From positions 1 through 64,000 of the forward strand of contig NZ_BMYJ01000007.1 in NCBI RefSeq assembly GCF_014652215.1: a DNA stretch of 64,000 nucleotides, written 5' to 3'. The translations under genes were made by a program, and so were the position numbers. The first letter of the stretch is position 1. The number at the start of each line of letters is the position of its first letter. The notes under the pieces were generated by a model, which was given only the letters and a program-made list of their open reading frames with translations, made no database searches and was not told the origin of the DNA. Positions 1-64,000 of the stretch are shown here, one piece after another. The DNA is from Neogemmobacter tilapiae. GTDB taxonomy: Bacteria; Pseudomonadota; Alphaproteobacteria; Rhodobacterales; Rhodobacteraceae.

Positions 1-5
1 TCAAA

Positions 6-52
6 TCTCAGTGGAAATTATGCGCCTACACGTGTCACTTCTCAGTGGAAAT
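6..52. mobile_element. Remnant of an IS21-family element end
   Basis: The 13-bp sequence TCTCAGTGGAAAT occurs twice, at 6-18 and 40-52, with a 34-bp step. Repeated CAGTGGAAAT-type boxes near the tip are characteristic of the multiple transposase-binding sites of IS21 (istAB) elements. No transposase gene is inside the window, so the element either lies to the left or is only a scar. The identification rests on the motif alone. Confidence 0.45.
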
Positions 53-173
53 CAACAGCCACTGGTCCAGAAGTGTTCCTCCATGTGCCAGAGAACGCCC
101 TGTTCGCGAGGCGATAGCGTGCCGGACTTGTGTGCCGCATGTGCCGGTCTGCCCATGGTTGCGGTTGAGACGG

Positions 174-599
174 TCATTCGCCTGACCCCGACCCGCCAAG
201 CATGAACATCTGAAACAGCACAAAGACGATCCCGAGCACCGCCCAGATCGCTCCGCTTGTGCCCGGCCGGCCGCCGGCCACCGTCAAGGCGGTTCGCTTC
301 AGACTACCTGACGCCCGGTCTTCGGGGAGCAGCTCGCTCAGGTCTCGTGCGATCCTGCCGTTATCGCTGGCGAGCGCAGGAACGTCCCGAAATCGGGCAA
401 GCAGCGTTCCCAATCGTGCCCGCGCGGCGTCGCGCCCGAGCGTGACCAGTTCAGCGGTTTCCTTCCATGGATCGAGGCCAAGCCGTGCGAGCGTGGAGAG
501 GACAGTCACGACATAGCCGTTCCGGTCCTCGCCGACGGAGGCATGGAGAAACCGATCGAACTCGGGCGGGTGCGGGTTGAGAACATTGGGGTCGGCCAT
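174..599 (-). CDS. Small hypothetical protein with C-terminal membrane anchor
   Basis: 141 residues, not recognised as a named family. The start at 599 (MADPNVLN) is chosen over a codon 15 bp upstream because AAAGGA precedes it by 7 bases. The body is soluble and mixed-charge; the last 25 residues form one hydrophobic segment (IWAVLGIVFVLFQMFML) followed by a short Gly/Ser tail. This suggests a tail-anchored inner-membrane protein. It is transcribed away from the small-gene operon at 872-2847. It lies in an accessory region next to an IS21-like end. Function unknown. Confidence 0.6.
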   Translation of the reverse strand: MADPNVLNPHPPEFDRFLHASVGEDRNGYVVTVLSTLARLGLDPWKETAELVTLGRDAARARLGTLLARFRDVPALASDNGRIARDLSELLPEDRASGSLKRTALTVAGGRPGTSGAIWAVLGIVFVLFQMFMLGGSGSGE

Positions 600-871
600 C
601 GCCAATCCTTTCAAGGGTTGCAGGAATGCAGATCATCCCTGTTTCCCAAAGAATACGCGCAGGTCGGTCTCGCCGCCCTTACACAGGTCAGTACGGGCGA
701 CTGCCCTCAGGAAAGTCGCAGCCGTTTCGGTGCCCGGGACTAACATGCGTCAGCGCCAGGCGAACGATCCCGAGGTACAAGGCACTCAATCGTTCGACTG
801 GTCGGTCCCGCACTCCAAGGGGCCGTCAACAGTGGTGAGCGACGGATCTGCCAACATCGCGGAGACCAGAG

Positions 872-1186
872 ATGAACATGCGGTCGACCAGATCGACGGT
901 GACATTTTCGAACCCGTTCGCGTTGCCGGGATACCCAGGCAATTTGCCCCCGGGCGACTACGAGGTTCTTGTCGAAGAAGAACTTCTACAAGGGCTCAGC
1001 TTCGAGGCGTATCGCCGGACCGCGACCTACCTGACGGTGCGCGGAAGGGGCGGTCATGCGGGACGGACAGAGTTACGGGCGATTTCCGACAGCGACCTGA
1101 AAGAGGCGCTGAGCCGGGATCGGGCAGCGACTGAGAAGAACAATCACGGCGAGGCGGCGCCTTCTCCGCAGGAGGACTTGAAATGA
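872..1186 (+). CDS. Hypothetical protein, paralogue of the 3196-3729 product
   Basis: 104 residues; GGAG lies 7 bases before the ATG. The N-terminus reads TRSTVTFSNPFALPGY followed by LPPGDYEVLVEEE, matching the other family member in this window (KTVAVFSRPFTVPGF, LPAGEYEIDTE). The shared core looks like a short beta-rich module beginning with a phenylalanine-proline-glycine stretch. I do not know a function. It overlaps the next gene by 4 bp (ATGA), so it heads a translationally coupled operon with 1183-1569 and 1566-2006. Confidence 0.65.
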   Translation: MNMRSTRSTVTFSNPFALPGYPGNLPPGDYEVLVEEELLQGLSFEAYRRTATYLTVRGRGGHAGRTELRAISDSDLKEALSRDRAATEKNNHGEAAPSPQEDLK

Positions 1187-1569
1187 ATGCTCCCGAATGG
1201 CTCAAGCCCGGCATCTATGGTGCCGTGATCGGCGGAGCTCTTGTCGGCGTGGTCGGTTTTACCTGGGGCGGCTGGGTGACCGGCGGAACCGCGAATGACA
1301 GGGCAATGGCGATGTCCCAAGAGGATGTCGTCGCCTCCATGGTGCCGGTTTGCCTTGAGATGGCGCAGTCCGACCCAGCACGGGCCGAAAAGCTTGAAAC
1401 GATCCGGGCGGCCTCGACCTATCAGCGGCGTGATGCCCTGATGGAGGCGGGCTGGGCGACGATGCCCGGAACAGATGCTCCGAACCGCGATATCGCGCAG
1501 GCCTGCCTCGCAGCCCTTGATGTTGACGCGTTGCCGGAGCTCCCGGAAAGCGCGGTCGATGAAGGATGA
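1183..1569 (+). CDS. Membrane-anchored hypothetical protein
   Basis: 128 residues. An N-terminal hydrophobic segment at about residues 10-32 (GIYGAVIGGALVGVVGFTWGGW) is followed by a soluble, presumably periplasmic, helical region with two cysteines (PVCLEMAQ, AQACLAAL). A good ribosome site (GGAGGAC) precedes the ATG, which overlaps the upstream stop as ATGA; its own stop overlaps the next start the same way. I do not recognise a named family, though the Gly-rich TM followed by a helical domain is common in alphaproteobacterial hypothetical proteins. Confidence 0.6.
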   Translation: MNAPEWLKPGIYGAVIGGALVGVVGFTWGGWVTGGTANDRAMAMSQEDVVASMVPVCLEMAQSDPARAEKLETIRAASTYQRRDALMEAGWATMPGTDAPNRDIAQACLAALDVDALPELPESAVDEG

Positions 1570-2006
1570 ACCGTGCCATGCCGATAGCTTCCCCCGAGAC
1601 TACCGAGCTCGAACGGCGTGTGCTGGCGCATGAACGGATCCTGCAAGCTCTGATTGCCTACATGGCCCGTACTGAGCCGCGTTTTGTGGACCACCTGCGA
1701 GAACGGTTCGTGGAGCCAATGAGTATGGCCCGGCACGAACACGACCACCGCGAAACCGACGATTATGCGGAAGAATTCATTCGCGCCGTGATGCTCCTCG
1801 GAGAAGCGCGCGTGCCCGCCAATGCCTTCCTCCGGTCTTCCGGTTATGGACCGGGCTGGAGCTGCGAGCGCGGATACGAGGTGTTGAATGGCGCCTGCGT
1901 CGCCATCGATCTGCCGGAGAACGCCTATCTCGACCGATCCAGCAACCGGTGGAGCTGCAATCGAGGTTTCCAGCTTTCGGACGGGGCGTGCGTCCTTGGA
2001 AGATGA
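1566..2006 (+). CDS. Hypothetical protein with two Cys-Gly (WxCxRG) repeats
   Basis: 146 residues. The N-terminal half is helical (ELERRVLAHERILQALIAYMA). The C-terminal half carries a duplicated module: GWSCERGYEVLNGACVAI at about residues 98-115 and RWSCNRGFQLSDGACV at about 128-143, joined by the linker DLPENAYLD. Each repeat has paired Cys spaced 10 apart, suggesting a disulphide in a small extracytoplasmic domain, yet no signal peptide is visible. Starts within the stop of 1183-1569 (ATGA). I recall similar W-C-RG-C modules in other alphaproteobacterial proteins of unknown role. Confidence 0.6.
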   Translation: MNRAMPIASPETTELERRVLAHERILQALIAYMARTEPRFVDHLRERFVEPMSMARHEHDHRETDDYAEEFIRAVMLLGEARVPANAFLRSSGYGPGWSCERGYEVLNGACVAIDLPENAYLDRSSNRWSCNRGFQLSDGACVLGR

Positions 2007-2019
2007 GGGTGACAGAACG

Positions 2020-2847
2020 ATGCGCAGCCGCGTGTCCGGCATACGCGTCAGCATAGGGTGTCGTCTCCGATACAGCTTCCCTCAACCGACGCCGCTGATT
2101 GCGCTTCTGAACGTGCACTACTCGCGGTTCGGCGATCTGGAGCGTGCCGATTATCTCGTGACCTCGCCGAGCGTGCCCCTCGAAAGCTACCGGGATGGCT
2201 TCGGCAACTGGTGCACGCGCGTCTTGGCTCCGGCGGGCGACTTCTGCCTGTCGACGGATGGCGTCTTCCGCGACACGGGCCTGCCTGATCCCTCCATGCC
2301 CGGCGCGCGGCAGCACGAGGTTCAGGATCTTCCTCTCGAGACGCTCGTGTTTCTGCAGGGCAGCCGGTATTGCGACACCGACCTTCTGTCGGAGGAGGCG
2401 TGGCGCCTATTCGAGACCACGGACGCCGGATGGTCACGCGTCCAGGCGATCTGCGATTTCGTGCATGGACATGTCCGCTTCGACTATATGCAGGCAAAGG
2501 CGACGCGCACAGCGTCGCAGACCCTCGCCGAGGGGCAGGGTGTCTGCCGCGACTTTGCCCATCTCGCCATCGCCCTGTGCCGATGCATGAACATTCCCGC
2601 CCGCTACTGCACCGGATACCTGAGCGACATCGGGGAGCCTCTGCCTCATCCGCCTGGGGATTTTGCCGCGTGGATGGAGGTCTTTCTCGCTGGGGAATGG
2701 CACATGTTCGACCCGCGGAACAACAAGCCGAGGTATGCGAGAATTCTGATCGCGCGCGGTCGCGATGCTGCCGATGTCCCTCTGACCCAGACATTCGGCC
2801 AGAACACGTTGATGGAATTCAAGGTCTGGACGTATGAATTGGCCTGA
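2020..2847 (+). CDS. Transglutaminase-like protein, catalytic His replaced
   Basis: 275 residues, transglutaminase-like cysteine-protease fold. The nucleophile region GVCRDFAH places Cys at about residue 176; the FDPR aspartate is at about 231. The position that normally reads HAWxE is DFAAWMEVF, so the expected histidine is Ala (about 216). I recall a subfamily with DFSAW at this place followed by the FDxRxNxPR...RGRDAADV tail seen here, so the change may be a subfamily trait rather than decay. The start at 2020 has GAGGGTGA upstream and begins 14 bp after the previous stop, so it belongs to the 872-2847 operon. Peptidase or amidase activity is plausible but unproven. Confidence 0.8.
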   Translation: MRSRVSGIRVSIGCRLRYSFPQPTPLIALLNVHYSRFGDLERADYLVTSPSVPLESYRDGFGNWCTRVLAPAGDFCLSTDGVFRDTGLPDPSMPGARQHEVQDLPLETLVFLQGSRYCDTDLLSEEAWRLFETTDAGWSRVQAICDFVHGHVRFDYMQAKATRTASQTLAEGQGVCRDFAHLAIALCRCMNIPARYCTGYLSDIGEPLPHPPGDFAAWMEVFLAGEWHMFDPRNNKPRYARILIARGRDAADVPLTQTFGQNTLMEFKVWTYELA

Positions 2848-2979
2848 CTGACCTCGGCTTCCTTTTCGATGCACCATCGCAATTCGGGTCGCCAGCCCCT
2901 ATATGTAAAGTACCGATGCGAGGTATCCCGGTCCGACATGGACGAGGAGCTGGCGTCGGAAAATCAAAGGATCGATGCA

Positions 2980-3117
2980 ATGTCCTTCAAGGACCTGACC
3001 GCCAGGGCTGCGGCTGCGTTAAAGCCCAAGCCTGCGAAAACAGCGACGACCCCTGCGAAGGAGACCGAGCCCAAGGCTTCTGGCAAGGATGCAGCCGCGA
3101 AACCCAAGACATCTTGA
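2980..3117 (+). CDS. Short Lys/Ala/Pro-rich protein
   Basis: 45 residues beginning MSFKDLTARAAAALKPKPAK, then a Lys-Pro-Thr-Ala tail resembling low-complexity C-termini of nucleoid-type or ribosome-associated small proteins. AAAGGA sits 8 bases ahead of the ATG at 2980, which is why I prefer this to the ATG codons further upstream in frame. No domain is recognised. It stands alone between the transglutaminase and the 3196 gene. Confidence 0.5.
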   Translation: MSFKDLTARAAAALKPKPAKTATTPAKETEPKASGKDAAAKPKTS

Positions 3118-3195
3118 GGGTGTACACCGGTTACGCGCCTCATTCCCGTGAGGGGCGCGGACCGCCCACAGCACCCATGCGAAAGGAGCGCGCCA

Positions 3196-3729
3196 ATGGA
3201 AGATCTGAGAAGCAAGACCGTTGCGGTTTTTTCCCGACCCTTCACCGTTCCGGGCTTTGACGAGATTCTCCCGGCGGGAGAGTACGAGATCGATACGGAA
3301 GTGGCTTCGCCCCCTGATCAACGGGATCCCGCAGCCTGGAAAGCCTCCGTCCTTGTGAAGCTTCATCCCAGGATATCTCATCCTGGACTTGCACGGACTC
3401 TGACTGTTTCCCTTGCCGACCTCGACCAAGCAAGCGCCAGAGACAAGCTCACGGGCAGGGCCTTGTCCAACTTATTCCTTGAAGAAATGCTGTCTGACCC
3501 GATGGTACAGCTCGTGATGAAAGCCGACGGCGTCTCCGAGGCGCACCTGCGACATCTCTATTCCGGGTCTGGGACATCCGATCCGAACCTGGCTGCGCCG
3601 CTTTCGAAGACGACCGCCCGAGGAGCGCGGGACGAAGAGTCGATCCGAGCCGCCGAAAACGAAGGCATGCCTACGCGACCGGACTCGCCGCCGCCCTTGC
3701 GCACCCGTCTGGCTGCGGGAAAAACGTGA
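3196..3729 (+). CDS. Hypothetical protein, longer paralogue of the 872-1186 product
   Basis: 177 residues; start fixed by AAAGGAG 8 bases before the ATG. Residues 4-35 (TVAVFSRPFTVPGF, then LPAGEYEIDTE) repeat the pattern of the 872-1186 product; the C-terminal two thirds has no counterpart there and ends in a Pro/Ser/Arg-rich tail. Its TGA overlaps the next ATG by one base. Function unknown; the pairing shows a lineage-expanded small family inside this island. Confidence 0.6.
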   Translation: MEDLRSKTVAVFSRPFTVPGFDEILPAGEYEIDTEVASPPDQRDPAAWKASVLVKLHPRISHPGLARTLTVSLADLDQASARDKLTGRALSNLFLEEMLSDPMVQLVMKADGVSEAHLRHLYSGSGTSDPNLAAPLSKTTARGARDEESIRAAENEGMPTRPDSPPPLRTRLAAGKT

Positions 3730-3938
3730 TGGCGGACAAGGCCCTCTCCGAAGGTGACGTACCGGGCATCGCGACCCCAAGGACCGTGGGTGATGTTCCG
3801 CAAGAACGCCGATGCCTGCGATGCGAAACCTCGTTCTGGAGCGAGGGCTTCGGAGAACGGATTTGCCGACGCTGCAAGGGGTTGAATGCCTGGCGGAACG
3901 CCGCGCCCGTCAGCGCGGGCGCATCTCGCCGCCGCTGA
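3729..3938 (+). CDS. Small zinc-ribbon protein
   Basis: 69 residues. A four-cysteine knuckle pair, [20 protein letters not shown] followed by RRCK, gives CxxC-x13-CxxC, the pattern of a one-zinc ribbon. The rest is low complexity. ATG at 3729 overlaps the TGA of the preceding gene; a GTG one codon earlier is the alternative. Small ribbons like this may bind nucleic acid or another protein, but nothing here decides. Confidence 0.55.
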
Positions 3939-3985
3939 TCCCGCAGCCGCGCGCCGTCTTCCTCAATCCTGACTGGAACATCATT

Positions 3986-4209
3986 TTGGCCTGCCTCGAG
4001 ATCGTTCACACCACGACCTACAGATACCGTCAAAAGGTCCCTCTTGGACCCCATCGGTTGATGCTACGTCCCCGAGAAACAAGGGAACTGCGACTACTGG
4101 CACATGCCCTCTCCATTTCTCCGACGGCGACGGTGACTTGGGCGCACGACGTGGCCGGCAACGCTGTCGCCACCGCCGTCTTTGACGACGTGACGGATCA
4201 TCTGGTGTG
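3986..4209 (+). pseudogene. Truncated transglutaminase (N-terminal domain only)
   Basis: From a TTG at 3986 the frame reads [18 protein letters not shown], then [18 protein letters not shown] and [13 protein letters not shown], the unmistakable N-terminal beta domain of bacterial transglutaminase-like proteins (Bact_transglu_N). Similarity stops at about 4203-4209 (VTDHLVW), just before the stop of arsC at 4228 on the other strand. The catalytic half is absent. I infer that insertion or recombination carrying the ars operon removed the rest. Confidence 0.75.
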
Positions 4210-4227
4210 GTCAGATCGGTCAGGGTG

Positions 4228-4659
4228 TCAGGCAATCCGGTTTCCTTCGGTGTCGATGATCAATTGGCCGTCCTCCTTGGCGAAAGGACCCGGAGGGAGC
4301 TTGTCGAGCAGATCGAGGACAGTCTCGGACGGGCGGCAGAGCCTGACGCCCTTCGGCGTGCAGACGATCGGGCGGTTCACGAGGATCGGGTGGTGCGTCA
4401 TGGCGTCCAGCAATGCGTCGTCGGAGACGTCCGGCGCGGTGAGCCCCATCCCCTCAGCCGGTGAGCGCGCAATGCGCAGCGCCTCGCGCACCGTGATCCC
4501 GGCGGCTGCGAACAGCGCCAGAAGCTGCGGGCGCGTCCAGCCCTCCTTGAGGTACTCGATGACGGTCGGCTCGTACCCGGCCGCCTGGATGATCCCGAGG
4601 ACGTTGCGGGAGGTGCCGCAGTCGGGATTGTGGTGGATGACAACCTGGAAGGTGCTCAC
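4228..4659 (-). CDS. arsC: Arsenate reductase, glutaredoxin-dependent (ArsC)
   Basis: 143 residues. [12 protein letters not shown] holds the arsenate-binding cysteine (about residue 14) in the CxTSR loop of the plasmid-R773-type ArsC family; the conserved arginines appear in ILVNRPIV and GVRLCRPSE. Reduces arsenate to arsenite in the cytoplasm with glutathione/glutaredoxin, supplying the efflux pump. The GTG start at 4659 overlaps the acr3 stop by 4 bp (GTGA). Third gene of the arsR-acr3-arsC operon. Confidence 0.92.
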
Positions 4660-5675
4660 GCGGGGAACCTCTCGCGTGTCCGGTTCGCGAACGCGACGAG
4701 GCTGAGCATCACCGGCACCTCGACCAGCACGCCCACCACAGTGGCCAGAGCCGCGCCCGAGTTCAGCCCGAAGAGCCCGATCGCCACGGCGACCGCGAGT
4801 TCGAAGAAGTTCGACGTGCCGATCAGCGCGCAGGGCGCGGCGACCCGGTGCGGCACGGCCCAAAGATAGGCCCATCCATACCCGAGCGCGAAGATGCCGT
4901 AGGACTGGATGCTGATCGGAACCGCGATCAGTGCGATCAGCAGCGGTTGCGCAAGGATCACCGGCCCCTGAAAGCCGAAGAGGAGCACTACGGTGATAAG
5001 GAGACCCACGACCGAAGCCGGTTTGATGCGCGCCGTGAACGCCGTCACCGCGGCCTCGCCACCCTTCGCGATCAGCGCACGTCGCGTCAGGAGACCGGCA
5101 ATCAGGGGAATGACGATGTAGAGGACGACCGACAGGATCAGCGTCTCCCACGGCACGCTGATGTCGGTCACGCCCAGAAGGAAGGCCACGATAGGGGCAA
5201 AGGCCACCACCATGATCAGGTCGTTCACCGAGACCTGCACCAGCGTGTAGTTGGGATCGCCCTTGGTCAGCTGCGACCAGACGAAGACCATCGCGGTGCA
5301 GGGCGCGGCGCCGAGCAGGATCAGGCCCGCGATGTATTCCGGCGCGCGCTCAGGATCGATCAGCCCGGCGAAGACGTAGTTGAAGAACAGGACCGCAAGC
5401 GCCGCCATCGTGAAGGGCTTGATCAACCAGTTGATGGCCAGCGTGATGACAAGGCCCTTCGGGCGCTGCCCCACCGCCTTGAGCGATCCGAGATCCACCG
5501 CGATCATCATCGGATAGACCATCGCCCAGATCAGGACGGCGACGACGAGGTTGACCGAGGCGACCTCCAGCGCGGCCAGCGCGCCGAACAGACCCGGCGC
5601 GAGGCTGCCGAGGACGAGCCCGGCCAGGATGCAGAGGGCGACCCAGAGGGTCAGCCAGCGTTCAAACAGGCTCAT
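4656..5675 (-). CDS. acr3: Arsenite efflux transporter, ACR3 family
   Basis: 339 residues with about ten hydrophobic segments. [14 protein letters not shown] contains the conserved TM cysteine of ACR3 carriers, followed by [15 protein letters not shown] and [19 protein letters not shown], both family hallmarks. Exports As(III) across the inner membrane. The start at 5675 has AGAAGGAA ahead of it and overlaps the arsR stop as ATGA, so the three genes are translationally coupled. Confidence 0.93.
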
Positions 5676-5995
5676 GAAAGTTCCTTCTCGTCGGGCATGC
5701 AGCAGACCGCGGCGGACGGCGCGGTCACCGTGCCGATAAATTCTGCCAGCGGCTCGAGCGCGGCGGGGTTCAACGCGTAGCAAGTACGAGGGCCGGAGAT
5801 CTCGCCGGTGATGACCCCGGCGGCCTTCAGGATGCGCAGGTGCTCGGAGACCGTGGACTGCGCCAGGCCGACAGCGTCCACGATGTCGCCGCCGATGCAT
5901 CCGGGCGTGGCGAGCAGCAGCCGCAGAATGCGCAGCCGTGCCGGATGCGCGAGCGCCTTGGCCAGGTCAGCGATCTCGATGTCAGTATCCTGCAT
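5672..5995 (-). CDS. arsR: ArsR/SmtB-family arsenic repressor
   Basis: 107 residues. Winged helix-turn-helix with [16 protein letters not shown] and [20 protein letters not shown]. The C-terminus AVCCMPDE carries a vicinal Cys pair, the kind of As(III) ligand seen in ArsR proteins that sense with C-terminal thiols; GCIGG offers another Cys near the DNA-binding helix. ATG at 5995 is preferred over a TTG two codons upstream because of AGGGAT spacing. First gene of the ars operon; expected to repress from the palindrome at 6017-6032. Confidence 0.9.
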
Positions 5996-6016
5996 GAGCA
6001 ATCCCTGTGTTCGTCA

Positions 6017-6032
6017 ATCGTCGATAGACGAT
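6017..6032. promoter_or_regulatory. Candidate ArsR operator
   Basis: A perfect inverted repeat, ATCGTC-GATA-GACGAT, lies 22 bp upstream of the arsR start codon. Its size and position fit an ArsR-family dimer site blocking the promoter of the operon. Assignment is by position and symmetry only. Confidence 0.55.
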
Positions 6033-6368
6033 AAATGTAGTGCACACAATGGTGTTAGCTGCAGAGCAACCATCGTGGCCAAACGGGCGAAGCGACCTCT
6101 GGTGATCGTTTTAAATCAATGATTTAAGGTGGAGAAGGTTGGACGTCAGGCCCATTCCCTCCGCCATCCAGCCCGATAGCGTCACTTTCGCGGCGCCGCT
6201 CTCAGGGGCTCATCCTGCGCAACGACCACCGCTCTCGCCCCCAATCAGGCGGCACAGCCCATTTTGGCTTGGGACCCATCGACAGGGGCGATACAGCCCT
6301 GACCATGCTTTGGGTCAAAGGTCTCGGGCCCAAGCCCGAAACCCTCGCTCGCAAGCCAATCCCGCCAA
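6033..6368. other. Intergenic stretch between ars promoter and acidic-repeat gene
   Basis: 336 bp without a gene I can support. It holds the region upstream of arsR and the sequence downstream of the acidic-repeat gene. A GGCCCAAGCC-type short symmetry near 6330-6345 might help terminate the repeat-gene transcript, but it is weak. Confidence 0.3.
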
Positions 6369-7871
6369 TCAACTCGCCTCGTCGCCCTCATTCCCCTCGT
6401 TGTTCTCGTCGCCCTCGTCCTGTTCGTCGTTCTCGTTGCCTTCGTCATCCTCGTCGTTTTCGTCGCCCTCGTTGTTTTCGTCCGCCTCGTCGTCCTCATC
6501 GCCCTCATCGCCTTCATTTCCGTCGGGCAGGTCGGATTCGTCGGCCTCGTCGCCTTCGTCATCCTCGTCGTTTTCGTTGGCCTCATCGGCCTCGTCGCCC
6601 TCATCGAATTCGTCGTCCTCGTCGCCTTCGTTGTCCTCGTTGCCTTCGTCCAACTCGTCGCCTTCATCGTCCTCATTCGTGCGCGGATCGCCCGAGGCGA
6701 CTTCATCCCCCTCGTCGCCCTCGTCATTGTCCGCGTCTTCGTTGCCTTCGTTGGTCTCGTCCAGCTCGTCGCCTTCGTCGTTCTCGTCGCTCTCGTCGGC
6801 TTCGTCCGCTTCGTCGTTCTCATCGTCTTCGTCGCTCTCGTCGGCCTCATCCCCCTCGTCGGCCTCATCCCCTTCGTTGTCCTCGTTCCCCTCGTTGTCT
6901 TCGTCGCCCTCGTCGCCTTCATCGTCGGCGTTGTCTTCGTCGCTCTCGTTGTCCTCGTCGTTCTCGTCGCCTGCCTGATCGTCAGCGGCGTCAGCGATCT
7001 CATTGCCTTCGTCGCCTTCGTCATTCTCATCCGACTCGTCATCTTCGTTCGACTCGTCGTCCTCGTCCCCCTCGTCGTCCTCGTTGGACTCGTCGGCATC
7101 GACGTCCTCGTTGAACTCGTTGCCCTCGTCCCCTTCGTTGTTTTCGTCGTTCTCGTCGCCTTCATTGCCCAGCACGGGGCTTGGCTCGTTGCCTTCATCG
7201 CCTTCGTCGGCCTCATCCCCCTCGTTCGCCTCGTCGTCTTCGTCGCCCTCGTCGAATTCCTCGCCCTCGTCACCCTCGTCGTTTTCGTCGTTCTCGTCGT
7301 CCTCGTTGCCTTCGTCAGCCTCGTTGTTCTCGTTGCTCTCGTTTTCCTCGTCGCCCTCGTCGCTTTCGTTGTCCTCGTCGTCTTCATCGCCTTCGTTGTT
7401 CTCGTTGCCTTCGTCGTTCTCATCGTTCTCGTCGGCTTCGTTATCCTCGTCGTCCTCGTCGTTCTCGTTGCCTTCGTCCCCTTCGTCGCCTTCATTGCCC
7501 TCGTCGTTCTCGTTGCCCTCATCCCCCTCGTCGTTTTCGTCGTTCTCGTTACCCTCGTCGTTCTCGTTGTTCTCGTCGCCTTCGTTGTTTTCGTTGCCCT
7601 CGTCGTTCTCATTGCCCTCGTCGTTTTCGTCGCCTTCATTGCCCTCGTTATTGGGGCCAGCCTCGTTGCCTTCGTTGCCTTCGTCGTTCTCGTTGCCTTC
7701 GTCGTTTTCGTTGTTCTCGTTGCCTTCATCGCCCTCGTTTTTCTCATCCCCCTCGTCGCCTTCATCGCCCTCATCATTGGGCGCAAAGAGCGGATTCTCA
7801 TCCTGCGACAGCTGCGCTTGGATGATCGAAGTGTCGTCTTCAGAAGTGGTGGCGGTGCGAGCGGTGGTCAT
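6369..7871 (-). CDS. Polyacidic [DN]-E-x triplet-repeat protein, putative T1SS cargo
   Basis: 500 residues. A 31-residue non-repetitive leader (MTTARTATTSEDDTSIIQAQ, then LSQDENPLFAP) is followed to the last residues by a strict three-residue period in which Glu is every third position, Asp or Asn precedes it and mostly Gly/Asn/Asp/Ala/Ser follows (GDEGNENDEGNEN style). Short breaks such as AGPN, PSPVLG, IADAADDQAG, VASGDPRT and DLPDG interrupt it. There is no Cys, His, Trp or Tyr, a single Lys and two Arg. ATG at 7871 is chosen (AAAGGA nine bases upstream) over a TTG seven codons earlier. No RTX nonapeptides and no Sec signal are seen. The divergent oxygenase, ABC and HlyD genes suggest export by type I secretion after modification; that role is inference. 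Confidence 0.7.
   Translation of the reverse strand: MTTARTATTSEDDTSIIQAQLSQDENPLFAPNDEGDEGDEGDEKNEGDEGNENNENDEGNENDEGNEGNEAGPNNEGNEGDENDEGNENDEGNENNEGDENNENDEGNENDENDEGDEGNENDEGNEGDEGDEGNENDEDDEDNEADENDENDEGNENNEGDEDDEDNESDEGDEENESNENNEADEGNEDDENDENDEGDEGEEFDEGDEDDEANEGDEADEGDEGNEPSPVLGNEGDENDENNEGDEGNEFNEDVDADESNEDDEGDEDDESNEDDESDENDEGDEGNEIADAADDQAGDENDEDNESDEDNADDEGDEGDEDNEGNEDNEGDEADEGDEADESDEDDENDEADEADESDENDEGDELDETNEGNEDADNDEGDEGDEVASGDPRTNEDDEGDELDEGNEDNEGDEDDEFDEGDEADEANENDEDDEGDEADESDLPDGNEGDEGDEDDEADENNEGDENDEDDEGNENDEQDEGDENNEGNEGDEAS
6372..7778 (-). repeat. Coding microsatellite-like array, 3-codon and 9-bp units
   Basis: The repeat part of the acidic gene consists of GAC/AAC-GAG-GGC-type codon triplets. 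Asp and Asn codons differ by one G/A transition at position one, and Asp (GAC/GAT), Asn (AAC/AAT) and Glu (GAG/GAA) codons vary silently along the array. Because the unit is a multiple of three, slippage would change length without breaking the frame. It also keeps four other frames open (SPSS, RRPR, TRTTKAT-like readings), which are artefacts. Confidence 0.85.
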
Positions 7872-8283
7872 AATCGGAAATCCTTTGGCCAAAAGACGGG
7901 GAACAGAGTGACGCGAGAGATCGGGTCAGTGGAAACGGTTTGCAGACGAGCGATTGAGTCCAGCAGATTGCAAAAAAAGAATAGGGCCGCGCCCCTGATG
8001 CGGTCTGCCAGGAGGCTGCGCGACCAAAGTGGCACCGATGTGTCGGCGGCACGGTTCTGCGCAGAGCAATTCCCTAAGGGGATGAGACGCCAAGCCCCGG
8101 CCTTCTGTCAAGCCCCAACACAGGGCACCGAAAATGCAGGCCGAACGTTCTCCAGGCCCAAAAAGATTCCGCTTGCCGGAACAAAGGCGGGTATGCTGAC
8201 ATGATCAGCAAGTCAGACCGAATTTCTAAAGACGCATTGCTGGGCACGGCAGGTTGCTAAAAGTGGATCGCAGGGGTGGAAAG
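7872..8283. promoter_or_regulatory. Divergent intergenic region of the acidic-repeat/T1SS locus
   Basis: 412 bp between the two divergent start codons, so it must hold both promoters or the promoter of each arm. I see no clear operator palindrome and no convincing gene: the open frames here have no ribosome site and no family character. An A-run (CAAAAAAAGAAT, about 7970-7982) is the only AT-rich feature. Confidence 0.4.
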
Positions 8284-8937
8284 ATGGTTTCCAGTATCGG
8301 GTCGTTCAACAAGAAGACCTATTTTCCGACCCAGATTTTCCAGATCGACCTTGATGATCCGGGGGCATTGAACGCCACTCTGCTGGACAGCATCTACGCC
8401 GAGCAGGAACGCGACCTAAAAGGCATCTCGCGGTCGAATTTTACCGAACTTGGCGGCTGGCACAGCCAGAACAACCTGCACAAAGCGACGGAATATCAGG
8501 CACTTGTCAATGTGATCGCCGAGGCGACGGCGCGGCTGTCTGACGAATTGGGCTATAATCCGCGCTATCAACTGGTGCCGACGACAATGTGGTCGATCAT
8601 CAACCCGCCGGGCAGTGCGAACCGGGCGCATGTGCATCCGGGCTGTTTGTGGAGCGGAGTGTATTACATCCATGCGCCCAAGAATGCGGGCAACATCGAA
8701 TTCATCGAACCGCGAACGGCGCATCTTATGAACCAACCGCGCTATGCGCCGAATGCGCAAAGGCCCAAGGAATGCTGGACGAAGGTGCGGTTCGAACCTG
8801 TGCCGGGGCGGATGATCATCTTTCCAAGCTGGCTGTATCATGCAGTCGATCCCAACATGTCCAAGGAAAAGGACCGCAAGGGCCATCGCGTGATCATCAG
8901 CTTCAACCTGAACCAGACGAAAAGGCCCACGGCCTGA
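8284..8937 (+). CDS. 2OG-Fe(II) oxygenase, TIGR02466/2OG-FeII_Oxy_5-like
   Basis: 217 residues. The series WHSQNNLHKATEYQALV, NPPGSANRAHVHPGCLWSGV, GNIEFIEPR, PGRMIIFPSWLYHAVDPN and HRVIISFN follows the TIGR02466 family block by block. Likely metal ligands are His116 or His118 and His186; Arg202 is placed to bind 2-oxoglutarate. The proximal site reads HVHP rather than HxD, so the carboxylate ligand is not obvious. ATG at 8284 is preferred to a TTG ten codons earlier (GGTGGAAAG upstream). Lying between the Asp/Asn-rich repeat gene and the T1SS genes, it could hydroxylate Asp/Asn residues of that protein; this is inference. Confidence 0.85.
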   Translation: MVSSIGSFNKKTYFPTQIFQIDLDDPGALNATLLDSIYAEQERDLKGISRSNFTELGGWHSQNNLHKATEYQALVNVIAEATARLSDELGYNPRYQLVPTTMWSIINPPGSANRAHVHPGCLWSGVYYIHAPKNAGNIEFIEPRTAHLMNQPRYAPNAQRPKECWTKVRFEPVPGRMIIFPSWLYHAVDPNMSKEKDRKGHRVIISFNLNQTKRPTA

Positions 8938-9015
8938 AAAACTGCGGCGTTGCCGGATCGGGATGGGCGGGTGTAGCATCGGGTGGGTGGGTTGAGCGGC
9001 GAGAGTGAGGGCAGG

Positions 9016-10737
9016 ATGTCACCGCTGACAAGCGACAATCCCTTGCGTGAGGCGCTTGGCCGCAGCAGCGGCATTCTGGCTGCGGCGCTGATCCTGGGTT
9101 TTTTCTACAATTTGATCAGCCTTGCAGGCCCGATGTTCATGCTGCTGGTCTTCGACCGTGTGCTGCCCTCGCGGTCCGAGGAAACCTTGGTCACGCTCTT
9201 CCTGCTGGTGGTGGTCCTGCTTTTGGTGCTGGGTCTGATCGACTATGCGCGGCGGCGGATCCTGGCGCGGTTCGGCGCGCAGTTTCAGGAACGGATCGAG
9301 GAGCGGCTGTTCAGCACGACGGCGAAGGGCAAGTATTTCCAGCGGTCGGGGCGCAAACCGATGGCGGGGCTGGACGAGTTGGACAATCTGCGCAGCTTTT
9401 TCCATTCGCGGGCGATGATTGCGGCGATGGATCTGATCTGGGCGCCGATGTTCCTGTTTGCGATCTTTTTCCTGCATGTGTCGCTGGGCTGGATCGTTCT
9501 GGCGGGGATGGCGGTCTTGGCCCTGCTGGCCGGAACGCGGGCGCTGACAAGCGCGGGGCGCGAGGAACGCGACCAGCGCGCGCGCGGCCGCATCGCCGAT
9601 CTGAAAGACATGGCATCATCCGCCCGCGATGTGATCCGCGCCCAAGAACTGACCTCGGCCTATCGGGACCGCTGGGTCGCGGCGCGGCAGTCATCCCGCG
9701 ATCTGTCCATCGAACTGCGCGACCTGACCACTTGGTTCAGCGTGCTGGCGCGGCAGGCCCAGGCGCTGATCCGTTATGCCGTCCTTGCCTTTGGGGCCTG
9801 GCTCGTCCTGCGCGGGGAGTTGACCGTCGGCGCGATGGTCGCCAGCACCTTCCTTGCGGTGCGGGCGGTCAATCCGCTGGATTCTTTCCTTGATGAACTG
9901 CCCGCCGTCTGGCGCAGCTTCAGCAATTGGGTCGAACTCCGGACCATCCTTACCGCCAAATCCAACCCCGAGACCGACGCCGGCATCGATGCCCCCATGG
10001 CCCCTGCCGCCCTCCTGTCGCTGCAACGGGTCAGCGCCCGGGCGCCGCTCACCGGCATGACCATCCTCAACACCCTCTCGCAAAATTTCGCGCCGGGCCG
10101 GTTGATCGAGATTTCCGGGCCCAGCGGCTGCGGCAAAACCCTGCTGGCCGAGGTGATGCTGGGGCTTGCCCAACCCTTCAGCGGGCAAGTGCTTTACCGC
10201 AGCGCCAGTGTCGCGCGGCTGTCACCCGCCGAGGCGCGCCGTGCCTTTGGCTATGTGCCGGAAAGCCCGGATTTCGTGAACGGCACCATCGCAGAAAACA
10301 TCGCGCGCCTTGATCCATCCCCCGACCGCGCGCGCATCATCGCCGCCGCCCAGCAGGCCCGCATCCATGACATGATCATGGCCCTGCCCGAAGGCTATGA
10401 AACCCGGCTGGACACCACCCAGCGCCAGTTTTCGCGCGGGCAGCGCAGCCAGATCGCTTTGGCCCGCGCCCTTTGCGATGAACCCGACCTGCTGATCCTG
10501 GACGAACCTGATCCCGTCCTGCGCCGCCTGTTGGCCCGCGAGTTGCGACCGATGATCGACACGCTGAAATCACGCGGTTGCCTGATCGTGACCCTGACCC
10601 GAGAACCCTTGGGCCTGCGCAATTGTTCGACACGCTTCACGCTGGAAAACGGGCGGCTCAAGCGTGTCGTGCCCGAGGCGAATGTCACGCAACTGGCGGC
10701 GAGCGACGGCAAGGTCGCCCCGCTGATCCGGGGCTGA
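9016..10737 (+). CDS. Type I secretion ABC transporter, PrtD/AprD-like, with altered ATPase motifs
   Basis: 573 residues: six-helix membrane domain (about 20-300) then one nucleotide-binding domain. Walker A GPSGCGKT is at about 368-375 and Walker B LLILDEP at about 492-498. The signature motif is FSRGQ (about 472) instead of LSGGQ. The D-loop region reads DPVLRRL rather than NxxLD. The H-loop position is VTLTR (about 525-529) with no histidine. There is no N-terminal C39 peptidase domain, so cargo should not be cleaved by the transporter. ATG at 9016 follows GAGG by 5 bases; a GTG 11 codons earlier is less likely. An outer-membrane TolC partner is not encoded here. Confidence 0.9.
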   Translation: MSPLTSDNPLREALGRSSGILAAALILGFFYNLISLAGPMFMLLVFDRVLPSRSEETLVTLFLLVVVLLLVLGLIDYARRRILARFGAQFQERIEERLFSTTAKGKYFQRSGRKPMAGLDELDNLRSFFHSRAMIAAMDLIWAPMFLFAIFFLHVSLGWIVLAGMAVLALLAGTRALTSAGREERDQRARGRIADLKDMASSARDVIRAQELTSAYRDRWVAARQSSRDLSIELRDLTTWFSVLARQAQALIRYAVLAFGAWLVLRGELTVGAMVASTFLAVRAVNPLDSFLDELPAVWRSFSNWVELRTILTAKSNPETDAGIDAPMAPAALLSLQRVSARAPLTGMTILNTLSQNFAPGRLIEISGPSGCGKTLLAEVMLGLAQPFSGQVLYRSASVARLSPAEARRAFGYVPESPDFVNGTIAENIARLDPSPDRARIIAAAQQARIHDMIMALPEGYETRLDTTQRQFSRGQRSQIALARALCDEPDLLILDEPDPVLRRLLARELRPMIDTLKSRGCLIVTLTREPLGLRNCSTRFTLENGRLKRVVPEANVTQLAASDGKVAPLIRG

Positions 10738-10743
10738 TCCATC

Positions 10744-12051
10744 ATGGAGCACTCCCCCCGCCGAACATGGTCGATCCGCTTTCCCCTGTTCGTCGGTCTG
10801 ACGGCGATCTTGGCGGTCGTTCTTGCCATCGGGGTCTGGGGTGCAGGCACCAGCATCGGCGGTGCCGTGATCGGCAGCGGCAAGGTCGAGGTGGCGTCAG
10901 ACCTGACCGTCGTGCAGCACCCCGTCGGTGGGATCGTTGCAGAAATTCTTGTGCGCGATGGGGATCGGGTTCAGGCCGGATCGGTCTTGCTGCGGCTGGA
11001 TGACGGCGCGCTGCGGTCGGAACTGGCAGCGGTCGAGGGCGAGTTGTTCGAGACGCTGGCCAATCTGGCACGGCTAGAGGCGGTGCTGGATGATCAACCG
11101 ACGATGACGCTGGAACCCTTGTTGGTCCGGGAAGCCAGTAAGCGGCCCGATCTGCAACGCCTGATCGACCGGCAGCAGCGGCGGCTTGAAGCGCATTTCG
11201 CCTCTATCGTCACCGAACAGGGCCTTATCGACGAACAGATCCGGCAGGTCGGTGACCAGATCGTGGGGGTCGAGGCCGAACTGGCCGCAAAGCTGGCGCG
11301 CGGCGGCCTGTTACAAGAAGAAATCGCCGATCAGCAACAGCTGGCCGACAAGGGTCTGGCCGCGCATTCGACGCTCTATGATCTGCGCAAGGATGAATTG
11401 ACCAACAGTGGTGAGGTTGGCCAACTGCGCGCCAAACGGGCCGAATTGCAGGGGCGGATCGCCGAGCTAAAGCTCAAGGCGCATGGTCTGGTTCCCGGCC
11501 TGAAGGACGAGGCCGAGACCGAACTGGGCAAGCTTCGCCCCGCCCGAACCCGGCTGCTAGAGCGCCGCGGTCAAGTTCTGGCCGATCTCCAACGCACCGA
11601 GGTCCGTGCGCCGGTCGGCGGTCGGATCCACGATTCCAAGGTTCAGGGCGTGCGGTCCGTCGTGGTCGCGGCCAGTCCGCTTTTGTCGATCGTGCCGACA
11701 GACAGCCCGTTTGAGGTCGGGGTGCGGGTCGAGCCCGGCGACATTGATCAGGTGCATCTGGGGCAAGAGGCCTTGCTGAAATTCACCGGCTTTGGCAGCC
11801 GCCGAATCCCCGAGATCACCGGAAAGGTGCGCAGCATTTCGCCCGACGCGTTTGTCGATCCGGCAACGCGCAGACCTTACTTCGAGGTCAAGATCATGCC
11901 ACAGCCCGACGCGCTGGCACGCCTTGGCACCGAACAGTTGTTGCCAGGCATGCCGGTCAGCGCCTTCATGGCCACCGAAAGCCGGACGCCGCTCAGCTAT
12001 GTGACCCGCCCGATCCTGTTCTATTTCGACCGGGCGTTCCGCGATAGCTAA
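10744..12051 (+). CDS. HlyD/PrtE-family periplasmic adaptor of type I secretion
   Basis: 435 residues. One N-terminal membrane segment (about 12-36), then SGKVEVASDLTVVQHPVGGIV starting the lipoyl half-motif. A long helical hairpin follows (about 95-270), then the second half-motif EVRAPVGGRIHDSKVQ and the beta-barrel region ending with a PGMPVSAFM segment typical of the family. Begins 6 bp after the ABC stop, so co-translated. Should link the inner-membrane ABC protein to a TolC-like channel. Confidence 0.92.
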   Translation: MEHSPRRTWSIRFPLFVGLTAILAVVLAIGVWGAGTSIGGAVIGSGKVEVASDLTVVQHPVGGIVAEILVRDGDRVQAGSVLLRLDDGALRSELAAVEGELFETLANLARLEAVLDDQPTMTLEPLLVREASKRPDLQRLIDRQQRRLEAHFASIVTEQGLIDEQIRQVGDQIVGVEAELAAKLARGGLLQEEIADQQQLADKGLAAHSTLYDLRKDELTNSGEVGQLRAKRAELQGRIAELKLKAHGLVPGLKDEAETELGKLRPARTRLLERRGQVLADLQRTEVRAPVGGRIHDSKVQGVRSVVVAASPLLSIVPTDSPFEVGVRVEPGDIDQVHLGQEALLKFTGFGSRRIPEITGKVRSISPDAFVDPATRRPYFEVKIMPQPDALARLGTEQLLPGMPVSAFMATESRTPLSYVTRPILFYFDRAFRDS

Positions 12052-12063
12052 GCGCCCGATATT

Positions 12064-13161
12064 CTAGGCCGATTGCGCATAGCCGCCGTTATAGCCTTCG
12101 CTTTTACGACGCACTTTGGAATGTTCGACGACCCTTTCGCGGGCGATGCCGCGGAATTCTTCGATGGAAGAATAGCCTTTCCGCTGAAGATAGTCGGCCA
12201 GATCGGTGGTCAGGTCTTGGATCAGGTTGACGCCGATGCCGCCGCTGCCCTTTTCTTCCATCGCTGCGGTGCAGATTTGCAGGTTTCCGGCGCCATGGGC
12301 GATGAAATTGAACGCCTCACGGAAACCCTTGATGCCGCCGATGCCGGAGATGGCTTTGTCCGGGAAGGCGCGCGAAATATCGGACACGCGTTGCAGGGCC
12401 TGATGCAGGATCGCCAGACCGCCCAAGCCGCCCGAGGTGACGAGGCCATCGACCTCCACCTCAAATTTTAGGGTCTCGGGGTCCATCAGCGGCAGCGAGG
12501 GGAAGGTGTTGCAAAGCGAGATCGAGGCGGCACCCGCCTCATAAGCCGCCCTTGCCCCATCGACAAGGGAAGAGGACGAGGGTGTCAACTTGACCCAAAT
12601 CGGCACATCGACAGCGCCGGTGACGGCCGCAAGGATCTGACGGATGATGTCTTCGTCATTGGCGATATGCGCGCCCATATCCTTGCGGTCCATATGCGGG
12701 CAGGACATGTTCAACTCCAGCGCATCGCAGCCGGCGTTTACGCAAGCCTTGGCCAGTTTGCGCCAATGGTCCATCTCTTCCTCGCCGCCCGCACCGGCCA
12801 TGATCGACCCGATCAGCATACGGTCCGGATAAGTGGTCTTGATCTCTTCCAGATCGGGCAGCCATTGATCCAGCGGCTGGTCCGAGATCAATTCCCAGTT
12901 CCATGAGGAATGCGACACCGTATCGGGCCGCTTATTGCGCGACACATAGGGTTTCGTTTCGCTGACCCGCTGAAAGATCGTCTTGGGGCCGGCCACATTT
13001 TCCACCGGATGCATACCGATGGTCTTGGTGACGACACCCCCCCAGCCCGCCTCGAACGCGCGCAGGATTTTCTGTTTGCTTTCGGTCGGCGGCGCAGAGG
13101 CCAACACGAAGGGATTGACGAACTTTAGGCCCGTGAAATTTGTCGCAAGATCATATGGCAT
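12064..13161 (-). CDS. Dihydropyrimidine/dihydroorotate dehydrogenase-like flavoprotein (PreA-like, no ferredoxin domain)
   Basis: 365 residues. NFTGLKFVNPFVLASAPPT, GVVTKTIGM and LELNMSCPHMDRKDMG (active-site Cys in MSCPH) match the catalytic subunit of NAD-dependent dihydropyrimidine dehydrogenase (PreA). PreA proteins usually continue into two 4Fe-4S clusters; here the chain ends without any CxxCxxC set, and no PreT-like gene adjoins. The start MPYDLATN has GGGAG about 8 bases upstream; two ATGs lie further 5'. An electron donor is therefore unclear; the co-oriented flavoprotein at 13564-15600 is one possibility. Confidence 0.8.
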   Translation of the reverse strand: MPYDLATNFTGLKFVNPFVLASAPPTESKQKILRAFEAGWGGVVTKTIGMHPVENVAGPKTIFQRVSETKPYVSRNKRPDTVSHSSWNWELISDQPLDQWLPDLEEIKTTYPDRMLIGSIMAGAGGEEEMDHWRKLAKACVNAGCDALELNMSCPHMDRKDMGAHIANDEDIIRQILAAVTGAVDVPIWVKLTPSSSSLVDGARAAYEAGAASISLCNTFPSLPLMDPETLKFEVEVDGLVTSGGLGGLAILHQALQRVSDISRAFPDKAISGIGGIKGFREAFNFIAHGAGNLQICTAAMEEKGSGGIGVNLIQDLTTDLADYLQRKGYSSIEEFRGIARERVVEHSKVRRKSEGYNGGYAQSA

Positions 13162-13563
13162 GGCGCTCTCCCGCATTCTTATGCCTAGCACCCAATATTT
13201 TTACCAAACAGTCAATAATTTTCTTGCCGCTCCCGGCCTTGGGCGCACAAGATCGTTGCGACCTGGCGATTTGTTGATCAAAACATAAGCAGAAGCACGG
13301 CCAAGAGGGGGCAGGGCGACAGCCCTTCGGGCTGGATAGTCCATCTTGCTGCCTTCGCCATGCCGCCATTGAAACCCGGCGGCGTTGCGGGTCCAAAGAG
13401 GGCATTGGGGCCGCGCACTGTATCGGTGGCAAACGTAGCCCCTTTCGAACCCAATCCGCGCGGCCTTTCTTCACTTATAACATTCATAATGTTGAATGTT
13501 TGCGATGAATCAAAGAGTTGCGGCCAATTTCACGCGTGAAATCACAGCGCTGAAGGGCATTTC
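13162..13563. promoter_or_regulatory. Intergenic region with palindromes
   Basis: 402 bp between the two co-oriented flavoprotein genes, upstream of the PreA-like gene. No supportable ORF. It contains AACATT-CAT-AATGTT near 13485-13500 and the perfect 16-bp palindrome at 13527-13542; either may be a regulator site or part of a promoter. Confidence 0.4.
13527..13542. promoter_or_regulatory. Perfect 16-bp palindrome ATTTCACGCGTGAAAT
   Basis: Fully self-complementary without spacer. Its 14-bp core TTTCACGCGTGAAA recurs at 46083-46096 in an unrelated intergenic region, which suggests a binding site of a regulator that acts at several places in this genome. Confidence 0.5.
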
Positions 13564-15600
13564 CTAGAAATCCTTCACCAGCCTCAGCGCATCATAAATG
13601 GCCGCATGGGTATTTCTGGCCGAAACCGCGTCACCAATGCGGAACAACCGGAATCGGCCCGCGGGGTTCGTGGCCACGGCCTGCACCCCCCCCGTCGAAA
13701 GCGCGGTATAATCGACCTCGCCCAGGTTCGAGGACAGCGGTTTCAGTTCGAAATACAGCTCATCCAAGGGCCGCGTGCCGTGGTTGACCACCACCTGATC
13801 GACCAGCCTTTCCCGCCGCATATCCCCGTAATCGCTGCCCAGAACCGCCCGCAGGCGGTTGCCTTCGCGCGTGACCCCGATCAGCCGCCAGGTGACGGTA
13901 AAGGTCACATCCCGCCGTTGCAGGCTGCGCATATAGGGCACCAGATTCATCGCCATCACTTCCGGCGCAAAGCTGCGGTCCGGTGTCACGATCTCCACCC
14001 GCGCGCCCGTCGCCGCAATCAGATCGGCGGCTTGCAGGGCCGCATGGTCGCCTGCATCGTCAAAGATCAGCACATCGCTGCCCGGCTTTGCGTCGCCCGA
14101 CAGGATGTCCCAAGCCGACACCACCAGATCATTGCCCTGATCCAGCACCTCGGTATGGGGCAGGCCCCCGGTGGCCACGATCACCGCATCCGGGTTCGTG
14201 GCCAGCACCGTTTCCGCGTCGGCAAAGGTGTTGAACTGGAAATCCACCCCCCGCTTCATGCATTGGTCAAAGCGCCAGTTGATGATGGAAATCATCTCGC
14301 GCCGGCGTTCCTGCTGCGCCGTCAGGCGGATTTGCCCGCCGGGTTGATCGGCCGCCTCAAACAACGTCACTTGGTGCCCGCGTTCCGCGGCAACCCGCGC
14401 CGCCTCCATCCCGCCCGGTCCGGCGCCGATGATGGTTACCCGCTTCGGCGCGGGCGCAGGTGCGATGGTCTGCGGCTGCTCCAGTTCGCGCCCCGTCGCC
14501 GGGTTGTGCAGGCAAAGGGCCATCCCACCCTGATAGATCCTATCCAGACAGTAATTCGCCCCGACACAAGGGCGAATGTCATCCTCGCGCCCTTCGATGA
14601 CCTTCCGCACGATATGCGGATCGGCCATATGCGCCCGCGTCATGCCGACCATATCCAGCTTGCCGCTGGCAATCGCATGACGGGCTGTCGCCACATCCGG
14701 GATTTTTGCGGCGTGGAAGGTTGGGAATTGCGTTGCCGCGCGGATTTCGCCTGCGAAATCCAGATGGGGGGCGTTCTTCATCCCTTGGATCGGGATCAGA
14801 TCGGTCAGCCCGGCATCGGTGTCGATATGCCCCTTTACCACGTTCAGGAAATCCACCAGACCACTGGCCTTGAGCTTTTGCGAGACCTCCAGCCCTTCGG
14901 CCCGGCCCATCCCGCCGGCCAGATCCTGATCCCCCGTATAGCGCAGCCCGACGATGAAGTTTTCGCCGCAACGCGCCCGGATTGACCGCAGCACGTCAAA
15001 GGTGAATTGCAGGCGGTTGTCCAATGACCCACCATAGGGGGCGGGCAGATCATTCGTCAGCGGCGACCAGAATTGTTCCAGCAGATGTCCGTAAGCTTCC
15101 AACTCGATGCCATCGACCCCCGCTGCCTGCATCCTTTCGGCGGCATCGGCGAAATCGCCGATGATCCGGGTCATGTCCCAATCCTCGATCCGTTTTGGAA
15201 AGGCGCGGTGCGAGGCCTCACGTTCATGGCTGGGGGCCACCACGGGCAACCAATCGGCCTTGTCCCAGCGGGTCCGCCGACCCAGATGCGTCAATTGGAT
15301 CATCACCGCCGCGCCGTGATCGTGGCATTCATCGACCAGTTGTTTCATCCAGCCGACAACTTCGTCTTTCCAAGCCAAGATGTTGTTGAAGACCGGCGGG
15401 CTGTCGCGCGACACCGCTGCGGAACCCGCCGTCATCGTCAAGGCCACCCCCGCCTTGGCGCGTTCCACATGATAGGCCCGATAGCGTTCCTTGGGCATGC
15501 CATCCTCGGGATAAGCCGGTTCGTGGCTGGTGATCATGAACCGATTGCGCAGGGTCAGGTGTTTCAATTGATAGGGCTGCAAAAGCGGATCGCTGGACAT
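13564..15600 (-). CDS. OYE/FAD-family flavin oxidoreductase, StcD-like N-demethylase candidate
   Basis: 678 residues: N-terminal FMN TIM barrel (about 1-340, LTHLGRRTRWD, EAYGHLLEQFWSPLTNDL), Fe-S region, then C-terminal FAD/NAD domain (IIGAGPGGMEAARVAAERGH). The architecture is that of trimethylamine dehydrogenase, 2,4-dienoyl-CoA reductase and N-methylproline demethylase StcD. The cluster region reads CVGANYC...C, giving three visible Cys where 4Fe-4S relatives usually show C-x2-C-x3-C-x11-C; I recall the same form in StcD-like proteins. Start set by AAGGAGCAAGCC before ATG at 15600. Divergent from the TetR gene at 15718, its probable regulator. Confidence 0.82.
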   Translation of the reverse strand: MSSDPLLQPYQLKHLTLRNRFMITSHEPAYPEDGMPKERYRAYHVERAKAGVALTMTAGSAAVSRDSPPVFNNILAWKDEVVGWMKQLVDECHDHGAAVMIQLTHLGRRTRWDKADWLPVVAPSHEREASHRAFPKRIEDWDMTRIIGDFADAAERMQAAGVDGIELEAYGHLLEQFWSPLTNDLPAPYGGSLDNRLQFTFDVLRSIRARCGENFIVGLRYTGDQDLAGGMGRAEGLEVSQKLKASGLVDFLNVVKGHIDTDAGLTDLIPIQGMKNAPHLDFAGEIRAATQFPTFHAAKIPDVATARHAIASGKLDMVGMTRAHMADPHIVRKVIEGREDDIRPCVGANYCLDRIYQGGMALCLHNPATGRELEQPQTIAPAPAPKRVTIIGAGPGGMEAARVAAERGHQVTLFEAADQPGGQIRLTAQQERRREMISIINWRFDQCMKRGVDFQFNTFADAETVLATNPDAVIVATGGLPHTEVLDQGNDLVVSAWDILSGDAKPGSDVLIFDDAGDHAALQAADLIAATGARVEIVTPDRSFAPEVMAMNLVPYMRSLQRRDVTFTVTWRLIGVTREGNRLRAVLGSDYGDMRRERLVDQVVVNHGTRPLDELYFELKPLSSNLGEVDYTALSTGGVQAVATNPAGRFRLFRIGDAVSARNTHAAIYDALRLVKDF

Positions 15601-15717
15601 GGCTTGCTCCTTGGGACTGGCCCGCACAGGATTCCAAAAATGTTCATATGTGTCAAGTTTAGGATTGAGGTCGATCAGCGGCTTGCGGGGCAGGGGGGAA
15701 GCCCCTAGTTTTAGCCC

Positions 15718-16347
15718 ATGAAAAAGACGCCCGAGGCAGAGAGCGGTTGGCGCGGATCGCGCGAAGGTTGGCTTGCCGCCGCCTATGATGCGTTGATCGA
15801 AGGCGGGGTCGAGGCGGTCAAGATCCTGCCTGTGGCGGCGAAACTTAACCTGTCGCGCACCTCGTTCTATTGGTTCTTTAAGGATCGCGCGGCATTGTTG
15901 GACGGATTGCGAGAACGCTGGACGGCCCAGACGACGGTTCCGTTGGTTGCCGCGACGCGGGCGGATGCTGCTACGGAAACAGAGGCGATGCTGAATGTCA
16001 TCGGCTGCTTTTTGTCAGATGCAACCTTTGACTCCCGGTTGGAGTTCGCTTTTCGCAGCTGGGCTTTGCAGGATGTCGCCATGATGCGGCTGCTGCACCG
16101 CGCGGATGAGGAACGTTTGGCGGCGCTGTCGGCAATGCTGCGGCAATGGGGCCATTCGGCGCAGGATGCGGATGTGCGGGCGCGGACGGTTTATCTGGTG
16201 CAGATCGGCTATATCGCGATGCAGACGCGGGAAACCCTGGAAACCCGGTTGGCGCGCATTCCGCATTATGTCGAAATCTACACGGGCCAATTGCCGAGCG
16301 ACGTCGAGATGGCGCGATTTCAGGCGCGGCTGGGCGGCGCTAGCTGA
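15718..16347 (+). CDS. TetR/AcrR-family transcriptional regulator
   Basis: 209 residues. N-terminal helix-turn-helix (LPVAAKLNLSRTSFYWFFKDRAALL, about 43-67), then a variable all-helical ligand domain. It is transcribed divergently from the StcD-like gene 117 bp away, so it likely controls that gene and itself. No ligand can be named. Confidence 0.85.
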   Translation: MKKTPEAESGWRGSREGWLAAAYDALIEGGVEAVKILPVAAKLNLSRTSFYWFFKDRAALLDGLRERWTAQTTVPLVAATRADAATETEAMLNVIGCFLSDATFDSRLEFAFRSWALQDVAMMRLLHRADEERLAALSAMLRQWGHSAQDADVRARTVYLVQIGYIAMQTRETLETRLARIPHYVEIYTGQLPSDVEMARFQARLGGAS

Positions 16348-16367
16348 GACATGTCGGTTGATGCAAG

Positions 16368-16401
16368 CGGGGCCCCGAAATCCACCAAGATCAGGGCCCC
16401 G
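16368..16401. terminator. Bidirectional terminator-like hairpin
   Basis: CGGGGCCC at 16368-16375 pairs perfectly with GGGCCCCG at 16394-16401 around an 18-nt loop, followed by TTGTTGG. It sits in the 71-bp gap between two converging genes (TetR and the sugar ABC ATPase). Confidence 0.6.
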
Positions 16402-16418
16402 TTGTTGGAAAGCGCCGC

Positions 16419-17189
16419 CTAGACCGCGCTTTCGAATTCGGAGCCTGTCTTGGCCCCGGTGATATAGGAAACGATGTCCTGCCCGTCGGTATCCTCTTTC
16501 CGCAGGTTGGCCACGATCCGACCCCGGCGGAAGACGACAATCCGATCCACCAGATCGAACACCTGCCGCATGTTGTGCGAAATCAGGATCAGCGGCTCGC
16601 CGGCCTCTTTCAGGGTGCGGATGATGTTTTCCACTTGCGCCGTTTCCTGCACGCCCAAGGCCGCCGTTGGTTCGTCCATGATCACCAGTTTGGACTTGAA
16701 GGCCGCCGTCCGGGCAATCGCCACGCATTGGCGCTGCCCGCCCGACATGTTGCGGATCGTGTTCATCAGGTTGGGGATTTTCACGCCGGTCTTGACCAGC
16801 GCCGCCATCGTTGCCTCACGCATGGCTTTCTTATCAAGGATGGAAAACGGCCCCAGATTGAAGCGGATCTTTTCGCGGCCTAGAAACAGGTTTGACGGCA
16901 CATCCAAATCATCGGCCAGGGCCAGGTTCTGGAACACGGTTTCAATCCCCGCCTCGCGCGCCGCAATCGGGCCTGCAAAGCGTTGTTCCTGCCCGTCAAA
17001 GATGATCTGGCCGCGCGTTGGCTGTTCCACCCCCGTCAACTGGCGGACGAAGGTGGATTTGCCGGCACCGTTGTCGCCCATGATGGCGACATGTTCGCCC
17101 TTACGCAGGGTGAAATTGGCGTCGGTCAGGGCGTGGACCCCGCCATATTGCTTGGTCAAGCCACGGGTTTCCAGAATGATGTCTTGCAT
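16419..17189 (-). CDS. Sugar ABC importer ATPase, single-domain FrcA type
   Basis: 256 residues: Walker A GDNGAGKST, signature MSGGQRQCVAIART, Walker B LVIMDEPTAALG, H-loop ISHNM. Unlike RbsA/MglA-type ATPases it is a single NBD, as in fructose/cellobiose-type FrcA. ATG at 17189 starts 6 bp past the permease stop at 17195; an upstream ATG at 17225 would overlap the permease. Powers the importer encoded with 17195-18265 and 18371-19312. Confidence 0.88.
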   Translation of the reverse strand: MQDIILETRGLTKQYGGVHALTDANFTLRKGEHVAIMGDNGAGKSTFVRQLTGVEQPTRGQIIFDGQEQRFAGPIAAREAGIETVFQNLALADDLDVPSNLFLGREKIRFNLGPFSILDKKAMREATMAALVKTGVKIPNLMNTIRNMSGGQRQCVAIARTAAFKSKLVIMDEPTAALGVQETAQVENIIRTLKEAGEPLILISHNMRQVFDLVDRIVVFRRGRIVANLRKEDTDGQDIVSYITGAKTGSEFESAV

Positions 17190-17194
17190 GTTCC

Positions 17195-18265
17195 TTACCC
17201 CTTTGTCCGGCGTTGCTGACGCCATTGGTCCAGGACCACGGCCCCGACGATGATCGCACCTTTGACCATCTCTTGATAATAGGCGTCGAGTTTCAGGAAG
17301 GTGAAACCGGAAATGATCACCCCGAAGATCAGCGCCCCCAGCACCGTGCCCAGAATGGAACCCCGCCCGCCTTGCAGGCTGATGCCGCCGATGACGGCCA
17401 TGGCGATGGCGTCAAGTTCATACATCACCCCCATGCCGGCCTGTGCCGTCAGGTTCTTCGATGACAACACGACAGCGGCCAGTGCGGCCAGCATCCCGGC
17501 GATGGCATAGACCAGCAGCTTATGGCGGGCGACGTTGATGCCCGACATGCGGCTGGCCTGTTCGTTCGACCCGATGGCATAGCAATGCTTGCCATAGCGG
17601 GTGTGGTTCAGCACCAAATGGAACAGGATCGCCAGCGTGACAAAAATCACAACCGGCATCATGCCCTTGCCGATAGCGGCATAGCTTTCGGTTGGGAAAG
17701 AGACTGGATTGCCGTTTGACCACCAGCGCGACAGGCCACGGGCAAAGACCATCATGCCCAAGGTGGCGATAAAGGGCGGAATGCGTGTATAGGCCACGAA
17801 AAACCCGTTGATCAGACCTGCGGCCAGACCGCAGGCCAGACCCACCAGAATGGGAAACAGCACCGGCAGATCCATTGCCCATTCGCCAAAGATGGCTTTG
17901 GGGTTCGGGCTGCCATTGACCATCGCCGTCTGGGCAAAGCTCATCGCAATCATTGCCGTCGCGCCGACCACCGAACCCGACGAAAGGTCAATCCCCCCGG
18001 TCAGGATCACCTGCGTCACGCCCAAGGCGATGATGCCGACGATGGACACTTGCAGGATGATGATGTTCAGCCGCTGCCAGTTGAAGATCGCGTCGATGTT
18101 GTCACGGGTGTTGAACAGAAAGCTGTCCCCCATGAAGATGCGCCCGATCAGTTCAAAGGCGCTGGTGATGATCACCAGCGCCAGAAAGACGTTCAATTCT
18201 GCCGGTTTGGCCCGTTTGGCGGGGTCATAGGTCAACCCGCCGATACCATGCGCTGTCTGTGCCAT
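17195..18265 (-). CDS. Sugar ABC importer permease, FrcC/RbsC type
   Basis: 356 residues with about ten hydrophobic helices; ILTGGIDLSSGSVVGATAM and IPPFIATLGMMVFARGLS are conserved blocks of the BPD_transp_2 sugar permeases, and GSNEQASRMSGINVARHK is the cytoplasmic coupling loop. Forms the inner-membrane channel, probably a homodimer, with the ATPase just downstream. Confidence 0.88.
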   Translation of the reverse strand: MAQTAHGIGGLTYDPAKRAKPAELNVFLALVIITSAFELIGRIFMGDSFLFNTRDNIDAIFNWQRLNIIILQVSIVGIIALGVTQVILTGGIDLSSGSVVGATAMIAMSFAQTAMVNGSPNPKAIFGEWAMDLPVLFPILVGLACGLAAGLINGFFVAYTRIPPFIATLGMMVFARGLSRWWSNGNPVSFPTESYAAIGKGMMPVVIFVTLAILFHLVLNHTRYGKHCYAIGSNEQASRMSGINVARHKLLVYAIAGMLAALAAVVLSSKNLTAQAGMGVMYELDAIAMAVIGGISLQGGRGSILGTVLGALIFGVIISGFTFLKLDAYYQEMVKGAIIVGAVVLDQWRQQRRTKG

Positions 18266-18320
18266 GCGCCTGAAACTCCCCTAGGTCGGCTGACGAAGCG
18301 ATGCCTGCCAAGTGTCAACT

Positions 18321-18347
18321 GGGGGCGGCGCAGGCTGCGCCACCCCC
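18321..18347 (-). other. Strong stem-loop between binding-protein and permease genes
   Basis: GGGGG-C-GGCGCA, loop GGC, TGCGCC-A-CCCCC: an 11-bp stem with one mismatch, in the 105-bp gap downstream of the binding-protein gene. Such intercistronic stems commonly protect the binding-protein mRNA and reduce read-through into the permease, matching the need for excess binding protein. Confidence 0.55.
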
Positions 18348-18370
18348 GATCTTGTGCGCCCCCGGAAGGC

Positions 18371-19312
18371 TCAGTTCTTCGACAGGTAGTTGTCGATGTT
18401 CGCCGGGGTCACCAGTTCGAAGGGGATATAGACCTTTTGTTCCACAGCCTCGCCCTTGGCCAGTTTCACGGCGGCGTCCAGCGCCCCCGCACCCTGACCG
18501 GCGGCGTTCTGGAACACGGTCGCATCCAGATCGCCCGCCTGCATCGCGGCCAGTGCGTCCTGCGTCGCATCGACACCGCCCACCACGATGGTGCCCATGT
18601 CCAGCCCTGCCGCCTTCATCGCCTGAATGGCGCCGATGGCCATTTCATCGTTGTTGGCGATGACGCCATCAAAAGCCGTGCCCGAGGATAGCCAGTTCGT
18701 CATCAGGCTTTGTGCCTGATCGCGGCTCCAGTTCGCGGTTTGCTCGTCGATGATGTTCAGCGTCACGGCGCAGGTGCCTGCCGCCATCACGTCATGAATG
18801 TCGGCGGTGCGCTGCACGGCGGCCTGGTTCGACAATTCGCCCATCATGACATAGACATTCGCCTCGGTCTTGCCCTGTTCCTTGAACAGGCGGCAGACTT
18901 CGATGGTTTCCAGCGTGCCGGACTCGACTTCGTTCGAGGCGACGAAGGCCTGGTTGTCAGGCAGCGTGTCGACGTTGATCGGCTGACGGTTCACATAGAC
19001 CAGCGGAATGCCTGCCGCAGCGGCGGCATCCGACATGGCTTGCGTCGCCGAGGTATCAACCGGGTTCACGATGATCGCATCCACGCCCGAAGCGATGAAG
19101 TTGTTGATCTGGTCCAATTGCTTGGCCACATCGTTCTGGGCATCTTCGATCTGCACCGAAAGGCCGTTTGCATCGGCGTGTGCCTGAATGCCGTTGCGCA
19201 AGACGGTCAGAAAGTTGTCATCAAACAGTGCCATCGACACGCCGATCCCATCGGCCATGGCGGTGGTGGTCATCAGCGCCGAAAAACCGGCAACAAGAAG
19301 CGTCTTTTTCAT
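18371..19312 (-). CDS. Periplasmic sugar/inositol-type binding protein (MocB-like position)
   Basis: 313 residues. Signal peptide MKKTLLVAGFSALMTTTAMA, then a type 1 periplasmic binding fold: DAIIVNPVDTSATQAM, VYVNRQP, ANNDEMAIGAIQAMK and VVGGVDATQDAL are the ribose/inositol-family blocks. Start defined by GGAGGAGAGAACC before ATG at 19312. It is the second gene of the operon headed by the TIM-barrel gene. The neighbourhood suggests a ligand such as an inositol or inosamine derivative. Confidence 0.88.
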   Translation of the reverse strand: MKKTLLVAGFSALMTTTAMADGIGVSMALFDDNFLTVLRNGIQAHADANGLSVQIEDAQNDVAKQLDQINNFIASGVDAIIVNPVDTSATQAMSDAAAAAGIPLVYVNRQPINVDTLPDNQAFVASNEVESGTLETIEVCRLFKEQGKTEANVYVMMGELSNQAAVQRTADIHDVMAAGTCAVTLNIIDEQTANWSRDQAQSLMTNWLSSGTAFDGVIANNDEMAIGAIQAMKAAGLDMGTIVVGGVDATQDALAAMQAGDLDATVFQNAAGQGAGALDAAVKLAKGEAVEQKVYIPFELVTPANIDNYLSKN

Positions 19313-19360
19313 GGTTCTCTCCTCCATTTCGGTGTCCGGCACACCGTTCTCCCTGCCGGA

Positions 19361-19385
19361 CCGCCCCCATCTCCCGAAGGGGCGG
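19361..19385 (-). other. Stem-loop between TIM-barrel and binding-protein genes
   Basis: CCGCCCC (19361-19367) can pair with GGGGCGG (19379-19385). It lies in the short gap upstream of the binding-protein start and may process or stabilise the operon mRNA. Confidence 0.35.
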
Positions 19386-19395
19386 CTTTCTTCGC

Positions 19396-20205
19396 TCAGG
19401 CCCTAAGACCCGCGCGGATGAAATCCATCGAATCCCGCAGCGCGGGCCCGTGATCGGCCATTGCGTGGACCTCGGGCGCGAAAGGCTCATAGCTGACGGG
19501 GCCGTCATAGCCCGCCGCTTGGAGATCGCGGATCTGCGTGATGTTGCCGAGGCGGTCGCGGTCATCGACCAGAACGCGGTGGGGATCGCGCATGTCATCC
19601 ACCGCAACCGCCGGATCGACCACGCCCGAGACATGAACGATGCCCGTCAATTCGGGGAACAGGTCGCCCCCCCCGGCCAGATGATGGTGGAACGTGTCAT
19701 GCACCATGTAATAGGTGCCAACCCCGCCCACCGTGTCGATCGCATCGGCCAGAATATCCTTGTAGCGCAGACTGCACACGGCGAAGCCCAAGGGTTCTAC
19801 CATCGCCTTCAAACCATGCGCTTTCAGCATCGGCAGGATTTCCCGGAGCGCCCGTTCCGTCACCTTGCGGCTTTCCGCGCGGTCCGTCGCAACCCCGTCA
19901 TTCCGTGGGATCAGGCTGACCGCCTCCGCCCCAGCGGCCTTGGCAATGACCATCAGCGCCTCGGCCTCAGCCGCTTTCGCATCGGACCAGTCGTTGAACA
20001 TCTTCACCTCGGCCAGCGCCAGAAACCGCAGACCGCGATCCCGTACCGCTTGCCCGACCACCACCGGATCGGCCCCGCCGAACAGCGGGCCTTTGAGGTC
20101 ATTGCGGAATTCCACCCCCACACAATCCAGCCCCTTGGCCAGATCAAGGAACGCTTCCCACGACAGGCCGGGGGCCGTCATATGGTTCAGCGCAAACTGC
20201 GTCAT
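19396..20205 (-). CDS. TIM-barrel sugar isomerase/epimerase (IolI/MocC-like)
   Basis: 269 residues of the xylose-isomerase-like TIM-barrel superfamily. The likely metal-binding positions are in MVEPLGF (Glu), MVHDTFHHHLAG (Asp/His), IVHVSGV and VSYEPFAPEV (Glu), the order seen in IolI 2-keto-myo-inositol isomerase. In rhizopine catabolism loci a protein of this class, MocC, adjoins the MocB binding protein, as here. Start at 20205 has GGAGAAAGAC upstream. First gene of the minus-strand transport operon and just downstream of the palindrome at 20244. Confidence 0.8.
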   Translation of the reverse strand: MTQFALNHMTAPGLSWEAFLDLAKGLDCVGVEFRNDLKGPLFGGADPVVVGQAVRDRGLRFLALAEVKMFNDWSDAKAAEAEALMVIAKAAGAEAVSLIPRNDGVATDRAESRKVTERALREILPMLKAHGLKAMVEPLGFAVCSLRYKDILADAIDTVGGVGTYYMVHDTFHHHLAGGGDLFPELTGIVHVSGVVDPAVAVDDMRDPHRVLVDDRDRLGNITQIRDLQAAGYDGPVSYEPFAPEVHAMADHGPALRDSMDFIRAGLRA

Positions 20206-20243
20206 GTCTTTCTCCATCCCATCCGCCCCGACAGGCGGCGTTA

Positions 20244-20292
20244 TGGAATTGGTATTCCAAATTTGAACATCATCAATTGAAATATTCCAAAT
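20244..20292. promoter_or_regulatory. Operator-like region: palindrome plus direct repeat
   Basis: TGGAAT-TGGT-ATTCCA (20244-20259) is a perfect inverted repeat. TATTCCAAAT occurs at 20253-20262 and again at 20283-20292, 30 bp apart. The cluster lies in the 144-bp gap upstream of the TIM-barrel/transport operon and immediately after the LacI gene. This suits binding by that LacI protein or another dimer to two helically phased sites. Confidence 0.55.
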
Positions 20293-20349
20293 CAGAAAAT
20301 CGCAGGCCCGATTTTGCCTGAAATTTGACGATTGTTCGTCAGCCTTGAT

Positions 20350-21387
20350 TCAGATCGACTCGGCCACATGAATGTCGGGCGGCAGGAAAATCTGGCCCAG
20401 ATCAGCGACATCGCTTTGGCCCAGGGCCACCTTGGCCATGCGGTCGAACAATTCGCGGCACAGCTTTTCCAAGGGCGTGTTTGTGACCAAAGTAATCACC
20501 CCTTCACCCAGTCCGGCCCGCGAATCGGGGGTCAGGGCGGACACAACCAAAGCCACCTCGCCCAAACGCGGGGCCTCGCGCAGCGCGGCAATCGCGCCTT
20601 CCATCCCGCCGCCTGCGACATAGACGCCGCGCAGGTCGGCGTGTCGGGCCATTGCGGCCTTGGTCGTTTCATAGGTCAGCGCGCGGGTTTCCAGATTGAC
20701 GACGGTTTCCAGCACCTCCAGCTGCGGGGCCGCCTCGCGCAGATAGGCGCGAAAGCCGGTTTCGCGCAGTTCATGGCCGTGCCAGCGGTGGCCGCCCACA
20801 TAAAGCAGCACCTTGCCCGGCCCCTTGGCCGCGAGCGCCGTCGCCCAGCCCGCCGTCCGCCCGATCTTCAGATTGTTCAGGCCCAAATAGCCGATTCGCG
20901 CGCCTTGCCCGAAGTCGGATAGCAGCGAGAACACCCGGATGCCCTGCGCCCGCAGATCCTCGACCGCCGCCGTCACCTCGGGGTGGTTCACCGCCGTCGC
21001 CGCGATCACGTCGCAGCGCCCCGCCATCCGCCGCAGCAGCCCCGCCATTTCCGAAGGGGCCTGCGAAATGGCAAAATCCTGCACCAACTGGCCCCGCACG
21101 CCTTCAACTTGGCCCACCTGGCGGTGCAGTTCCTCGGAAAACGCTTTATAGAAATCTTGGCCCTGTTTGTGCAGCACCACGCCAAAGCGCACCTCGGGCC
21201 GATGGACGGCCCCGGTGCCCCCTGTCAGCCGCAGCAGCGCCGGATGCCCCATGCGCATCGCGGTTTCCACAATCAGCGACCGTGTCGTCTGCGACACCGA
21301 TTCCCGCCCGTTCAGCGCCCGGTCGATGGTGGCCACCGACACGCCCGCCGCTTTGGCCAGATCGGCCATCCCCGCCCGCCTTGCCAT
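20350..21387 (-). CDS. LacI-family repressor
   Basis: 345 residues. HTH MADLAKAAGVSVATIDRALNGR at residues 7-28 followed by the hinge helix SLIVETAMRMGH, then a periplasmic-binding-protein-like effector domain (RFGVVLHKQGQDFY; VYVAGGGMEGAIAAL). Encoded between the transport operon (same strand) and the divergent oxygenase operon, so positioned to control both in response to the imported sugar or its derivative. Confidence 0.9.
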   Translation of the reverse strand: MARRAGMADLAKAAGVSVATIDRALNGRESVSQTTRSLIVETAMRMGHPALLRLTGGTGAVHRPEVRFGVVLHKQGQDFYKAFSEELHRQVGQVEGVRGQLVQDFAISQAPSEMAGLLRRMAGRCDVIAATAVNHPEVTAAVEDLRAQGIRVFSLLSDFGQGARIGYLGLNNLKIGRTAGWATALAAKGPGKVLLYVGGHRWHGHELRETGFRAYLREAAPQLEVLETVVNLETRALTYETTKAAMARHADLRGVYVAGGGMEGAIAALREAPRLGEVALVVSALTPDSRAGLGEGVITLVTNTPLEKLCRELFDRMAKVALGQSDVADLGQIFLPPDIHVAESI

Positions 21388-21521
21388 AACGTCCCCCTGA
21401 TCTCGTCAGATCACCGCAGCATTCTGACGAATTTTGATGAGAATATCCAGACCGCTCTTTCCGTCAAATGGAACATGCGTTCTATTCATGGAAACTGGGC
21501 CATCGGTCAAGGGAGGGGATC

Positions 21522-22598
21522 ATGTCGGAACGAAATTACAGCCTTTTGGGTCCGGATGGGGCGCGGGCGGTCGAAACCGGGCTGGCGGCGGCGGAATGGT
21601 ATCATACCGAAGTGCCGCGCAAGGTGATGAAAGAGTTGATGGGGCGCAGCGATGGGCCGGCCATCCGCGATACGATTGTTCTGTATGGTTGCATGATTCT
21701 TTTTGCGGGTCTGGGCATTTGGCTTTGGCCCTCACTTTGGTCCGCGCCGTTCTGGCTGGCCTACGGTGTGCTTTACGGGTCGGCGTCGGACTCGCGCTGG
21801 CACGAATGTGGGCATGGAACGGCGTTCAAGACGCCTTGGATGAACAACGCCGTCTATCAGATCGCGTCCTTCATGATCATGCGGAATGCGGCAACCTGGC
21901 GGTGGAGCCATGCGCGGCACCACACCGACACCTATATCGTGGGCCGCGACCCCGAGATTGCGGTGATGCGCCCGCCGGAATTCGCCAAGCTGATCCTGAA
22001 CTTTTTCGGCATCCTTGATGTGCTGAAATTCTTTCCAACCCTGATTCAGAACGCGCTGACCGGACCAACCAAGGACGAGCGGACCTTTGTGCCCGAAAGC
22101 GAATGGCCCAAGGTTCGGCGCGTGGCGCAGGTGCATCTGGCCATCTATCTGGCGACCATCGCTTTGGCCCTGTGGATGGGTTCGATCCTGCCTCTGATGG
22201 TGATCGGCCTGCCGCGTCTGTATGGCGCATGGCATCATGTGATGACCGGCCTGTTGCAGCATGGGGGCCTTGCGGACAACGTGATCGACCACCGGCTGAA
22301 CAGCCGCACGGTTCTTATGAACAGGGTCAGCCGCTTTATCTATTGGAACATGAACTACCATGTTGAACATCACATGTTCCCGATGGTGCCTTATCACGCC
22401 CTGCCGCGCCTGCATGAAACGATCAAGCACGACCTGCCTGCGCCCAACCGTTCCATCGCCGAGGGCTTTCGCCAGATGTGGCCCGCCCTGCGGCGGCAGC
22501 TGCGGAACGAGGACTACTTTCTGAAACGCGAGCTACCCGCGACCGCAAAACCCTATCGTGAAGATTTCCATACAGCCGCTCTTGGCGCGGCAGAGTGA
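21522..22598 (+). CDS. Membrane di-iron oxygenase, MocD-like (fatty-acid-desaturase fold)
   Basis: 358 residues, several hydrophobic helices and the histidine boxes HECGHG, HARHH, HHVMTGLLQHGG and YHVEHHMFP that bind two irons in membrane desaturases and hydroxylases. It is followed at once by a Rieske ferredoxin and sits in a sugar/inositol cluster. MocD of rhizobial rhizopine loci fits better than a lipid desaturase: in Sinorhizobium MocDEF removes the O-methyl of 3-O-methyl-scyllo-inosamine. Start at 21522 has GGGAGG upstream. Activity here is inference. Confidence 0.8.
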   Translation: MSERNYSLLGPDGARAVETGLAAAEWYHTEVPRKVMKELMGRSDGPAIRDTIVLYGCMILFAGLGIWLWPSLWSAPFWLAYGVLYGSASDSRWHECGHGTAFKTPWMNNAVYQIASFMIMRNAATWRWSHARHHTDTYIVGRDPEIAVMRPPEFAKLILNFFGILDVLKFFPTLIQNALTGPTKDERTFVPESEWPKVRRVAQVHLAIYLATIALALWMGSILPLMVIGLPRLYGAWHHVMTGLLQHGGLADNVIDHRLNSRTVLMNRVSRFIYWNMNYHVEHHMFPMVPYHALPRLHETIKHDLPAPNRSIAEGFRQMWPALRRQLRNEDYFLKRELPATAKPYREDFHTAALGAAE

Positions 22599-22605
22599 GG
22601 ACGAG

Positions 22606-22920
22606 ATGACCCAATGGATTGACGCCTGTGCCACCGCGGACGTGGACGAAGAAGACCTGATCCGCTTTGACCATGCAGGGCGGACCTATGCGATTTATCA
22701 TTCGCCCGAGGGCGAGTTCTTTGCCACCGCCGGAAAATGCACCCATGAAGAGGTGCACTTGTGTGACGGTCTGGTGATGGGCCATCTGATCGAATGCCCG
22801 AAACACAACGGCCAGTTCGATTATCGGACAGGCGAGGCGATGCGGGCGCCGGTCTGCGTGAACCTGAAAACCTATCCGGTGCGCGTCGAAGGCGGTCGGG
22901 TGATGTTGCAGGTGGAATGA
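22606..22920 (+). CDS. MocE-family Rieske 2Fe-2S ferredoxin
   Basis: 104 residues. CTH (in GKCTHEEVHLCDG) and CPKH (in IECPKHNGQFD) supply the Cys-His/Cys-His ligands of a Rieske cluster. Small soluble carrier that would pass electrons to the di-iron oxygenase encoded 7 bp upstream. No ferredoxin reductase (MocF equivalent) follows, so a reductase from elsewhere must serve. ATG at 22606 is preceded by GAGGACGAG. Confidence 0.88.
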   Translation: MTQWIDACATADVDEEDLIRFDHAGRTYAIYHSPEGEFFATAGKCTHEEVHLCDGLVMGHLIECPKHNGQFDYRTGEAMRAPVCVNLKTYPVRVEGGRVMLQVE

Positions 22921-23717
22921 TGGCTGGGAAACGCATGACAGTGGCCGACCTGCGGGCGGCCAAAGGGCAACGGAAACTCTCGATGCTGTATGTCGAAACG
23001 CTGGACGAGGCGGCGGCGGCATCGGCGGCGGGGGCGGATGTTCTGTCGATCATCGCCCCCCTGTGGACCCGCGAAATGCGCGAAGCGGCGGGCGATTGCT
23101 TTGTGCAGGTCGGCCTTTTGTATGGCGAGTTGATCACTGCCGAAGATTACCTGCGCGCCGGTTTCGCCGCGCGGGCGGTCGGGGGCGATGCCTATTACTG
23201 CGGCGCGTCTTTAGACACGGTGGCGCGGATGTCTGCCGAAGGCCTGCCCGTGGTGGGCCATGTGGGGCTTGTACCCTCCAAGGCCACATGGACCGGCGGG
23301 TTCAAGGCGGTGGGTAAGACTGCGTCCAGCGCGCTGAAGGTCTGGGCCGATATGTGCGCCTTGGAAAAAGCCGGGGCGGTGGCGGTGGAGTTGGAGGTGG
23401 TTCCGGCGCGTGTGGGGGCAGAACTGTCGCGCCGCTCGCCCCTTGTGACCTTTGGCATGGGGGCCGGTTCGGGGACCGATGCGCAATATCTGTTCGCCGA
23501 GGATGTGCTGGGCTGCACCCGTGGCCACAAACCGCGCCATGCGAAAACCTATCGCAATTTCCGGGCGGAATATGAAAGGCTGCAAGGCGAAAGGCTGGCC
23601 GCCTTTGCCGAATTCGTAGCGGATGTGCAGGCGGGGGCCTATCCCGGTGCGGAACATGATGTCAGCGTGGATGACGCCGAATTTGCGGGCTTTCTGGAAG
23701 GGTTGAACCATGGATGA
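22920..23717 (+). CDS. PanB-like (ketopantoate hydroxymethyltransferase superfamily) protein
   Basis: 265 residues. The blocks VGGDAYYCGASLDTV, GLPVVGHVGLVPSKATWTGGFKAVGK, KAGAVAVELEVVP and FGMGAGSGTDAQYLFAEDVLG run in the order of PanB, including the ELEVVP glutamate. It is divergent from housekeeping PanB and encoded inside the oxygenase operon. Because O-demethylation would release a C1 unit, a folate-linked C1 transfer role is conceivable. Start is ATG at 22920 or the overlapping ATG at 22917. Confidence 0.75.
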   Translation: MAGKRMTVADLRAAKGQRKLSMLYVETLDEAAAASAAGADVLSIIAPLWTREMREAAGDCFVQVGLLYGELITAEDYLRAGFAARAVGGDAYYCGASLDTVARMSAEGLPVVGHVGLVPSKATWTGGFKAVGKTASSALKVWADMCALEKAGAVAVELEVVPARVGAELSRRSPLVTFGMGAGSGTDAQYLFAEDVLGCTRGHKPRHAKTYRNFRAEYERLQGERLAAFAEFVADVQAGAYPGAEHDVSVDDAEFAGFLEGLNHG

Positions 23718-24837
23718 AATCGGCGTCGGCCTGATTGGCACGGGCTTTATGGGCAAGGCCCATGCCTTGGCCTATCGCTCGGTGCGGGCGGTGATGGGGG
23801 ACGTGCCGGGGGCGCGGCTGGTGGCCTTGGCGGAAACGCCCTTGGATAAGGCGCAGGCGATGGCGGCGCAATTCGGCTTTGATCGCGCCACCGACCAGTG
23901 GCGCGATCTGCTGGGGGATCCGGCGATTCAGGTGATCAGCATCACAACGCCGAACGGGATGCACCGCGAAATGGCCTTGGCCGCCTTAGCAGCGGGGAAA
24001 CATGTCTGGTGCGAAAAGCCGATGGCTTTGACGCTGGAGGATGCCCGCGCGATGGAGGCTGCGGCGCGGGCGTCAGGTCTGAAAACGCAACTGGGCTATA
24101 ACTATGTGGCCAATCCGGCCTTTGCCCATGCCTGCCGTCTGGTGGCCGATGGGGCGATTGGGCGGGTCGTGCATATCCGGGGCTGGGTGGACGAAGATTA
24201 TCAGGCCGATCCAAACCTGCCCTGGACCTGGCGCGCCACGATCAAGGATGCGGGGCTGGGGGCCTTGGGGGATATCGGCTGCCATCTGTTCAGCCTTTTG
24301 ACAGGCCTTGCCGGACCCATCGAAAGCGTTCTGGGTGAGATCGACACGATCCACAAAACCCGGCCCTTGGCGGATGGTTCGGGTCATGCGGCTGTCGAAA
24401 ACGAAGACGTGGCCTCGGCCCTGCTGCGGTTTGAAAGCGGGGTCAGCGGGGTCATGACATCCTCACGCTCCGCCTGGGGCCGCAAATCGCGGCTGGGGTT
24501 CGAGGTGCATGGGACAGCGGGGATGCTGATCTTTGATCAGGAGCGGATGAACGAATTGCAACTGTTCCAGAACGCGGGGCCGAAGGCCACGCAGGGTTTC
24601 ACCACGATCCTGACATCGCCCGACCACCCGCCCTATGGCGCTTTTTGCCCCGCGCCGGGGCATCAACTGGGGTTCAACGATCTGAAGGTGATAGAACTGG
24701 CGGGCTTTCTGCGCGCCATCCGCGACAACAGCCGCCCCGTGGTTGATTTCACGGCGGGCCTAGAGCTGGAAAAAGCCATCCACGCGGTGGCAGTTTCCGC
24801 CCGAGAGGGGCGGCGCGTGCGGCTGGATCAGATTTGA
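23710..24837 (+). CDS. Gfo/Idh/MocA-family NAD(P) dehydrogenase
   Basis: 375 residues. N-terminal Rossmann domain VGLIGTGFMGKAHALAYRSV, then GKHVWCEKPMALTLEDA with the family's conserved EKP lysine, and the C-terminal alpha/beta substrate domain (GALGDIGCHLFSLLTG). Oxidises a sugar, inositol or inosamine hydroxyl in the cytoplasm. Overlaps the PanB-like gene by 8 bp; last gene of the plus-strand oxygenase operon. Family assignment is firm; the substrate is inferred from the moc-like context. Confidence 0.88.
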   Translation: MDEIGVGLIGTGFMGKAHALAYRSVRAVMGDVPGARLVALAETPLDKAQAMAAQFGFDRATDQWRDLLGDPAIQVISITTPNGMHREMALAALAAGKHVWCEKPMALTLEDARAMEAAARASGLKTQLGYNYVANPAFAHACRLVADGAIGRVVHIRGWVDEDYQADPNLPWTWRATIKDAGLGALGDIGCHLFSLLTGLAGPIESVLGEIDTIHKTRPLADGSGHAAVENEDVASALLRFESGVSGVMTSSRSAWGRKSRLGFEVHGTAGMLIFDQERMNELQLFQNAGPKATQGFTTILTSPDHPPYGAFCPAPGHQLGFNDLKVIELAGFLRAIRDNSRPVVDFTAGLELEKAIHAVAVSAREGRRVRLDQI

Positions 24838-24854
24838 AGGCTGTGTCAGGAGAC

Positions 24855-25265
24855 CTAGGCCGTCAACGGCCCAGAAATCATCCAATGTGTGCCGAACCGA
24901 TCTTTAACCATGCCAAAGCCCATTGACCAAAAGGTCGATGCAAATGGCATGATCACCGCCCCCTCGTCGCTCAGCGCCTCAAATACCGCTTGCGCCTGTT
25001 CAAGATCCTTGCTGCCCCAAGCCACCGACACCGCCTTTTGCGGATCGCCTTCGACTCCTTCGGGAAAATCGCTGGCCTGCAACATATGATCACCCAAGGC
25101 GATCTGCGAAAACATCACCCTGTCCGAAGAGGGGGGCCCTTCGGCCGCCGGAGGCATGTCGGAGTAGCGGCTGATCAGGGCGGGGCCGGTGCCAAAGACC
25201 CGCGCATAGAAAGCCATCGCCTCGGCGCATTGGCCCTGAAAGTGCAGGAAGGGGGTAAAGGTCAT
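24855..25265 (-). CDS. VOC-superfamily PhnB-like protein
   Basis: 136 residues: FLHFQGQCAEAMAFYARVFG and the closing WSMGFGMVKDRFGTHWMIS motif are those of the glyoxalase/bleomycin-resistance-like PhnB group. AAAGGAGG precedes the ATG at 25265. Metal ligands are not complete at the usual positions, so function (binding protein or enzyme) is open. Convergent with the moc-like operon. Confidence 0.82.
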   Translation of the reverse strand: MTFTPFLHFQGQCAEAMAFYARVFGTGPALISRYSDMPPAAEGPPSSDRVMFSQIALGDHMLQASDFPEGVEGDPQKAVSVAWGSKDLEQAQAVFEALSDEGAVIMPFASTFWSMGFGMVKDRFGTHWMISGPLTA

Positions 25266-25376
25266 GGCATCCTCCTTTGTTTGCCCTAGCCTGCCCCCTT
25301 GGGCACGAGTCGCGCAAGCCTTGCCTTGCAGGCGTGGCCCCTGTAGGACGCGGCCAAAGCGCGAAAGGGAAAGATC

Positions 25377-26474
25377 ATGGGTTTCAAGATGGGCATCGTG
25401 GGCCTTCCGAACGTGGGCAAATCCACCCTGTTCAACGCCCTGACCCGGACGGCTGCGGCGCAGGCGGCGAACTTTCCCTTCTGTACCATCGAACCCAATG
25501 TGGGCGAAGTGGCCGTGCCTGACGCCCGTCTGGACAAGCTGGCCGCGATTGCCGGTTCTAAGCAGATCATCCCGACGCGGATGACCTTTGTCGATATCGC
25601 GGGGCTGGTGCGGGGTGCGTCCAAGGGTGAGGGGTTGGGCAACCAGTTTCTGGCGAACATCCGCGAATGCGATGCCATTGCCCATGTGCTGCGCTGCTTT
25701 GAAGACGGGGATATTACCCATGTCGAAGGCCGGATTGATCCGGTCGCCGATGCGGAAACCATTGAGACGGAACTGATGCTGGCCGATATGGAAAGCATCG
25801 AAAAGCGGCTGGCGAACTTGGCCCGCAAGATCAAGGGCGGCGACAAGGAACTGGTTGATCAGGACCGGCTTTTGCGCCTGGCCCTGGCTGCTCTGGAACA
25901 GGGCAAACCCGCACGGACCGTGCAGGTGGCCGAAGATGATCAGCGCGCATGGCGTCTGCTGCAACTGCTGACGTCAAAGCCAGTGCTTTACGTCTGCAAT
26001 GTCGAGGAGACGAAGGCCGCGACCGGCAACAGCCAGTCGGCGCGCGTGGCGGAAATGGCACGGGCGCAGGGGGCGGGTTCGGTGGTAATCTCGGCCCGGA
26101 TCGAGGAAGAGATCAGCCAGTTGGCCGAGGATGAGGCCGCGATGTTCCTTGAGGAAATGGGGCTGCACGAGGCGGGCTTGGACCGGCTGATCAAGGCGGG
26201 CTATGCGCTGTTGGGCTTGCAGACTTATTTCACCGTGGGCCCAAAAGAGGCGCGGGCTTGGACGATCCTGAAGGGCACGCTGGCGCCGCAGGCGGCAGGC
26301 GTCATTCATGGTGACTTTGAAAAGGGCTTCATCCGGGCCGAAACTGTCGGCTACGATGACTATATCGCCGGAAACGGCGAGGCGGGGGCCAAGGAGGCGG
26401 GCAAGTTCCGCGTGGAAGGCAAGACCTATGAGGTCAAGGACGGCGACGTCCTGCATTTCCTGTTCAACGGCTGA
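25377..26474 (+). CDS. ychF: Redox-regulated ATPase YchF (Obg family)
   Basis: 365 residues. GLPNVGKST is G1, [16 protein letters not shown] the G3/switch region, and NVEE in place of NKxD explains ATP rather than GTP preference. C-terminal TGS domain ([13 protein letters not shown]...GDVLHFLFN). Ribosome-associated P-loop ATPase, near-universal housekeeping gene of usual length. Confidence 0.97.
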
Positions 26475-26598
26475 TCGGGGGCTGATCGGTTTTCCGACAT
26501 CTTTTGCCCGCCACCCAAAAGGCTTGATTCTGCCCCGTGAACGTTAAAGCATGGGGCAGGGCCCAGGGACGGGCCTGACTGGGGAAGGGGGCGTCCGC

Positions 26599-27945
26599 AT
26601 GGCGCAAAAGTCTGAATGGGCCAGCTATCTGGCCAAACATCCGGAAACCAAGTTTCTGGATGCCGTGATGTTCGATCTGTGCGGCAACGCCATCGGTAAG
26701 CGCTATCCGGCACGGGATGCCGAAAAGGTGTGGAAGTCGGGCGTCGCCTTTTGCGCGGGCATTTCCACGCTGGATGCGCAGGGCAATTGCTGGGATGTGA
26801 ATGGCATCGGTTTTTCCGATGGTGACCCGGATGCGATTTCCTTTCCGCTGCCCGGAACCTTGGTGCCCGTGCCTTGGCGGGCCGATACGGCGCAGGTGAT
26901 GATCGCGCCGCGCCCGCCCAAGGGCGAACAGGGCTGGTGGTTCGATCCGCGTGCCGTGCTGAGCCGGGTGATCGACCAGTTCGGTACGATGGGGCTAAAG
27001 CCGGTCGTGGCCTGTGAGCTGGAGTTCTATCTGTGCCAGCGGGATGATCAGGGCCTGCTGCAACAGGCCCGCCCCGGTCAGATCGGCCGCAGTCCGGATG
27101 GGGCGCGGGTGCTGGCCTTTGACAAGCTTGACGAATGGGGCGATTTGCTGGCCGAGATTGATGCGGCCTGTCAGGCGCAGGGCCTGCCCGCAGGGGCGGC
27201 CACCGCCGAATATGGCGCGGCGCAGTTCGAGGTGAACCTGGGCCATCTGGACGACCCGCTTCTGGCGGCGGATCAGGCGCTTTTGCTGCGGCGGATCATC
27301 AAAGCGGTGGCGACGAAAGCGGGCTATGAGGCGACGTTCATGTCGAAGCCCTTTGCCGGGCAATCGGGTTCGGGGCTGCATATCCATGTGAGCCTTGCTG
27401 ACGACAAGGGGCACAACCTGTTTGACGACAGCGCGCCCGAGGGGGACGTGCTGTTGGGGCACGCTTTGGCCGGATTGCAGGAAACGGCTTATGAGGCGAT
27501 GGCGATCTTTGCGCCGAACCTGAATGCCTATCGCCGCTTTGCGCCGGATCAATTCGTGCCGGTGAACACGACTTGGGGGGTGAACAACCGGTCGGTGGCC
27601 TTCCGCATTCCGGCTGAGGGTGGGCAGGCGCGGCGGATTGAACACCGCTTTGCCGGGGCCGAGGCGAACCCCTATCTGGTGATGGCGGCGGTTCTGGCGG
27701 GCATCCACCATGGCCTGTCCAGCGGCAATGGGCCGGGCCCCGCCAGCGAAGGCAATGCGGGGGCGGTGATGGACCCGGCCATGCCCGCAAAACTGTGGAC
27801 GGCGCTGGACCGGCTGGAGCAATCGGTGGTCCTGCCGGCCTATTTCGGGCCGCGTTATCCTGCCGCCTATGCCGCGATCAAACGGCGGGAACTGGATGCC
27901 TTTCTGGCCGAGGTTCTGCCTCGGGAACATGACTGGTATCTGTAG
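26599..27945 (+). CDS. Glutamine-synthetase-family ligase, PuuA-like
   Basis: 448 residues, type I GS fold: ELEFYLCQ, EYGAAQFEVN and SGLHIHVSLAD are the metal/ATP-site blocks and RRIEHRFAGAEANPYL the conserved arginine region. Length and divergence fit gamma-glutamylpolyamine or ethanolamine synthetases rather than GlnA. The adenylylation Tyr motif of GlnA is absent. The gene is 2 bp upstream of a PuuB-like oxidase, supporting a gamma-glutamyl-polyamine pathway. ATG at 26599 is preferred to 26551 by family N-terminus. Confidence 0.82.
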   Translation: MAQKSEWASYLAKHPETKFLDAVMFDLCGNAIGKRYPARDAEKVWKSGVAFCAGISTLDAQGNCWDVNGIGFSDGDPDAISFPLPGTLVPVPWRADTAQVMIAPRPPKGEQGWWFDPRAVLSRVIDQFGTMGLKPVVACELEFYLCQRDDQGLLQQARPGQIGRSPDGARVLAFDKLDEWGDLLAEIDAACQAQGLPAGAATAEYGAAQFEVNLGHLDDPLLAADQALLLRRIIKAVATKAGYEATFMSKPFAGQSGSGLHIHVSLADDKGHNLFDDSAPEGDVLLGHALAGLQETAYEAMAIFAPNLNAYRRFAPDQFVPVNTTWGVNNRSVAFRIPAEGGQARRIEHRFAGAEANPYLVMAAVLAGIHHGLSSGNGPGPASEGNAGAVMDPAMPAKLWTALDRLEQSVVLPAYFGPRYPAAYAAIKRRELDAFLAEVLPREHDWYL

Positions 27946-27947
27946 CC

Positions 27948-29321
27948 ATGCGTCGCGGTGACGTGTCCTTTTGGTATGTCGACATGGGGGGCCTTCCCGC
28001 CCCCCGTGCGGCCTTGGCAGGGGACGCTGCCGCCGATGTCTGCATCGTGGGCGCAGGTTATACCGGGCTTTGGGCGGCCTATTACCTGAAACAGGCGCAG
28101 CCTGACCTGAACATCCTGATCGTTGAAAAGGAATTTGCGGGCTTTGGGGCAAGCGGTCGCAACGGCGGCTGGCTGTCGGGGGGCTTTGCCTGGAACCATG
28201 ACCGCTATGCCGCGACGGGGGGCCGTCAGGGCGTGCTGGATATGGTTGCGGCCATGGGCGGCACGGTCGATGAGGTGATCCGCGTTTGCGAAGAGCATGG
28301 CATTGAGGCCGACATTCACCGCACCGACGAATTGATGGTCGCCGTGAACGCCGCACAACTGGCCCGGCTGCGCGAAGAAATCGCCCATAAGCAGGCCTGG
28401 GGTGAAGGCGACCGGGTGCGGGAAATCGGGGCGGTGGAACTGGCGGAACGTGTGCGCATTCCCGGGGCTTTGGGCGCGATGGTGCTGTCGGGCGTGGCCC
28501 GCGTTCAGCCCGCGAAACTGGTGCAGGGGCTGGCGCGGGTGGTCGAAGGCCTTGGCGTCAGGATCGTGGAACAGACCCCAGTCACCGGCCTATCCAAGGG
28601 CATCGTCACCACCAATCAAGGCACGATCCGCGCACCCATCATCCTGCGCTGCACCGAGGGCTTTACCGCCGACCTGCCCGGCTCGCACCGCGACTGGGTG
28701 CCGCTGAACTCGGCACAGATCGTGACGCCGCCGCTGCCCGACGCGTTTTGGGAAAAGGTCGGCTGGCAGGGGCACGAGATTTTGGGGGACTATGCCAATT
28801 CCTATTCCTATTGCCAGCGCACCCGCGAGGGGCGGCTGACGGTGGGTGGACGGGGCATTCCTTACCGCTTTGCCTCGCGCACCGATACCGGCGGCGCGCC
28901 GGATCAGGGCACGATTGATTGGCTGAAAGGCAAACTCGCCCAACTGTTCCCCGAGGCTGTGCCCTATGGCATTGACCATGCCTGGTGCGGTGTTCTGGGC
29001 GTGCCGCGTGACTGGTGCGCCACCGTTGGGCTGGATCCGGCCACAGGCCTCGGCTGGGCCGGGGGGTATGTTGGCATCGGTGTGTCCACCTCGAACCTTG
29101 CAGGCCGCACCCTTGCCGATCTGGCGCTGGGCCGGTCGACCCCACTGACCAATCTGCCTTGGGTCAACCGCCGTGTTCGCCGATGGGAGCCCGAACCCCT
29201 GCGCTGGCTGGGCGTGCGCGGCATGTACCGCCTGCTGAACGCCGCCGACCGCGCCGAGGCGCAGCCGGGGGCCGGACCCTCACGCCTTGCGCGCTTGGGC
29301 AACTGGCTAACGGGACGCTAG
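27948..29321 (+). CDS. FAD-dependent amine oxidase, PuuB/OrdL-like
   Basis: 457 residues of the DAO family: VCIVGAGYTGLWAAYYL is the FAD-binding Rossmann motif, GASGRNGGWLSGG the family's flavin loop, and GYVGIGVSTSNLAGRTLADL closes the fold. Candidate gamma-glutamylputrescine oxidase acting on the product of the preceding ligase; co-transcribed with it. Substrate identity is inferred from the pair. Confidence 0.83.
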   Translation: MRRGDVSFWYVDMGGLPAPRAALAGDAAADVCIVGAGYTGLWAAYYLKQAQPDLNILIVEKEFAGFGASGRNGGWLSGGFAWNHDRYAATGGRQGVLDMVAAMGGTVDEVIRVCEEHGIEADIHRTDELMVAVNAAQLARLREEIAHKQAWGEGDRVREIGAVELAERVRIPGALGAMVLSGVARVQPAKLVQGLARVVEGLGVRIVEQTPVTGLSKGIVTTNQGTIRAPIILRCTEGFTADLPGSHRDWVPLNSAQIVTPPLPDAFWEKVGWQGHEILGDYANSYSYCQRTREGRLTVGGRGIPYRFASRTDTGGAPDQGTIDWLKGKLAQLFPEAVPYGIDHAWCGVLGVPRDWCATVGLDPATGLGWAGGYVGIGVSTSNLAGRTLADLALGRSTPLTNLPWVNRRVRRWEPEPLRWLGVRGMYRLLNAADRAEAQPGAGPSRLARLGNWLTGR

Positions 29322-29533
29322 TCAAACGGCCGCTTGACGGCAGAAGGTTAAGGCGGGGTTCGTCCTTCGATGCTCAAAGATAGAAGTCAAGATGGATGCC
29401 GCCCGCTCGTTCAATGGTGCGACAGGGAACATCAAGCCCGGGTCTTGGTCCAGGCTTGTGAAACAAGTCCTGCTTCGTCGGCCCTTTGGCGCAAAAATTT
29501 TTGGCCCGAGCCGTTTGGTCCGCAAGCAATTGC
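29322..29533. other. Intergenic stretch, nothing recognised
   Basis: 212 bp between the converging oxidase and dnaE2 genes. No gene, repeat or clear hairpin found. Confidence 0.3.
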
Positions 29534-32500
29534 CTAATGAAAATCCCGCGAATTGGGGATGATCCGGGCATTGCGCGGATGGCCAGGCACCGGGTCGGGG
29601 ATTGGGCGGGCCACCTCATCTGCGCGGGACAGGGGGGGCACCAGCCGCGTGTCGGCCAAGCGTTGCAGCGCATCATTGCGGTCTAACAGGCTGTCAACCA
29701 CGACATGGACCACCGCACTGTCGGGATCGCGCTGCACTCGACCTGTGACCTGCATCAGTCGTGCGGTCATGATCACCTTGCGAAATGCCGCCATGACCTT
29801 GGGCCAAACCACCAAATTGGCCACCCCTGTTTCATCTTCTAGGGTGATGAAACAAACCCCTTTTGCGCTGCCCGGACGTTGCCTTACCAACACCAGCCCA
29901 GCCAATTGCAGCGTTTCCCCGTGCCGTATCTTGCCCAGATCGGCGGCCTTTACAAAACCTTGCCGGGTCATACTTGCCCGTAGAAAGGCCATCGGATGCG
30001 CCTTGAGCGACAGCCGAAGCGTCTGATAATCGGCCACCACATGTTCGCACAATGGCATCTGCGGCAGCGGCGTCGGGTTTTCTTCACCTTCGTCCTGTCC
30101 GGGCCGGAACAGCGGCAGGTCGGGGGCATCGCGCAGGGCCCGCGCCTCCCAAAGGGCTGCCCGACGATCGAGGCCCATTGACCGGAACGTATCCGCCGCG
30201 GCCAGCGCACGGATCGTGCGGCTGTTCAGCCCGGCGCGGCTGGCCAGATCATCCAGACGCACAAAGGGTTCATCCCGCGCTGCTATCAAAAGCAAAGCCG
30301 CCGCTTTCCCAAGCCCATCCACCTGCCGCAAGCCCAGCCGCAAGGCAAAGCTGTTGCCTGACGGCTCCAGTGTATTATCCCATTCGCTGAAATTCACATC
30401 CGCCGCCCGCATTTCGACATCATGTTCCCGCGCGTCCCGCACAATCTGCGCCGGTGCATAAAAGCCCATCGGCTGGGAGTTCAGCAGGGCGCAGGCAAAG
30501 GCTGCCGGATAGTGACACTTTAACCAACTGGACACATAGACCAACAAAGCAAAACTGACAGCATGGCTTTCAGGAAAACCATAGTCCCCAAACCCCTTGA
30601 TCTGGTCAAAACAGCGTTTGGCGAAATCGGGTTCATAACCGCGGGCAATCATGCGGCTGACCATCAGTTCCTCAAGTTCCCCAATGGTCCCCCGTGCGCG
30701 AAATGTGGCCATCGCCTTGCGCAGGGCATTCGCCTCTTTCGGGCTGAACTCGGCCGCGACCATCGCGATTTTCATCGCCTGTTCCTGAAAGATTGGCACA
30801 CCATAGGTGCGCCCCAAAATTTCGCGCAGCTCATTTGGTTTGTCACGAGGGGCGGGGTAGTCTTCAGGCTCCTTCCCACTGCGCCGACGCAGATAGGGAT
30901 GAACCATGTCGCCCTGAATGGGACCGGGCCGGACAATGGCGACTTCGACGACAAGATCATAGAATTTGCGGGGTTTCAGGCGCGGCAACATGTTCATCTG
31001 CGCCCGGCTTTCCACCTGAAAGACCCCAATACTGTCCCCCCTGCACAGCATATCATAGGTATCTTTGTCGTCCGGTGGGATGGAGGCCAGATCAAGTTGC
31101 ACGCCATATTGCCGCTGTAAAATGTCAAAACATTTTCGGATACAGGTCAGCATCCCCAAGGCCAGAACATCAATTTTCAGGATACCCAACGCGTCGATAT
31201 CGTCTTTGTCCCATTCGATGAAACTGCGGTCTGGCATGGCGGCATTGCCGATGGGAACCGTTTCCGAGAGGGTGCCTTCCGTCAGGATAAAACCGCCGAC
31301 ATGCTGGCCCAAATGCCGCGGCAGACCAATCAGCTGTTCCGCCAGTCGGATCGTCCGTCGCATCAGCGGATCGCTAAGATCCACGCCAGCTTCGCGGCTA
31401 TTCGCCTCTCCCATGCTTGTGCCCCAGCTGCCCCAGACGGTCTTCGCCAAGGCTGATGTCACATCTTCGGAAAGGCCCATCACCTTGCCCACTTCGCGAA
31501 TGGCCGAGCGGGGGCGATAATGGATGACGGTCGCGCAAAGCCCGGCTCTTTGACGACCATACTGGCGATAGATGTGCTGAATCACCTCTTCCCGCCGTTC
31601 ATGTTCAAAATCGACATCGATGTCGGGTGGTTCGTCCCGGTCTTCGCTGATGAAGCGCTCGAAAAGCAGTTCCTGTTCAGCCGGGTCGACCGAGGTAATG
31701 CCCAGCACGAAACAGACCGCCGAATTGGCGGCCGATCCCCGGCCCTGACACAGAATGCCTTGGCCCCGCGCCCACAGGACGATTTCGTGGATCGTCAAGA
31801 AATATTGAGGGATTTTCTTGATCGCGATGATCCCCAGTTCCTTGATTAACAGGCTGCGCACCTTGTCCGACAAGCCCTTGGGATAGCGTCTTTTGGCCCC
31901 TTCCCAAGTTAGCTTTTCCAGTTGGCTTTGTGCGGTTTCCCCAGGCGGCACGGTTTCCAGTGGGTAGTGATAAGCCAGTTCATCAAGCCCAAAGATGCAG
32001 GCATCAGCCACCGCGCGCGTGGCCTGAATGGCATGGGGCCATTCCGCAAACAGCCGTTCCATTGCAGCAGGGGATTTAAGATGGCGTTCGGCATTGGCGG
32101 CCAGCAGAAAGCCCGCTTGTCCGATCATCACCTTTTCGCGGATGCAGGTCATTACATCCTGCAAGGGCCGCCGTTCGGGCACATGGTAATGAACATCATT
32201 TGTCGCCAGAATGGACAAACCATGCTCTTGCGCCAACCGATCCAGCCGATTGATCCGCGCCCGATCATCGCCGTGATAAAGATAGGCCGCAGCGATATGG
32301 CGCAACCCTGGCAGAAGACGGATCAGTTCAGGCAGCTTTCTGGGCAAATTTTCATCAGGTATGGCAATCAGTTGCAGGCCTTCGCTGTGCTGCACAAGAT
32401 TCCAGAGCGTGATGTCGCAAACGCCCTTTTCCTGCCATTCCCCATCGCCTTTTTGCCGTTTGCCATGGGTCAGCAGCGACGAAAGCCGACCATAGGCCGC

Positions 32501-32812
32501 CCTGTCTCGTGGATAGGCCAGAAATTCCTCGCCCGTCAGCAGCTTTAGGCGACTGCCTATGATGGGTCGCAGCCTGGCTTTTTTGGCCTCGGCATGTATG
32601 CGCACCACCCCTGCCAGCGTGTTCAGATCGGCCACACCCAAGGCGTGATAGCCCAAGGCATGGGCCGCCCCCACCAATTCCGCAGCATCCGAGGCCCCCC
32701 GCAGGAAAGAATAGGGTGTCGTTACGCCCAGTTCCACATAGGCGGCAGGCGGATTTTCCGGGTAATCCCCGCTCAAAGTCTTGCGAATGCGAACATTGTC
32801 CATTTCCGGCAT
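29534..32812 (-). CDS. dnaE2: Error-prone DNA polymerase III alpha subunit DnaE2
   Basis: 1092 residues. PHP domain at the start (TPYSFLRGASDAAELV), polymerase core with PPDIDVDFEHERREEVIQH carrying catalytic aspartates, and the C-terminal OB region (ITLEDETGVANLVVWP). Shorter than replicative DnaE and in the imuA-imuB-dnaE2 order, hence DnaE2. Makes translesion patches with ImuB after DNA damage. Its ATG overlaps the imuB TGA by one base. Confidence 0.96.
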   Translation of the reverse strand: MPEMDNVRIRKTLSGDYPENPPAAYVELGVTTPYSFLRGASDAAELVGAAHALGYHALGVADLNTLAGVVRIHAEAKKARLRPIIGSRLKLLTGEEFLAYPRDRAAYGRLSSLLTHGKRQKGDGEWQEKGVCDITLWNLVQHSEGLQLIAIPDENLPRKLPELIRLLPGLRHIAAAYLYHGDDRARINRLDRLAQEHGLSILATNDVHYHVPERRPLQDVMTCIREKVMIGQAGFLLAANAERHLKSPAAMERLFAEWPHAIQATRAVADACIFGLDELAYHYPLETVPPGETAQSQLEKLTWEGAKRRYPKGLSDKVRSLLIKELGIIAIKKIPQYFLTIHEIVLWARGQGILCQGRGSAANSAVCFVLGITSVDPAEQELLFERFISEDRDEPPDIDVDFEHERREEVIQHIYRQYGRQRAGLCATVIHYRPRSAIREVGKVMGLSEDVTSALAKTVWGSWGTSMGEANSREAGVDLSDPLMRRTIRLAEQLIGLPRHLGQHVGGFILTEGTLSETVPIGNAAMPDRSFIEWDKDDIDALGILKIDVLALGMLTCIRKCFDILQRQYGVQLDLASIPPDDKDTYDMLCRGDSIGVFQVESRAQMNMLPRLKPRKFYDLVVEVAIVRPGPIQGDMVHPYLRRRSGKEPEDYPAPRDKPNELREILGRTYGVPIFQEQAMKIAMVAAEFSPKEANALRKAMATFRARGTIGELEELMVSRMIARGYEPDFAKRCFDQIKGFGDYGFPESHAVSFALLVYVSSWLKCHYPAAFACALLNSQPMGFYAPAQIVRDAREHDVEMRAADVNFSEWDNTLEPSGNSFALRLGLRQVDGLGKAAALLLIAARDEPFVRLDDLASRAGLNSRTIRALAAADTFRSMGLDRRAALWEARALRDAPDLPLFRPGQDEGEENPTPLPQMPLCEHVVADYQTLRLSLKAHPMAFLRASMTRQGFVKAADLGKIRHGETLQLAGLVLVRQRPGSAKGVCFITLEDETGVANLVVWPKVMAAFRKVIMTARLMQVTGRVQRDPDSAVVHVVVDSLLDRNDALQRLADTRLVPPLSRADEVARPIPDPVPGHPRNARIIPNSRDFH

Positions 32813-34344
32813 CAGGCGAAAATCCCGTGCAGGAACCAGCGTGGATCACCGCCGCGGCCGTCCTCATATTGCCCTTCCCGATACAGCCAGAAACGCTGTC
32901 CCCCTTCGTCCTCGACCTTGAAATAGTCCCGCAAGCGTGTCCCTGGCCTGTCCTGCCACCATTCCGGGGCAATCCGTTCCGGCCCTTGATAGCGTGTCAC
33001 CCGATGCATCTGCCTGCGCCACCGAAATTGTGCAGGTGGTCCTTCGGGCACGGCATAAAGCACCTGGACTTCCTCGGCGGGGTCCAGCAGGCGTGGGGGG
33101 CGTTCGGCCAGAGGTTTGGGCTTGTTCTCGATCACGGCCAAGGGAGACACGCGCCCCTCGGCCCGTTCGGGGATATGGCTGGCCCGTGCCAAAGGCTGTG
33201 ATAGTGCCGCTGCCCCGAAACGCACAGTCAGCCTGTCCACCAACCGCGCCAGTTCCAAGCTGGCATCCTCGCCCCCCGCCAGCTGGGCCTGCACCACGCC
33301 CAGCGTTTCGCTGACCAAAGCCTCCAAAGTGATCAGATCAAAGCCAAAACCGGGATTGATCTTTTCCAATCGGTCCCGAAACAGAAAACCCATATGCTCC
33401 GCCTCGCGGCTGGCCGAGGCCAAAGCCACCTCGATCCGACTGATTTCGCCATCTGTTCGATAGACAGTCAGTCGTAGCCGCCGCGCGCCGTGACCCGCCT
33501 TGGCCAAAACCCCGGCGAGATCGGCGCAAAGGCTCGGCAGATGATATGTCGGGTCCATAATCGGCTCTGCCAGCCGCGCTATGGCACGGAACAAGGGTGG
33601 CGCTTCGGGCGGGGCGAGAGGTTCTGGTAAATGCCCCGTCATCTGATCCAGCCGCAGCAAGGGGTTCTGTCCTAGCTCTGCCTTGACGAAACGCCGGGCT
33701 AAGGCCAAGCGGGGCAAGGCGGCCAGATCACCGATGCTTTTGAGCCCCAGCCGATGCAGCAGAAGCGCCGTTTCCTTCTCCAACCGCAAGGCTGCCACGG
33801 GCAACCCTGCCAGATCGCTGCCCCCCCGCCAGATGGCCCTAACCCCGCCGTAGCGGGCCAAGGCCCAAGCCGCCCCCCAGGTCGGGGCCAAGGCCAGCCG
33901 CGCAGACAGGCCCAACCCGGACAAATCCCCCTCGATCTGTGCCAGCATCATAGCCTCGCCACCCCAAAGGTGGTCTGATCCGGTCGTATCAAGGATCAGA
34001 CCATCCGCCCCATCCACTGCCGTCCATGGGCACCAACGCCGCGCCCATAGGGCCAAGCGCGCCAGATCTGCCAAATCATTACTCAGATCCGCCTCTTCAA
34101 CCCGCAGATCGGGGCAAAAGGCCCGCATATCTACGACCCGCCCGCCGATCTTGACCCCTGCCAGCCGCGCCGCACGGTTGGTGGCATGGACGACTGGCCC
34201 ATGCGCCCCTTCCACGGTCAAGGCCAGCGGCAGATCATCGGGCCAGTTGTCGCACCGCTGCGCTTGACGGCGCAGCCAGCGTTCCATTGCGAATTCGGGC
34301 AGGCAGATCGACACGATCCGCCGCCCGTTGCCATCCGCCCTCAT
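32812..34344 (-). CDS. imuB: ImuB, catalytically dead Y-family polymerase-like mutasome hub
   Basis: 510 residues from ATG at 34344. RRIVSICLPEFAMERWLRR opens the Y-family fold, but the catalytic Asp/Glu motifs of active Y-polymerases are absent (AVDGADGLILDTTGSDHL replaces the palm motif). This is typical of ImuB, which recruits DnaE2 to the beta clamp. The start overlaps imuA by about 110 bp; the conserved N-terminus requires it. Confidence 0.92.
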   Translation of the reverse strand: MRADGNGRRIVSICLPEFAMERWLRRQAQRCDNWPDDLPLALTVEGAHGPVVHATNRAARLAGVKIGGRVVDMRAFCPDLRVEEADLSNDLADLARLALWARRWCPWTAVDGADGLILDTTGSDHLWGGEAMMLAQIEGDLSGLGLSARLALAPTWGAAWALARYGGVRAIWRGGSDLAGLPVAALRLEKETALLLHRLGLKSIGDLAALPRLALARRFVKAELGQNPLLRLDQMTGHLPEPLAPPEAPPLFRAIARLAEPIMDPTYHLPSLCADLAGVLAKAGHGARRLRLTVYRTDGEISRIEVALASASREAEHMGFLFRDRLEKINPGFGFDLITLEALVSETLGVVQAQLAGGEDASLELARLVDRLTVRFGAAALSQPLARASHIPERAEGRVSPLAVIENKPKPLAERPPRLLDPAEEVQVLYAVPEGPPAQFRWRRQMHRVTRYQGPERIAPEWWQDRPGTRLRDYFKVEDEGGQRFWLYREGQYEDGRGGDPRWFLHGIFA

Positions 34345-34930
34345 GCTGCACCACCCAATGCCCCGGTGCCTTGTCCCGCGAACGGAACAATTCCACCGCC
34401 CAACGTGCCGCACCGGGGGCCCGCCCATCGTCGGCATGTGGGGCGGATGGCAAGGAGGTCACACGCCAGCGGTCGCGTGCGGCACTGAGATCGGCGCGCC
34501 CCCCGTGCCGGATCAACCAACAGGGCACCCCGCTCGCTTCTGCCCGCAGGGCCAGTCGTTTGGTCGCCGTAAAGCTTAGCATCGGCGGATCGCCCCAGAT
34601 TTCCAACACCACCGCTGCCAACGAGGCACATTGCAGACCTTCTTCGGCCGCGATCAAACCATCGCCGGGCCGCGACAGGTCCAGTCGCAACAAAGCTCGC
34701 CCCAAAGCCGGTTGATAGGGTTGTCCGCATTCCATCCGCGTCATCCGGTCCTGAATCCACAGCACCGGGCCTGGTCCATCTGGTAGACGTGACAGAACAA
34801 AGCCCGTCGCTGCCCCATCGGCCTGCCTTGCCGCAAACACTTCGGACAAGGCCACGGGGGTCACCAAACGCCGGCTTGGCCGATGGTTTTTTTGCGGTTC
34901 TGCCGAGGAGAAATGTGAAATCCGGGGCAT
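34235..34930 (-). CDS. imuA: ImuA, RecA-like mutasome accessory protein
   Basis: 231 residues. The order ALSEVFAARQADGAATGFVL, GPVLWIQDRMTRMECGQPY, SFTATKRLALRAEASGVPCW and RWRVTSLPSAPHADDG is that of alphaproteobacterial ImuA. ATG at 34930 lies 28 bp after the LexA box; a GTG at 34963 would sit inside the box and is rejected. First gene of the SOS mutagenesis operon. Confidence 0.9.
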   Translation of the reverse strand: MPRISHFSSAEPQKNHRPSRRLVTPVALSEVFAARQADGAATGFVLSRLPDGPGPVLWIQDRMTRMECGQPYQPALGRALLRLDLSRPGDGLIAAEEGLQCASLAAVVLEIWGDPPMLSFTATKRLALRAEASGVPCWLIRHGGRADLSAARDRWRVTSLPSAPHADDGRAPGAARWAVELFRSRDKAPGHWVVQHEGGWQRAADRVDLPARIRNGTLAAPSSAAVRQLAR

Positions 34931-34957
34931 GGTGCACTTGGGGTCCGACTCAGAAAT

Positions 34958-34972
34958 GTTCACTTTGTGTTC
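34958..34972 (-). promoter_or_regulatory. LexA (SOS) box upstream of imuA
   Basis: GTTC-ACTTTGT-GTTC, an exact match to the alphaproteobacterial LexA operator GTTC-N7-GTTC, 28 bp before the imuA ATG. DNA-damage induction of imuA-imuB-dnaE2 is therefore expected. Confidence 0.88.
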
Positions 34973-35010
34973 TCATTTCATACGCCGCAGCGCCCCTTAG
35001 GGCAAGCCAT

Positions 35011-36390
35011 CTATCGGCACAGATTGGTGGCTTGCAGCATCCCGTGTCCAAAAACGGGATCATAGCCCTCATCCCCTATATCCTTGGCCGAACTGGCCAG
35101 AAGGGCCATCACCTCATCCGGTGTCAGCGCGGGATTGGCCTGCAAGATCAACGCTACCGCCGCAGTGACATAGGGGGCGGCAAAAGACGTGCCCGTCTTG
35201 CCTCGTGCACCGGAAACCGAGGCTGCCGTCCAGATGTCCACGCCCGGTGCTGCCAGGTCGATATGCGGTCCGCCCACGGCCCGGCGATAGATTCGCCCCG
35301 AACGATCCACCGCCGTCACGGCGATCACCGTGTCATAGCCCGCCGGATAGCGCGGCCGCGCCCTTGGTCCTGCGTTGCCCGCTGCTGCCACCAGCACAAT
35401 GCCCATTTCCTTACTCAGACGCTGCAAGGTTTCTTCCAGCACCGCATTCGGCGGCCCAGCCAGCGACAGGTTGATCACCGCCACGCCCCGATCAGCCAAA
35501 GTTTTCAACCCCTTCACCAAGGCCATCACATCCGCACGCTCATCCCCGCCATCCAGATGAAAGACATCCACCGCCAGCAGGGGCATCCAAGGGACCAATC
35601 CCGGCGAGCGGCTGTCGGGACGGCCCGCCAGAACCGCCGCCACTGCCGTGCCATGCACTTCGCGCGAGGCATCGAAATCGGCATGGGCCCCGCCAATCAC
35701 CTCCAGCTTCACCCCGTCAAAGGCTGCATGATCCGGGTTGACGCCGGTGTCGATCATGCCAATCGTCACTGGAATCCCGGCACATTGTGTTTGCAAGGAG
35801 GGTGCCACCGGCCAGTCGATCTGGGTCAAGGCCGGGCAATGCGGTCCTTCGCAAAGCGGAGCCTCACGTGCGGGTTCGGCCACCAGAGCCGGCTCTTCCT
35901 CGGCCCGGTAATAATGGTTGAAATCGGCGTCAGGCGCGCTTTCCAAGGCGCGGACGACGGCCCGCGCTTCGGGCAGGGCAAGATCTTTCGGAATCCGCAG
36001 GCGTCGCAGAATGCTTTCCTGACCCAGTGCTTGTTCTTCCAGCAGCGCAAAACCATCCTCGATCAGCAGCGCCAGATCCGGGGCGGACAAATCCAGCGCC
36101 ACGATCTCATCCGGCACACGGGTCGGAAGCCGCACGATGACGGGCGCGGGCTGTCGGCGCGGACTGGCCCGGCGGGGGCTGTCATCGTCATCATCATCCC
36201 CACCGCCCGAAGACCGTGGTGATGATCGCCGGTTATCATCATCGTCATCATCGTCCCCGCCCCGGTCATCATCGTCATCTGCCATGGCGATGCCCGCAAA
36301 GCCCAGCCAAGCCCCCGGCAAAGCCGGAAAATTCAGCAGCAAGGCCAGCATCAAGACTTGCAGGCCGGGCGAAATCAGGCGGGTTTTCAT
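35011..36390 (-). CDS. Secreted subtilisin-family (S8) protease with Asp-run N-terminal segment
   Basis: 459 residues from the ATG at 36390. Signal peptide or anchor at about 5-36. Then three aspartate runs (about 38-42, 46-52, 65-70) separated by RRSSPRSS and ending SPRRASPRR, followed by a helical prodomain-like region and the S8 catalytic domain. Asp214 (GMIDTG), His246 (EVHGTAVA), Asn339 (AAAGNAG) and Ser402 (GTSFAAP) complete the triad and oxyanion hole. Divergent from an ECF sigma gene 79 bp away, which may control it. Upstream ATG/GTG codons exist; the exact start is uncertain. Confidence 0.85.
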   Translation of the reverse strand: MKTRLISPGLQVLMLALLLNFPALPGAWLGFAGIAMADDDDDRGGDDDDDDDNRRSSPRSSGGGDDDDDDSPRRASPRRQPAPVIVRLPTRVPDEIVALDLSAPDLALLIEDGFALLEEQALGQESILRRLRIPKDLALPEARAVVRALESAPDADFNHYYRAEEEPALVAEPAREAPLCEGPHCPALTQIDWPVAPSLQTQCAGIPVTIGMIDTGVNPDHAAFDGVKLEVIGGAHADFDASREVHGTAVAAVLAGRPDSRSPGLVPWMPLLAVDVFHLDGGDERADVMALVKGLKTLADRGVAVINLSLAGPPNAVLEETLQRLSKEMGIVLVAAAGNAGPRARPRYPAGYDTVIAVTAVDRSGRIYRRAVGGPHIDLAAPGVDIWTAASVSGARGKTGTSFAAPYVTAAVALILQANPALTPDEVMALLASSAKDIGDEGYDPVFGHGMLQATNLCR

Positions 36391-36469
36391 CTTTGTCATC
36401 CACATGGCTGGAAATTCAAACGTCACTGACTACGTTCCGCATGGTGAACTATTCCATGGTTGGTGACGA

Positions 36470-36979
36470 ATGCCTTCGGACAAAAACAGGATTGACCGGT
36501 TCGAAGAGGATTTGATTAACCTTCTGCCCAATCTGCGCCGCTTTGCCCTTTCTCTTTGCCGCAACCCGGACATTGCCGATGATCTGGTGCAAATCACCGT
36601 GGAACGCGCCTTTGCCGCGCGCAATCATTATGATCCAGCGACGCCCTTGGCGGCCTGGACCTTTCGTATCCTGCGCAATGCCTGGATCGACATGACACGC
36701 AAAACGCGGAACCACGGCGCGCAGATCCCCATCGACGACATGGCCGATGGCCCTTCGGTCGACGGGCGGCAGGTGACCGAGGCGCGGCTGATGTTGGGCT
36801 CGGTCGAGGCGGCGATGGCGGAACTGCCGGACCAGCAGCGCGAGGTGATGGTTCTGGTTTGTATAGAGGACATGACCTATGCCGAGGTGGCCGAAATTCT
36901 GGAAACCCCTATCGGCACGGTGATGAGCCGTCTTTCGCGGGCACGGATAAATCTTGCAAAGATGTTGGGAATAGAATGA
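36470..36979 (+). CDS. ECF-type RNA polymerase sigma factor
   Basis: 169 residues: region 2 (LRRFALSLCRNPDIADDLVQ...RILRNAWIDMTRK) and region 4 (LPDQQREVMVLVCIEDMTYAEVAEILETPIGTVMSRLSRAR). Followed 43 bp later by a membrane anti-sigma-like gene and divergent from the subtilase. The pair likely senses an envelope signal and may transcribe its own operon and the neighbouring protease. Confidence 0.92.
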   Translation: MPSDKNRIDRFEEDLINLLPNLRRFALSLCRNPDIADDLVQITVERAFAARNHYDPATPLAAWTFRILRNAWIDMTRKTRNHGAQIPIDDMADGPSVDGRQVTEARLMLGSVEAAMAELPDQQREVMVLVCIEDMTYAEVAEILETPIGTVMSRLSRARINLAKMLGIE

Positions 36980-37022
36980 GGCTTGGCACGTTATCTGGGC
37001 AGATCAACGCTATGGGACGAGA

Positions 37023-37736
37023 ATGACCTATTCCGATGACATCCTGATGGCCTTGGCCGACAAGGAACTGCCCGCCGACATGGCGGCGCGGGTGCAGGCG
37101 GCGATGGAGGCTGACCCTGACATGGCCGCGCGCTATGCGATCTTTGTCAAAAGCCGTGCCGCAATGGCCGGGCTGCGGCGCACCCCTGATCCTGCACCCG
37201 AGGCGCTGGTGGCGCATGTCCGCCGTCTGGCGGCTGAGGCGCGGGCAGAAGAGGCGCGATCGAATGTGGTCTCGCTGCGCGATTGGCGGCGTATTCCCGC
37301 CCTGCCCATGTCCATCGCCGCAGCGATTGCGCTGGCGGCAGGGTTGTTCGTGGGGATGCAGACGGCCCATGATGGGGGCGGATCGGAATTGGCGGGTCTA
37401 GGCCAGCCGGGCCTGACCGATGCCTTGGGCCAACTGCCCTCTGGCGAACGCAAGCCGCTGAAAGGCGGAGGCGAGATGGTGGTGATTGGGTCGTTCCTGA
37501 CCGGCGACGGGGCGCTTTGCCGCGAGTTTGAGTATGACGGGCCGGATGGGCGGACGCTGGTTTCGGTGGCCTGTCGGCAGGGCGAAAGCTGGGAAACCCG
37601 CCTGACCATTGCCGCGCAGGCGTCGGACGACGGCTATGCCCCGGCCTCGTCGCTGGAAACGCTGGATGCCTGGCTGACCGCCACCGAAGCAAGTCCGGTT
37701 CTCTCGCCCGAAGAGGAAATGGCAGCGCTGCAATAG
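37023..37736 (+). CDS. Membrane anti-sigma factor
   Basis: 237 residues. The cytoplasmic N-terminus (MTYSDDILMALADKELPADMAARVQAAM) is the usual sigma-binding helix pattern of Rhodobacteraceae anti-sigmas. One TM at about 97-115 (PMSIAAAIALAAGLFVGMQ). Periplasmic C-terminal domain with two Cys (LCREFEYDG, VACRQGE) that could form a disulphide. No zinc-binding HxxxCxxC. Directly follows the ECF sigma gene. Confidence 0.85.
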   Translation: MTYSDDILMALADKELPADMAARVQAAMEADPDMAARYAIFVKSRAAMAGLRRTPDPAPEALVAHVRRLAAEARAEEARSNVVSLRDWRRIPALPMSIAAAIALAAGLFVGMQTAHDGGGSELAGLGQPGLTDALGQLPSGERKPLKGGGEMVVIGSFLTGDGALCREFEYDGPDGRTLVSVACRQGESWETRLTIAAQASDDGYAPASSLETLDAWLTATEASPVLSPEEEMAALQ

Positions 37737-37739
37737 CGC

Positions 37740-38933
37740 CTATCGCCGCCGGATCACCCCGGCGGCCTCGAATTGCGCCAGCAACAGCGCCACATCCGCG
37801 CGGATCGTGGCGGGGGTGACCTGCGGGAAGGCTTCGGCCAAGGTTTTGGCAATCGCATCCCCCGTTTGGCTTTCCGACAGCAATTGCCAGACCACCGCTG
37901 CTATGGGGTTCACCGCCAGAACGCTGTTTTCCTGCGGATGCCAAAGATAGGTCTCGGCCCCCCGCTGCCGCAGCCGCACTTGCGCCATTTGTGCCCAACT
38001 GTCGCTTAGCGCGACCGGCGACAGAACCGGGGCAGGCGGCAGATCCATTGCCGGGCCGATGTCGATCAAGCCATCACAAAACGCTTGGCGGATCAGGGCC
38101 ACCGCTTCCTCCAGATCGCTATAGACCAACCGCAGGCAAACGGCTCCCTCCACCAGATTTTGCGCCCGTTCCAGAAAGGGATCGGTTTCGTCGGACAACG
38201 AGATGTTGCGCGTCAGCACATGCGCCATAGCCTGCACTTTGGGCAGGTCGTGAAAACGCGCAGGACCGCTTTCCAGACGGGTCAACGCCACAAATGCCCC
38301 CATCGCCGCCTTTGTGCCATGCGGGGCCGTCGTTTCCGCCGCGAGATAGGCATATTGCCCATCACGCAGGGGGGCGTTGTCCTGCACATGCTGGCGGAAC
38401 CGGGCCGAGACCGCCTTGGGCAGGGGCAGCCGCAGACGCGGCGGGATGCCTAGGCCCAGACATTGCCCGTCCGGCTGCACCGGCAGAACATCGTCGCACA
38501 GAACCTGCGCCCAAGCCTCAGCCGTCAGCCGCGCCATCAGCGTGCTTTTCCCTGCCCGCGCCTCGCCCGCAAAGGCCACCACCTGACCCGCGATTACAAC
38601 CCCGCCCGCGTGCAGCATCAGATCTTTGGGGTGCTCTTCGGACCAGATTTCCGACAGGTCGGCAACAATGGCGCAAAAGGCCCCCGTCACCGTCAGCCCG
38701 TCCATCGGTTCATCCAGATAAGTTGATTGCACGACATAAGCCCCGCCCCTGCGATGGGTGGCCGAGGCCGGATTGTCGCTTGCATCCGCAGCCTGAACAC
38801 TGGGTCTCCAGCCTGACAGCCCGACTTGCAGGGCATTGGCCACGGGTTCCGCATCGCGCAGATGGATGGGCCGGGTCAGACCTGGGAAATCCAGCCTTAT
38901 CGTGCTGGGCTTGACGGGTTTGACCGCATTCAT
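37740..38933 (-). CDS. HPr-kinase-like P-loop protein fused to a PqqD (RRE) domain
   Basis: 397 residues. The HprK-like part carries LMLHAGGVVI (His108), P-loop GEARAGKST (123-131) and VLCDDVLPV. Residues about 325-397 (LWHPQENSVLAVNPIAAVVWQLL ... EAAGVIRRR) are a PqqD domain, the winged-helix RiPP-recognition element that binds leader peptides. HPr-kinase homologues phosphorylate Ser in the lasso peptide paeninodin pathway. The gene starts 54 bp downstream of the Tat-exported Lys/Ser/Arg/Pro repeat protein, its most obvious candidate substrate. Start has AAAGGTGATGCG upstream. Confidence 0.85.
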   Translation of the reverse strand: MNAVKPVKPSTIRLDFPGLTRPIHLRDAEPVANALQVGLSGWRPSVQAADASDNPASATHRRGGAYVVQSTYLDEPMDGLTVTGAFCAIVADLSEIWSEEHPKDLMLHAGGVVIAGQVVAFAGEARAGKSTLMARLTAEAWAQVLCDDVLPVQPDGQCLGLGIPPRLRLPLPKAVSARFRQHVQDNAPLRDGQYAYLAAETTAPHGTKAAMGAFVALTRLESGPARFHDLPKVQAMAHVLTRNISLSDETDPFLERAQNLVEGAVCLRLVYSDLEEAVALIRQAFCDGLIDIGPAMDLPPAPVLSPVALSDSWAQMAQVRLRQRGAETYLWHPQENSVLAVNPIAAVVWQLLSESQTGDAIAKTLAEAFPQVTPATIRADVALLLAQFEAAGVIRRR

Positions 38934-38987
38934 CGCATCACCTTTGAAAAACGGATGCCGCCCCTGTTTGGCGCGGCATCCCAGTGG

Positions 38988-39326
38988 TTACTTGCGCGAC
39001 GGGCGCGAACGGCGCGACGGACGCGTCTTGCGATCGGGCCGGTTCGGGCGCGATGGCCGCGATTTCTTCGGCTTGTTCGGGCGCGAAGGACGCGACTTCT
39101 TGGGTTTGTTCGGACGCGACGGCCGCGACTTTTTCGGCTTGCTCGGACGCGAGGGTTTCGAATTGCGCGAGGGCTTGGAGTTGCCCGAATTGTCATCGCG
39201 GCCATCGGCCATGGCCGGGCTTAGATGCAGCATCGCAGGGGCCATATACACGGTGCCAGCAGCCAACCCCAATTGGGTGAACAGCTTGCGCCGCGACAGT
39301 TTCGGGCCTTCGGGTTGATCGGTCAT
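38988..39326 (-). CDS. Tat-exported polybasic Lys/Arg/Pro/Ser repeat protein
   Basis: 112 residues. Tat signal: SRRKLFTQLG (RR at 12-13), hydrophobic stretch to about 39, cleavage expected after AMA40. The mature part starts DGRDDNSGN and then is almost only Ser, Lys, Arg, Pro and Asn, with three perfect tandem copies of KPKKSRPSRPN (residues 63-95) flanked by degenerate copies. No recognised domain. AAAGGAC precedes the ATG. First gene of a two-gene unit with the HprK-PqqD protein, so possibly a modified precursor or cell-surface polycation; role inferred. Confidence 0.75.
   Translation of the reverse strand: MTDQPEGPKLSRRKLFTQLGLAAGTVYMAPAMLHLSPAMADGRDDNSGNSKPSRNSKPSRPSKPKKSRPSRPNKPKKSRPSRPNKPKKSRPSRPNRPDRKTRPSRRSRPSRK
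39042..39140 (-). repeat. Three tandem 33-bp coding repeats
   Basis: Encodes three identical 11-residue units KPKKSRPSRPN; the DNA copies differ silently at several third positions, which indicates selection to keep the peptide sequence rather than a very recent duplication. Confidence 0.8.
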
Positions 39327-39543
39327 CTTTTTGTCCTTTCCTGTTTCAACCGCCGTTTCCAGCGGCGATGGATGAACAACGATGGGCCGAAAGCTTTATT
39401 CCACCGCCCCAAGAAAAAAATCTGCATGGGAATCCGGCAAATTCCCCCTCACATCTCGTCACCCCTTCCATTGACCGGGGGGAAACAATCCCTTACCTCC
39501 GCCCTGCAACTTCGCATTGCTTCCCGCACGAAAGGGGGCCCTG

Positions 39544-40596
39544 ATGCTTGACCTTGCCCATATGCGCGCCGAACTGGCGCGGCATTATGATCTGGCCCCA
39601 TCCCTGAAACTGGCGGAACAGACCTCGGACATCTGGCAGGGCATGTCCCGTGTTGTGCCCTTCCCCGACTGGGCGATCCATGCGCCCTACGTGGTGGCGA
39701 TCAACCGGCTGAAAGCCGAACGTGATGCCGTGATCCTAGGACACAATTACATGTCGCCGCAGGTCTTTCATGGCATTTGCGACGTGGTGGGCGACAGCCT
39801 GCAACTGGCGGTCAAGGCGCAAGAGGTGAAGGCCAGCGTCATCGTGCAGTGCGGTGTGCATTTTATGGCGGAAACGTCGAAAGTGCTGAATCCGCAAAAG
39901 ACGGTGCTGATGCCCGATATGGAGGCGGGCTGTTCGCTGGCCGAATCCATCACGGCCGAAGGCGTCGCCCAGATGCGTGCCCGTTACCCCGGTGCGCCAG
40001 TGGTGACCTATGTCAACACGACAGCCGAGGTGAAGGCGGCCTCCGACATCTGCTGCACCTCTTCCAACGCCGCGCAGATCGTGGCGGCCTTGGACGCCGA
40101 TACCGTCATCATGCTGCCCGACCAGTATCTGGCGCAGAACGTGGCGAAACAGGTGCCGCACAAACGAATCGTCTGGTGGGAAGGGTCGTGCATCGTGCAC
40201 GAACAATTCACCGCGAAAGAGCTGCGCGAGTTCCGCGACTGGAACCCCGACACGCGCATCATCGCCCATCCCGAATGCCCCCCCGACGTGGTGGCCGAGG
40301 CGGATTATACCGGTTCAACCTCGGGCATCATCGCCTATGTGGGTCGTGAACAGCCGCAAAAGGCACTGCTTGTCACCGAATGTTCCATGGCCTCGAACAT
40401 CGCCGATGCCCATCCGAAGGTGGATTTCGTCGGCCCCTGCATGATGTGCCCCTATATGAAGATGATTACGTTGGAAAAGGTGCTCTGGTCGCTGCACACC
40501 ATGACCACCCCGGTTGATGTTGCGCCCGAATTGATCAAAGGCGCGGCCCTTGCCGTTGAACGGATGATCGAAATGTCGCGCCAGGTGGCCGTATGA
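39544..40596 (+). CDS. nadA: Quinolinate synthase NadA
   Basis: 350 residues. AVILGHNYMSPQVF, VIVQCGVHFMAET, ICCTSSNAA and GPCMMCPYMKMITLEKV contain the Cys ligands of the 4Fe-4S cluster. Condenses iminoaspartate with dihydroxyacetone phosphate in de novo NAD synthesis. AAAGGGGG precedes ATG at 39544. Overlaps nadB by 4 bp. Confidence 0.97.
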   Translation: MLDLAHMRAELARHYDLAPSLKLAEQTSDIWQGMSRVVPFPDWAIHAPYVVAINRLKAERDAVILGHNYMSPQVFHGICDVVGDSLQLAVKAQEVKASVIVQCGVHFMAETSKVLNPQKTVLMPDMEAGCSLAESITAEGVAQMRARYPGAPVVTYVNTTAEVKAASDICCTSSNAAQIVAALDADTVIMLPDQYLAQNVAKQVPHKRIVWWEGSCIVHEQFTAKELREFRDWNPDTRIIAHPECPPDVVAEADYTGSTSGIIAYVGREQPQKALLVTECSMASNIADAHPKVDFVGPCMMCPYMKMITLEKVLWSLHTMTTPVDVAPELIKGAALAVERMIEMSRQVAV

Positions 40597-42134
40597 CGAA
40601 CCACACCGACCGTGTGGTCATTGTTGGCGCGGGGATTGCGGCGCTTTATGCGGCGCTGACCCTTGCCCCCCGCCCGGTTCTGGTGATCAGCCCCGAACCC
40701 TTGGGCTTTGGCGCAAGCTCTGCTTGGGCCCAAGGCGGGGTCGCGGCCGCGATGGCGCAGGGCGACGCCCCGGCGCTGCATCTGGCCGATACCATCCGTG
40801 CCGGGGCGGGCCTCGTCGATGCCGCCGTGGCGGGCGTCGTCACGACCGAAGCCCCCGAGCTGATCGCGGCCCTCGCCGCCCTTGGTGCGCCCTTTGATCG
40901 CGATGCGCTGGGCGGCTATGTCCTCTCGCGCGAAGCGGCGCATGGCCTGCCGCGCGTGGTGCGGGTGGGTGGCGACAGGGCGGGCGCGGCGATCATGGCG
41001 ACGTTGATCGCGGCTGTGGAAAAGGCCCACCATATTCAGGTGATGACCGGGCTTCTGGCGACGGGCGTCCTGACCGAACAGGGCCGCGCCGTGGGCGTGA
41101 CTGTCGAAGGCGCGGCGGGCCAAGGGGCGATCCACGCCCCTGCCGTCATTCTGGCGGGCGGTGGGGCGGCTGGGCTTTATGCTGTCACCACCAACCCCAA
41201 CCGCATTCGCGGCCAGATGCTGGGCATGGCGGCACGGGCCGGGGCGGTGATCCGCGATGCCGAATTCATCCAGTTCCACCCCACCGCCATCGACACCGGC
41301 GAAGACCCGGCGCCCTTGGCGACCGAGGCTTTGCGTGGTGAAGGGGCCGTCCTTCTGAACAACCTTGGCCAGCGCTTCATGCTGGACGTGGTACCCGAGG
41401 CTGAATTGGCCCCCCGCGACATCGTGGCCCGCGCCGTCTATGTGGAAAACCAAAGCCACCGCCGCCCGGTGCTGGACACGCGGCAGGCCATAGGCCCTGA
41501 CCTTCCGGCGCATTTCCCCACCGTCCATGCCGCCTGCCTGCGGGCGGGCATCGACCCAGTGGCCGAACCCATCCCCGTGACCGCCGCCGCGCATTACCAC
41601 ATGGGCGGCATCGCGGTGGACGGGCAGGGCCGTTCTTCACTGCCCGGCCTTTGGGTCTGTGGCGAGGCCGCCTGTACGGGCCTGCATGGGGCCAATCGTC
41701 TCGCCTCCAATGGTCTGCTTGAGGCGCTGGTTTTTGGCCGTCGCGTCGGTCGTGCTGTCGGTGCAACCGTCACAACGCAAGGCGATGCCCCAGCCCAGAT
41801 CACCCTTTCGGGCCAGACCATGACCCCGGATGAGGCTGACATCGCCCAGCTTCGTCGCCTGATGACCGACCATGTCGGTGTCGTCCGCGAGGCTAAAGGC
41901 TTGACCCGTGCCCTTTCCGCGCTCGCCGCTCTGGATCGCCCCGATCAGCCCTTGGCGATGCAAAACATGCTGGCTGCGGCCACCATGATCACGGCGGCTG
42001 CACTGCTGCGGCGTGAATCCCGGGGGGCGCATTGCCGCAGCGACTTTGCTCAGACCCTGCCCAGGGGCGAGCCCTCGCATTTGACTTGGTTGCAGGCCCA
42101 GATGATCCGCGCCGATGCCGTGATGGAGCACTAG
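40593..42134 (+). CDS. nadB: L-aspartate oxidase NadB
   Basis: 513 residues. FAD site VVIVGAGIAALYAALTLAP, AWAQGGVAAAM, and HPTAID plus AAHYHMGGIAVD active-site region of the succinate-dehydrogenase-like family. Oxidises aspartate to iminoaspartate for NadA. Starts within the nadA stop (ATGA). Confidence 0.96.
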   Translation: MTNHTDRVVIVGAGIAALYAALTLAPRPVLVISPEPLGFGASSAWAQGGVAAAMAQGDAPALHLADTIRAGAGLVDAAVAGVVTTEAPELIAALAALGAPFDRDALGGYVLSREAAHGLPRVVRVGGDRAGAAIMATLIAAVEKAHHIQVMTGLLATGVLTEQGRAVGVTVEGAAGQGAIHAPAVILAGGGAAGLYAVTTNPNRIRGQMLGMAARAGAVIRDAEFIQFHPTAIDTGEDPAPLATEALRGEGAVLLNNLGQRFMLDVVPEAELAPRDIVARAVYVENQSHRRPVLDTRQAIGPDLPAHFPTVHAACLRAGIDPVAEPIPVTAAAHYHMGGIAVDGQGRSSLPGLWVCGEAACTGLHGANRLASNGLLEALVFGRRVGRAVGATVTTQGDAPAQITLSGQTMTPDEADIAQLRRLMTDHVGVVREAKGLTRALSALAALDRPDQPLAMQNMLAAATMITAAALLRRESRGAHCRSDFAQTLPRGEPSHLTWLQAQMIRADAVMEH

Positions 42135-42980
42135 ATGACCGATATCCCCGAATTCCTGCTGGAACCCTTGGTCCGCGCTGCCTTGAACGAAGATCTGACC
42201 CCTTGGGGCGATGTCACCACCCGCGCCGTCATTCCGGCGGGCACCCAGGCGCGCGCCTATCTGCGGTCGCGTGGCGCTGGCGTTGTCTCGGGCATGCAGG
42301 TCGCGGAACTGGCCTTTCGTCTGATCGACGCGCGATTGACGGTCACAACCCATCTCGCAGAGGGCTCTGCCTGCGCAAAAGGTGATACGTTGATGGAAGT
42401 CAGCGGCGATGCCCAGTCGATCCTGATGGCTGAACGCGTCGCCCTCAATTTCGCCGGGCGCATGTGCGGCATCGCCACGCTGACGGCGGCCTTCGTTGCA
42501 GAAACCAAAGGCACCAAGGCCCGCATCGCCTGCACCCGCAAGACCACGCCCGGCCTGCGTCTGGTCGAAAAGGCTGCCGTCCGGCACGGCGGGGGGGCGA
42601 ACCACCGCTATGGCTTGGGCGATGCCATTCTGATCAAGGACAACCACATCGCTGCCGCCGGTGGCGTCGCGCCCGTTTTGGCCGCCGTCCAAGCGACCCG
42701 CTCCCATATGATGCGCGTCGAGATCGAGGTGGATCGTCTGGACCAGTTGGAACAGGTGCTGGCCCAGGGCGGGGCTGATGTCGTCCTGCTCGACAACATG
42801 GACACCCAAACCCTGATCCGCGCCGTGCAGATGGTGGCAGGCCGCCTAGTGACCGAGGCTTCGGGCAATATGGCGCTGCCCCGCATTGCCGAGGTGGCGA
42901 CGACCGGTGTCGATTACATCAGCGCGGGCGCGTTAACCCATTCCGCACCGGTGCTGGATCTCGGGCTGGATTTCGACTGA
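42135..42980 (+). CDS. nadC: Nicotinate-nucleotide pyrophosphorylase NadC
   Basis: 281 residues. TRKTTPGLRLVEKAAVRHGGGANHRYGLGD is the split quinolinate/PRPP-binding region, and ILIKDNHIAAAGG and MLDNM-like VLLDNMDTQT follow. Converts quinolinate to nicotinate mononucleotide. Starts directly after the nadB stop, completing nadABC. Confidence 0.96.
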   Translation: MTDIPEFLLEPLVRAALNEDLTPWGDVTTRAVIPAGTQARAYLRSRGAGVVSGMQVAELAFRLIDARLTVTTHLAEGSACAKGDTLMEVSGDAQSILMAERVALNFAGRMCGIATLTAAFVAETKGTKARIACTRKTTPGLRLVEKAAVRHGGGANHRYGLGDAILIKDNHIAAAGGVAPVLAAVQATRSHMMRVEIEVDRLDQLEQVLAQGGADVVLLDNMDTQTLIRAVQMVAGRLVTEASGNMALPRIAEVATTGVDYISAGALTHSAPVLDLGLDFD

Positions 42981-42986
42981 CGGCCC

Positions 42987-44336
42987 TTAACCAACCTTCA
43001 GGCGAACCATCAACCCCCGCCCGTCAGGCCCCGACTTCAACCGGACGAACCCATTCAGCGCCGTCGCAATATCCCGCACGATGATCAACCCCAGCCCATG
43101 CTGGGCAATCCGCACCGGTGCCGCACCCGTGTCAGGCTGCAAACGCTGGGTCAGTTCTGCAAGCAAGGGGGCGGGCAGGGCGGGGCCATTGTCCTGCACG
43201 GCCAGAACCCCGTCCTCTTCGACCCGCACCGTGATTTCGGTCCCCGGCGGTGTATGGTAAAGCGCATTGGTGATCAGGTTTCTTAACGCCTCGCCCAAAA
43301 GCACCGGCTCGGTTTCCACGGTCACCACCCCATCCGGCCCCTCAAACCCTAGATCATGTCCCGCCCGCAGCGCATCGGGCAGCAGTTCCTCGGTCACTTG
43401 CCGCGCCACCTGCACCAGATCGGCGGGTACCAGTTTCGGCCCCGCCCCTTCGGCCCCCAACCGCGCCAGCACCAGCAATTGCGCCAGAACCCGTTCCGCC
43501 CGGATCAGCGCGGCATCGGCTTTGGCCAAGGCCGCCCGGCTGGCCTCGGGCGTCGTCGCCCGCCGCGCCAAGGCCATCTGGGTGCGCGCCACGGTCAGCG
43601 GCGTGCGGATCTGATGGTTGGCATTTCCCGCAAAACTTTGCAGCGCCGCCAAAGCCTTATGAAGCCGCAGCAGAAAGCCGTTCAGCGCCTCGACCACCGG
43701 CATCAATTCGGCCGGAGCCTTGACCACGATGGCCCCAAGATCGCCGGCGGCCCTTTCGGCAATCGTCTGGCTCAATTGCCGCGCCGGGCGCAGCGCCAGC
43801 GTTGCCGCCAGTGCCGCCACCACCGCTGCCCCGCCGATCAGCAGCACCAAGCGCAGCGCCGACCGCGTCAGGATGGCCCGTGCCAAAGCCTCTCGCGCCC
43901 GCGTCGATTCTGCTACGGTCACCGTTACCACGAAACTGCCCTCGCCGGTGGTCAATTCCCGACGAACGGTGGCTTTACGGATCGCGACGCCACCAATCTC
44001 ACCATCGGCAAAACCATTCTCCGCCGGCGTCAGTTCTTCATACCCCGTCAAAAGGCCGCCCGGTCCGTCCACCCGGTAGAAGACTTGATCCTGCGCCGCC
44101 GAAGAAAGCATATCCAAGGCCGAAAATGGGATCGCCACCTGCGCGCCCCCTTCGGCATCGACGCTGACCCGTTCCGCAATGGCCAAGGCCGCCCCCGCGA
44201 GCACGCGGTCGGACACGTCCCGCGCGGTCCGCAACGCCTCGGCCCGCGTGTCGATCAGGGCCAGAACCCCGATGCAGGCCGTCGCCAGCACCAGCCAGAA
44301 CAACAGCCGGAACCGCAGAGAGGCGGGCCTAGTCAA
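42987..44336 (-). CDS. TctE-like sensor histidine kinase
   Basis: 449 residues. TM1 at about 8-28, periplasmic 2CSK_N-like sensor (about 30-155), TM2 at about 160-185, HAMP-like segment, H-box FAGNANHQIRTPLT and the ATPase domain with NLITNAL, VQDNGPAL, GLGLIIV. A TTG at 44336 is chosen as start: GGAG lies 7 bases before it and it overlaps the regulator's stop (TTGACTAG). The longer frame also begins with TTG. Likely senses a carboxylate together with the binding protein at 45055. Confidence 0.88.
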   Translation of the reverse strand: MTRPASLRFRLLFWLVLATACIGVLALIDTRAEALRTARDVSDRVLAGAALAIAERVSVDAEGGAQVAIPFSALDMLSSAAQDQVFYRVDGPGGLLTGYEELTPAENGFADGEIGGVAIRKATVRRELTTGEGSFVVTVTVAESTRAREALARAILTRSALRLVLLIGGAAVVAALAATLALRPARQLSQTIAERAAGDLGAIVVKAPAELMPVVEALNGFLLRLHKALAALQSFAGNANHQIRTPLTVARTQMALARRATTPEASRAALAKADAALIRAERVLAQLLVLARLGAEGAGPKLVPADLVQVARQVTEELLPDALRAGHDLGFEGPDGVVTVETEPVLLGEALRNLITNALYHTPPGTEITVRVEEDGVLAVQDNGPALPAPLLAELTQRLQPDTGAAPVRIAQHGLGLIIVRDIATALNGFVRLKSGPDGRGLMVRLKVG

Positions 44337-45000
44337 CTGGCTTCTCCAGCATATAGCCAAGGCCCCGGGCCGTCCGCAGGTTCAGGCCCAAGGGGGCCAG
44401 CCGCCGCCGCAAACGGCTGACATATTGTTCGATGGCATTGTCCGACAGGCTGTCCTCCAGACTGGTCAGCGACTGGACGATGGCCTCTTTCCCAACCACC
44501 CGCCCCGCCCGCAGAACGAACAATTCCAGCAGCGCCAATTCCCGTGCGGGCAGGGTCATCGCCTCACCACCCACCAAAAACTGCCGCCCGGTCTGATCGA
44601 AACTCAGCCCCCCCAACTGGATCACCGAGGCCCCGAACCCGCCCTGCCGCCGCAGGATCGTCCGCACCCGCGCCTCAAACTCCCGCACGTCAAAGGGTTT
44701 GACCATGTAGTCATCCGCCCCCAGATCCAGCCCCAGCACCCGTTCATCGGGCCCGCCCCGCGCCGTCAGGATCAGGATCGGAACCCCGTTCCGCCGCGCC
44801 CGCAGGGATCGCAGCACGGCCAGCCCGTCCTTTTCCGGCAGGTTCAGGTCCAGGATCATCAGATCAAACCGCTCCGCCTGGGCCAGCGTTTCCGCCGAGG
44901 CCCCGTCATGGACCACGTCGACCGCATAGCCTGCCCCCGCCAGCAGGCTGGTCAGGGCTTCGGCCAAGGGAAGGTCATCTTCGACAAGCAGGATCCGCAT
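44329..45000 (-). CDS. TctD-like OmpR-family response regulator
   Basis: 223 residues. Receiver domain MRILLVEDDLPLAEAL with phospho-Asp in LMILDLNLPEKDG (Asp51 area) and Lys in YMVKPFD; winged-helix output domain at about 125-223. Pairs with the kinase that overlaps its stop codon. Plausible target: tctCBA at 48752-51698. Confidence 0.9.
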   Translation of the reverse strand: MRILLVEDDLPLAEALTSLLAGAGYAVDVVHDGASAETLAQAERFDLMILDLNLPEKDGLAVLRSLRARRNGVPILILTARGGPDERVLGLDLGADDYMVKPFDVREFEARVRTILRRQGGFGASVIQLGGLSFDQTGRQFLVGGEAMTLPARELALLELFVLRAGRVVGKEAIVQSLTSLEDSLSDNAIEQYVSRLRRRLAPLGLNLRTARGLGYMLEKPVD

Positions 45001-45054
45001 GGCCCATCTAAAGCCTTTCGTTGCGTCCTTGAAAGCCCCTTGCTAGCCTGTCCC

Positions 45055-46080
45055 ATGTTCCGCTGGCTGGTTCCCCTTTTCGTCGCCCTCGCCCCGGCCC
45101 GCGCCGAGGTGGTGCTGTTTCCGGCCAGCCCCGAAACCGCCCGTATGACAATCTATTCCACCCTCGACGCCCCCCTTGCCCGCCCGTTGATCGAGGCTTT
45201 CCAAGGGCAGAACCCCGGCGTGACGGTTGTCTATGATGAACTGCTGGCGGGCGAGATTTATGATCGGGTGCTGGCCGAACCCGAGGGGACGGCGGATTTC
45301 ATCTTTTCATCGGCCATGGATCTGACGGTGAAGCTGGCCAATGATGGGCAGGCTTTGGCTGTCGATGTCCCCTTGGAAGGGGACTGGCCGCGCTGGGCAA
45401 ACTGGCGGGACATGGCTTTTGCGCTGACTTTTGAACCGGCGGTCATTGTTTATCATCGCCCCTCCTTTCCCGACGGCCCCCCGGATACCCGTGCCGCCCT
45501 GATGGGCTGGCTGGAAACCGCCCCGCGGGGCAAGATCGGCACCTATGATATCGCCCGCTCGGCCGTCGGTTACTTGTTCTTTTCCCGCGATCAGGAGCAT
45601 TTCGCGGATATCTGGCCGCTGGTGGAGGCGATGGGTCGGGCGGGGGTGCGGGTTTTCCCGACCTCGCAGGATGTGATCGACCGGGTGGAGCGGGGGGAGC
45701 TTTTGCTGGGCTATAATATCCTGGGTTCCTACGCGACGGATCAGGCGGCGCGCAGGCCCGATCTGGGGATCGTTCTGCCCCGGGATTATGTGGTCGTGGC
45801 GAGCCGGGTCGGGCTGGTCCCGAAGGCCGCACGGGCGCCCGATCTGGGGCAGGCGATGCTGGCCTTTCTGATGGGGCGGGAGGGGCAGACCCTGCTGGCC
45901 GAAAAACTGCGGCTGCCCGCTGTTTCGCTGGAAGTTTCGGGCCGGGACAGTGCCGGGGCGATGGCCCGGGAACTCGGGCCGCGGTTGAGGCCGGTTCCGG
46001 TTTCCCCCGGCCTGCTGGCCTATCTGGACCCGGCCAACCGGGCCCGGGTTCTGGCCCGGTGGAAGGCGGCGGTGGAGTAG
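45055..46080 (+). CDS. Periplasmic substrate-binding protein of the TctDE-like locus
   Basis: 341 residues. Signal peptide MFRWLVPLFVALAPARA, then an iron/extracellular-solute-binding type 2 fold (TIYSTLDAPLARPLIEAFQGQNPGVTVVYDE; GYNILGSYA). Divergent from tctD by 54 bp and without any permease or ATPase gene nearby. I infer a sensory role, delivering ligand to the kinase, rather than transport. Confidence 0.83.
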   Translation: MFRWLVPLFVALAPARAEVVLFPASPETARMTIYSTLDAPLARPLIEAFQGQNPGVTVVYDELLAGEIYDRVLAEPEGTADFIFSSAMDLTVKLANDGQALAVDVPLEGDWPRWANWRDMAFALTFEPAVIVYHRPSFPDGPPDTRAALMGWLETAPRGKIGTYDIARSAVGYLFFSRDQEHFADIWPLVEAMGRAGVRVFPTSQDVIDRVERGELLLGYNILGSYATDQAARRPDLGIVLPRDYVVVASRVGLVPKAARAPDLGQAMLAFLMGREGQTLLAEKLRLPAVSLEVSGRDSAGAMARELGPRLRPVPVSPGLLAYLDPANRARVLARWKAAVE

Positions 46081-46383
46081 GTTTTCACGCGTGAAATGGG
46101 GGGTAAGGGGTTGGGATTGTTGATGTATTCATGGGTTTGAATGTGATTTTGCCTTGAATTTGCCGGTTACCTCTTATTCCCTAGATAATCCTATCTGGAA
46201 TGGTCTGATCTGGCGCGCGTTCTGGAGGGCGCACGCGATGTGGTTAACTCGCTTTTGCCGCATAAATTGCGAAGTAATGGCCTGACAATGTTAAAGAAAA
46301 ATAAGAAATGATGCAAGTAAACTTACTAGATAATAAGAAAAATAGGCACTATGATGGGTTTGGATCGGCCATGCGAGGCTAGA
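46081..46383. promoter_or_regulatory. Intergenic region with palindrome; left flank of AT-rich islet
   Basis: 303 bp. The palindrome TTTCACGCGTGAAA at 46083-46096 follows the binding-protein stop. Base composition turns AT-rich from about 46260, which I take as the left edge of an acquired segment. No supportable gene. The promoter of the 46384 gene should lie in the AT-rich part. Confidence 0.4.
46083..46096. promoter_or_regulatory. Second copy of palindrome TTTCACGCGTGAAA
   Basis: Perfect 14-bp palindrome, identical to the core of the site at 13527-13542. Confidence 0.5.
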
Positions 46384-47946
46384 ATGATACAAAAAATTGA
46401 TATCGACAATGACCGGAAGTTGCTTCGGCCGCCAATTGTTAAAGAAATTGGGTCTACGCCTGGTGAAAAATATCTTGCAAAACTTTCAGACTACACCTTC
46501 TTAAATCTCTGGTCATATCCAAACCCCTACCGCGATCAACGGTCCAAAGGCGCAACTGAAGGGGATGGAAAAGAGATTTGCGATTTGCTGGTCGTTTGTG
46601 GCGAGCATATCATAATTTTTTCAGAAAAAACAAATTCTTGGCCTCAAGGTGATATTAATCTATCTTGGAGCAGGTGGGTCAAGAGGGCAATAAAAGAGGC
46701 AATAAGGCAAATAAATGGCGCAGAAAGATGGATTGCTGATCATCCAAATAGGATATTTCTTGATCGAAAGTGTGAAATTCCATTTCCTATTGACTTGCCT
46801 CCTATTGAGAATCAAAAAATTCATAGAGTGATAGTAGCGGGCGGCGCTGCAGAGGAATGCAGAAGATTTTTCCCAAATCATAGTGGCAGCCTGGCGCTGA
46901 ATCCAAAAATTACTGGCGATCAGCACTTTCCAGATGATATAAGTGACGCTGAGCCTTTTGTAGTGGGAGATTTAGACCCGGAAGGAAATTTAATACATAT
47001 CTTCGATGAAATATCGCTCGAAATAGTGATGGGAGAACTTGATACCATTAGAGATTTTACCGACTACTTGATGGCAAAGGAGCGAATCTTTAGATCTGGC
47101 AATATGGAGAGGGTGCTAGGGGAAGAGAATTTGCTGTCTCACTATGTTACAAACACGAATCCGGAAGGCAATCATGATTTTATTGTTGATAAAATTACAG
47201 GAAAATTAGACCTATCTAAAGCAAAATACTCCGACCTTATTAAGAATCCTCAGTATCAAGCAAAGAAAAGCGCTGATCAAATTTCTTACGTTTGGGATCA
47301 TTTGATATTGGAATTCACGAAGCACATGTTGGGCGGAACCTCTATGGCTCCACCTGGTATGGATTTTGAACTCCGAGAAAATGAAATTGCTGTGCGATGG
47401 ATGGCGTTAGAAAGTAGATTCAAGCGAAGAACAAACGGTGAAGCGATTTGGGGGGCACTGCAAAACGGCCTCAAGGAGGATAGATTCTTTAGACTCATGA
47501 TGTCACCATCTGGCACGAAAGAATCTGAAACAGCTTTTTTCATTTTGACAGTTAAATACTTGGAGTGGATGATCGACAAAGGTGGCTATGAAAAATATAG
47601 AATGTTTAGGTCGAGTTTAATGTTAACTTATGCTCAGGCCACTCTTGTTAAATTTCCCCACTTGAAGAGAATAATTGGGATAGCAATGGAGCCCCCCGAG
47701 CACGAAAATAGTTCGGAAGATTTGATTTATGTAGAGCAATCTGCATGGAGTGATGATTTTTTGATGAATTTAAAGAGAGACTGCATCCATCTCAACGTAT
47801 TTCAGAAGGAAATGGCAATGATGGAAATTGATGATCGTGAGTATCCAGAAGTTAAAGAAGTCTTGGTGCGAAAAAGAAAAATGCAATCCATGAACCGCGC
47901 GGATCGCCGAAGGCATGCGGCTAAGATGCGAAAGGGAAGAAAATAG
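46384..47946 (+). CDS. AT-rich, horizontally acquired protein of unknown function with nuclease-like N-terminus
   Basis: 520 residues. Codon use is AT-rich, unlike every neighbour. N-terminal residues 29-82 show GEKYLAKLSDYTFLNLW, then EICDLLVVCGEHIIIFSEKTN. An Asp (67) at the end of one strand and Ser-Glu-Lys (80-82) at the end of the next recall PD-(D/E)xK-fold nucleases (Mrr/NERD type), but the (D/E)xK spacing is not canonical. The part following (WSRWVKRAIKEAIRQINGAERW) is helical. The C-terminus is Arg/Lys-rich (MNRADRRRHAAKMRKGRK). Start at 46384 has GAGG five bases upstream; ATGs at 46351/46354 are alternatives. A stand-alone defence or mobile-element protein is possible but unproven. 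Confidence 0.65.
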   Translation: MIQKIDIDNDRKLLRPPIVKEIGSTPGEKYLAKLSDYTFLNLWSYPNPYRDQRSKGATEGDGKEICDLLVVCGEHIIIFSEKTNSWPQGDINLSWSRWVKRAIKEAIRQINGAERWIADHPNRIFLDRKCEIPFPIDLPPIENQKIHRVIVAGGAAEECRRFFPNHSGSLALNPKITGDQHFPDDISDAEPFVVGDLDPEGNLIHIFDEISLEIVMGELDTIRDFTDYLMAKERIFRSGNMERVLGEENLLSHYVTNTNPEGNHDFIVDKITGKLDLSKAKYSDLIKNPQYQAKKSADQISYVWDHLILEFTKHMLGGTSMAPPGMDFELRENEIAVRWMALESRFKRRTNGEAIWGALQNGLKEDRFFRLMMSPSGTKESETAFFILTVKYLEWMIDKGGYEKYRMFRSSLMLTYAQATLVKFPHLKRIIGIAMEPPEHENSSEDLIYVEQSAWSDDFLMNLKRDCIHLNVFQKEMAMMEIDDREYPEVKEVLVRKRKMQSMNRADRRRHAAKMRKGRK

Positions 47947-48010
47947 AGTATTTGAATATTCGCAAATCTCTTTTGTGTTTCTGAAGTATTTTATGGCTTA
48001 CTCTTCATAG

Positions 48011-48241
48011 TCAATTATTATTTATGATCTAAACTATTACCCAATCCGCCACGCATGGCGCACGCATCGGCAGGAGTTTCTGCCGTCCTTGGTTGGGGCG
48101 GTGTTCTATCTGCTGGCCCTGCAGGATGCAGAACCATCGCGGGCGACGCGGGGGCTGTTGTTTTTGATCTTTGTTTTTCCACCCATCACTGTTGGGCGGA
48201 TGGTCTATACCGCTTGGAAGCATGGGAAGGCTTCGCGGTAG
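48011..48241 (+). pseudogene. 5'-truncated membrane-protein gene at the right edge of the AT-rich islet
   Basis: An open frame ending at TAG 48239-48241 reads PIRHAWRTHRQEFLPSLVGA, VFYLLALQDAEPS, then LLFLIFVFPPITVGRMVYTAW and HGKASR. It has two hydrophobic segments and typical GC-rich codons, but the only in-frame ATG is near the end and the sequence turns AT-rich upstream of about 48032. I read it as the C-terminal remnant of an inner-membrane protein whose front was lost when the islet was inserted. Confidence 0.5.
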
Positions 48242-48751
48242 CAGATGTTTTGCTCAGGCCATAGTGCCGCGCCGTCGGCCCTTTCTATCTCTTTCCCAAC
48301 GCCCCGCTTCTTCCGGCCCCGGTGCGCGCCAAAGGCGCAGGGGCCAGCGCCTGCCCGTTCCGGCGGGCTGGCGCTTGGGTGCGGTCAGTGCCTTGATCAG
48401 ATCGGGGATGCACTGGGCAGCATAAAGCGCACCGACGGGCCGTTGTCGCGCCATCCCACGGGCAGGCGCTGGCCCCTGCTTGGGTGGGCGCGGAGGGGTG
48501 TGTTCGGATGGTGGGTTTCACCCACCCTACGGCGCCCCCACCCCTGACCCCTCCCCACGAGGGGGAGGGGGAGCGCGTTGAACAGGCGTTGTGCGGTGTC
48601 CCGGCGGGGTGTGGGTTGTGGTGCGCCATGAATGCGCACCCTACGCCCCCCATGTCAGCTTCATGTCAGCTTGCCGTGCCAACCTCGGCCTGTCGGGGAG
48701 GGAGGACTCCCCGTTTGATTCGGGGTGCAAGCCCCCTAGGGAGGAAAGACA
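48242..48751. other. Long intergenic region with REP-like palindromes
   Basis: 510 bp with no supportable ORF. It holds low-complexity GC-rich stretches (GGCGCAGGGGCCAGCGCCTG), the two REP-like units at 48510-48640 and the tctC leader with a GGGGAGGGAGGACTCCCC hairpin (about 48695-48712) before GGGAGGAAAGACA, the tctC ribosome site. Confidence 0.45.
48510..48640. repeat. Two REP-like palindromic units
   Basis: GGTGGG-TTTCA-CCCACC (48510-48526) and GGTGCGC-CATGAAT-GCGCACC (48620-48640) are each followed by the same CCTACG-(GC)-CCCCC tail. Same architecture, different arms, as in dispersed extragenic palindromes. Confidence 0.5.
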
Positions 48752-49696
48752 ATGAAACACGTCCTGTTGGGCGCGGCGATGGCCGTGGCTCTTGCGGTTC
48801 CCGCATATGCTCAAGATTACACGATCATGGCCCCGGCGGCCCCCGGTGGGGGTTGGGACGGGACGGCGCGGTCGATCCAAGAGGTGATGCAGGCCGAAGG
48901 GATTGCGCCCTCGGTCGAAGTGATCAATGTGCCGGGCGCGGGCGGCACCGTGGGTCTGGCGCAGTTTGCGGCGGACAGTGCGGGCGATCCGACCAAGCTG
49001 ATCGTGGGCGGCTATGTGATGGTGGGGGCGATCCTGACGAACGGCTCGCCGGTCAGCCTGAAAGACGTGACGCCGATTGCACGGCTGACGGGGGATACCG
49101 AAGCGATTGTGGTTCCGGCGTCGTCGGACATCATGACGATCAATGATCTGGTGGAGAAGATGAAGGCTGATCCGGGCTCGGTGTCCTGGGCGGGTGGCTC
49201 GGCGGGCGGGGCGGACCATATTCTGGTGGGCTTGCTGGCGAAATCGGCGGGGGTGGACCCGACGAAGATCAACTATGTGGCCTATTCGGGCGGCGGTGAG
49301 GCCTTGGCGGCGATCCTGGGGAACCAGGTGACGGCGGGGGTTTCGTCGATTGGGGAGTTTTCGGAGCAGGTGAAGGCGGGAACGATGCGTCTGCTGGCGG
49401 TGTCCTCCGATGCGCGGCTGGAAGGGGTGGATGCGCCGACGCTGAAAGAAGCGGGCTATGACGTGGTGTTGCAGAACTGGCGGATGGTGGCGGCAGCGCC
49501 GGGGATCACCGATGAGCAGAAGGCGAAAATCGCGGCGGATATTGAAAAGCTGAATGCCTCGGCCGGGTGGAACACAATGCTGGCGACGAAGGGCTGGTCG
49601 AACACCTATCTGGCGGGGGATGCGTTCACGGCGCAGCTTGAGGCGGATATTGCGGCAACGGATGCGATCCTGCGCGACATCGGTCTGGTGAAATGA
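48752..49696 (+). CDS. tctC: Tripartite tricarboxylate transporter binding protein TctC (Bug family)
   Basis: 314 residues. Signal peptide [20 protein letters not shown], then [19 protein letters not shown], the ligand-binding loop of Bug proteins, and [14 protein letters not shown]. Captures a carboxylate in the periplasm for TctAB. Start follows GGGAGGAAAGACA. Overlaps tctB by 4 bp. Confidence 0.92.
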
Positions 49697-50181
49697 GAGG
49701 CTTGGAAAGCCGGCAGCGCCGCCCCCAGTGGGCGGCGTTTGTCATTGCGGCGGGGCTGGCAGCGATGGCGCTGGCGCTGCTGATGGATGCGGCAGGGCAA
49801 AAGCAAGATGGGGGCTATGCGGGGGTGGGTCCGGGGGACGTGCCGCGGATGGTGGCTTACGGCTTGCTGGTGCTGTCGGGGCTGACGGTGGTGGCGGGGT
49901 TCCGGGGGGCTTTGCCGGAACCGGAGGTGCAGAATAAGGGGCCGGTGTTGTGGATCCTGACGGGGTTGGGGTTGCAACTGGTGCTGCTGCATTGGGCGGG
50001 GTTCGCGATCGCGGGGGCGATGCTGTTCGGACTGACGGCGCGGGGGTTCGGGAAGGGGCCCTTGTGGCTGACGGTGGGGGTGGGGTTCCTGGTGGCCTTG
50101 GGCATCCATGGGGTGTTTGACGGGCTGTTGAACCTGAACCTGCCGGCGGGGCCGGTGGAACGTCTGGTGTTCGGGGGGTGA
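49693..50181 (+). CDS. tctB: Tripartite tricarboxylate transporter small membrane subunit TctB
   Basis: 162 residues with four hydrophobic helices (about 10-30, 55-75, 85-120, 125-150), the expected TctB topology. Starts in the tctC stop (ATGA) and ends overlapping the tctA start. Confidence 0.88.
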
Positions 50182-51698
50182 TGATGGAGAGTTTTAACCT
50201 GCTGATGCAGGGGCTGTCGGTGGCCTTGGACCCGATGATCCTGCTTTATGCGCTGATCGGGGTGACGCTGGGAACGGTGGTGGGGGTGCTGCCGGGGATC
50301 GGGCCGGCGCTGACGGTGGCCTTGCTGCTGCCGGTGACCTATGGGCTGGATCCGGCGGGGTCGCTGATCATGTTCGCGGGGATCTATTATGGGGGGATGT
50401 ATGGGGGGTCGACGACGTCGATCCTACTGAACACGCCGGGCGAAAGTGCGTCGATCGTGACGGCGATCGAAGGCAACCAGATGGCGCGGAAGGGGCGGGC
50501 GGGGCCTGCGCTTGCAACGGCGGCGATTGGGTCGTTTGTGGCGGGGCTGGTGGCGACTTTGCTGCTGGCTTTCCTTGCGCCGCAGGTGGTGAAGCTGGCT
50601 TTGACGCTGGGGCCGCGGGAGTATTTCGCGCTGATGGTTCTGGCCTTTGTGACGGTTTCGGCGACCTTTGGGGACAGCGCTTTGCGGGGGCTGACGTCTT
50701 TGTTCATCGGGCTGGCCTTGGCTTGCGTGGGGATTGACGGGCTGACGGGGGCAGCGCGGCTGACCTATGGTGTGCCGCAGTTGATGGACGGGATTGAGAC
50801 GACGACGCTGGCGGTGGCCTTGTTCGCGATTGGTGAGGCTTTTGCGGTGGCGGCGGTGGTGGCCCCGCCGGACGGGATGCATCAGATCAAGGGGCGGGTG
50901 ACGATGGCGGCCGAGGATTGGCGGCGGTCGTGGAAATCCTGGATCCGGGGCACGTTCATCGGCTTTCCCATCGGGGCGATGCCGGCGGGTGGGGCGGATG
51001 TGGCCTCGTTTCTGTCTTATGCGACGGAAAAGAAGCTGGCGGAAAAGCCCGAGGAATTCGGCCATGGCGCGATTGAGGGCGTGGCCGGGCCAGAGGCTGC
51101 GAACAATGCGGCGGCGGCGGGGACGCTGGTGCCCCTGCTGACTCTGGGTCTGCCGACAACGGCGACGGCGGCGATCATGCTGGCGGGGTTTCAGCAATTC
51201 GGGTTGCAGCCTGGGCCTTTGCTGTTTGTGACCAATGCCGAACTGGTCTGGGGTCTGATTGCCAGCCTGTTGATTGCGAACGTGATGCTGGTCGTTCTGA
51301 ACCTGCCGCTGATCGGGCTTTGGATCCGTCTGCTGTCGATCCCGCGCCATTGGCTTTATGCGGGCATCTTGCTGTTTGCGACTTTGGGCACCATCGGGGT
51401 CAACCCTTCGCCGGTGGAGTTGGGGATGCTGATCCTGTTTGGCGTGATGGGCTATGGGATGCGGCTGTATGGCTATCCGGTGGCCCCGGTGGTCGTGGGG
51501 CTGATCCTGGGGCCCATGGCCGAACAACAACTGCGCCGCGCCTTGGCGATTGCGCAGGGGGATTGGTCAACGCTGGTATCGACCCCGGTTTCGGCGATTT
51601 TGCTGACCGTCGCCGCGCTATTCCTGATCGTGCCCTTGATCCTGCGTTACACAGGGCGGGGCGCGGTTCTGGCGCAGGTCGCAGGCGATGAGGACTGA
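50181..51698 (+). CDS. tctA: Tripartite tricarboxylate transporter large membrane subunit TctA
   Basis: 505 residues, about twelve helices. [24 protein letters not shown] and [20 protein letters not shown] are the diagnostic TctA motifs, and [26 protein letters not shown] is the second repeat half. Sodium- or proton-driven carboxylate uptake. Start could be ATG 50181 (overlapping the tctB TGA) or ATG 50184. Confidence 0.93.
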
Positions 51699-51753
51699 AA
51701 CGCTGGAGCGCCCTTTGGGCGCAAGCCTTTGTGAACGCCGCTTGCGCGGCGCG

Positions 51754-51777
51754 GTGGGAGGGCTTCTGCCCTCCCAC
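51754..51777 (+). terminator. Terminator hairpin after tctA
   Basis: GTGGGAGGGC, loop TTCT, GCCCTCCCAC: a perfect 10-bp stem. About 13 bp later comes a GATATTTTTGAAG tail, a hairpin type I recall downstream of many Rhodobacteraceae genes. Confidence 0.7.
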
Positions 51778-51872
51778 ACCCTCCCGGGATATTTTTGAAG
51801 AAAAGATGGGAAGGGCGGGGCGCCTTGGTGTCCTGCAATTTTACATATCCATTGCAAGTTTACAGGTTTCCG

Positions 51873-51898
51873 CTTTATCCTGAAAAGACAGGATAAAG
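51873..51898. promoter_or_regulatory. 10-bp perfect inverted repeat overlapping the ribosome site of the kinase gene
   Basis: CTTTATCCTG-AAAAGA-CAGGATAAAG ends 3 bp before the ATG at 51902, and its right arm contains part of the AAAGGA ribosome site. It could be an operator for the downstream GntR regulator (FadR type, 52929) or an mRNA hairpin hiding the ribosome site. Confidence 0.65.
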
Positions 51899-51901
51899 GA
51901 C

Positions 51902-52945
51902 ATGACAGGTTTGCAAGTTGCCATCATTGCGGATGATCTGACCGGGGCGCTGGATTCCGCAGCCCCCTTTGCGGCGATGGGCTTGCGCACTGTGGTTTTG
52001 ACTGGATTGGAGGCTTTGCCGCAGGCCGAAGGGGCCGATGTGGTGGCGCTTTCGCTGGCCAGTCGGGAAATTCCAGTGGGTCAGGCGGCGGCGCGGGCGG
52101 AAGCGGCGGCGCGGGCGCTGGGCGGGGCTGTCTGGTTGTTCAAGAAGATCGATTCACGCCTAAAGGGCCATGTTGCCGCCGAAGTGGCGGCGGTTGCGGC
52201 GGTGCGGGGGGCCACGCGTATTCTGGCCTGTCCGGCGGTGCCGGATCTGGGGCGTTTTGTGCTGGGTGGGGCGCTGGTGGGGCAGGGTGTCGCCGTGCCC
52301 TTGCCGGTGGCCCCGGCCCTTGCGCCTTTGCCGGTGGAGGCGCCGGATGTGCGGGGTGAGGCCGATCTGGAGGCGCTGATGGCGTCCCTGACGCCTGATG
52401 TGCTTTTGGTGGGGGCGCGGGGCCTTGCCTCGGCCTTGGCGCGGCGTTTGGCGAAGGGGGCCGCACCCGTGCCGCCTTTGCCGGGGCCTTTGGTGATACT
52501 GGTGGGATCGCGCGATCCGATCACCTTGGCGCAGGTGGAATTGGCACGGCAAGAGCCGGGTGTCGAATGGATTGCGGCACCGGATGGGCAGGTGCCGCAG
52601 GATGCGATGCCGGGTGCGACGCTGCTTTTGCAGGCAATGCCCGGCGCGGGGGCGACGGGGGCGGCGGTTTCGGCCCGTCTGGCCAAGGGGTTGCCCGTGC
52701 ATTTGACCGCGCGGCGGGGCCTGCTGATCACCGGCGGCGAAACCGCTGGGGCGGTGCTGGCCCATCTGGGCCTTCAGGCGCTGGAAGTGCAGGGCGAGGT
52801 TCTGCCGGGCCTGCCGCTGTGTCGGCCCTTGGGGGCCATGGAACATTTGACCATCGTGACGAAATCCGGGGGCTTTGGTGATGTCGATGCCCTGCAACGC
52901 CTGATCCGGCAGGCGAAAGGAGATTTGGATGTCGCGCAGCGCTGA
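51902..52945 (+). CDS. Four-carbon acid sugar kinase (DUF1537, DtnK/OtnK family)
   Basis: 347 residues. IIADDLTGALDSAAPFA (family N-motif), FKKIDSRLKGHVAAEV, the C-terminal nucleotide-binding LLITGGETAGAVL and TKSGGFGDVDAL are the DUF1537 signatures. These kinases phosphorylate D-threonate, D-erythronate or related acid sugars; PdxA2 then oxidatively decarboxylates the phosphate. A PdxA2 gene is present at 55689-56651, supporting that pathway. Followed by an overlapping regulator gene. Confidence 0.88.
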   Translation: MTGLQVAIIADDLTGALDSAAPFAAMGLRTVVLTGLEALPQAEGADVVALSLASREIPVGQAAARAEAAARALGGAVWLFKKIDSRLKGHVAAEVAAVAAVRGATRILACPAVPDLGRFVLGGALVGQGVAVPLPVAPALAPLPVEAPDVRGEADLEALMASLTPDVLLVGARGLASALARRLAKGAAPVPPLPGPLVILVGSRDPITLAQVELARQEPGVEWIAAPDGQVPQDAMPGATLLLQAMPGAGATGAAVSARLAKGLPVHLTARRGLLITGGETAGAVLAHLGLQALEVQGEVLPGLPLCRPLGAMEHLTIVTKSGGFGDVDALQRLIRQAKGDLDVAQR

Positions 52946-53660
52946 TCCGAACGAACGGCCAAAGTCGATGCTTTTGGCCGATGTGGTCTATGATCGCCTG
53001 CGGCGTTCCATTCTGAACGGCGATTTCCGCCCGGATGACCGTTTGCCGGGGGAAAACGCCTTGGCCGAGGCGCATGATGTGTCGCGCCCGGTGATCCGCA
53101 CGGCGTTGCAAAGGCTGCGCGAGGAGGGGTTGGTGACGTCCCGCCAAGGGGCGGGGAGTTTTGTCAGCGCGCCGGTGGAACAGCGGCCCTTGGCCTTTCA
53201 ACCCTTGGAAACCATTGCGGATTTGCAGCGCTGCTATGAGTTTCGTCTGACGATTGAACCGGCGGCGGCGGCGATGGCGGCCTTGCGGCGGGGAGACCGG
53301 CATCTGGCCGAGATCGGCACCTGTCTGCAAATCATGCGGGATGCGACGGAACGACGGAACCACAGGGAGGACGCGGATTTCGACTTTCACCTGTCGATCA
53401 CGCTGGCGGCGAACAACCAGTATTTTGAAACCTCGATGCGGGCCCTGCGGGAACATATCGCGGTGGGGATGAAGTTCCACGGGCTGTCTTTGCAGACGGT
53501 GCGGGGGGGGCTGGACCATGTGCTGGACGAACATGCCGCGATCTATGAGGCGATCACCAAGGGTGAGGCAGAGCGGGCGCGCGAGGCGATGCTGAAGCAT
53601 GTAACCGGGTCGCGCGACCGTCTGTTTGAAGGGCGGTTGCTGGATCTGTCGCAGCGTTAA
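52929..53660 (+). CDS. GntR-family regulator, FadR subfamily
   Basis: 243 residues. Winged HTH (LADVVYDRLRRSILNGDFRPDDRLPGENALAEAHDVSRPVIRTALQRLREEGLV) and an all-helical FCD domain with metal/ligand residues in DFDFHLSI and EHAAIYEAI. AAAGGAGATTTGG precedes the ATG; overlaps the kinase gene by 17 bp. Probable regulator of the acid-sugar genes on both strands. Its stop overlaps the converging alcohol dehydrogenase stop. Confidence 0.9.
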   Translation: MSRSADPNERPKSMLLADVVYDRLRRSILNGDFRPDDRLPGENALAEAHDVSRPVIRTALQRLREEGLVTSRQGAGSFVSAPVEQRPLAFQPLETIADLQRCYEFRLTIEPAAAAMAALRRGDRHLAEIGTCLQIMRDATERRNHREDADFDFHLSITLAANNQYFETSMRALREHIAVGMKFHGLSLQTVRGGLDHVLDEHAAIYEAITKGEAERAREAMLKHVTGSRDRLFEGRLLDLSQR

Positions 53661-54769
53661 AAGGCGGCGCGGTAGATCTGTTCAACCTCGGCCAGGGTCA
53701 TGTCGCGGGGGTTGTTGTCCATCAGGCGGCGGATGGCATGGGCTTCTTGCGCCCAAGCTTGCAGGTCGCTGTCTTTGGCCCCGAGTTTGGACAGGCGCAT
53801 TTCGACGCCCAGATCGGCGCACCATTGGCTGGCGGCTTGCAGAAGATCGCCTTGGAGGCCAAGGGCATGGGCGATTTCGGCGGTCTTTTCACCGGCGACA
53901 GATTGGTTGAAGGCCAGCACATGGGGGAAGATGACGGCATTGGCGAGGCCGTGGGGGAGTTTCAGCCTTGTGCCCAAGGGATAGGCGAGGGCGTGGCCTG
54001 CCGCCGTGTTGACCGGGCCCAAGCAGATGCCGCCGTAATAGGCGGCGAGCAGCAGGGCGGCGCGAGCCTCGGCATCCGCGCCATCGGCGACGGCGCGGGG
54101 CAGGTAGCGGGCGACGAGGTTAAAGCCGATGCGGGCATAGTTGTCGATGAGCGGATGGGCTCTGCGGTTGGTAAACGCCTCAACACAATGGGCCATGGCG
54201 TCGATGCCGGTGGCGGCGGTGACGGCGGGGGGGACGGTCAGCGTCAGATCGGGGTCAAGGGCGACCATATCGGCGATCATATGCGGCGTTTCGACGGCCA
54301 TTTTGTTGAGGGTGGCGGCGTCGGTGACAAGGGCGCGGATGCCCGCTTCGGATCCCGTGCCGGCGGTGGTGGGGACAAGGGCCAGGGCGTTCTGGCGGTG
54401 GGTGACTTTGTTGGGGCCGATGATCTGGGGCAGGGTCTGGTGGCCACGGAGGACGGTGACGAGTTTGGCGACATCCATGACCGAGCCACCGCCGAAGCCG
54501 ATCACAAGGTCGGGCTGGGCGGCTTGGGCGGCGGTGAGGGCGAGGTCGAGGTTGATCGTGTCGGGTTCGGGGGCGACGCCGTCAAAAACGGTGATCTGGC
54601 CGGGAAGGGCCAAGCGGTCGAGCAGGGGAAGCATGACCTTTTGGGTCAGGACAAGGATGTGGGTGAAGCCTTGGGCGCGGGCCCAATCGCCGACCTGGGC
54701 GGCAGAGCCGGAGCCATAGTCAAAGCGGCGGGGCTGATAGAGGCGGAGGGGCAGGGCATAGGCGGTCAT
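53657..54769 (-). CDS. Iron-containing alcohol dehydrogenase
   Basis: 370 residues. NAD site GGGSVMDVAK; PTTAGTGSEA; metal site spread over DAMAHCVEAF and HGLANAVIFPHV. Closing gene of the acid-sugar operon; would interconvert an alcohol/aldehyde or hydroxy/keto acid. Starts in the stop of the aldolase gene (ATGA). Confidence 0.9.
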   Translation of the reverse strand: MTAYALPLRLYQPRRFDYGSGSAAQVGDWARAQGFTHILVLTQKVMLPLLDRLALPGQITVFDGVAPEPDTINLDLALTAAQAAQPDLVIGFGGGSVMDVAKLVTVLRGHQTLPQIIGPNKVTHRQNALALVPTTAGTGSEAGIRALVTDAATLNKMAVETPHMIADMVALDPDLTLTVPPAVTAATGIDAMAHCVEAFTNRRAHPLIDNYARIGFNLVARYLPRAVADGADAEARAALLLAAYYGGICLGPVNTAAGHALAYPLGTRLKLPHGLANAVIFPHVLAFNQSVAGEKTAEIAHALGLQGDLLQAASQWCADLGVEMRLSKLGAKDSDLQAWAQEAHAIRRLMDNNPRDMTLAEVEQIYRAAF

Positions 54770-55692
54770 GCGGCGGCCTTGGCTTTGGGGGTGTTCAGGG
54801 GGGCGAGTTTGGTGGCGAGGTCGGCCTGTTCGGCTTGGCTCATGGCGACCAAGGGTGGCCTTGTGCGGGCCCAAGCGGGATCATCCCAGACATGGCCGAC
54901 CATGGCCTTGATGGCGGGGATCTGGACGTAGGAATTGGACAGGTTGCGGAAGGCGTTGATGCGGTCTTGGGCCTTGGCCACAGCATCAGCTTGGGCGGGA
55001 TCATTGGCCCCGGCGTAGACGATGGCGAGATCACGGGCGACGATGTTCGAGGTGGCGGTGATGCAACCGGCGCCGCCCATCTGCATGACGGGGAGCAGCA
55101 GGGGATCCGCACCGGCGAGGACGGAGAAACCGGGGAAGCGGGCGATCATGCCTTCCATATTCTCAATCTTGCCGGCCGAGTCTTTGATGCCGACCACGGT
55201 GTCGGGGAAGGCGGTGCGGAGGCGGTCGATGAGGTCGTGGGAGATGCCAAGGCCAGCGACCTGGGGGATGTGGTAAAGGACGATGTTCAGGCGGCTGTCG
55301 GCGACGCCTTCGATCACGCGGGCATAGGCGGCGAAAAGCCCCTCATCGCTGACGGGTTTGTAATAGAAGGGTGGCAGCATGACGACGCGGGTGACGCCTT
55401 GCGACAGGGCGTGGCGGGTCAGGGCGATGGTTTCGGGGATGTTGGGCAGGCCGGTGCCGGGCATCAACTGATCGGGCGCAATGCCTGCGGAGAGGGCGGC
55501 GTCCAGAATATGCTGGCGTTCCAGCACCGAAAAGGAATTCGCCTCACCCGTGGTGCCCAGAAGGGCGATGCCGTTGCAGCCCTGTTCCAGCAGCCAATGG
55601 CAATGGGCGGCAAAGGCGGGCAGGTTTGGTGAGAGGTCGGCGTTCAGGGGGGTCGCAGCGGCGGAATAGACGCCGGTGATGGGATGGGTCAT
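54766..55692 (-). CDS. DHDPS/NAL-family class I aldolase
   Basis: 308 residues. GTTGE at 46-50, catalytic Tyr140 (VLYHIPQ) and Schiff-base Lys170 (VGIKDSAGK) of the dihydrodipicolinate synthase / N-acetylneuraminate lyase family. In a catabolic operon with PdxA2 and a sugar-acid kinase it is more likely a 2-keto-3-deoxy-acid aldolase or dehydratase than lysine-biosynthetic DapA. Overlaps both neighbours by 4 bp. Confidence 0.88.
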
Positions 55693-56651
55693 GGCTTGGC
55701 CTTGGGATTGGCGACCAGCTTGGCGGCATAGGCCAAGGCGTGGTTAAGGTTGGTGTTGTTGGCGCGGCCGGTGCCGGCGATGTCAAAGGCGGTGCCGTGA
55801 TCGACCGAACAGCGATCAATCGGCAGCCCGACCGAGACATTGACGGCGGTGTCAAAGGCGACCAGCTTGATGGGGATATGGCCTTGGTCGTGATACTGGG
55901 CGATCACCAGATCAAAGGCCCCGTTGTAGGCACGGTGATAGACGGTGTCGGCGGAAATCGGGCCTTGCACGTCGATGCCTTCGGCGCGGGCTTGGGCCAC
56001 GGCGGGGGCGAGAAATTCATCATCCTCGGTCCCGAACAGCCCGCCTTCGCCGCAATGGGGGTTGATGCCCGCGACGGCAATGCGGGGCCGGGAAAGCCCG
56101 GTGCGTTTCATATGGGCGTCGCCTTGGCGGATCGTCGCCAGAACCCGTTCGGTCGTCGCGCGGCCAATGGCATCGCGCAGGGCGATGTGGGTTGAGACAT
56201 GGATGACGTTCAGCCGTTCCGAGGCGAGCAGCATCCATGACGATTTGGAACCGGACAGATGCGCCAGCATGCCCGTATGCCCGTCATAGTGATGCCCAGC
56301 GGCATTCAGGGCGGCCTTGTTGATGGGGGCGGTGGCGATGCAGCCGATGTCGCCTGTCATGGCATCGGCCACGGCGGCCTTGATGAATTGAAAGCAAGCC
56401 TCGCCACAGCGGTCGTCCAGCTTGCCAAAGGCGGGCAGGGGGCCAGGGATGTCGGTGTGGTGGATGTCGAGTTCGGACAGGTCCATGCCCGTAATCAGCA
56501 CCGATTCCGCCGCGATCAGGCTGTCGCGGTTGCCGTAGATGCGGATGCCTGCGCGCTGGGCCGGGGTCATGGCGGCCAGCGATTTGATGATGATCTCTGG
56601 CCCGACCCCGGCAGGGTCGCCCATGGTGATGCCGATGAGGGGGGTGGTCAT
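55689..56651 (-). CDS. PdxA2-type 4-phospho-acid-sugar dehydrogenase
   Basis: 320 residues. [47 protein letters not shown] and [15 protein letters not shown] supply the His metal ligands of the PdxA family. Linked DUF1537 kinases and PdxA2 convert D-threonate or D-erythronate to dihydroxyacetone phosphate and CO2. Its genomic setting, not vitamin B6 synthesis, argues for PdxA2. Starts in the dppF-like stop (ATGA). Confidence 0.9.
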
Positions 56652-57652
56652 GCCGAAACAGGCTCCCATTGTGTGGTGGTGGCCGAAGTGACGGCGTGAC
56701 AAGCGACCTGATGGCCGGGGGTGATTTCGCGCAGGGCGGGGACTTCGGCCTTGCATTTTTCGCGGGCCAAGGGGCAGCGGGTGTGGAAGCGGCAGCCCGA
56801 GGGCGGGTTGAGGGGGGAGGGCACCTCGCCCTGCAAGCGCTGACGCTGGCGCGAGGATTTCGGATCGGGTTCCGGCACGGCGGACAGCAGGGCGCGGGTG
56901 TAGGGGTGCAGCGGATTGGCGAAGAGGTCGCTGGAAGGGGCGAGTTCGGCCAGACGGCCCAGATACATGACGCCGACGCGGTCGCTGATATGGCGGACAA
57001 CGGCCAGATCATGGGCGATGAAGAGGTAGGTGAGTTTGTATTTGTCTTGCAGATCGAGCAGCAAGTTCAGGATTTGCGCCTGAACCGAGACGTCGAGGGC
57101 CGAGATCGCCTCATCACAGACGATAAAGCGCGGTTCGCAGGCCAGGGCGCGGGCGATGGCGACGCGCTGACGCTGACCGCCGGACAATTCATGCGGATAG
57201 CGGCTGGCGAAACGGTCAGAGAGTCCGACATCGGCCAAGAGGCGCGAGAGGCGGGCAGGGAGTTCGGATTTGGTCGCCAGTTTGTGGAACAGGATCGGTT
57301 CCGACAAAGCCTCGCCAATGGTCATGCGGGGGTTGAGGGTGGAATAGGGATCCTGAAAGACGATTTGCAGATCGCGCCGGAAGGGGCGCATGGCGTCATC
57401 GTCGAGTTGCGCCAGTTCCTGCCCCTTGTAGACGATAGACCCGCCGGAGGGGCGTTGCAGGTTGAGGATGCAAAAGCCGGTGGTCGATTTGCCGCAGCCG
57501 GATTCGCCGACCAGCGAAAGGGTTTCGCCTTCGATGATGGTGGCGGTGAAATCGTCCAAGGCGCGGACAACGGCAGCCTTGTCGCCAAAGGCCCCAAGGC
57601 GGATGGGAAAGGCTTTCGACAGGCCCTTGATGGTGATGAGCGGCGCGTTCAT
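56648..57652 (-). CDS. Dipeptide-family ABC importer ATPase (DppF/OppF-like)
   Basis: 334 residues: Walker [10 protein letters not shown], signature [15 protein letters not shown], Walker [13 protein letters not shown], and the C-terminal oligopeptide-ABC domain with [14 protein letters not shown], whose Cys cluster is the family's 4Fe-4S-like motif. Second ATPase of the heterodimer. ATGA overlaps on both sides fix the start at 57652. Confidence 0.92.
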
Positions 57653-58638
57653 GCGGCACCTTTTTCGGTTGTGACGAAACAGGCGACGCGGTGGCGCGGA
57701 TCGCTGCCCGGCACGGGGGCGAGTTTCGGCAAGGCGTCGTTGCAGGCAGGCATGGCCAGACTGCAACGCGGGGCAAAGGGACAGCCCGGCGGGCGGCGGC
57801 CGGGTTCGGGCGGGGTGCCACCGATAGAGGGCAGGCGGTCCATCGCCTTGCCCGCAAGCGTGGGCAGGGAGGCGAGCAGGCCACGGGTGTAGGGGTGGCT
57901 GGGGCGGTCAAAGATCACATCGACGGGGGCATCCTCGACCACGGTGCCTGCGTAAAGCACGGCGATGCGGTCGGCCAATCCGGCGATGAGGGCCAGATCA
58001 TGAGTGATCCAGACGACCGACATTTTCAGCCGGTCTTTGAGTTCGCGCACCAGATCGACGATCTGGGCCTGAATGGTCACGTCGAGCGCCGTGGTGGGTT
58101 CATCGGCGATCAAGAGGCGTGGGTTGCCCGCAAGGCCGATGGCGATCATCACGCGCTGGCGCATGCCACCCGAGAGTTCATGCGGATAGGCCATAAGGCG
58201 GTCGCGGGGGGAGGGGATGCCGACGAGTTCGAGCAGTTCCCCGGCGCGTTGCATGGCGGCGGGTTTGGCCATGGCTTTTTGATAAACCAGCGCCTCGACA
58301 ATCTGGTCGCCGATGCGCATGACGGGGTTGAGGCTGGTCATCGGGTCTTGGAAGATGAAGCCAATCTCGGCCCCGCGCACCTTGCGCAGTTCCTTGGGCG
58401 ATAGGCGCAAAAGGTCACGCCCGGCGAAATGGGCGGAACCGCCGGTCGCTTTGATCTTGTTGGGCAAAAGGCCCATCAGCGACAGCATGGTCAGGCTTTT
58501 GCCGCAGCCGGATTCGCCGACAACGCCCAGACTTTCGCCTTCGGCGACGGTCAGGTCGATGCCGTCCACCACACGGGCGGGGCCGTTGTCGCGGGCGATG
58601 TCGATGGTCAGGCTTTTGATGTCCAGAAGCGCGGTCAT
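57649..58638 (-). CDS. Dipeptide-family ABC importer ATPase (DppD/OppD-like)
   Basis: 329 residues: Walker [24 protein letters not shown] signature, [12 protein letters not shown] Walker B, and [15 protein letters not shown]-terminal cluster. Works with the next ATPase to energise the importer. Overlaps the permease gene by 4 bp. Confidence 0.92.
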
Positions 58639-59573
58639 TTCTGCCCCTTGGGGTTCAGGGCGTCATTCAGGCCGTCACCCAGAAAGTTGAAGGCGACGGT
58701 GACGACAGCCAGCACGGCGGCGGGGGCCAGCAGCAGGTGGGGATAATTGGTCCAGACCCGCAGGCCATCCGAGATCATGTTGCCCCAGCTGGGCGTGGGC
58801 GGGTTGACCCCGATGCCGAGGAAGCTGAAGGCGCTTTCCAGCACCATGGCGGTGCCAAGCCCCGCCGAGACGGCGACGATCAGCGAACCCATGGCATTGG
58901 GCATGACATAGCGCATGAGGATGATGCGGTTGGTCAGGCCCAAGGCGCGGGCGGCGGTGACATAGGGGCGGTTGCGGATCGACAGCACCTGCGCGCGGAC
59001 AAGGCGGGCATAGGGCGGCCATGAGATGAGGGCCATGGAGCCGAAGACCAGAACAAAGTCGATCAGCGCCGAGTTGCGGTAGATCGGGTTCATGGTTTCC
59101 ATGTAACGCGCCTCCATCCACAGGGTGATGGGTTGCTTGAGGCTGGCGTTGATGACGACGACCAGCAGGAGTTGCGGCACAGACATGGTCATGTCGGTGA
59201 CCCACATCAGGGCCTTGTCGAAAAAGCCCCCGTAAAAACCGGCGATGGCCCCCAGAACCACCCCGATCAGCAGCGCGACCAAAGTCACGATCACCGCCAC
59301 TAGAAACGCCGTTCTTGCGCCATAGATCAGCCGCGACAGCACATCCCGGCCCAGATCGTCGGTGCCGAAAGGATGGGCGAGGGATGGGGCCAGATTGCGG
59401 GCGTCGAGATCCTGCGAGAGAAAATCATAGGGCGTGAGCCAAGGCCCAAAAGCCGCGACAAAGACGAGGGCCGCGATGATGATGAGGCCCGCGACGGCGA
59501 GTTTGTTGCGGCGCAGGCGACGCCAGGCATCGCGCCAGAGGGAGTTCGGTTTGTCTTCGACAACAGCGGACAT
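58635..59573 (-). CDS. Dipeptide-family ABC importer permease (DppC-like)
   Basis: 312 residues. Cytoplasmic N-terminus, TM1 at about 25-47, HPFGTDDLGRDVLSRLIYGAR typical of DppC-type permeases, and the ATPase-coupling loop YVTAARALGLTNRIILMRYVMPNA. Start overlaps the preceding stop (TGATG). Confidence 0.92.
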   Translation of the reverse strand: MSAVVEDKPNSLWRDAWRRLRRNKLAVAGLIIIAALVFVAAFGPWLTPYDFLSQDLDARNLAPSLAHPFGTDDLGRDVLSRLIYGARTAFLVAVIVTLVALLIGVVLGAIAGFYGGFFDKALMWVTDMTMSVPQLLLVVVINASLKQPITLWMEARYMETMNPIYRNSALIDFVLVFGSMALISWPPYARLVRAQVLSIRNRPYVTAARALGLTNRIILMRYVMPNAMGSLIVAVSAGLGTAMVLESAFSFLGIGVNPPTPSWGNMISDGLRVWTNYPHLLLAPAAVLAVVTVAFNFLGDGLNDALNPKGQK

Positions 59574-60529
59574 CAGCGGCCCCCCTTGGCGTCACTGGCC
59601 CGAGGGTCGAGCAGAGGATAAAGCAGATCGACAAGCAGGTTTGAGGCCATGACGAGGAACGAGCCGATGAGGGTGATGGCGAGGATCACCGGAAAGTCGG
59701 AATTGGTCAGCGCGGAAACCGTCAGGCGGCCAAGGCCCGGCAGGCCGAACACGAGTTCGACAAAGATGGCGCCGTTGACGATGGTGATCATGATCAGCCC
59801 CAATTGGGTGATCACGGGGGTCAGCACGGGGCGCAGGATGTGGCGCAGGGCGACGATGTGTTCGGGCACACCCTTGGCGCGGGCGGTGCGGACGAAATCT
59901 TCGGTCATCACCTCGATCACCGCGGCACGGGTTTGCCGCACGATCAGGGCGATGGGTTGGAAGGACAGGACCAAGAGCGGCAGGATGATCTTGACGGAAA
60001 ACACTCCGCCCCAGCCATAGGGGACCGAGCCTTTCGGCAGGATCGCCAGAAGTGCCACCATCAGCAAGGGGCCTGCGACATAGGCCGGAATGGCCCAAAG
60101 CGTGACGGCGGTGCCAAGGATCGAATAATCAAGCCGGGTGTTCTGGTTCATGCCGGCAATCATGCCCAGGGGGATGGCGACGACGGCTGTGACAAGCATC
60201 GCCAACAGCCCCAGCATCAGCGAGATGGGGGCGGCGGCAGAAATCATCGCCCAGACCGAACGGCCCGAGGTCAGCGAATTGCCGAAATTGCCATGCAGCA
60301 GGTTCCAGATGTAATTGCCGAATTGCACAAGGAAGGGCTGGTTCAGCCCCGCCTGTTCGCGGATCGCCTCGACCTTGACCGGGTCATAGGCCACGTCGCC
60401 GGGCGCGCGCAGGAAGATCAGCTTGATCGGATCGCCCGCGCCATAGAAGGCTAGGGCATAGACCCCCAGCATCACAAGCAGGACCGAGGGTATCCACAAC
60501 AGCAAGCGCCGTGTGATATAGGCGAACAT
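59573..60529 (-). CDS. Dipeptide-family ABC importer permease (DppB-like)
   Basis: 318 residues. RRLLLWIPSVLLVMLGVYALAF opens the chain; GLNQPFLVQFGNYIWNLLHGNFGNS and the coupling loop VRTARAKGVPEHIVALRHILRP are DppB features. Downstream of the binding-protein gene by about 60 bp. Confidence 0.92.
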   Translation of the reverse strand: MFAYITRRLLLWIPSVLLVMLGVYALAFYGAGDPIKLIFLRAPGDVAYDPVKVEAIREQAGLNQPFLVQFGNYIWNLLHGNFGNSLTSGRSVWAMISAAAPISLMLGLLAMLVTAVVAIPLGMIAGMNQNTRLDYSILGTAVTLWAIPAYVAGPLLMVALLAILPKGSVPYGWGGVFSVKIILPLLVLSFQPIALIVRQTRAAVIEVMTEDFVRTARAKGVPEHIVALRHILRPVLTPVITQLGLIMITIVNGAIFVELVFGLPGLGRLTVSALTNSDFPVILAITLIGSFLVMASNLLVDLLYPLLDPRASDAKGGR

Positions 60530-60589
60530 GTCAGGGCTCCAAAGGCTTGAGGGGGCGGGGCGCTAGGCACCCCGCCCGATCTGGCGATA

Positions 60590-62224
60590 TCAGGCGATGT
60601 TGATCGCCCAAGGCGCGACGATCTGCCAATCGAGGTTCTTTTCCATCCCCGAGACATTGGCCGTGGCCCAACGCGACATGGTTTGCTTATACCACGGGAT
60701 AAAGCAGAAATCGTCGCGGAACAGGCGCTGGGCCTCTTGCGCGAGGCTGATGCGGGCCGGATCATCGGCGGGCTTCGTCAAAGCCTCGGCAATCAGCGCA
60801 TCGACCTTGTCGTTCTTATAGGCCATTTTGCCAGTGGCATTGCCCGAAGACGAGGCGATGGAGCCTGCCAGATAGCTGGCCGCATCGGGAACGCGGGTGC
60901 CGACGTCATCGCGGAAGATCTGGATCGCGTTCTGATCGGGGCCTGCATATTGGTCTTGCTGCGGTTTCATATCGACCGCCGAAATCCCAAGGTTCTGCCG
61001 CCATTGTTCGGCGATATACTGGGCCGCAGCCTCGTTTGCAGGCGACGAAATGCCCACGAACATGATCTTGGGCAGACGGTCCGGCCCGCCATAGGACGAT
61101 TCCGCCAGCAGCGCCTTGGCCTTTTCCGGATCGAACGGATAGGGCACGAAAGCCGCATCATCGGCCCCCGGCACGGCGTTCATCACCATGTCGGTTTTCT
61201 GGTGTGGGCCATCGGGGAACGAGGCTTTGATCAGCCCGTCACGGTCCACGGCCAAGATCAGGGCTTCGCGCACCTTGGGGTCGTCCATGGGCGCGCGGGC
61301 GGTGTTGAACCAGAAATGCTGGCTGGTCGGAATTTCCGCGCCGCCGGCAAAATCGGCCCCCAGATCCTGCACGATGGTCGAGGTGACGAGTTCGGTATGC
61401 GCCTGATATTCGCCCGAGGCGAGCATCTGGGTGGCGGTCACGTTGTCCTCAATCGCGGTCAGTTCGATGCGGGCGAGCGCCGGTTTCGGGCCAAAGAAAT
61501 TAGGGTTCGGCACCCAGACGAGTTCGCCGGTATCCAAATTGGCGGATTCCAGCATGAACGGCCCCGAGGTGGCCCCGTTGGCGGCCAAGAAGAAGTCGGG
61601 CACTTCGTTGCCATCGGCCCCGCGGGCGACCGAGACCTTGACGATGGGCGCGATGTGGTTGGCCAGACGCTGGAAGAAGATCGGATCGGGGCCAGACAGG
61701 GTGACGGTCAGCGTGCCATCGTCATTGGCGACGATGCCCGAAATGTCGGTGGCCGTGCCATCCTTGGCGGCGGCGTAACCGGCGACACCGGCCAGCACCT
61801 GATCAATGCGCTGGTTCTGGCTGGCGGGCATGGCCGACAGTTCCCACGAGCCTTTCACATCGGCGGCGGTGATCGCGCTGCCATCGGCGAATTTGGCGTC
61901 GGGGTTCAGTTTCAGCGTCCAGGTGACGAAATCGGCCGAGGGCGTCCATTCGGTCAGGACATAGGGCTGAATTTCGCCTTTCTCGTTGAAATACATCGCG
62001 CTGGCATTCCAGACCGAGTTCCAGCGATAGGGCACGCCGCCGCCGCGCAGGGGCGACCAGTCTTGCGAAAATGCCGGGTTGATGGCTTTCAGCACGGGGC
62101 CTTCTTGCGCCATGACGATCTGTGCGCCGGGGCCAAAGGCGGCCACGGCGACAACCGAGCCCAAGCCCAGTTTCAGCGCGCCACGCCGCGAAATGCCGCC
62201 TTGCGGTCTTTTGGTGGTGTTCAT
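60590..62224 (-). CDS. Tat-exported substrate-binding protein, dipeptide/PepT family (SBP_bac_5)
   Basis: 544 residues. Twin-arginine signal ISRRGALKLGLGSVVAVAAF with cleavage near MAQ, then the three-domain SBP_bac_5 fold (LTEWTPSADFVTWTLKLNPDAKFADGS; FPDGPH; DRDGLIKASF). Family members bind peptides, nickel, opines or oligosaccharides; the operon's acid-sugar enzymes suggest a glycan-derived ligand. First gene of the eight-gene minus-strand operon. Confidence 0.92.
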   Translation of the reverse strand: MNTTKRPQGGISRRGALKLGLGSVVAVAAFGPGAQIVMAQEGPVLKAINPAFSQDWSPLRGGGVPYRWNSVWNASAMYFNEKGEIQPYVLTEWTPSADFVTWTLKLNPDAKFADGSAITAADVKGSWELSAMPASQNQRIDQVLAGVAGYAAAKDGTATDISGIVANDDGTLTVTLSGPDPIFFQRLANHIAPIVKVSVARGADGNEVPDFFLAANGATSGPFMLESANLDTGELVWVPNPNFFGPKPALARIELTAIEDNVTATQMLASGEYQAHTELVTSTIVQDLGADFAGGAEIPTSQHFWFNTARAPMDDPKVREALILAVDRDGLIKASFPDGPHQKTDMVMNAVPGADDAAFVPYPFDPEKAKALLAESSYGGPDRLPKIMFVGISSPANEAAAQYIAEQWRQNLGISAVDMKPQQDQYAGPDQNAIQIFRDDVGTRVPDAASYLAGSIASSSGNATGKMAYKNDKVDALIAEALTKPADDPARISLAQEAQRLFRDDFCFIPWYKQTMSRWATANVSGMEKNLDWQIVAPWAINIA

Positions 62225-62524
62225 CGTTTCCTCCCCAAAGATGATGCGGACGGCCTTGGTCGCCGAAGCGACCCTCCTCCTCCGAAGGGCTGTCTGCTGC
62301 GGGAAGGGAACAGGTTTTGCGTTGGCCTGTCAACTTGTTATTTTGCTAGGCAGTTTTTGGCGGGATTTTGGTGAGATTTTCTGCGAAGATCGCGCTAACA
62401 TGTGTTTTAAATCATGGTGATATGGAGAAAGTTGGTCGCATTTTACAAATCAAACCTCTATTGACAACTTGTTCATTCGAGTGCCAGCTTTGCGGGAATT
62501 TCCGCCAGATGCAGGACCATCCCC
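62225..62524. promoter_or_regulatory. Divergent promoter region with repeated CAACTTGTT
   Basis: 300 bp between the operon and the BNR protein. CAACTTGTT appears at 62331-62339 and 62465-62473; in the second copy it forms ACAA-C-TTGT, a half-symmetric element similar in style to FadR-subfamily operators. AT-rich stretches between them could be promoter elements. No gene supported. Confidence 0.45.
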
Positions 62525-63691
62525 ATGCCCGAACCGATGCCCGCCCGCGAACTTTTGCCCGAGGAAACACAGGTTTACATGGATGGTCTGCTGCGGCCCC
62601 ATGCGGTGGAAGCGGACCGAATCGAGGCGATGCTGCCGTCACCGATGGTGCAGAACCATGCGGCGAACCTGTGTTTTCTGCCGGGCGGGGCGCTGGCCTG
62701 TGTGTGGTTTGGCGGCACGATGGAGGGGATGTCGGACATTTCGGTCTATATCTCACGCCTTGAACCGGGGGCGGATCGGTGGTCGGCGGCGGAAAAGCTG
62801 ACGGATGCGGTGGATCGGTCGGAACAGAACCCGGTGCTGTTCGTGGCCCCCGATGGGCTGGTCTGGCTGATCCATACCTCGCAGCCCGGTGGGCGGCAGG
62901 ATCTGTGCGAAATCCGCTATCGGCAGTCATTGGACGGCGGGCGCAGCTTTGGGGCATCGCAGCGGTTGGGGGATTTTACCGGGGTTTTCGTGCGTCAGCC
63001 GGTGCAGATCGGGCCAAAGGGCGAATGGCTGCTGCCGGGGTTTCGTTGCGTGACGCCGGATGCGGGGAAATGGACGGGAGGGCTGGATACGGCGGTGATG
63101 CTGGTGTCGCGGGATGCGGGCGGCACATGGCAGGCGGTGGAGGTGCCGGACAGTCTGGGGGCGGTGCATATGAACCCGGTGCCGGGGCAGGGGGGCGTGA
63201 TGCCCGCCTTTTACAGGCATCGGTTTGCCGAAGCCGTGCAGCGCAGCCTGTCGCGGGATGGGGGGCTGACATGGGAAGCGCCAGAGCCGACGGATCAGCC
63301 GAACAACAATTCCTCGGTGCAGGCCGTGCGGCTGACGGATGGGCGGATTGCGATGGTGCTGAACCCGGTGAATGCGTCGATGTCGGATCAACGCCGGGCG
63401 TCGCTGTATGACGAGTTGGAAGGGGAGGATGAGGGCGGGACGGGAACGGCCATTTGGGGGGTGCCAAGGGGGCCGCTGTCGCTGGTCTTTTCGAGCGACA
63501 ATGGGGCGACCTTTCCCGAACGGCGGGAACTGGAAACGGGGGACGGCTATTGCCTGACCAACAATTCCAAGGATGGGTTGAACAGGGAATATTCCTATCC
63601 TTCGATCCTGCAAGGGCCGGACGGGCGGTTGCACATCGCCTATACCTATCACCGGCGCGCCATCAAATACGTCTGTCTAAGCAAGAGTTAA
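62525..63691 (+). CDS. Sialidase-like BNR/Asp-box protein, cytoplasmic
   Basis: 388 residues, BNR_2 sialidase-superfamily beta-propeller. Asp-box-like motifs SLDGGRSFG, SRDAGGTWQ, SRDGGLTWE and SSDNGATF recur along the chain. There is no signal peptide, so it should act on imported material. Substrate is not sialic acid by any direct evidence; divergence from the acid-sugar operon suggests a glycan or uronate derivative brought in by the ABC importer. Confidence 0.8.
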   Translation: MPEPMPARELLPEETQVYMDGLLRPHAVEADRIEAMLPSPMVQNHAANLCFLPGGALACVWFGGTMEGMSDISVYISRLEPGADRWSAAEKLTDAVDRSEQNPVLFVAPDGLVWLIHTSQPGGRQDLCEIRYRQSLDGGRSFGASQRLGDFTGVFVRQPVQIGPKGEWLLPGFRCVTPDAGKWTGGLDTAVMLVSRDAGGTWQAVEVPDSLGAVHMNPVPGQGGVMPAFYRHRFAEAVQRSLSRDGGLTWEAPEPTDQPNNNSSVQAVRLTDGRIAMVLNPVNASMSDQRRASLYDELEGEDEGGTGTAIWGVPRGPLSLVFSSDNGATFPERRELETGDGYCLTNNSKDGLNREYSYPSILQGPDGRLHIAYTYHRRAIKYVCLSKS

Positions 63692-63722
63692 TAGGCCCAG
63701 CCGGCCTTGCCTGCCCCCCGTG

Positions 63723-64000
63723 TCATTGGGGCGGCAAGGTCGCAAACTTTTCCCGATAGGCGCTGGCGGTCAGGCCTGTGAGCCTTTGGAACAGGCGGCG
63801 AAAGGCGGCGGGGTCTTCATAGCCCACATCCCAAGCGATGCGGTCCACCGGGTCGCGCGTGAACTCCAACCGCTCGCGCGCCAGTCCGATGCGCAGATGT
63901 TGCACATATTCTGTCGGCCGGTGCCCCGTCGCCCGCTGAAACCGCCGCAGAAAGGTGCGCGGCTCTAGCCCCGCCTCAGCGGCCATCGCGGGAATAGACA
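63723..64000 (-). CDS. AraC-family regulator, C-terminal part (runs off the window)
   Basis: The last 92 or so codons: AAEAGLEPRTFLRRFQRATGHRPTEYVQHLRI and VGYEDPAAFRRLFQRLTGLTASAYRE are the two HTH units of AraC/XylS proteins, in the style of GlxA-type (DJ-1/PfpI-fused) regulators. The N-terminal domain lies beyond 64000. Converges on the BNR gene. Confidence 0.88.
   Translation of the reverse strand, partial: SIPAMAAEAGLEPRTFLRRFQRATGHRPTEYVQHLRIGLARERLEFTRDPVDRIAWDVGYEDPAAFRRLFQRLTGLTASAYREKFATLPPQ

Follow-up and report, generated by a model that had tools for sequence, protein, structure and literature searches.

In a window of 64,000 nucleotides from Neogemmobacter tilapiae, we found two adjacent genes whose products, P0002 and P0001, are probably the precursor and the modifying enzyme of a RiPP-like system, in which a Tat signal would double as the leader that guides serine phosphorylation before export. 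An earlier note on this DNA had proposed a modification pair of this kind; that part of its proposal was strengthened by the conserved pairing of the two genes, by a docking motif of lasso peptides and linear polyphosphorylated peptides (LPPs) in the leader, and by invariant kinase residues, while its idea of a phospho-polycation did not hold in general. The pair consists of the following features:

38988-39326, minus strand: precursor P0002, 112 aa, with a Tat-like leader and a Ser/Arg/Pro/Lys repeat tail
39207-39326, minus strand: leader and Tat-like signal, P0002 residues 1-40 (SRRKLF...YMAPAM...AMA), from leader alignment A2 and the leader model
39231-39248, minus strand: predicted RRE-docking motif YMAPAM, P0002 residues 27-32, from YxxPx[LMFVI] in adjacent precursors
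39042-39140, minus strand: three KPKKSRPSRPN units, P0002 residues 63-95, exact at the protein level
37740-38933, minus strand: P0001, an HprK-type kinase fused to a PqqD/RRE domain, 397 aa, from Pfam, NCBIfam, AlphaFold2 and Foldseek
38544-38567, minus strand: P-loop GEARAGKS, P0001 residues 123-130, with conserved GKS
38490-38495, minus strand: catalytic-type Asp pair D147-D148, with partner His H108, from residue conservation
37740-38000, minus strand: RRE (PqqD) domain, P0001 residues 312-397, from PF05402, the structural model and profile comparison

The repeat gene lies 54 bp upstream of the HprK–PqqD fusion gene and is co-directional with it, in agreement with the earlier note in both position and strand. 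P0002 begins with MTDQPEGPKLSRRKLFTQLGLAAGTVYMAPAMLHLSPAMADG..., followed by a K/R/S/P/N tail; as the same note had recognized, it joins a Tat-like signal (SRRKLF, a hydrophobic stretch and AMA, i.e., a twin-arginine signal with an AxA) to KPKKSRPSRPN repeats, of which there are exactly three. Pairwise, the units differ at 6, 4 and 5 nucleotides, all in third positions and all synonymous, whereas about a quarter of the possible single changes would be silent, which suggests that the repeat is maintained at the level of the protein. Recent DNA slippage cannot by itself account for the repeat, given these silent, third-position-only differences. Sub-threshold matches apart, neither P0002 nor its relatives (7 compared with NCBIfam, 5 with Pfam) matched any NCBIfam or Pfam family above its cut-off, and a sigma-70 promoter scan of 36300-39700, whose coverage excludes ECF promoters, found none. 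Elsewhere in the window, a 507-aa frame with a TTG start (6369-7892, minus strand) encodes acidic triplets (DEGDEGNEN...) from a 9-base tandem array, so that an acidic-triplet frame and a basic SRP repeat protein occur in one genome.

Conservation and neighbourhood of the pair

Within the same family, co-occurrence was evaluated in 394 genomes, with the kinase and leader searches evidently made on the same draw. P0001 matched 48 genomes at E <= 1e-3 and 30 at E <= 1e-12. The leader model, which has 41 positions and was built from 23 seed leaders chosen by eye (two from PepSY-type proteins), matched 66 genomes at E <= 1e-3, of which 29 were strong, all at 3.1e-15 or better; the best weak match reached 1.6e-6, and the weak matches were mostly in long frames. 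The thresholds were set at E <= 1e-12 for the kinase and E <= 1e-8 for the leader, which left out 18 of the 48 kinase-match genomes, mostly short matches around the P-loop, and 37 of the 66 leader-match genomes, probably ordinary Tat proteins. Both genes were then present in 28 genomes, the kinase only in 2, the leader only in 1 and neither in 363 (Fisher p 2e-39, uncorrected for kinship and indicative only, since the genomes are related).

The three exceptions have particular features. The contig of the leader-only genome (G220) stops 281 bases past the precursor stop, and these bases, on inspection by eye, resemble the beginning of a kinase relative. One kinase-only genome (G390, locus L056) encodes a protein of 316 aa that ends before the RRE domain and gave no leader match, and the other (G125) has a partial kinase match.

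Conserved adjacency, one of the points on which the earlier note had staked its proposal, was found in two sets of loci. Of the 34 loci in the first set, 29 have a leader ORF as the immediate upstream neighbour of the kinase; L056, L072 and L073 have no leader ORF, and L019 and L020 have one elsewhere in the locus. Twenty-eight flank loci were taken from genomes with stronger matches, and L074 was dropped, as tblastn detected no kinase there. Named genomes gave 29 loci, 3 of them cut by a contig edge and 7 on contigs of the first set, and the leader ORF is directly upstream in all 26 with upstream sequence; in two of the named loci the precursor and kinase genes overlap by 4 bp. These loci include Gemmobacter, Paracoccus, Rhodobacter, Rhodovulum, Yoonia, Loktanella and Mesorhizobium, and the pair is also present in the gammaproteobacteria Guyparkeria and Halothiobacillus. 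A first scan of genome contigs with P0001 alone as query confirmed no relative.

At the class level, the kinase matched 46 of 385 genomes at E <= 1e-10. Among 29 loci examined from these genomes besides that of the window, 18 have the leader and 11 lack it, at least 3 of the latter being cut by contig ends. At this level, kinase and PqqD are often encoded separately by adjacent ORFs, and the loci without the leader have other surroundings. For example, L162 and L167 have separate kinase and PqqD ORFs by a response-regulator-like ORF without this leader, and represent other HprK/PqqD systems. The precursor gene and the kinase gene appear to have co-evolved, and the docking domain of the kinase seems suited to reading the export signal of the precursor.

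Three further genes of the window belong to the surroundings of the pair:

35011-36426, minus strand: S8 subtilase with a D-rich tract (PF00082, E 3.9e-36)
36470-36979, plus strand: ECF-type sigma factor, a recurrent type A neighbour (Pfam, tblastn)
37023-37736, plus strand: anti-sigma-like protein (NF052375, E 2.2e-6, 27.8 bits, below the cut-off of 100)

Loci of type A contain an ECF sigma factor, an anti-sigma-like gene and an S8 protease (all tallied by tblastn at E <= 1e-4). An S8 match was found in 15 distinct loci; the one in L112 is without its N-terminus, and in 13 of the 14 others the protease carries the same leader as the precursor, often, as judged by eye, together with a Ser repeat of similar type. 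The protease of the window is the leaderless exception, with a different, Sec-like start and the D-rich tract. Only one codon separates its start from the upstream stop, and its comparison with the 13 leader-bearing relatives amounts to a natural leader swap.

Type B comprises eight loci of the first set (L059, L062, L063, L064, L066, L068, L069 and L070), in which a second leader protein directly follows the kinase; its C-terminus matches PepSY above the cut-off in L069 and below it in L066. A histidine kinase family member comes next in 8/8 and a response regulator in 6/8, with one of each confirmed by Pfam. The leader can be regarded as a portable tag, since it is also borne by the S8 proteases and the PepSY-type second leader proteins. 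Leader genes were also seen off the kinase contig, encoding an S8-like protease (L106:5154-6536), a Tyr/Ser/Arg/His-rich repeat protein (L107:3773-4222) and a Lys/Arg plus SSSGG protein (L108:3980-4429); just downstream of the last, a signal peptidase of the Peptidase_S26 family is encoded (PF10502, 94 bits), reminiscent of the SpI-like peptidase in LPP systems. Two loci contain two leader-bearing precursors each, L047 (2524-2979 and 4835-5380) and L136 (2126-2452 and 5549-5968).

Leader, RRE domain and kinase

The leaders are constrained at few, well-defined positions. R12, R13, Y27, P30, A38 and A40 are invariant in all 23 leaders of alignment A2, and P0002, itself one of the 23 seed rows, matched the leader model with E 1.2e-17. 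The pattern YxxPx[LMFVI] lies inside the signal in 48/48 distinct adjacent precursors (29 from the first locus set and 19 from named genomes, with 7 duplicate contigs removed), a figure that depends partly on selection because the flagging of ORFs used, in part, a Tyr near the N-terminus. The last motif position is L in 20, M in 15, F in 7, V in 5 and I in 1. By comparison, Y..P.[LIVMFA] occurred in the first 34 residues of 0/36 generic Tat matches from relatives and from the same genome, a control of effectively fewer than 36, as about 19 seem to be members of a single protein family and L198 was mis-read. The genome encodes one TatC; P0002 was absent among its matches to the generic model TIGR01409 at E <= 0.1, so that its Tat assignment is made from the motif alone.

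Published work on related systems describes most discrete lasso RREs as reading [Y/W]xxPx[L/V/I/A/F/Y] and the LPP leader consensus as of YxxPxV type (PMC13381572), with YxxPxL in Bsf-type lasso precursors (PMC10368454). The putative docking motif in the leader of P0002 is of this lasso and LPP type.

The RRE domain of P0001 points in the same direction. Residues 329-394 match Pfam PqqD (PF05402) with 46 bits (cut-off 23.4), and the domain is modelled with pLDDT 95 as three beta strands followed by three helices, plus short extra strands. Compared as a profile with solved structures, it matches TbiB1 (2.5e-11), TfuB1 (4e-7), LppB (2.7e-6) and PbaB1 (7.3e-6), and PqqD parts rank after these, from 1.1e-3; by this sequence measure, the lasso and LPP RREs are its closest relatives among solved structures. 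Comparison of the modelled folds separates lasso RREs from PqqD poorly: lasso RREs gave Z 12.5-12.1 (rmsd 2.0-2.2 over 84-86 residues), a mycobacterial methyltransferase 11.2 and PqqD 11.1, and PqqD ranked third in Foldseek, amid lasso RREs. Neither LppB (9x8z) nor PbaB1 (9x90) was among the fold-comparison and Foldseek matches listed.

Two pocket residues are of particular interest. D380 is kept in 46/47 sequences, and the N342 site has N in 42/47 and D in 5/47; in the profile alignment, with residues mapped by motif spacing, they would correspond to LppB D70, reported to hydrogen-bond the leader Tyr, and N33, reported to fix a kink at the Pro (PMC13381572). RREs of class-level loci without this leader (e.g., L162 and L167) also show, by eye, the Trp and the Asp, with D occupying the N342 site, so these residues are not specific to YxxP leaders, and their conservation is consistent with recognition of YxxP without being diagnostic of it.

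The fusion of an HprK-like domain to PqqD in P0001, also claimed in the earlier note, was confirmed, although residues 75-283 match NCBIfam HprK_rel_A only weakly (E 2.1e-9, 36.9 bits, cut-off 200). The AlphaFold2 model has a mean pLDDT of 93, and Foldseek places PEPCK first and HPr kinase next, two enzymes with a common fold, while the RRE part resembles PqqD and TbiB1. H108, G128-K129-S130 and D147-D148 are invariant in 47/47 kinase sequences; G123 of the P-loop is kept in 29/47. This H...GKS...DD set is that of the lasso kinase BsfK, described as having H, GKS and DD together with further glycines and as phosphorylating Ser3 of its precursor in a reaction accelerated by its RRE (PMC10368454). 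LppK, in turn, is reported to place several phosphates onto one residue, core Ser3, yielding polyphosphorylated peptides (PMC13381572).

Serine-rich tails and alternative explanations

Ser or Thr is the common feature of the 48 tails, which are built from triplets such as SRP, SGG, SGP, SAA, SEP and TRP. An excess of S/T at lag 3 (z > 2 against shuffles of each tail) was found in 36/48 and is absent in 12/48, and TCN and AGY codons are both used for Ser in 44/48. In some cores at the class level, Ser occurs once or twice (L158, L157). Two Cys, 8-17 residues apart, occur near the C-terminus in 15/48 precursors (e.g., L057, L062, L063 and L069), mostly with acidic or neutral tails, and several basic or SGG-type precursors have instead a short hydrophobic or Trp-rich end, as judged by eye.

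The earlier note had suggested that the product acts as a zwitterionic phospho-polycation, and the window tail, with 29 K/R, 4 D/E and about 15 Ser, would suit such a role, as would the 20/48 tails at +10 or more. However, net charge ranges from -12 to +25, 15/48 tails are negative, and many consist of SGG, SAA or SEP repeats. As the window is the extreme of the 48 (+25), polycationic character is a local flavour, the shared property being Ser; a conserved polycation is ruled out as a general feature, and we regard the phospho-polycation reading as improbable. Somewhat less improbable, but still unlikely, is LPP-like chemistry at a single site, in which a single Ser early in the tail would be (poly)phosphorylated and the long Ser repeats would be a flexible spacer only. 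LppK and BsfK provide precedents, and the first Ser lies within 3 residues (+1 to +3) of the AxA, a reference point picked by us in each tail, in 39/48 tails. In the remaining 9, however, it lies at +4 to +11, the window among them (+7), and the period-3 Ser is kept in the 36 tails despite very different composition, which argues against a mere spacer.

P0001 might alternatively be a signal-peptide chaperone with an ATP-using domain, which delays Tat export without covalent change, or a kinase with another target, such as the sigma/anti-sigma pair. The link between RRE and leader is indeed better supported than the chemistry, and type A loci have ECF and anti-sigma neighbours; yet the kinase residues are invariant, the tails stay Ser-rich, and many loci that keep the pair gave no sigma relative by tblastn, which makes this explanation quite improbable, slightly more so than the phospho-polycation. 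Chance neighbourhood, i.e., an ORF of low complexity that happens to lie next to an unrelated kinase gene in a GC-rich genome, would account for low-complexity, fast-varying tails, but is contradicted by the co-occurrence, the adjacency, the invariant leader and the synonymous-only divergence of the repeats, and has practically no probability left.

Known systems and the proposed export route

LPPs, described as restricted to Bacillota, resemble the P0001/P0002 pair in having an HprK-like kinase, an RRE reading YxxP, a conserved leader with a highly variable C-terminus, and a core set without a macrolactam cyclase (PMC13381572). They differ in that their RRE is discrete rather than fused to the kinase, whereas the leader of P0002 is a Tat-like signal, the tails are mostly Ser repeats, and other proteins, e.g., S8 proteases, also bear the leader. 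Neighbour clusters inspected by eye in 52 loci gave no LppS-, LppN- or LppD-like family at a fixed place beside the pair, and no SpI-like peptidase, NTP transferase or MsbA-like transporter was seen among them; in 10/52, an ABC ATPase cluster is present at varying positions.

With phospho-lasso systems (paeninodin and Bsf), the pair shares an HprK homologue with H, GKS and DD and a YxxPxL leader (PMC8498205, PMC10368454); in Bsf, the kinase is accelerated by a B1-type RRE, which would be a further similarity (PMC10368454). The differences from the lasso systems described there are a repeat tail instead of a lasso-type core and a presumed Tat export instead of an ABC transporter; PF13471, the B2-type leader peptidase, had 0 matches in the genome of the window at E <= 0.001. 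HprK_rel_A (TIGR04352) and PqqD_rel_X (TIGR04353) likewise combine a kinase with a PqqD-type chaperone, and HprK_rel_A matches 26/28 members of set A4 at E <= 0.001, but P0001 remains far below its cut-off and has both domains in one protein. DUF2063-associated RREs with DUF2282 precursors also serve precursors that bear an export signal, but these are described as Sec signals, after which come variable leader regions that lack a specific RRE motif (PMC12710340).

On this comparison, the proposed mode of action resembles that of LPP and phospho-lasso systems, but the pair fits neither class, with its fused RRE and unmatched B2 peptidase. A word search of the main text of two RRE surveys (PMC12710340, PMC7470986) found neither "kinase" nor "HPr". 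No description of such a Tat-leader/RRE-kinase system was among the literature matches listed (titles and starts of abstracts), which is weak evidence of novelty, as subscription literature is thinly covered.

We therefore favour a precursor–enzyme pair with the following course, as read from the motifs and gene neighbourhood. YMAPAM in the signal of P0002 would dock in the RRE domain of P0001, as its motif and the RRE type suggest, and bring the Ser-rich tail to the HprK-type kinase, which would phosphorylate Ser, probably at several positions in the S-x-x-S repeats; multi-site phosphorylation is an extrapolation, since LppK and BsfK modify one Ser. Upon release, the product would be exported by Tat, with signal peptidase presumably cutting after the AxA. 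The RRE would also hold back export until modification is complete. By analogy, Tat proofreading chaperones hold back export in a similar way. After export, the product would be a disordered protein with multiple phosphates, located in the periplasm or at the surface, and its synthesis may be tied to an envelope signalling pair, here the ECF sigma and anti-sigma factors. Its phosphoserine arrays might bind metals or other cations, although this is a guess. The earlier note had explained the use of Tat by a folded or liganded cargo, an idea that gained no support from our results; recognition of the signal by the RRE offers an alternative reason.

More tentatively, since we consider the broader version rather less likely to be right than wrong, these loci may represent a proteobacterial route to secreted phosphoproteins, in which Tat signals serve as RRE leaders and kinase–RRE proteins phosphorylate S-x-x-S arrays in the cytoplasm before release to Tat. 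It would also serve S8 proteases and PepSY-domain proteins, with each system wired to an envelope signalling pair.

If the proposed reading is correct, a Tat signal would serve as a RiPP leader, and bacteria would have a simple two-gene route to exported multi-phosphoserine proteins. It would give a testable reason why a disordered chain uses Tat, and would carry phosphorylation of the HprK/RRE type beyond short peptides to proteins of larger size. The ECF sigma factor, the subtilase, and the PepSY protein with its two-component genes would then be leads to the function of these proteins, standing right beside the modification itself.
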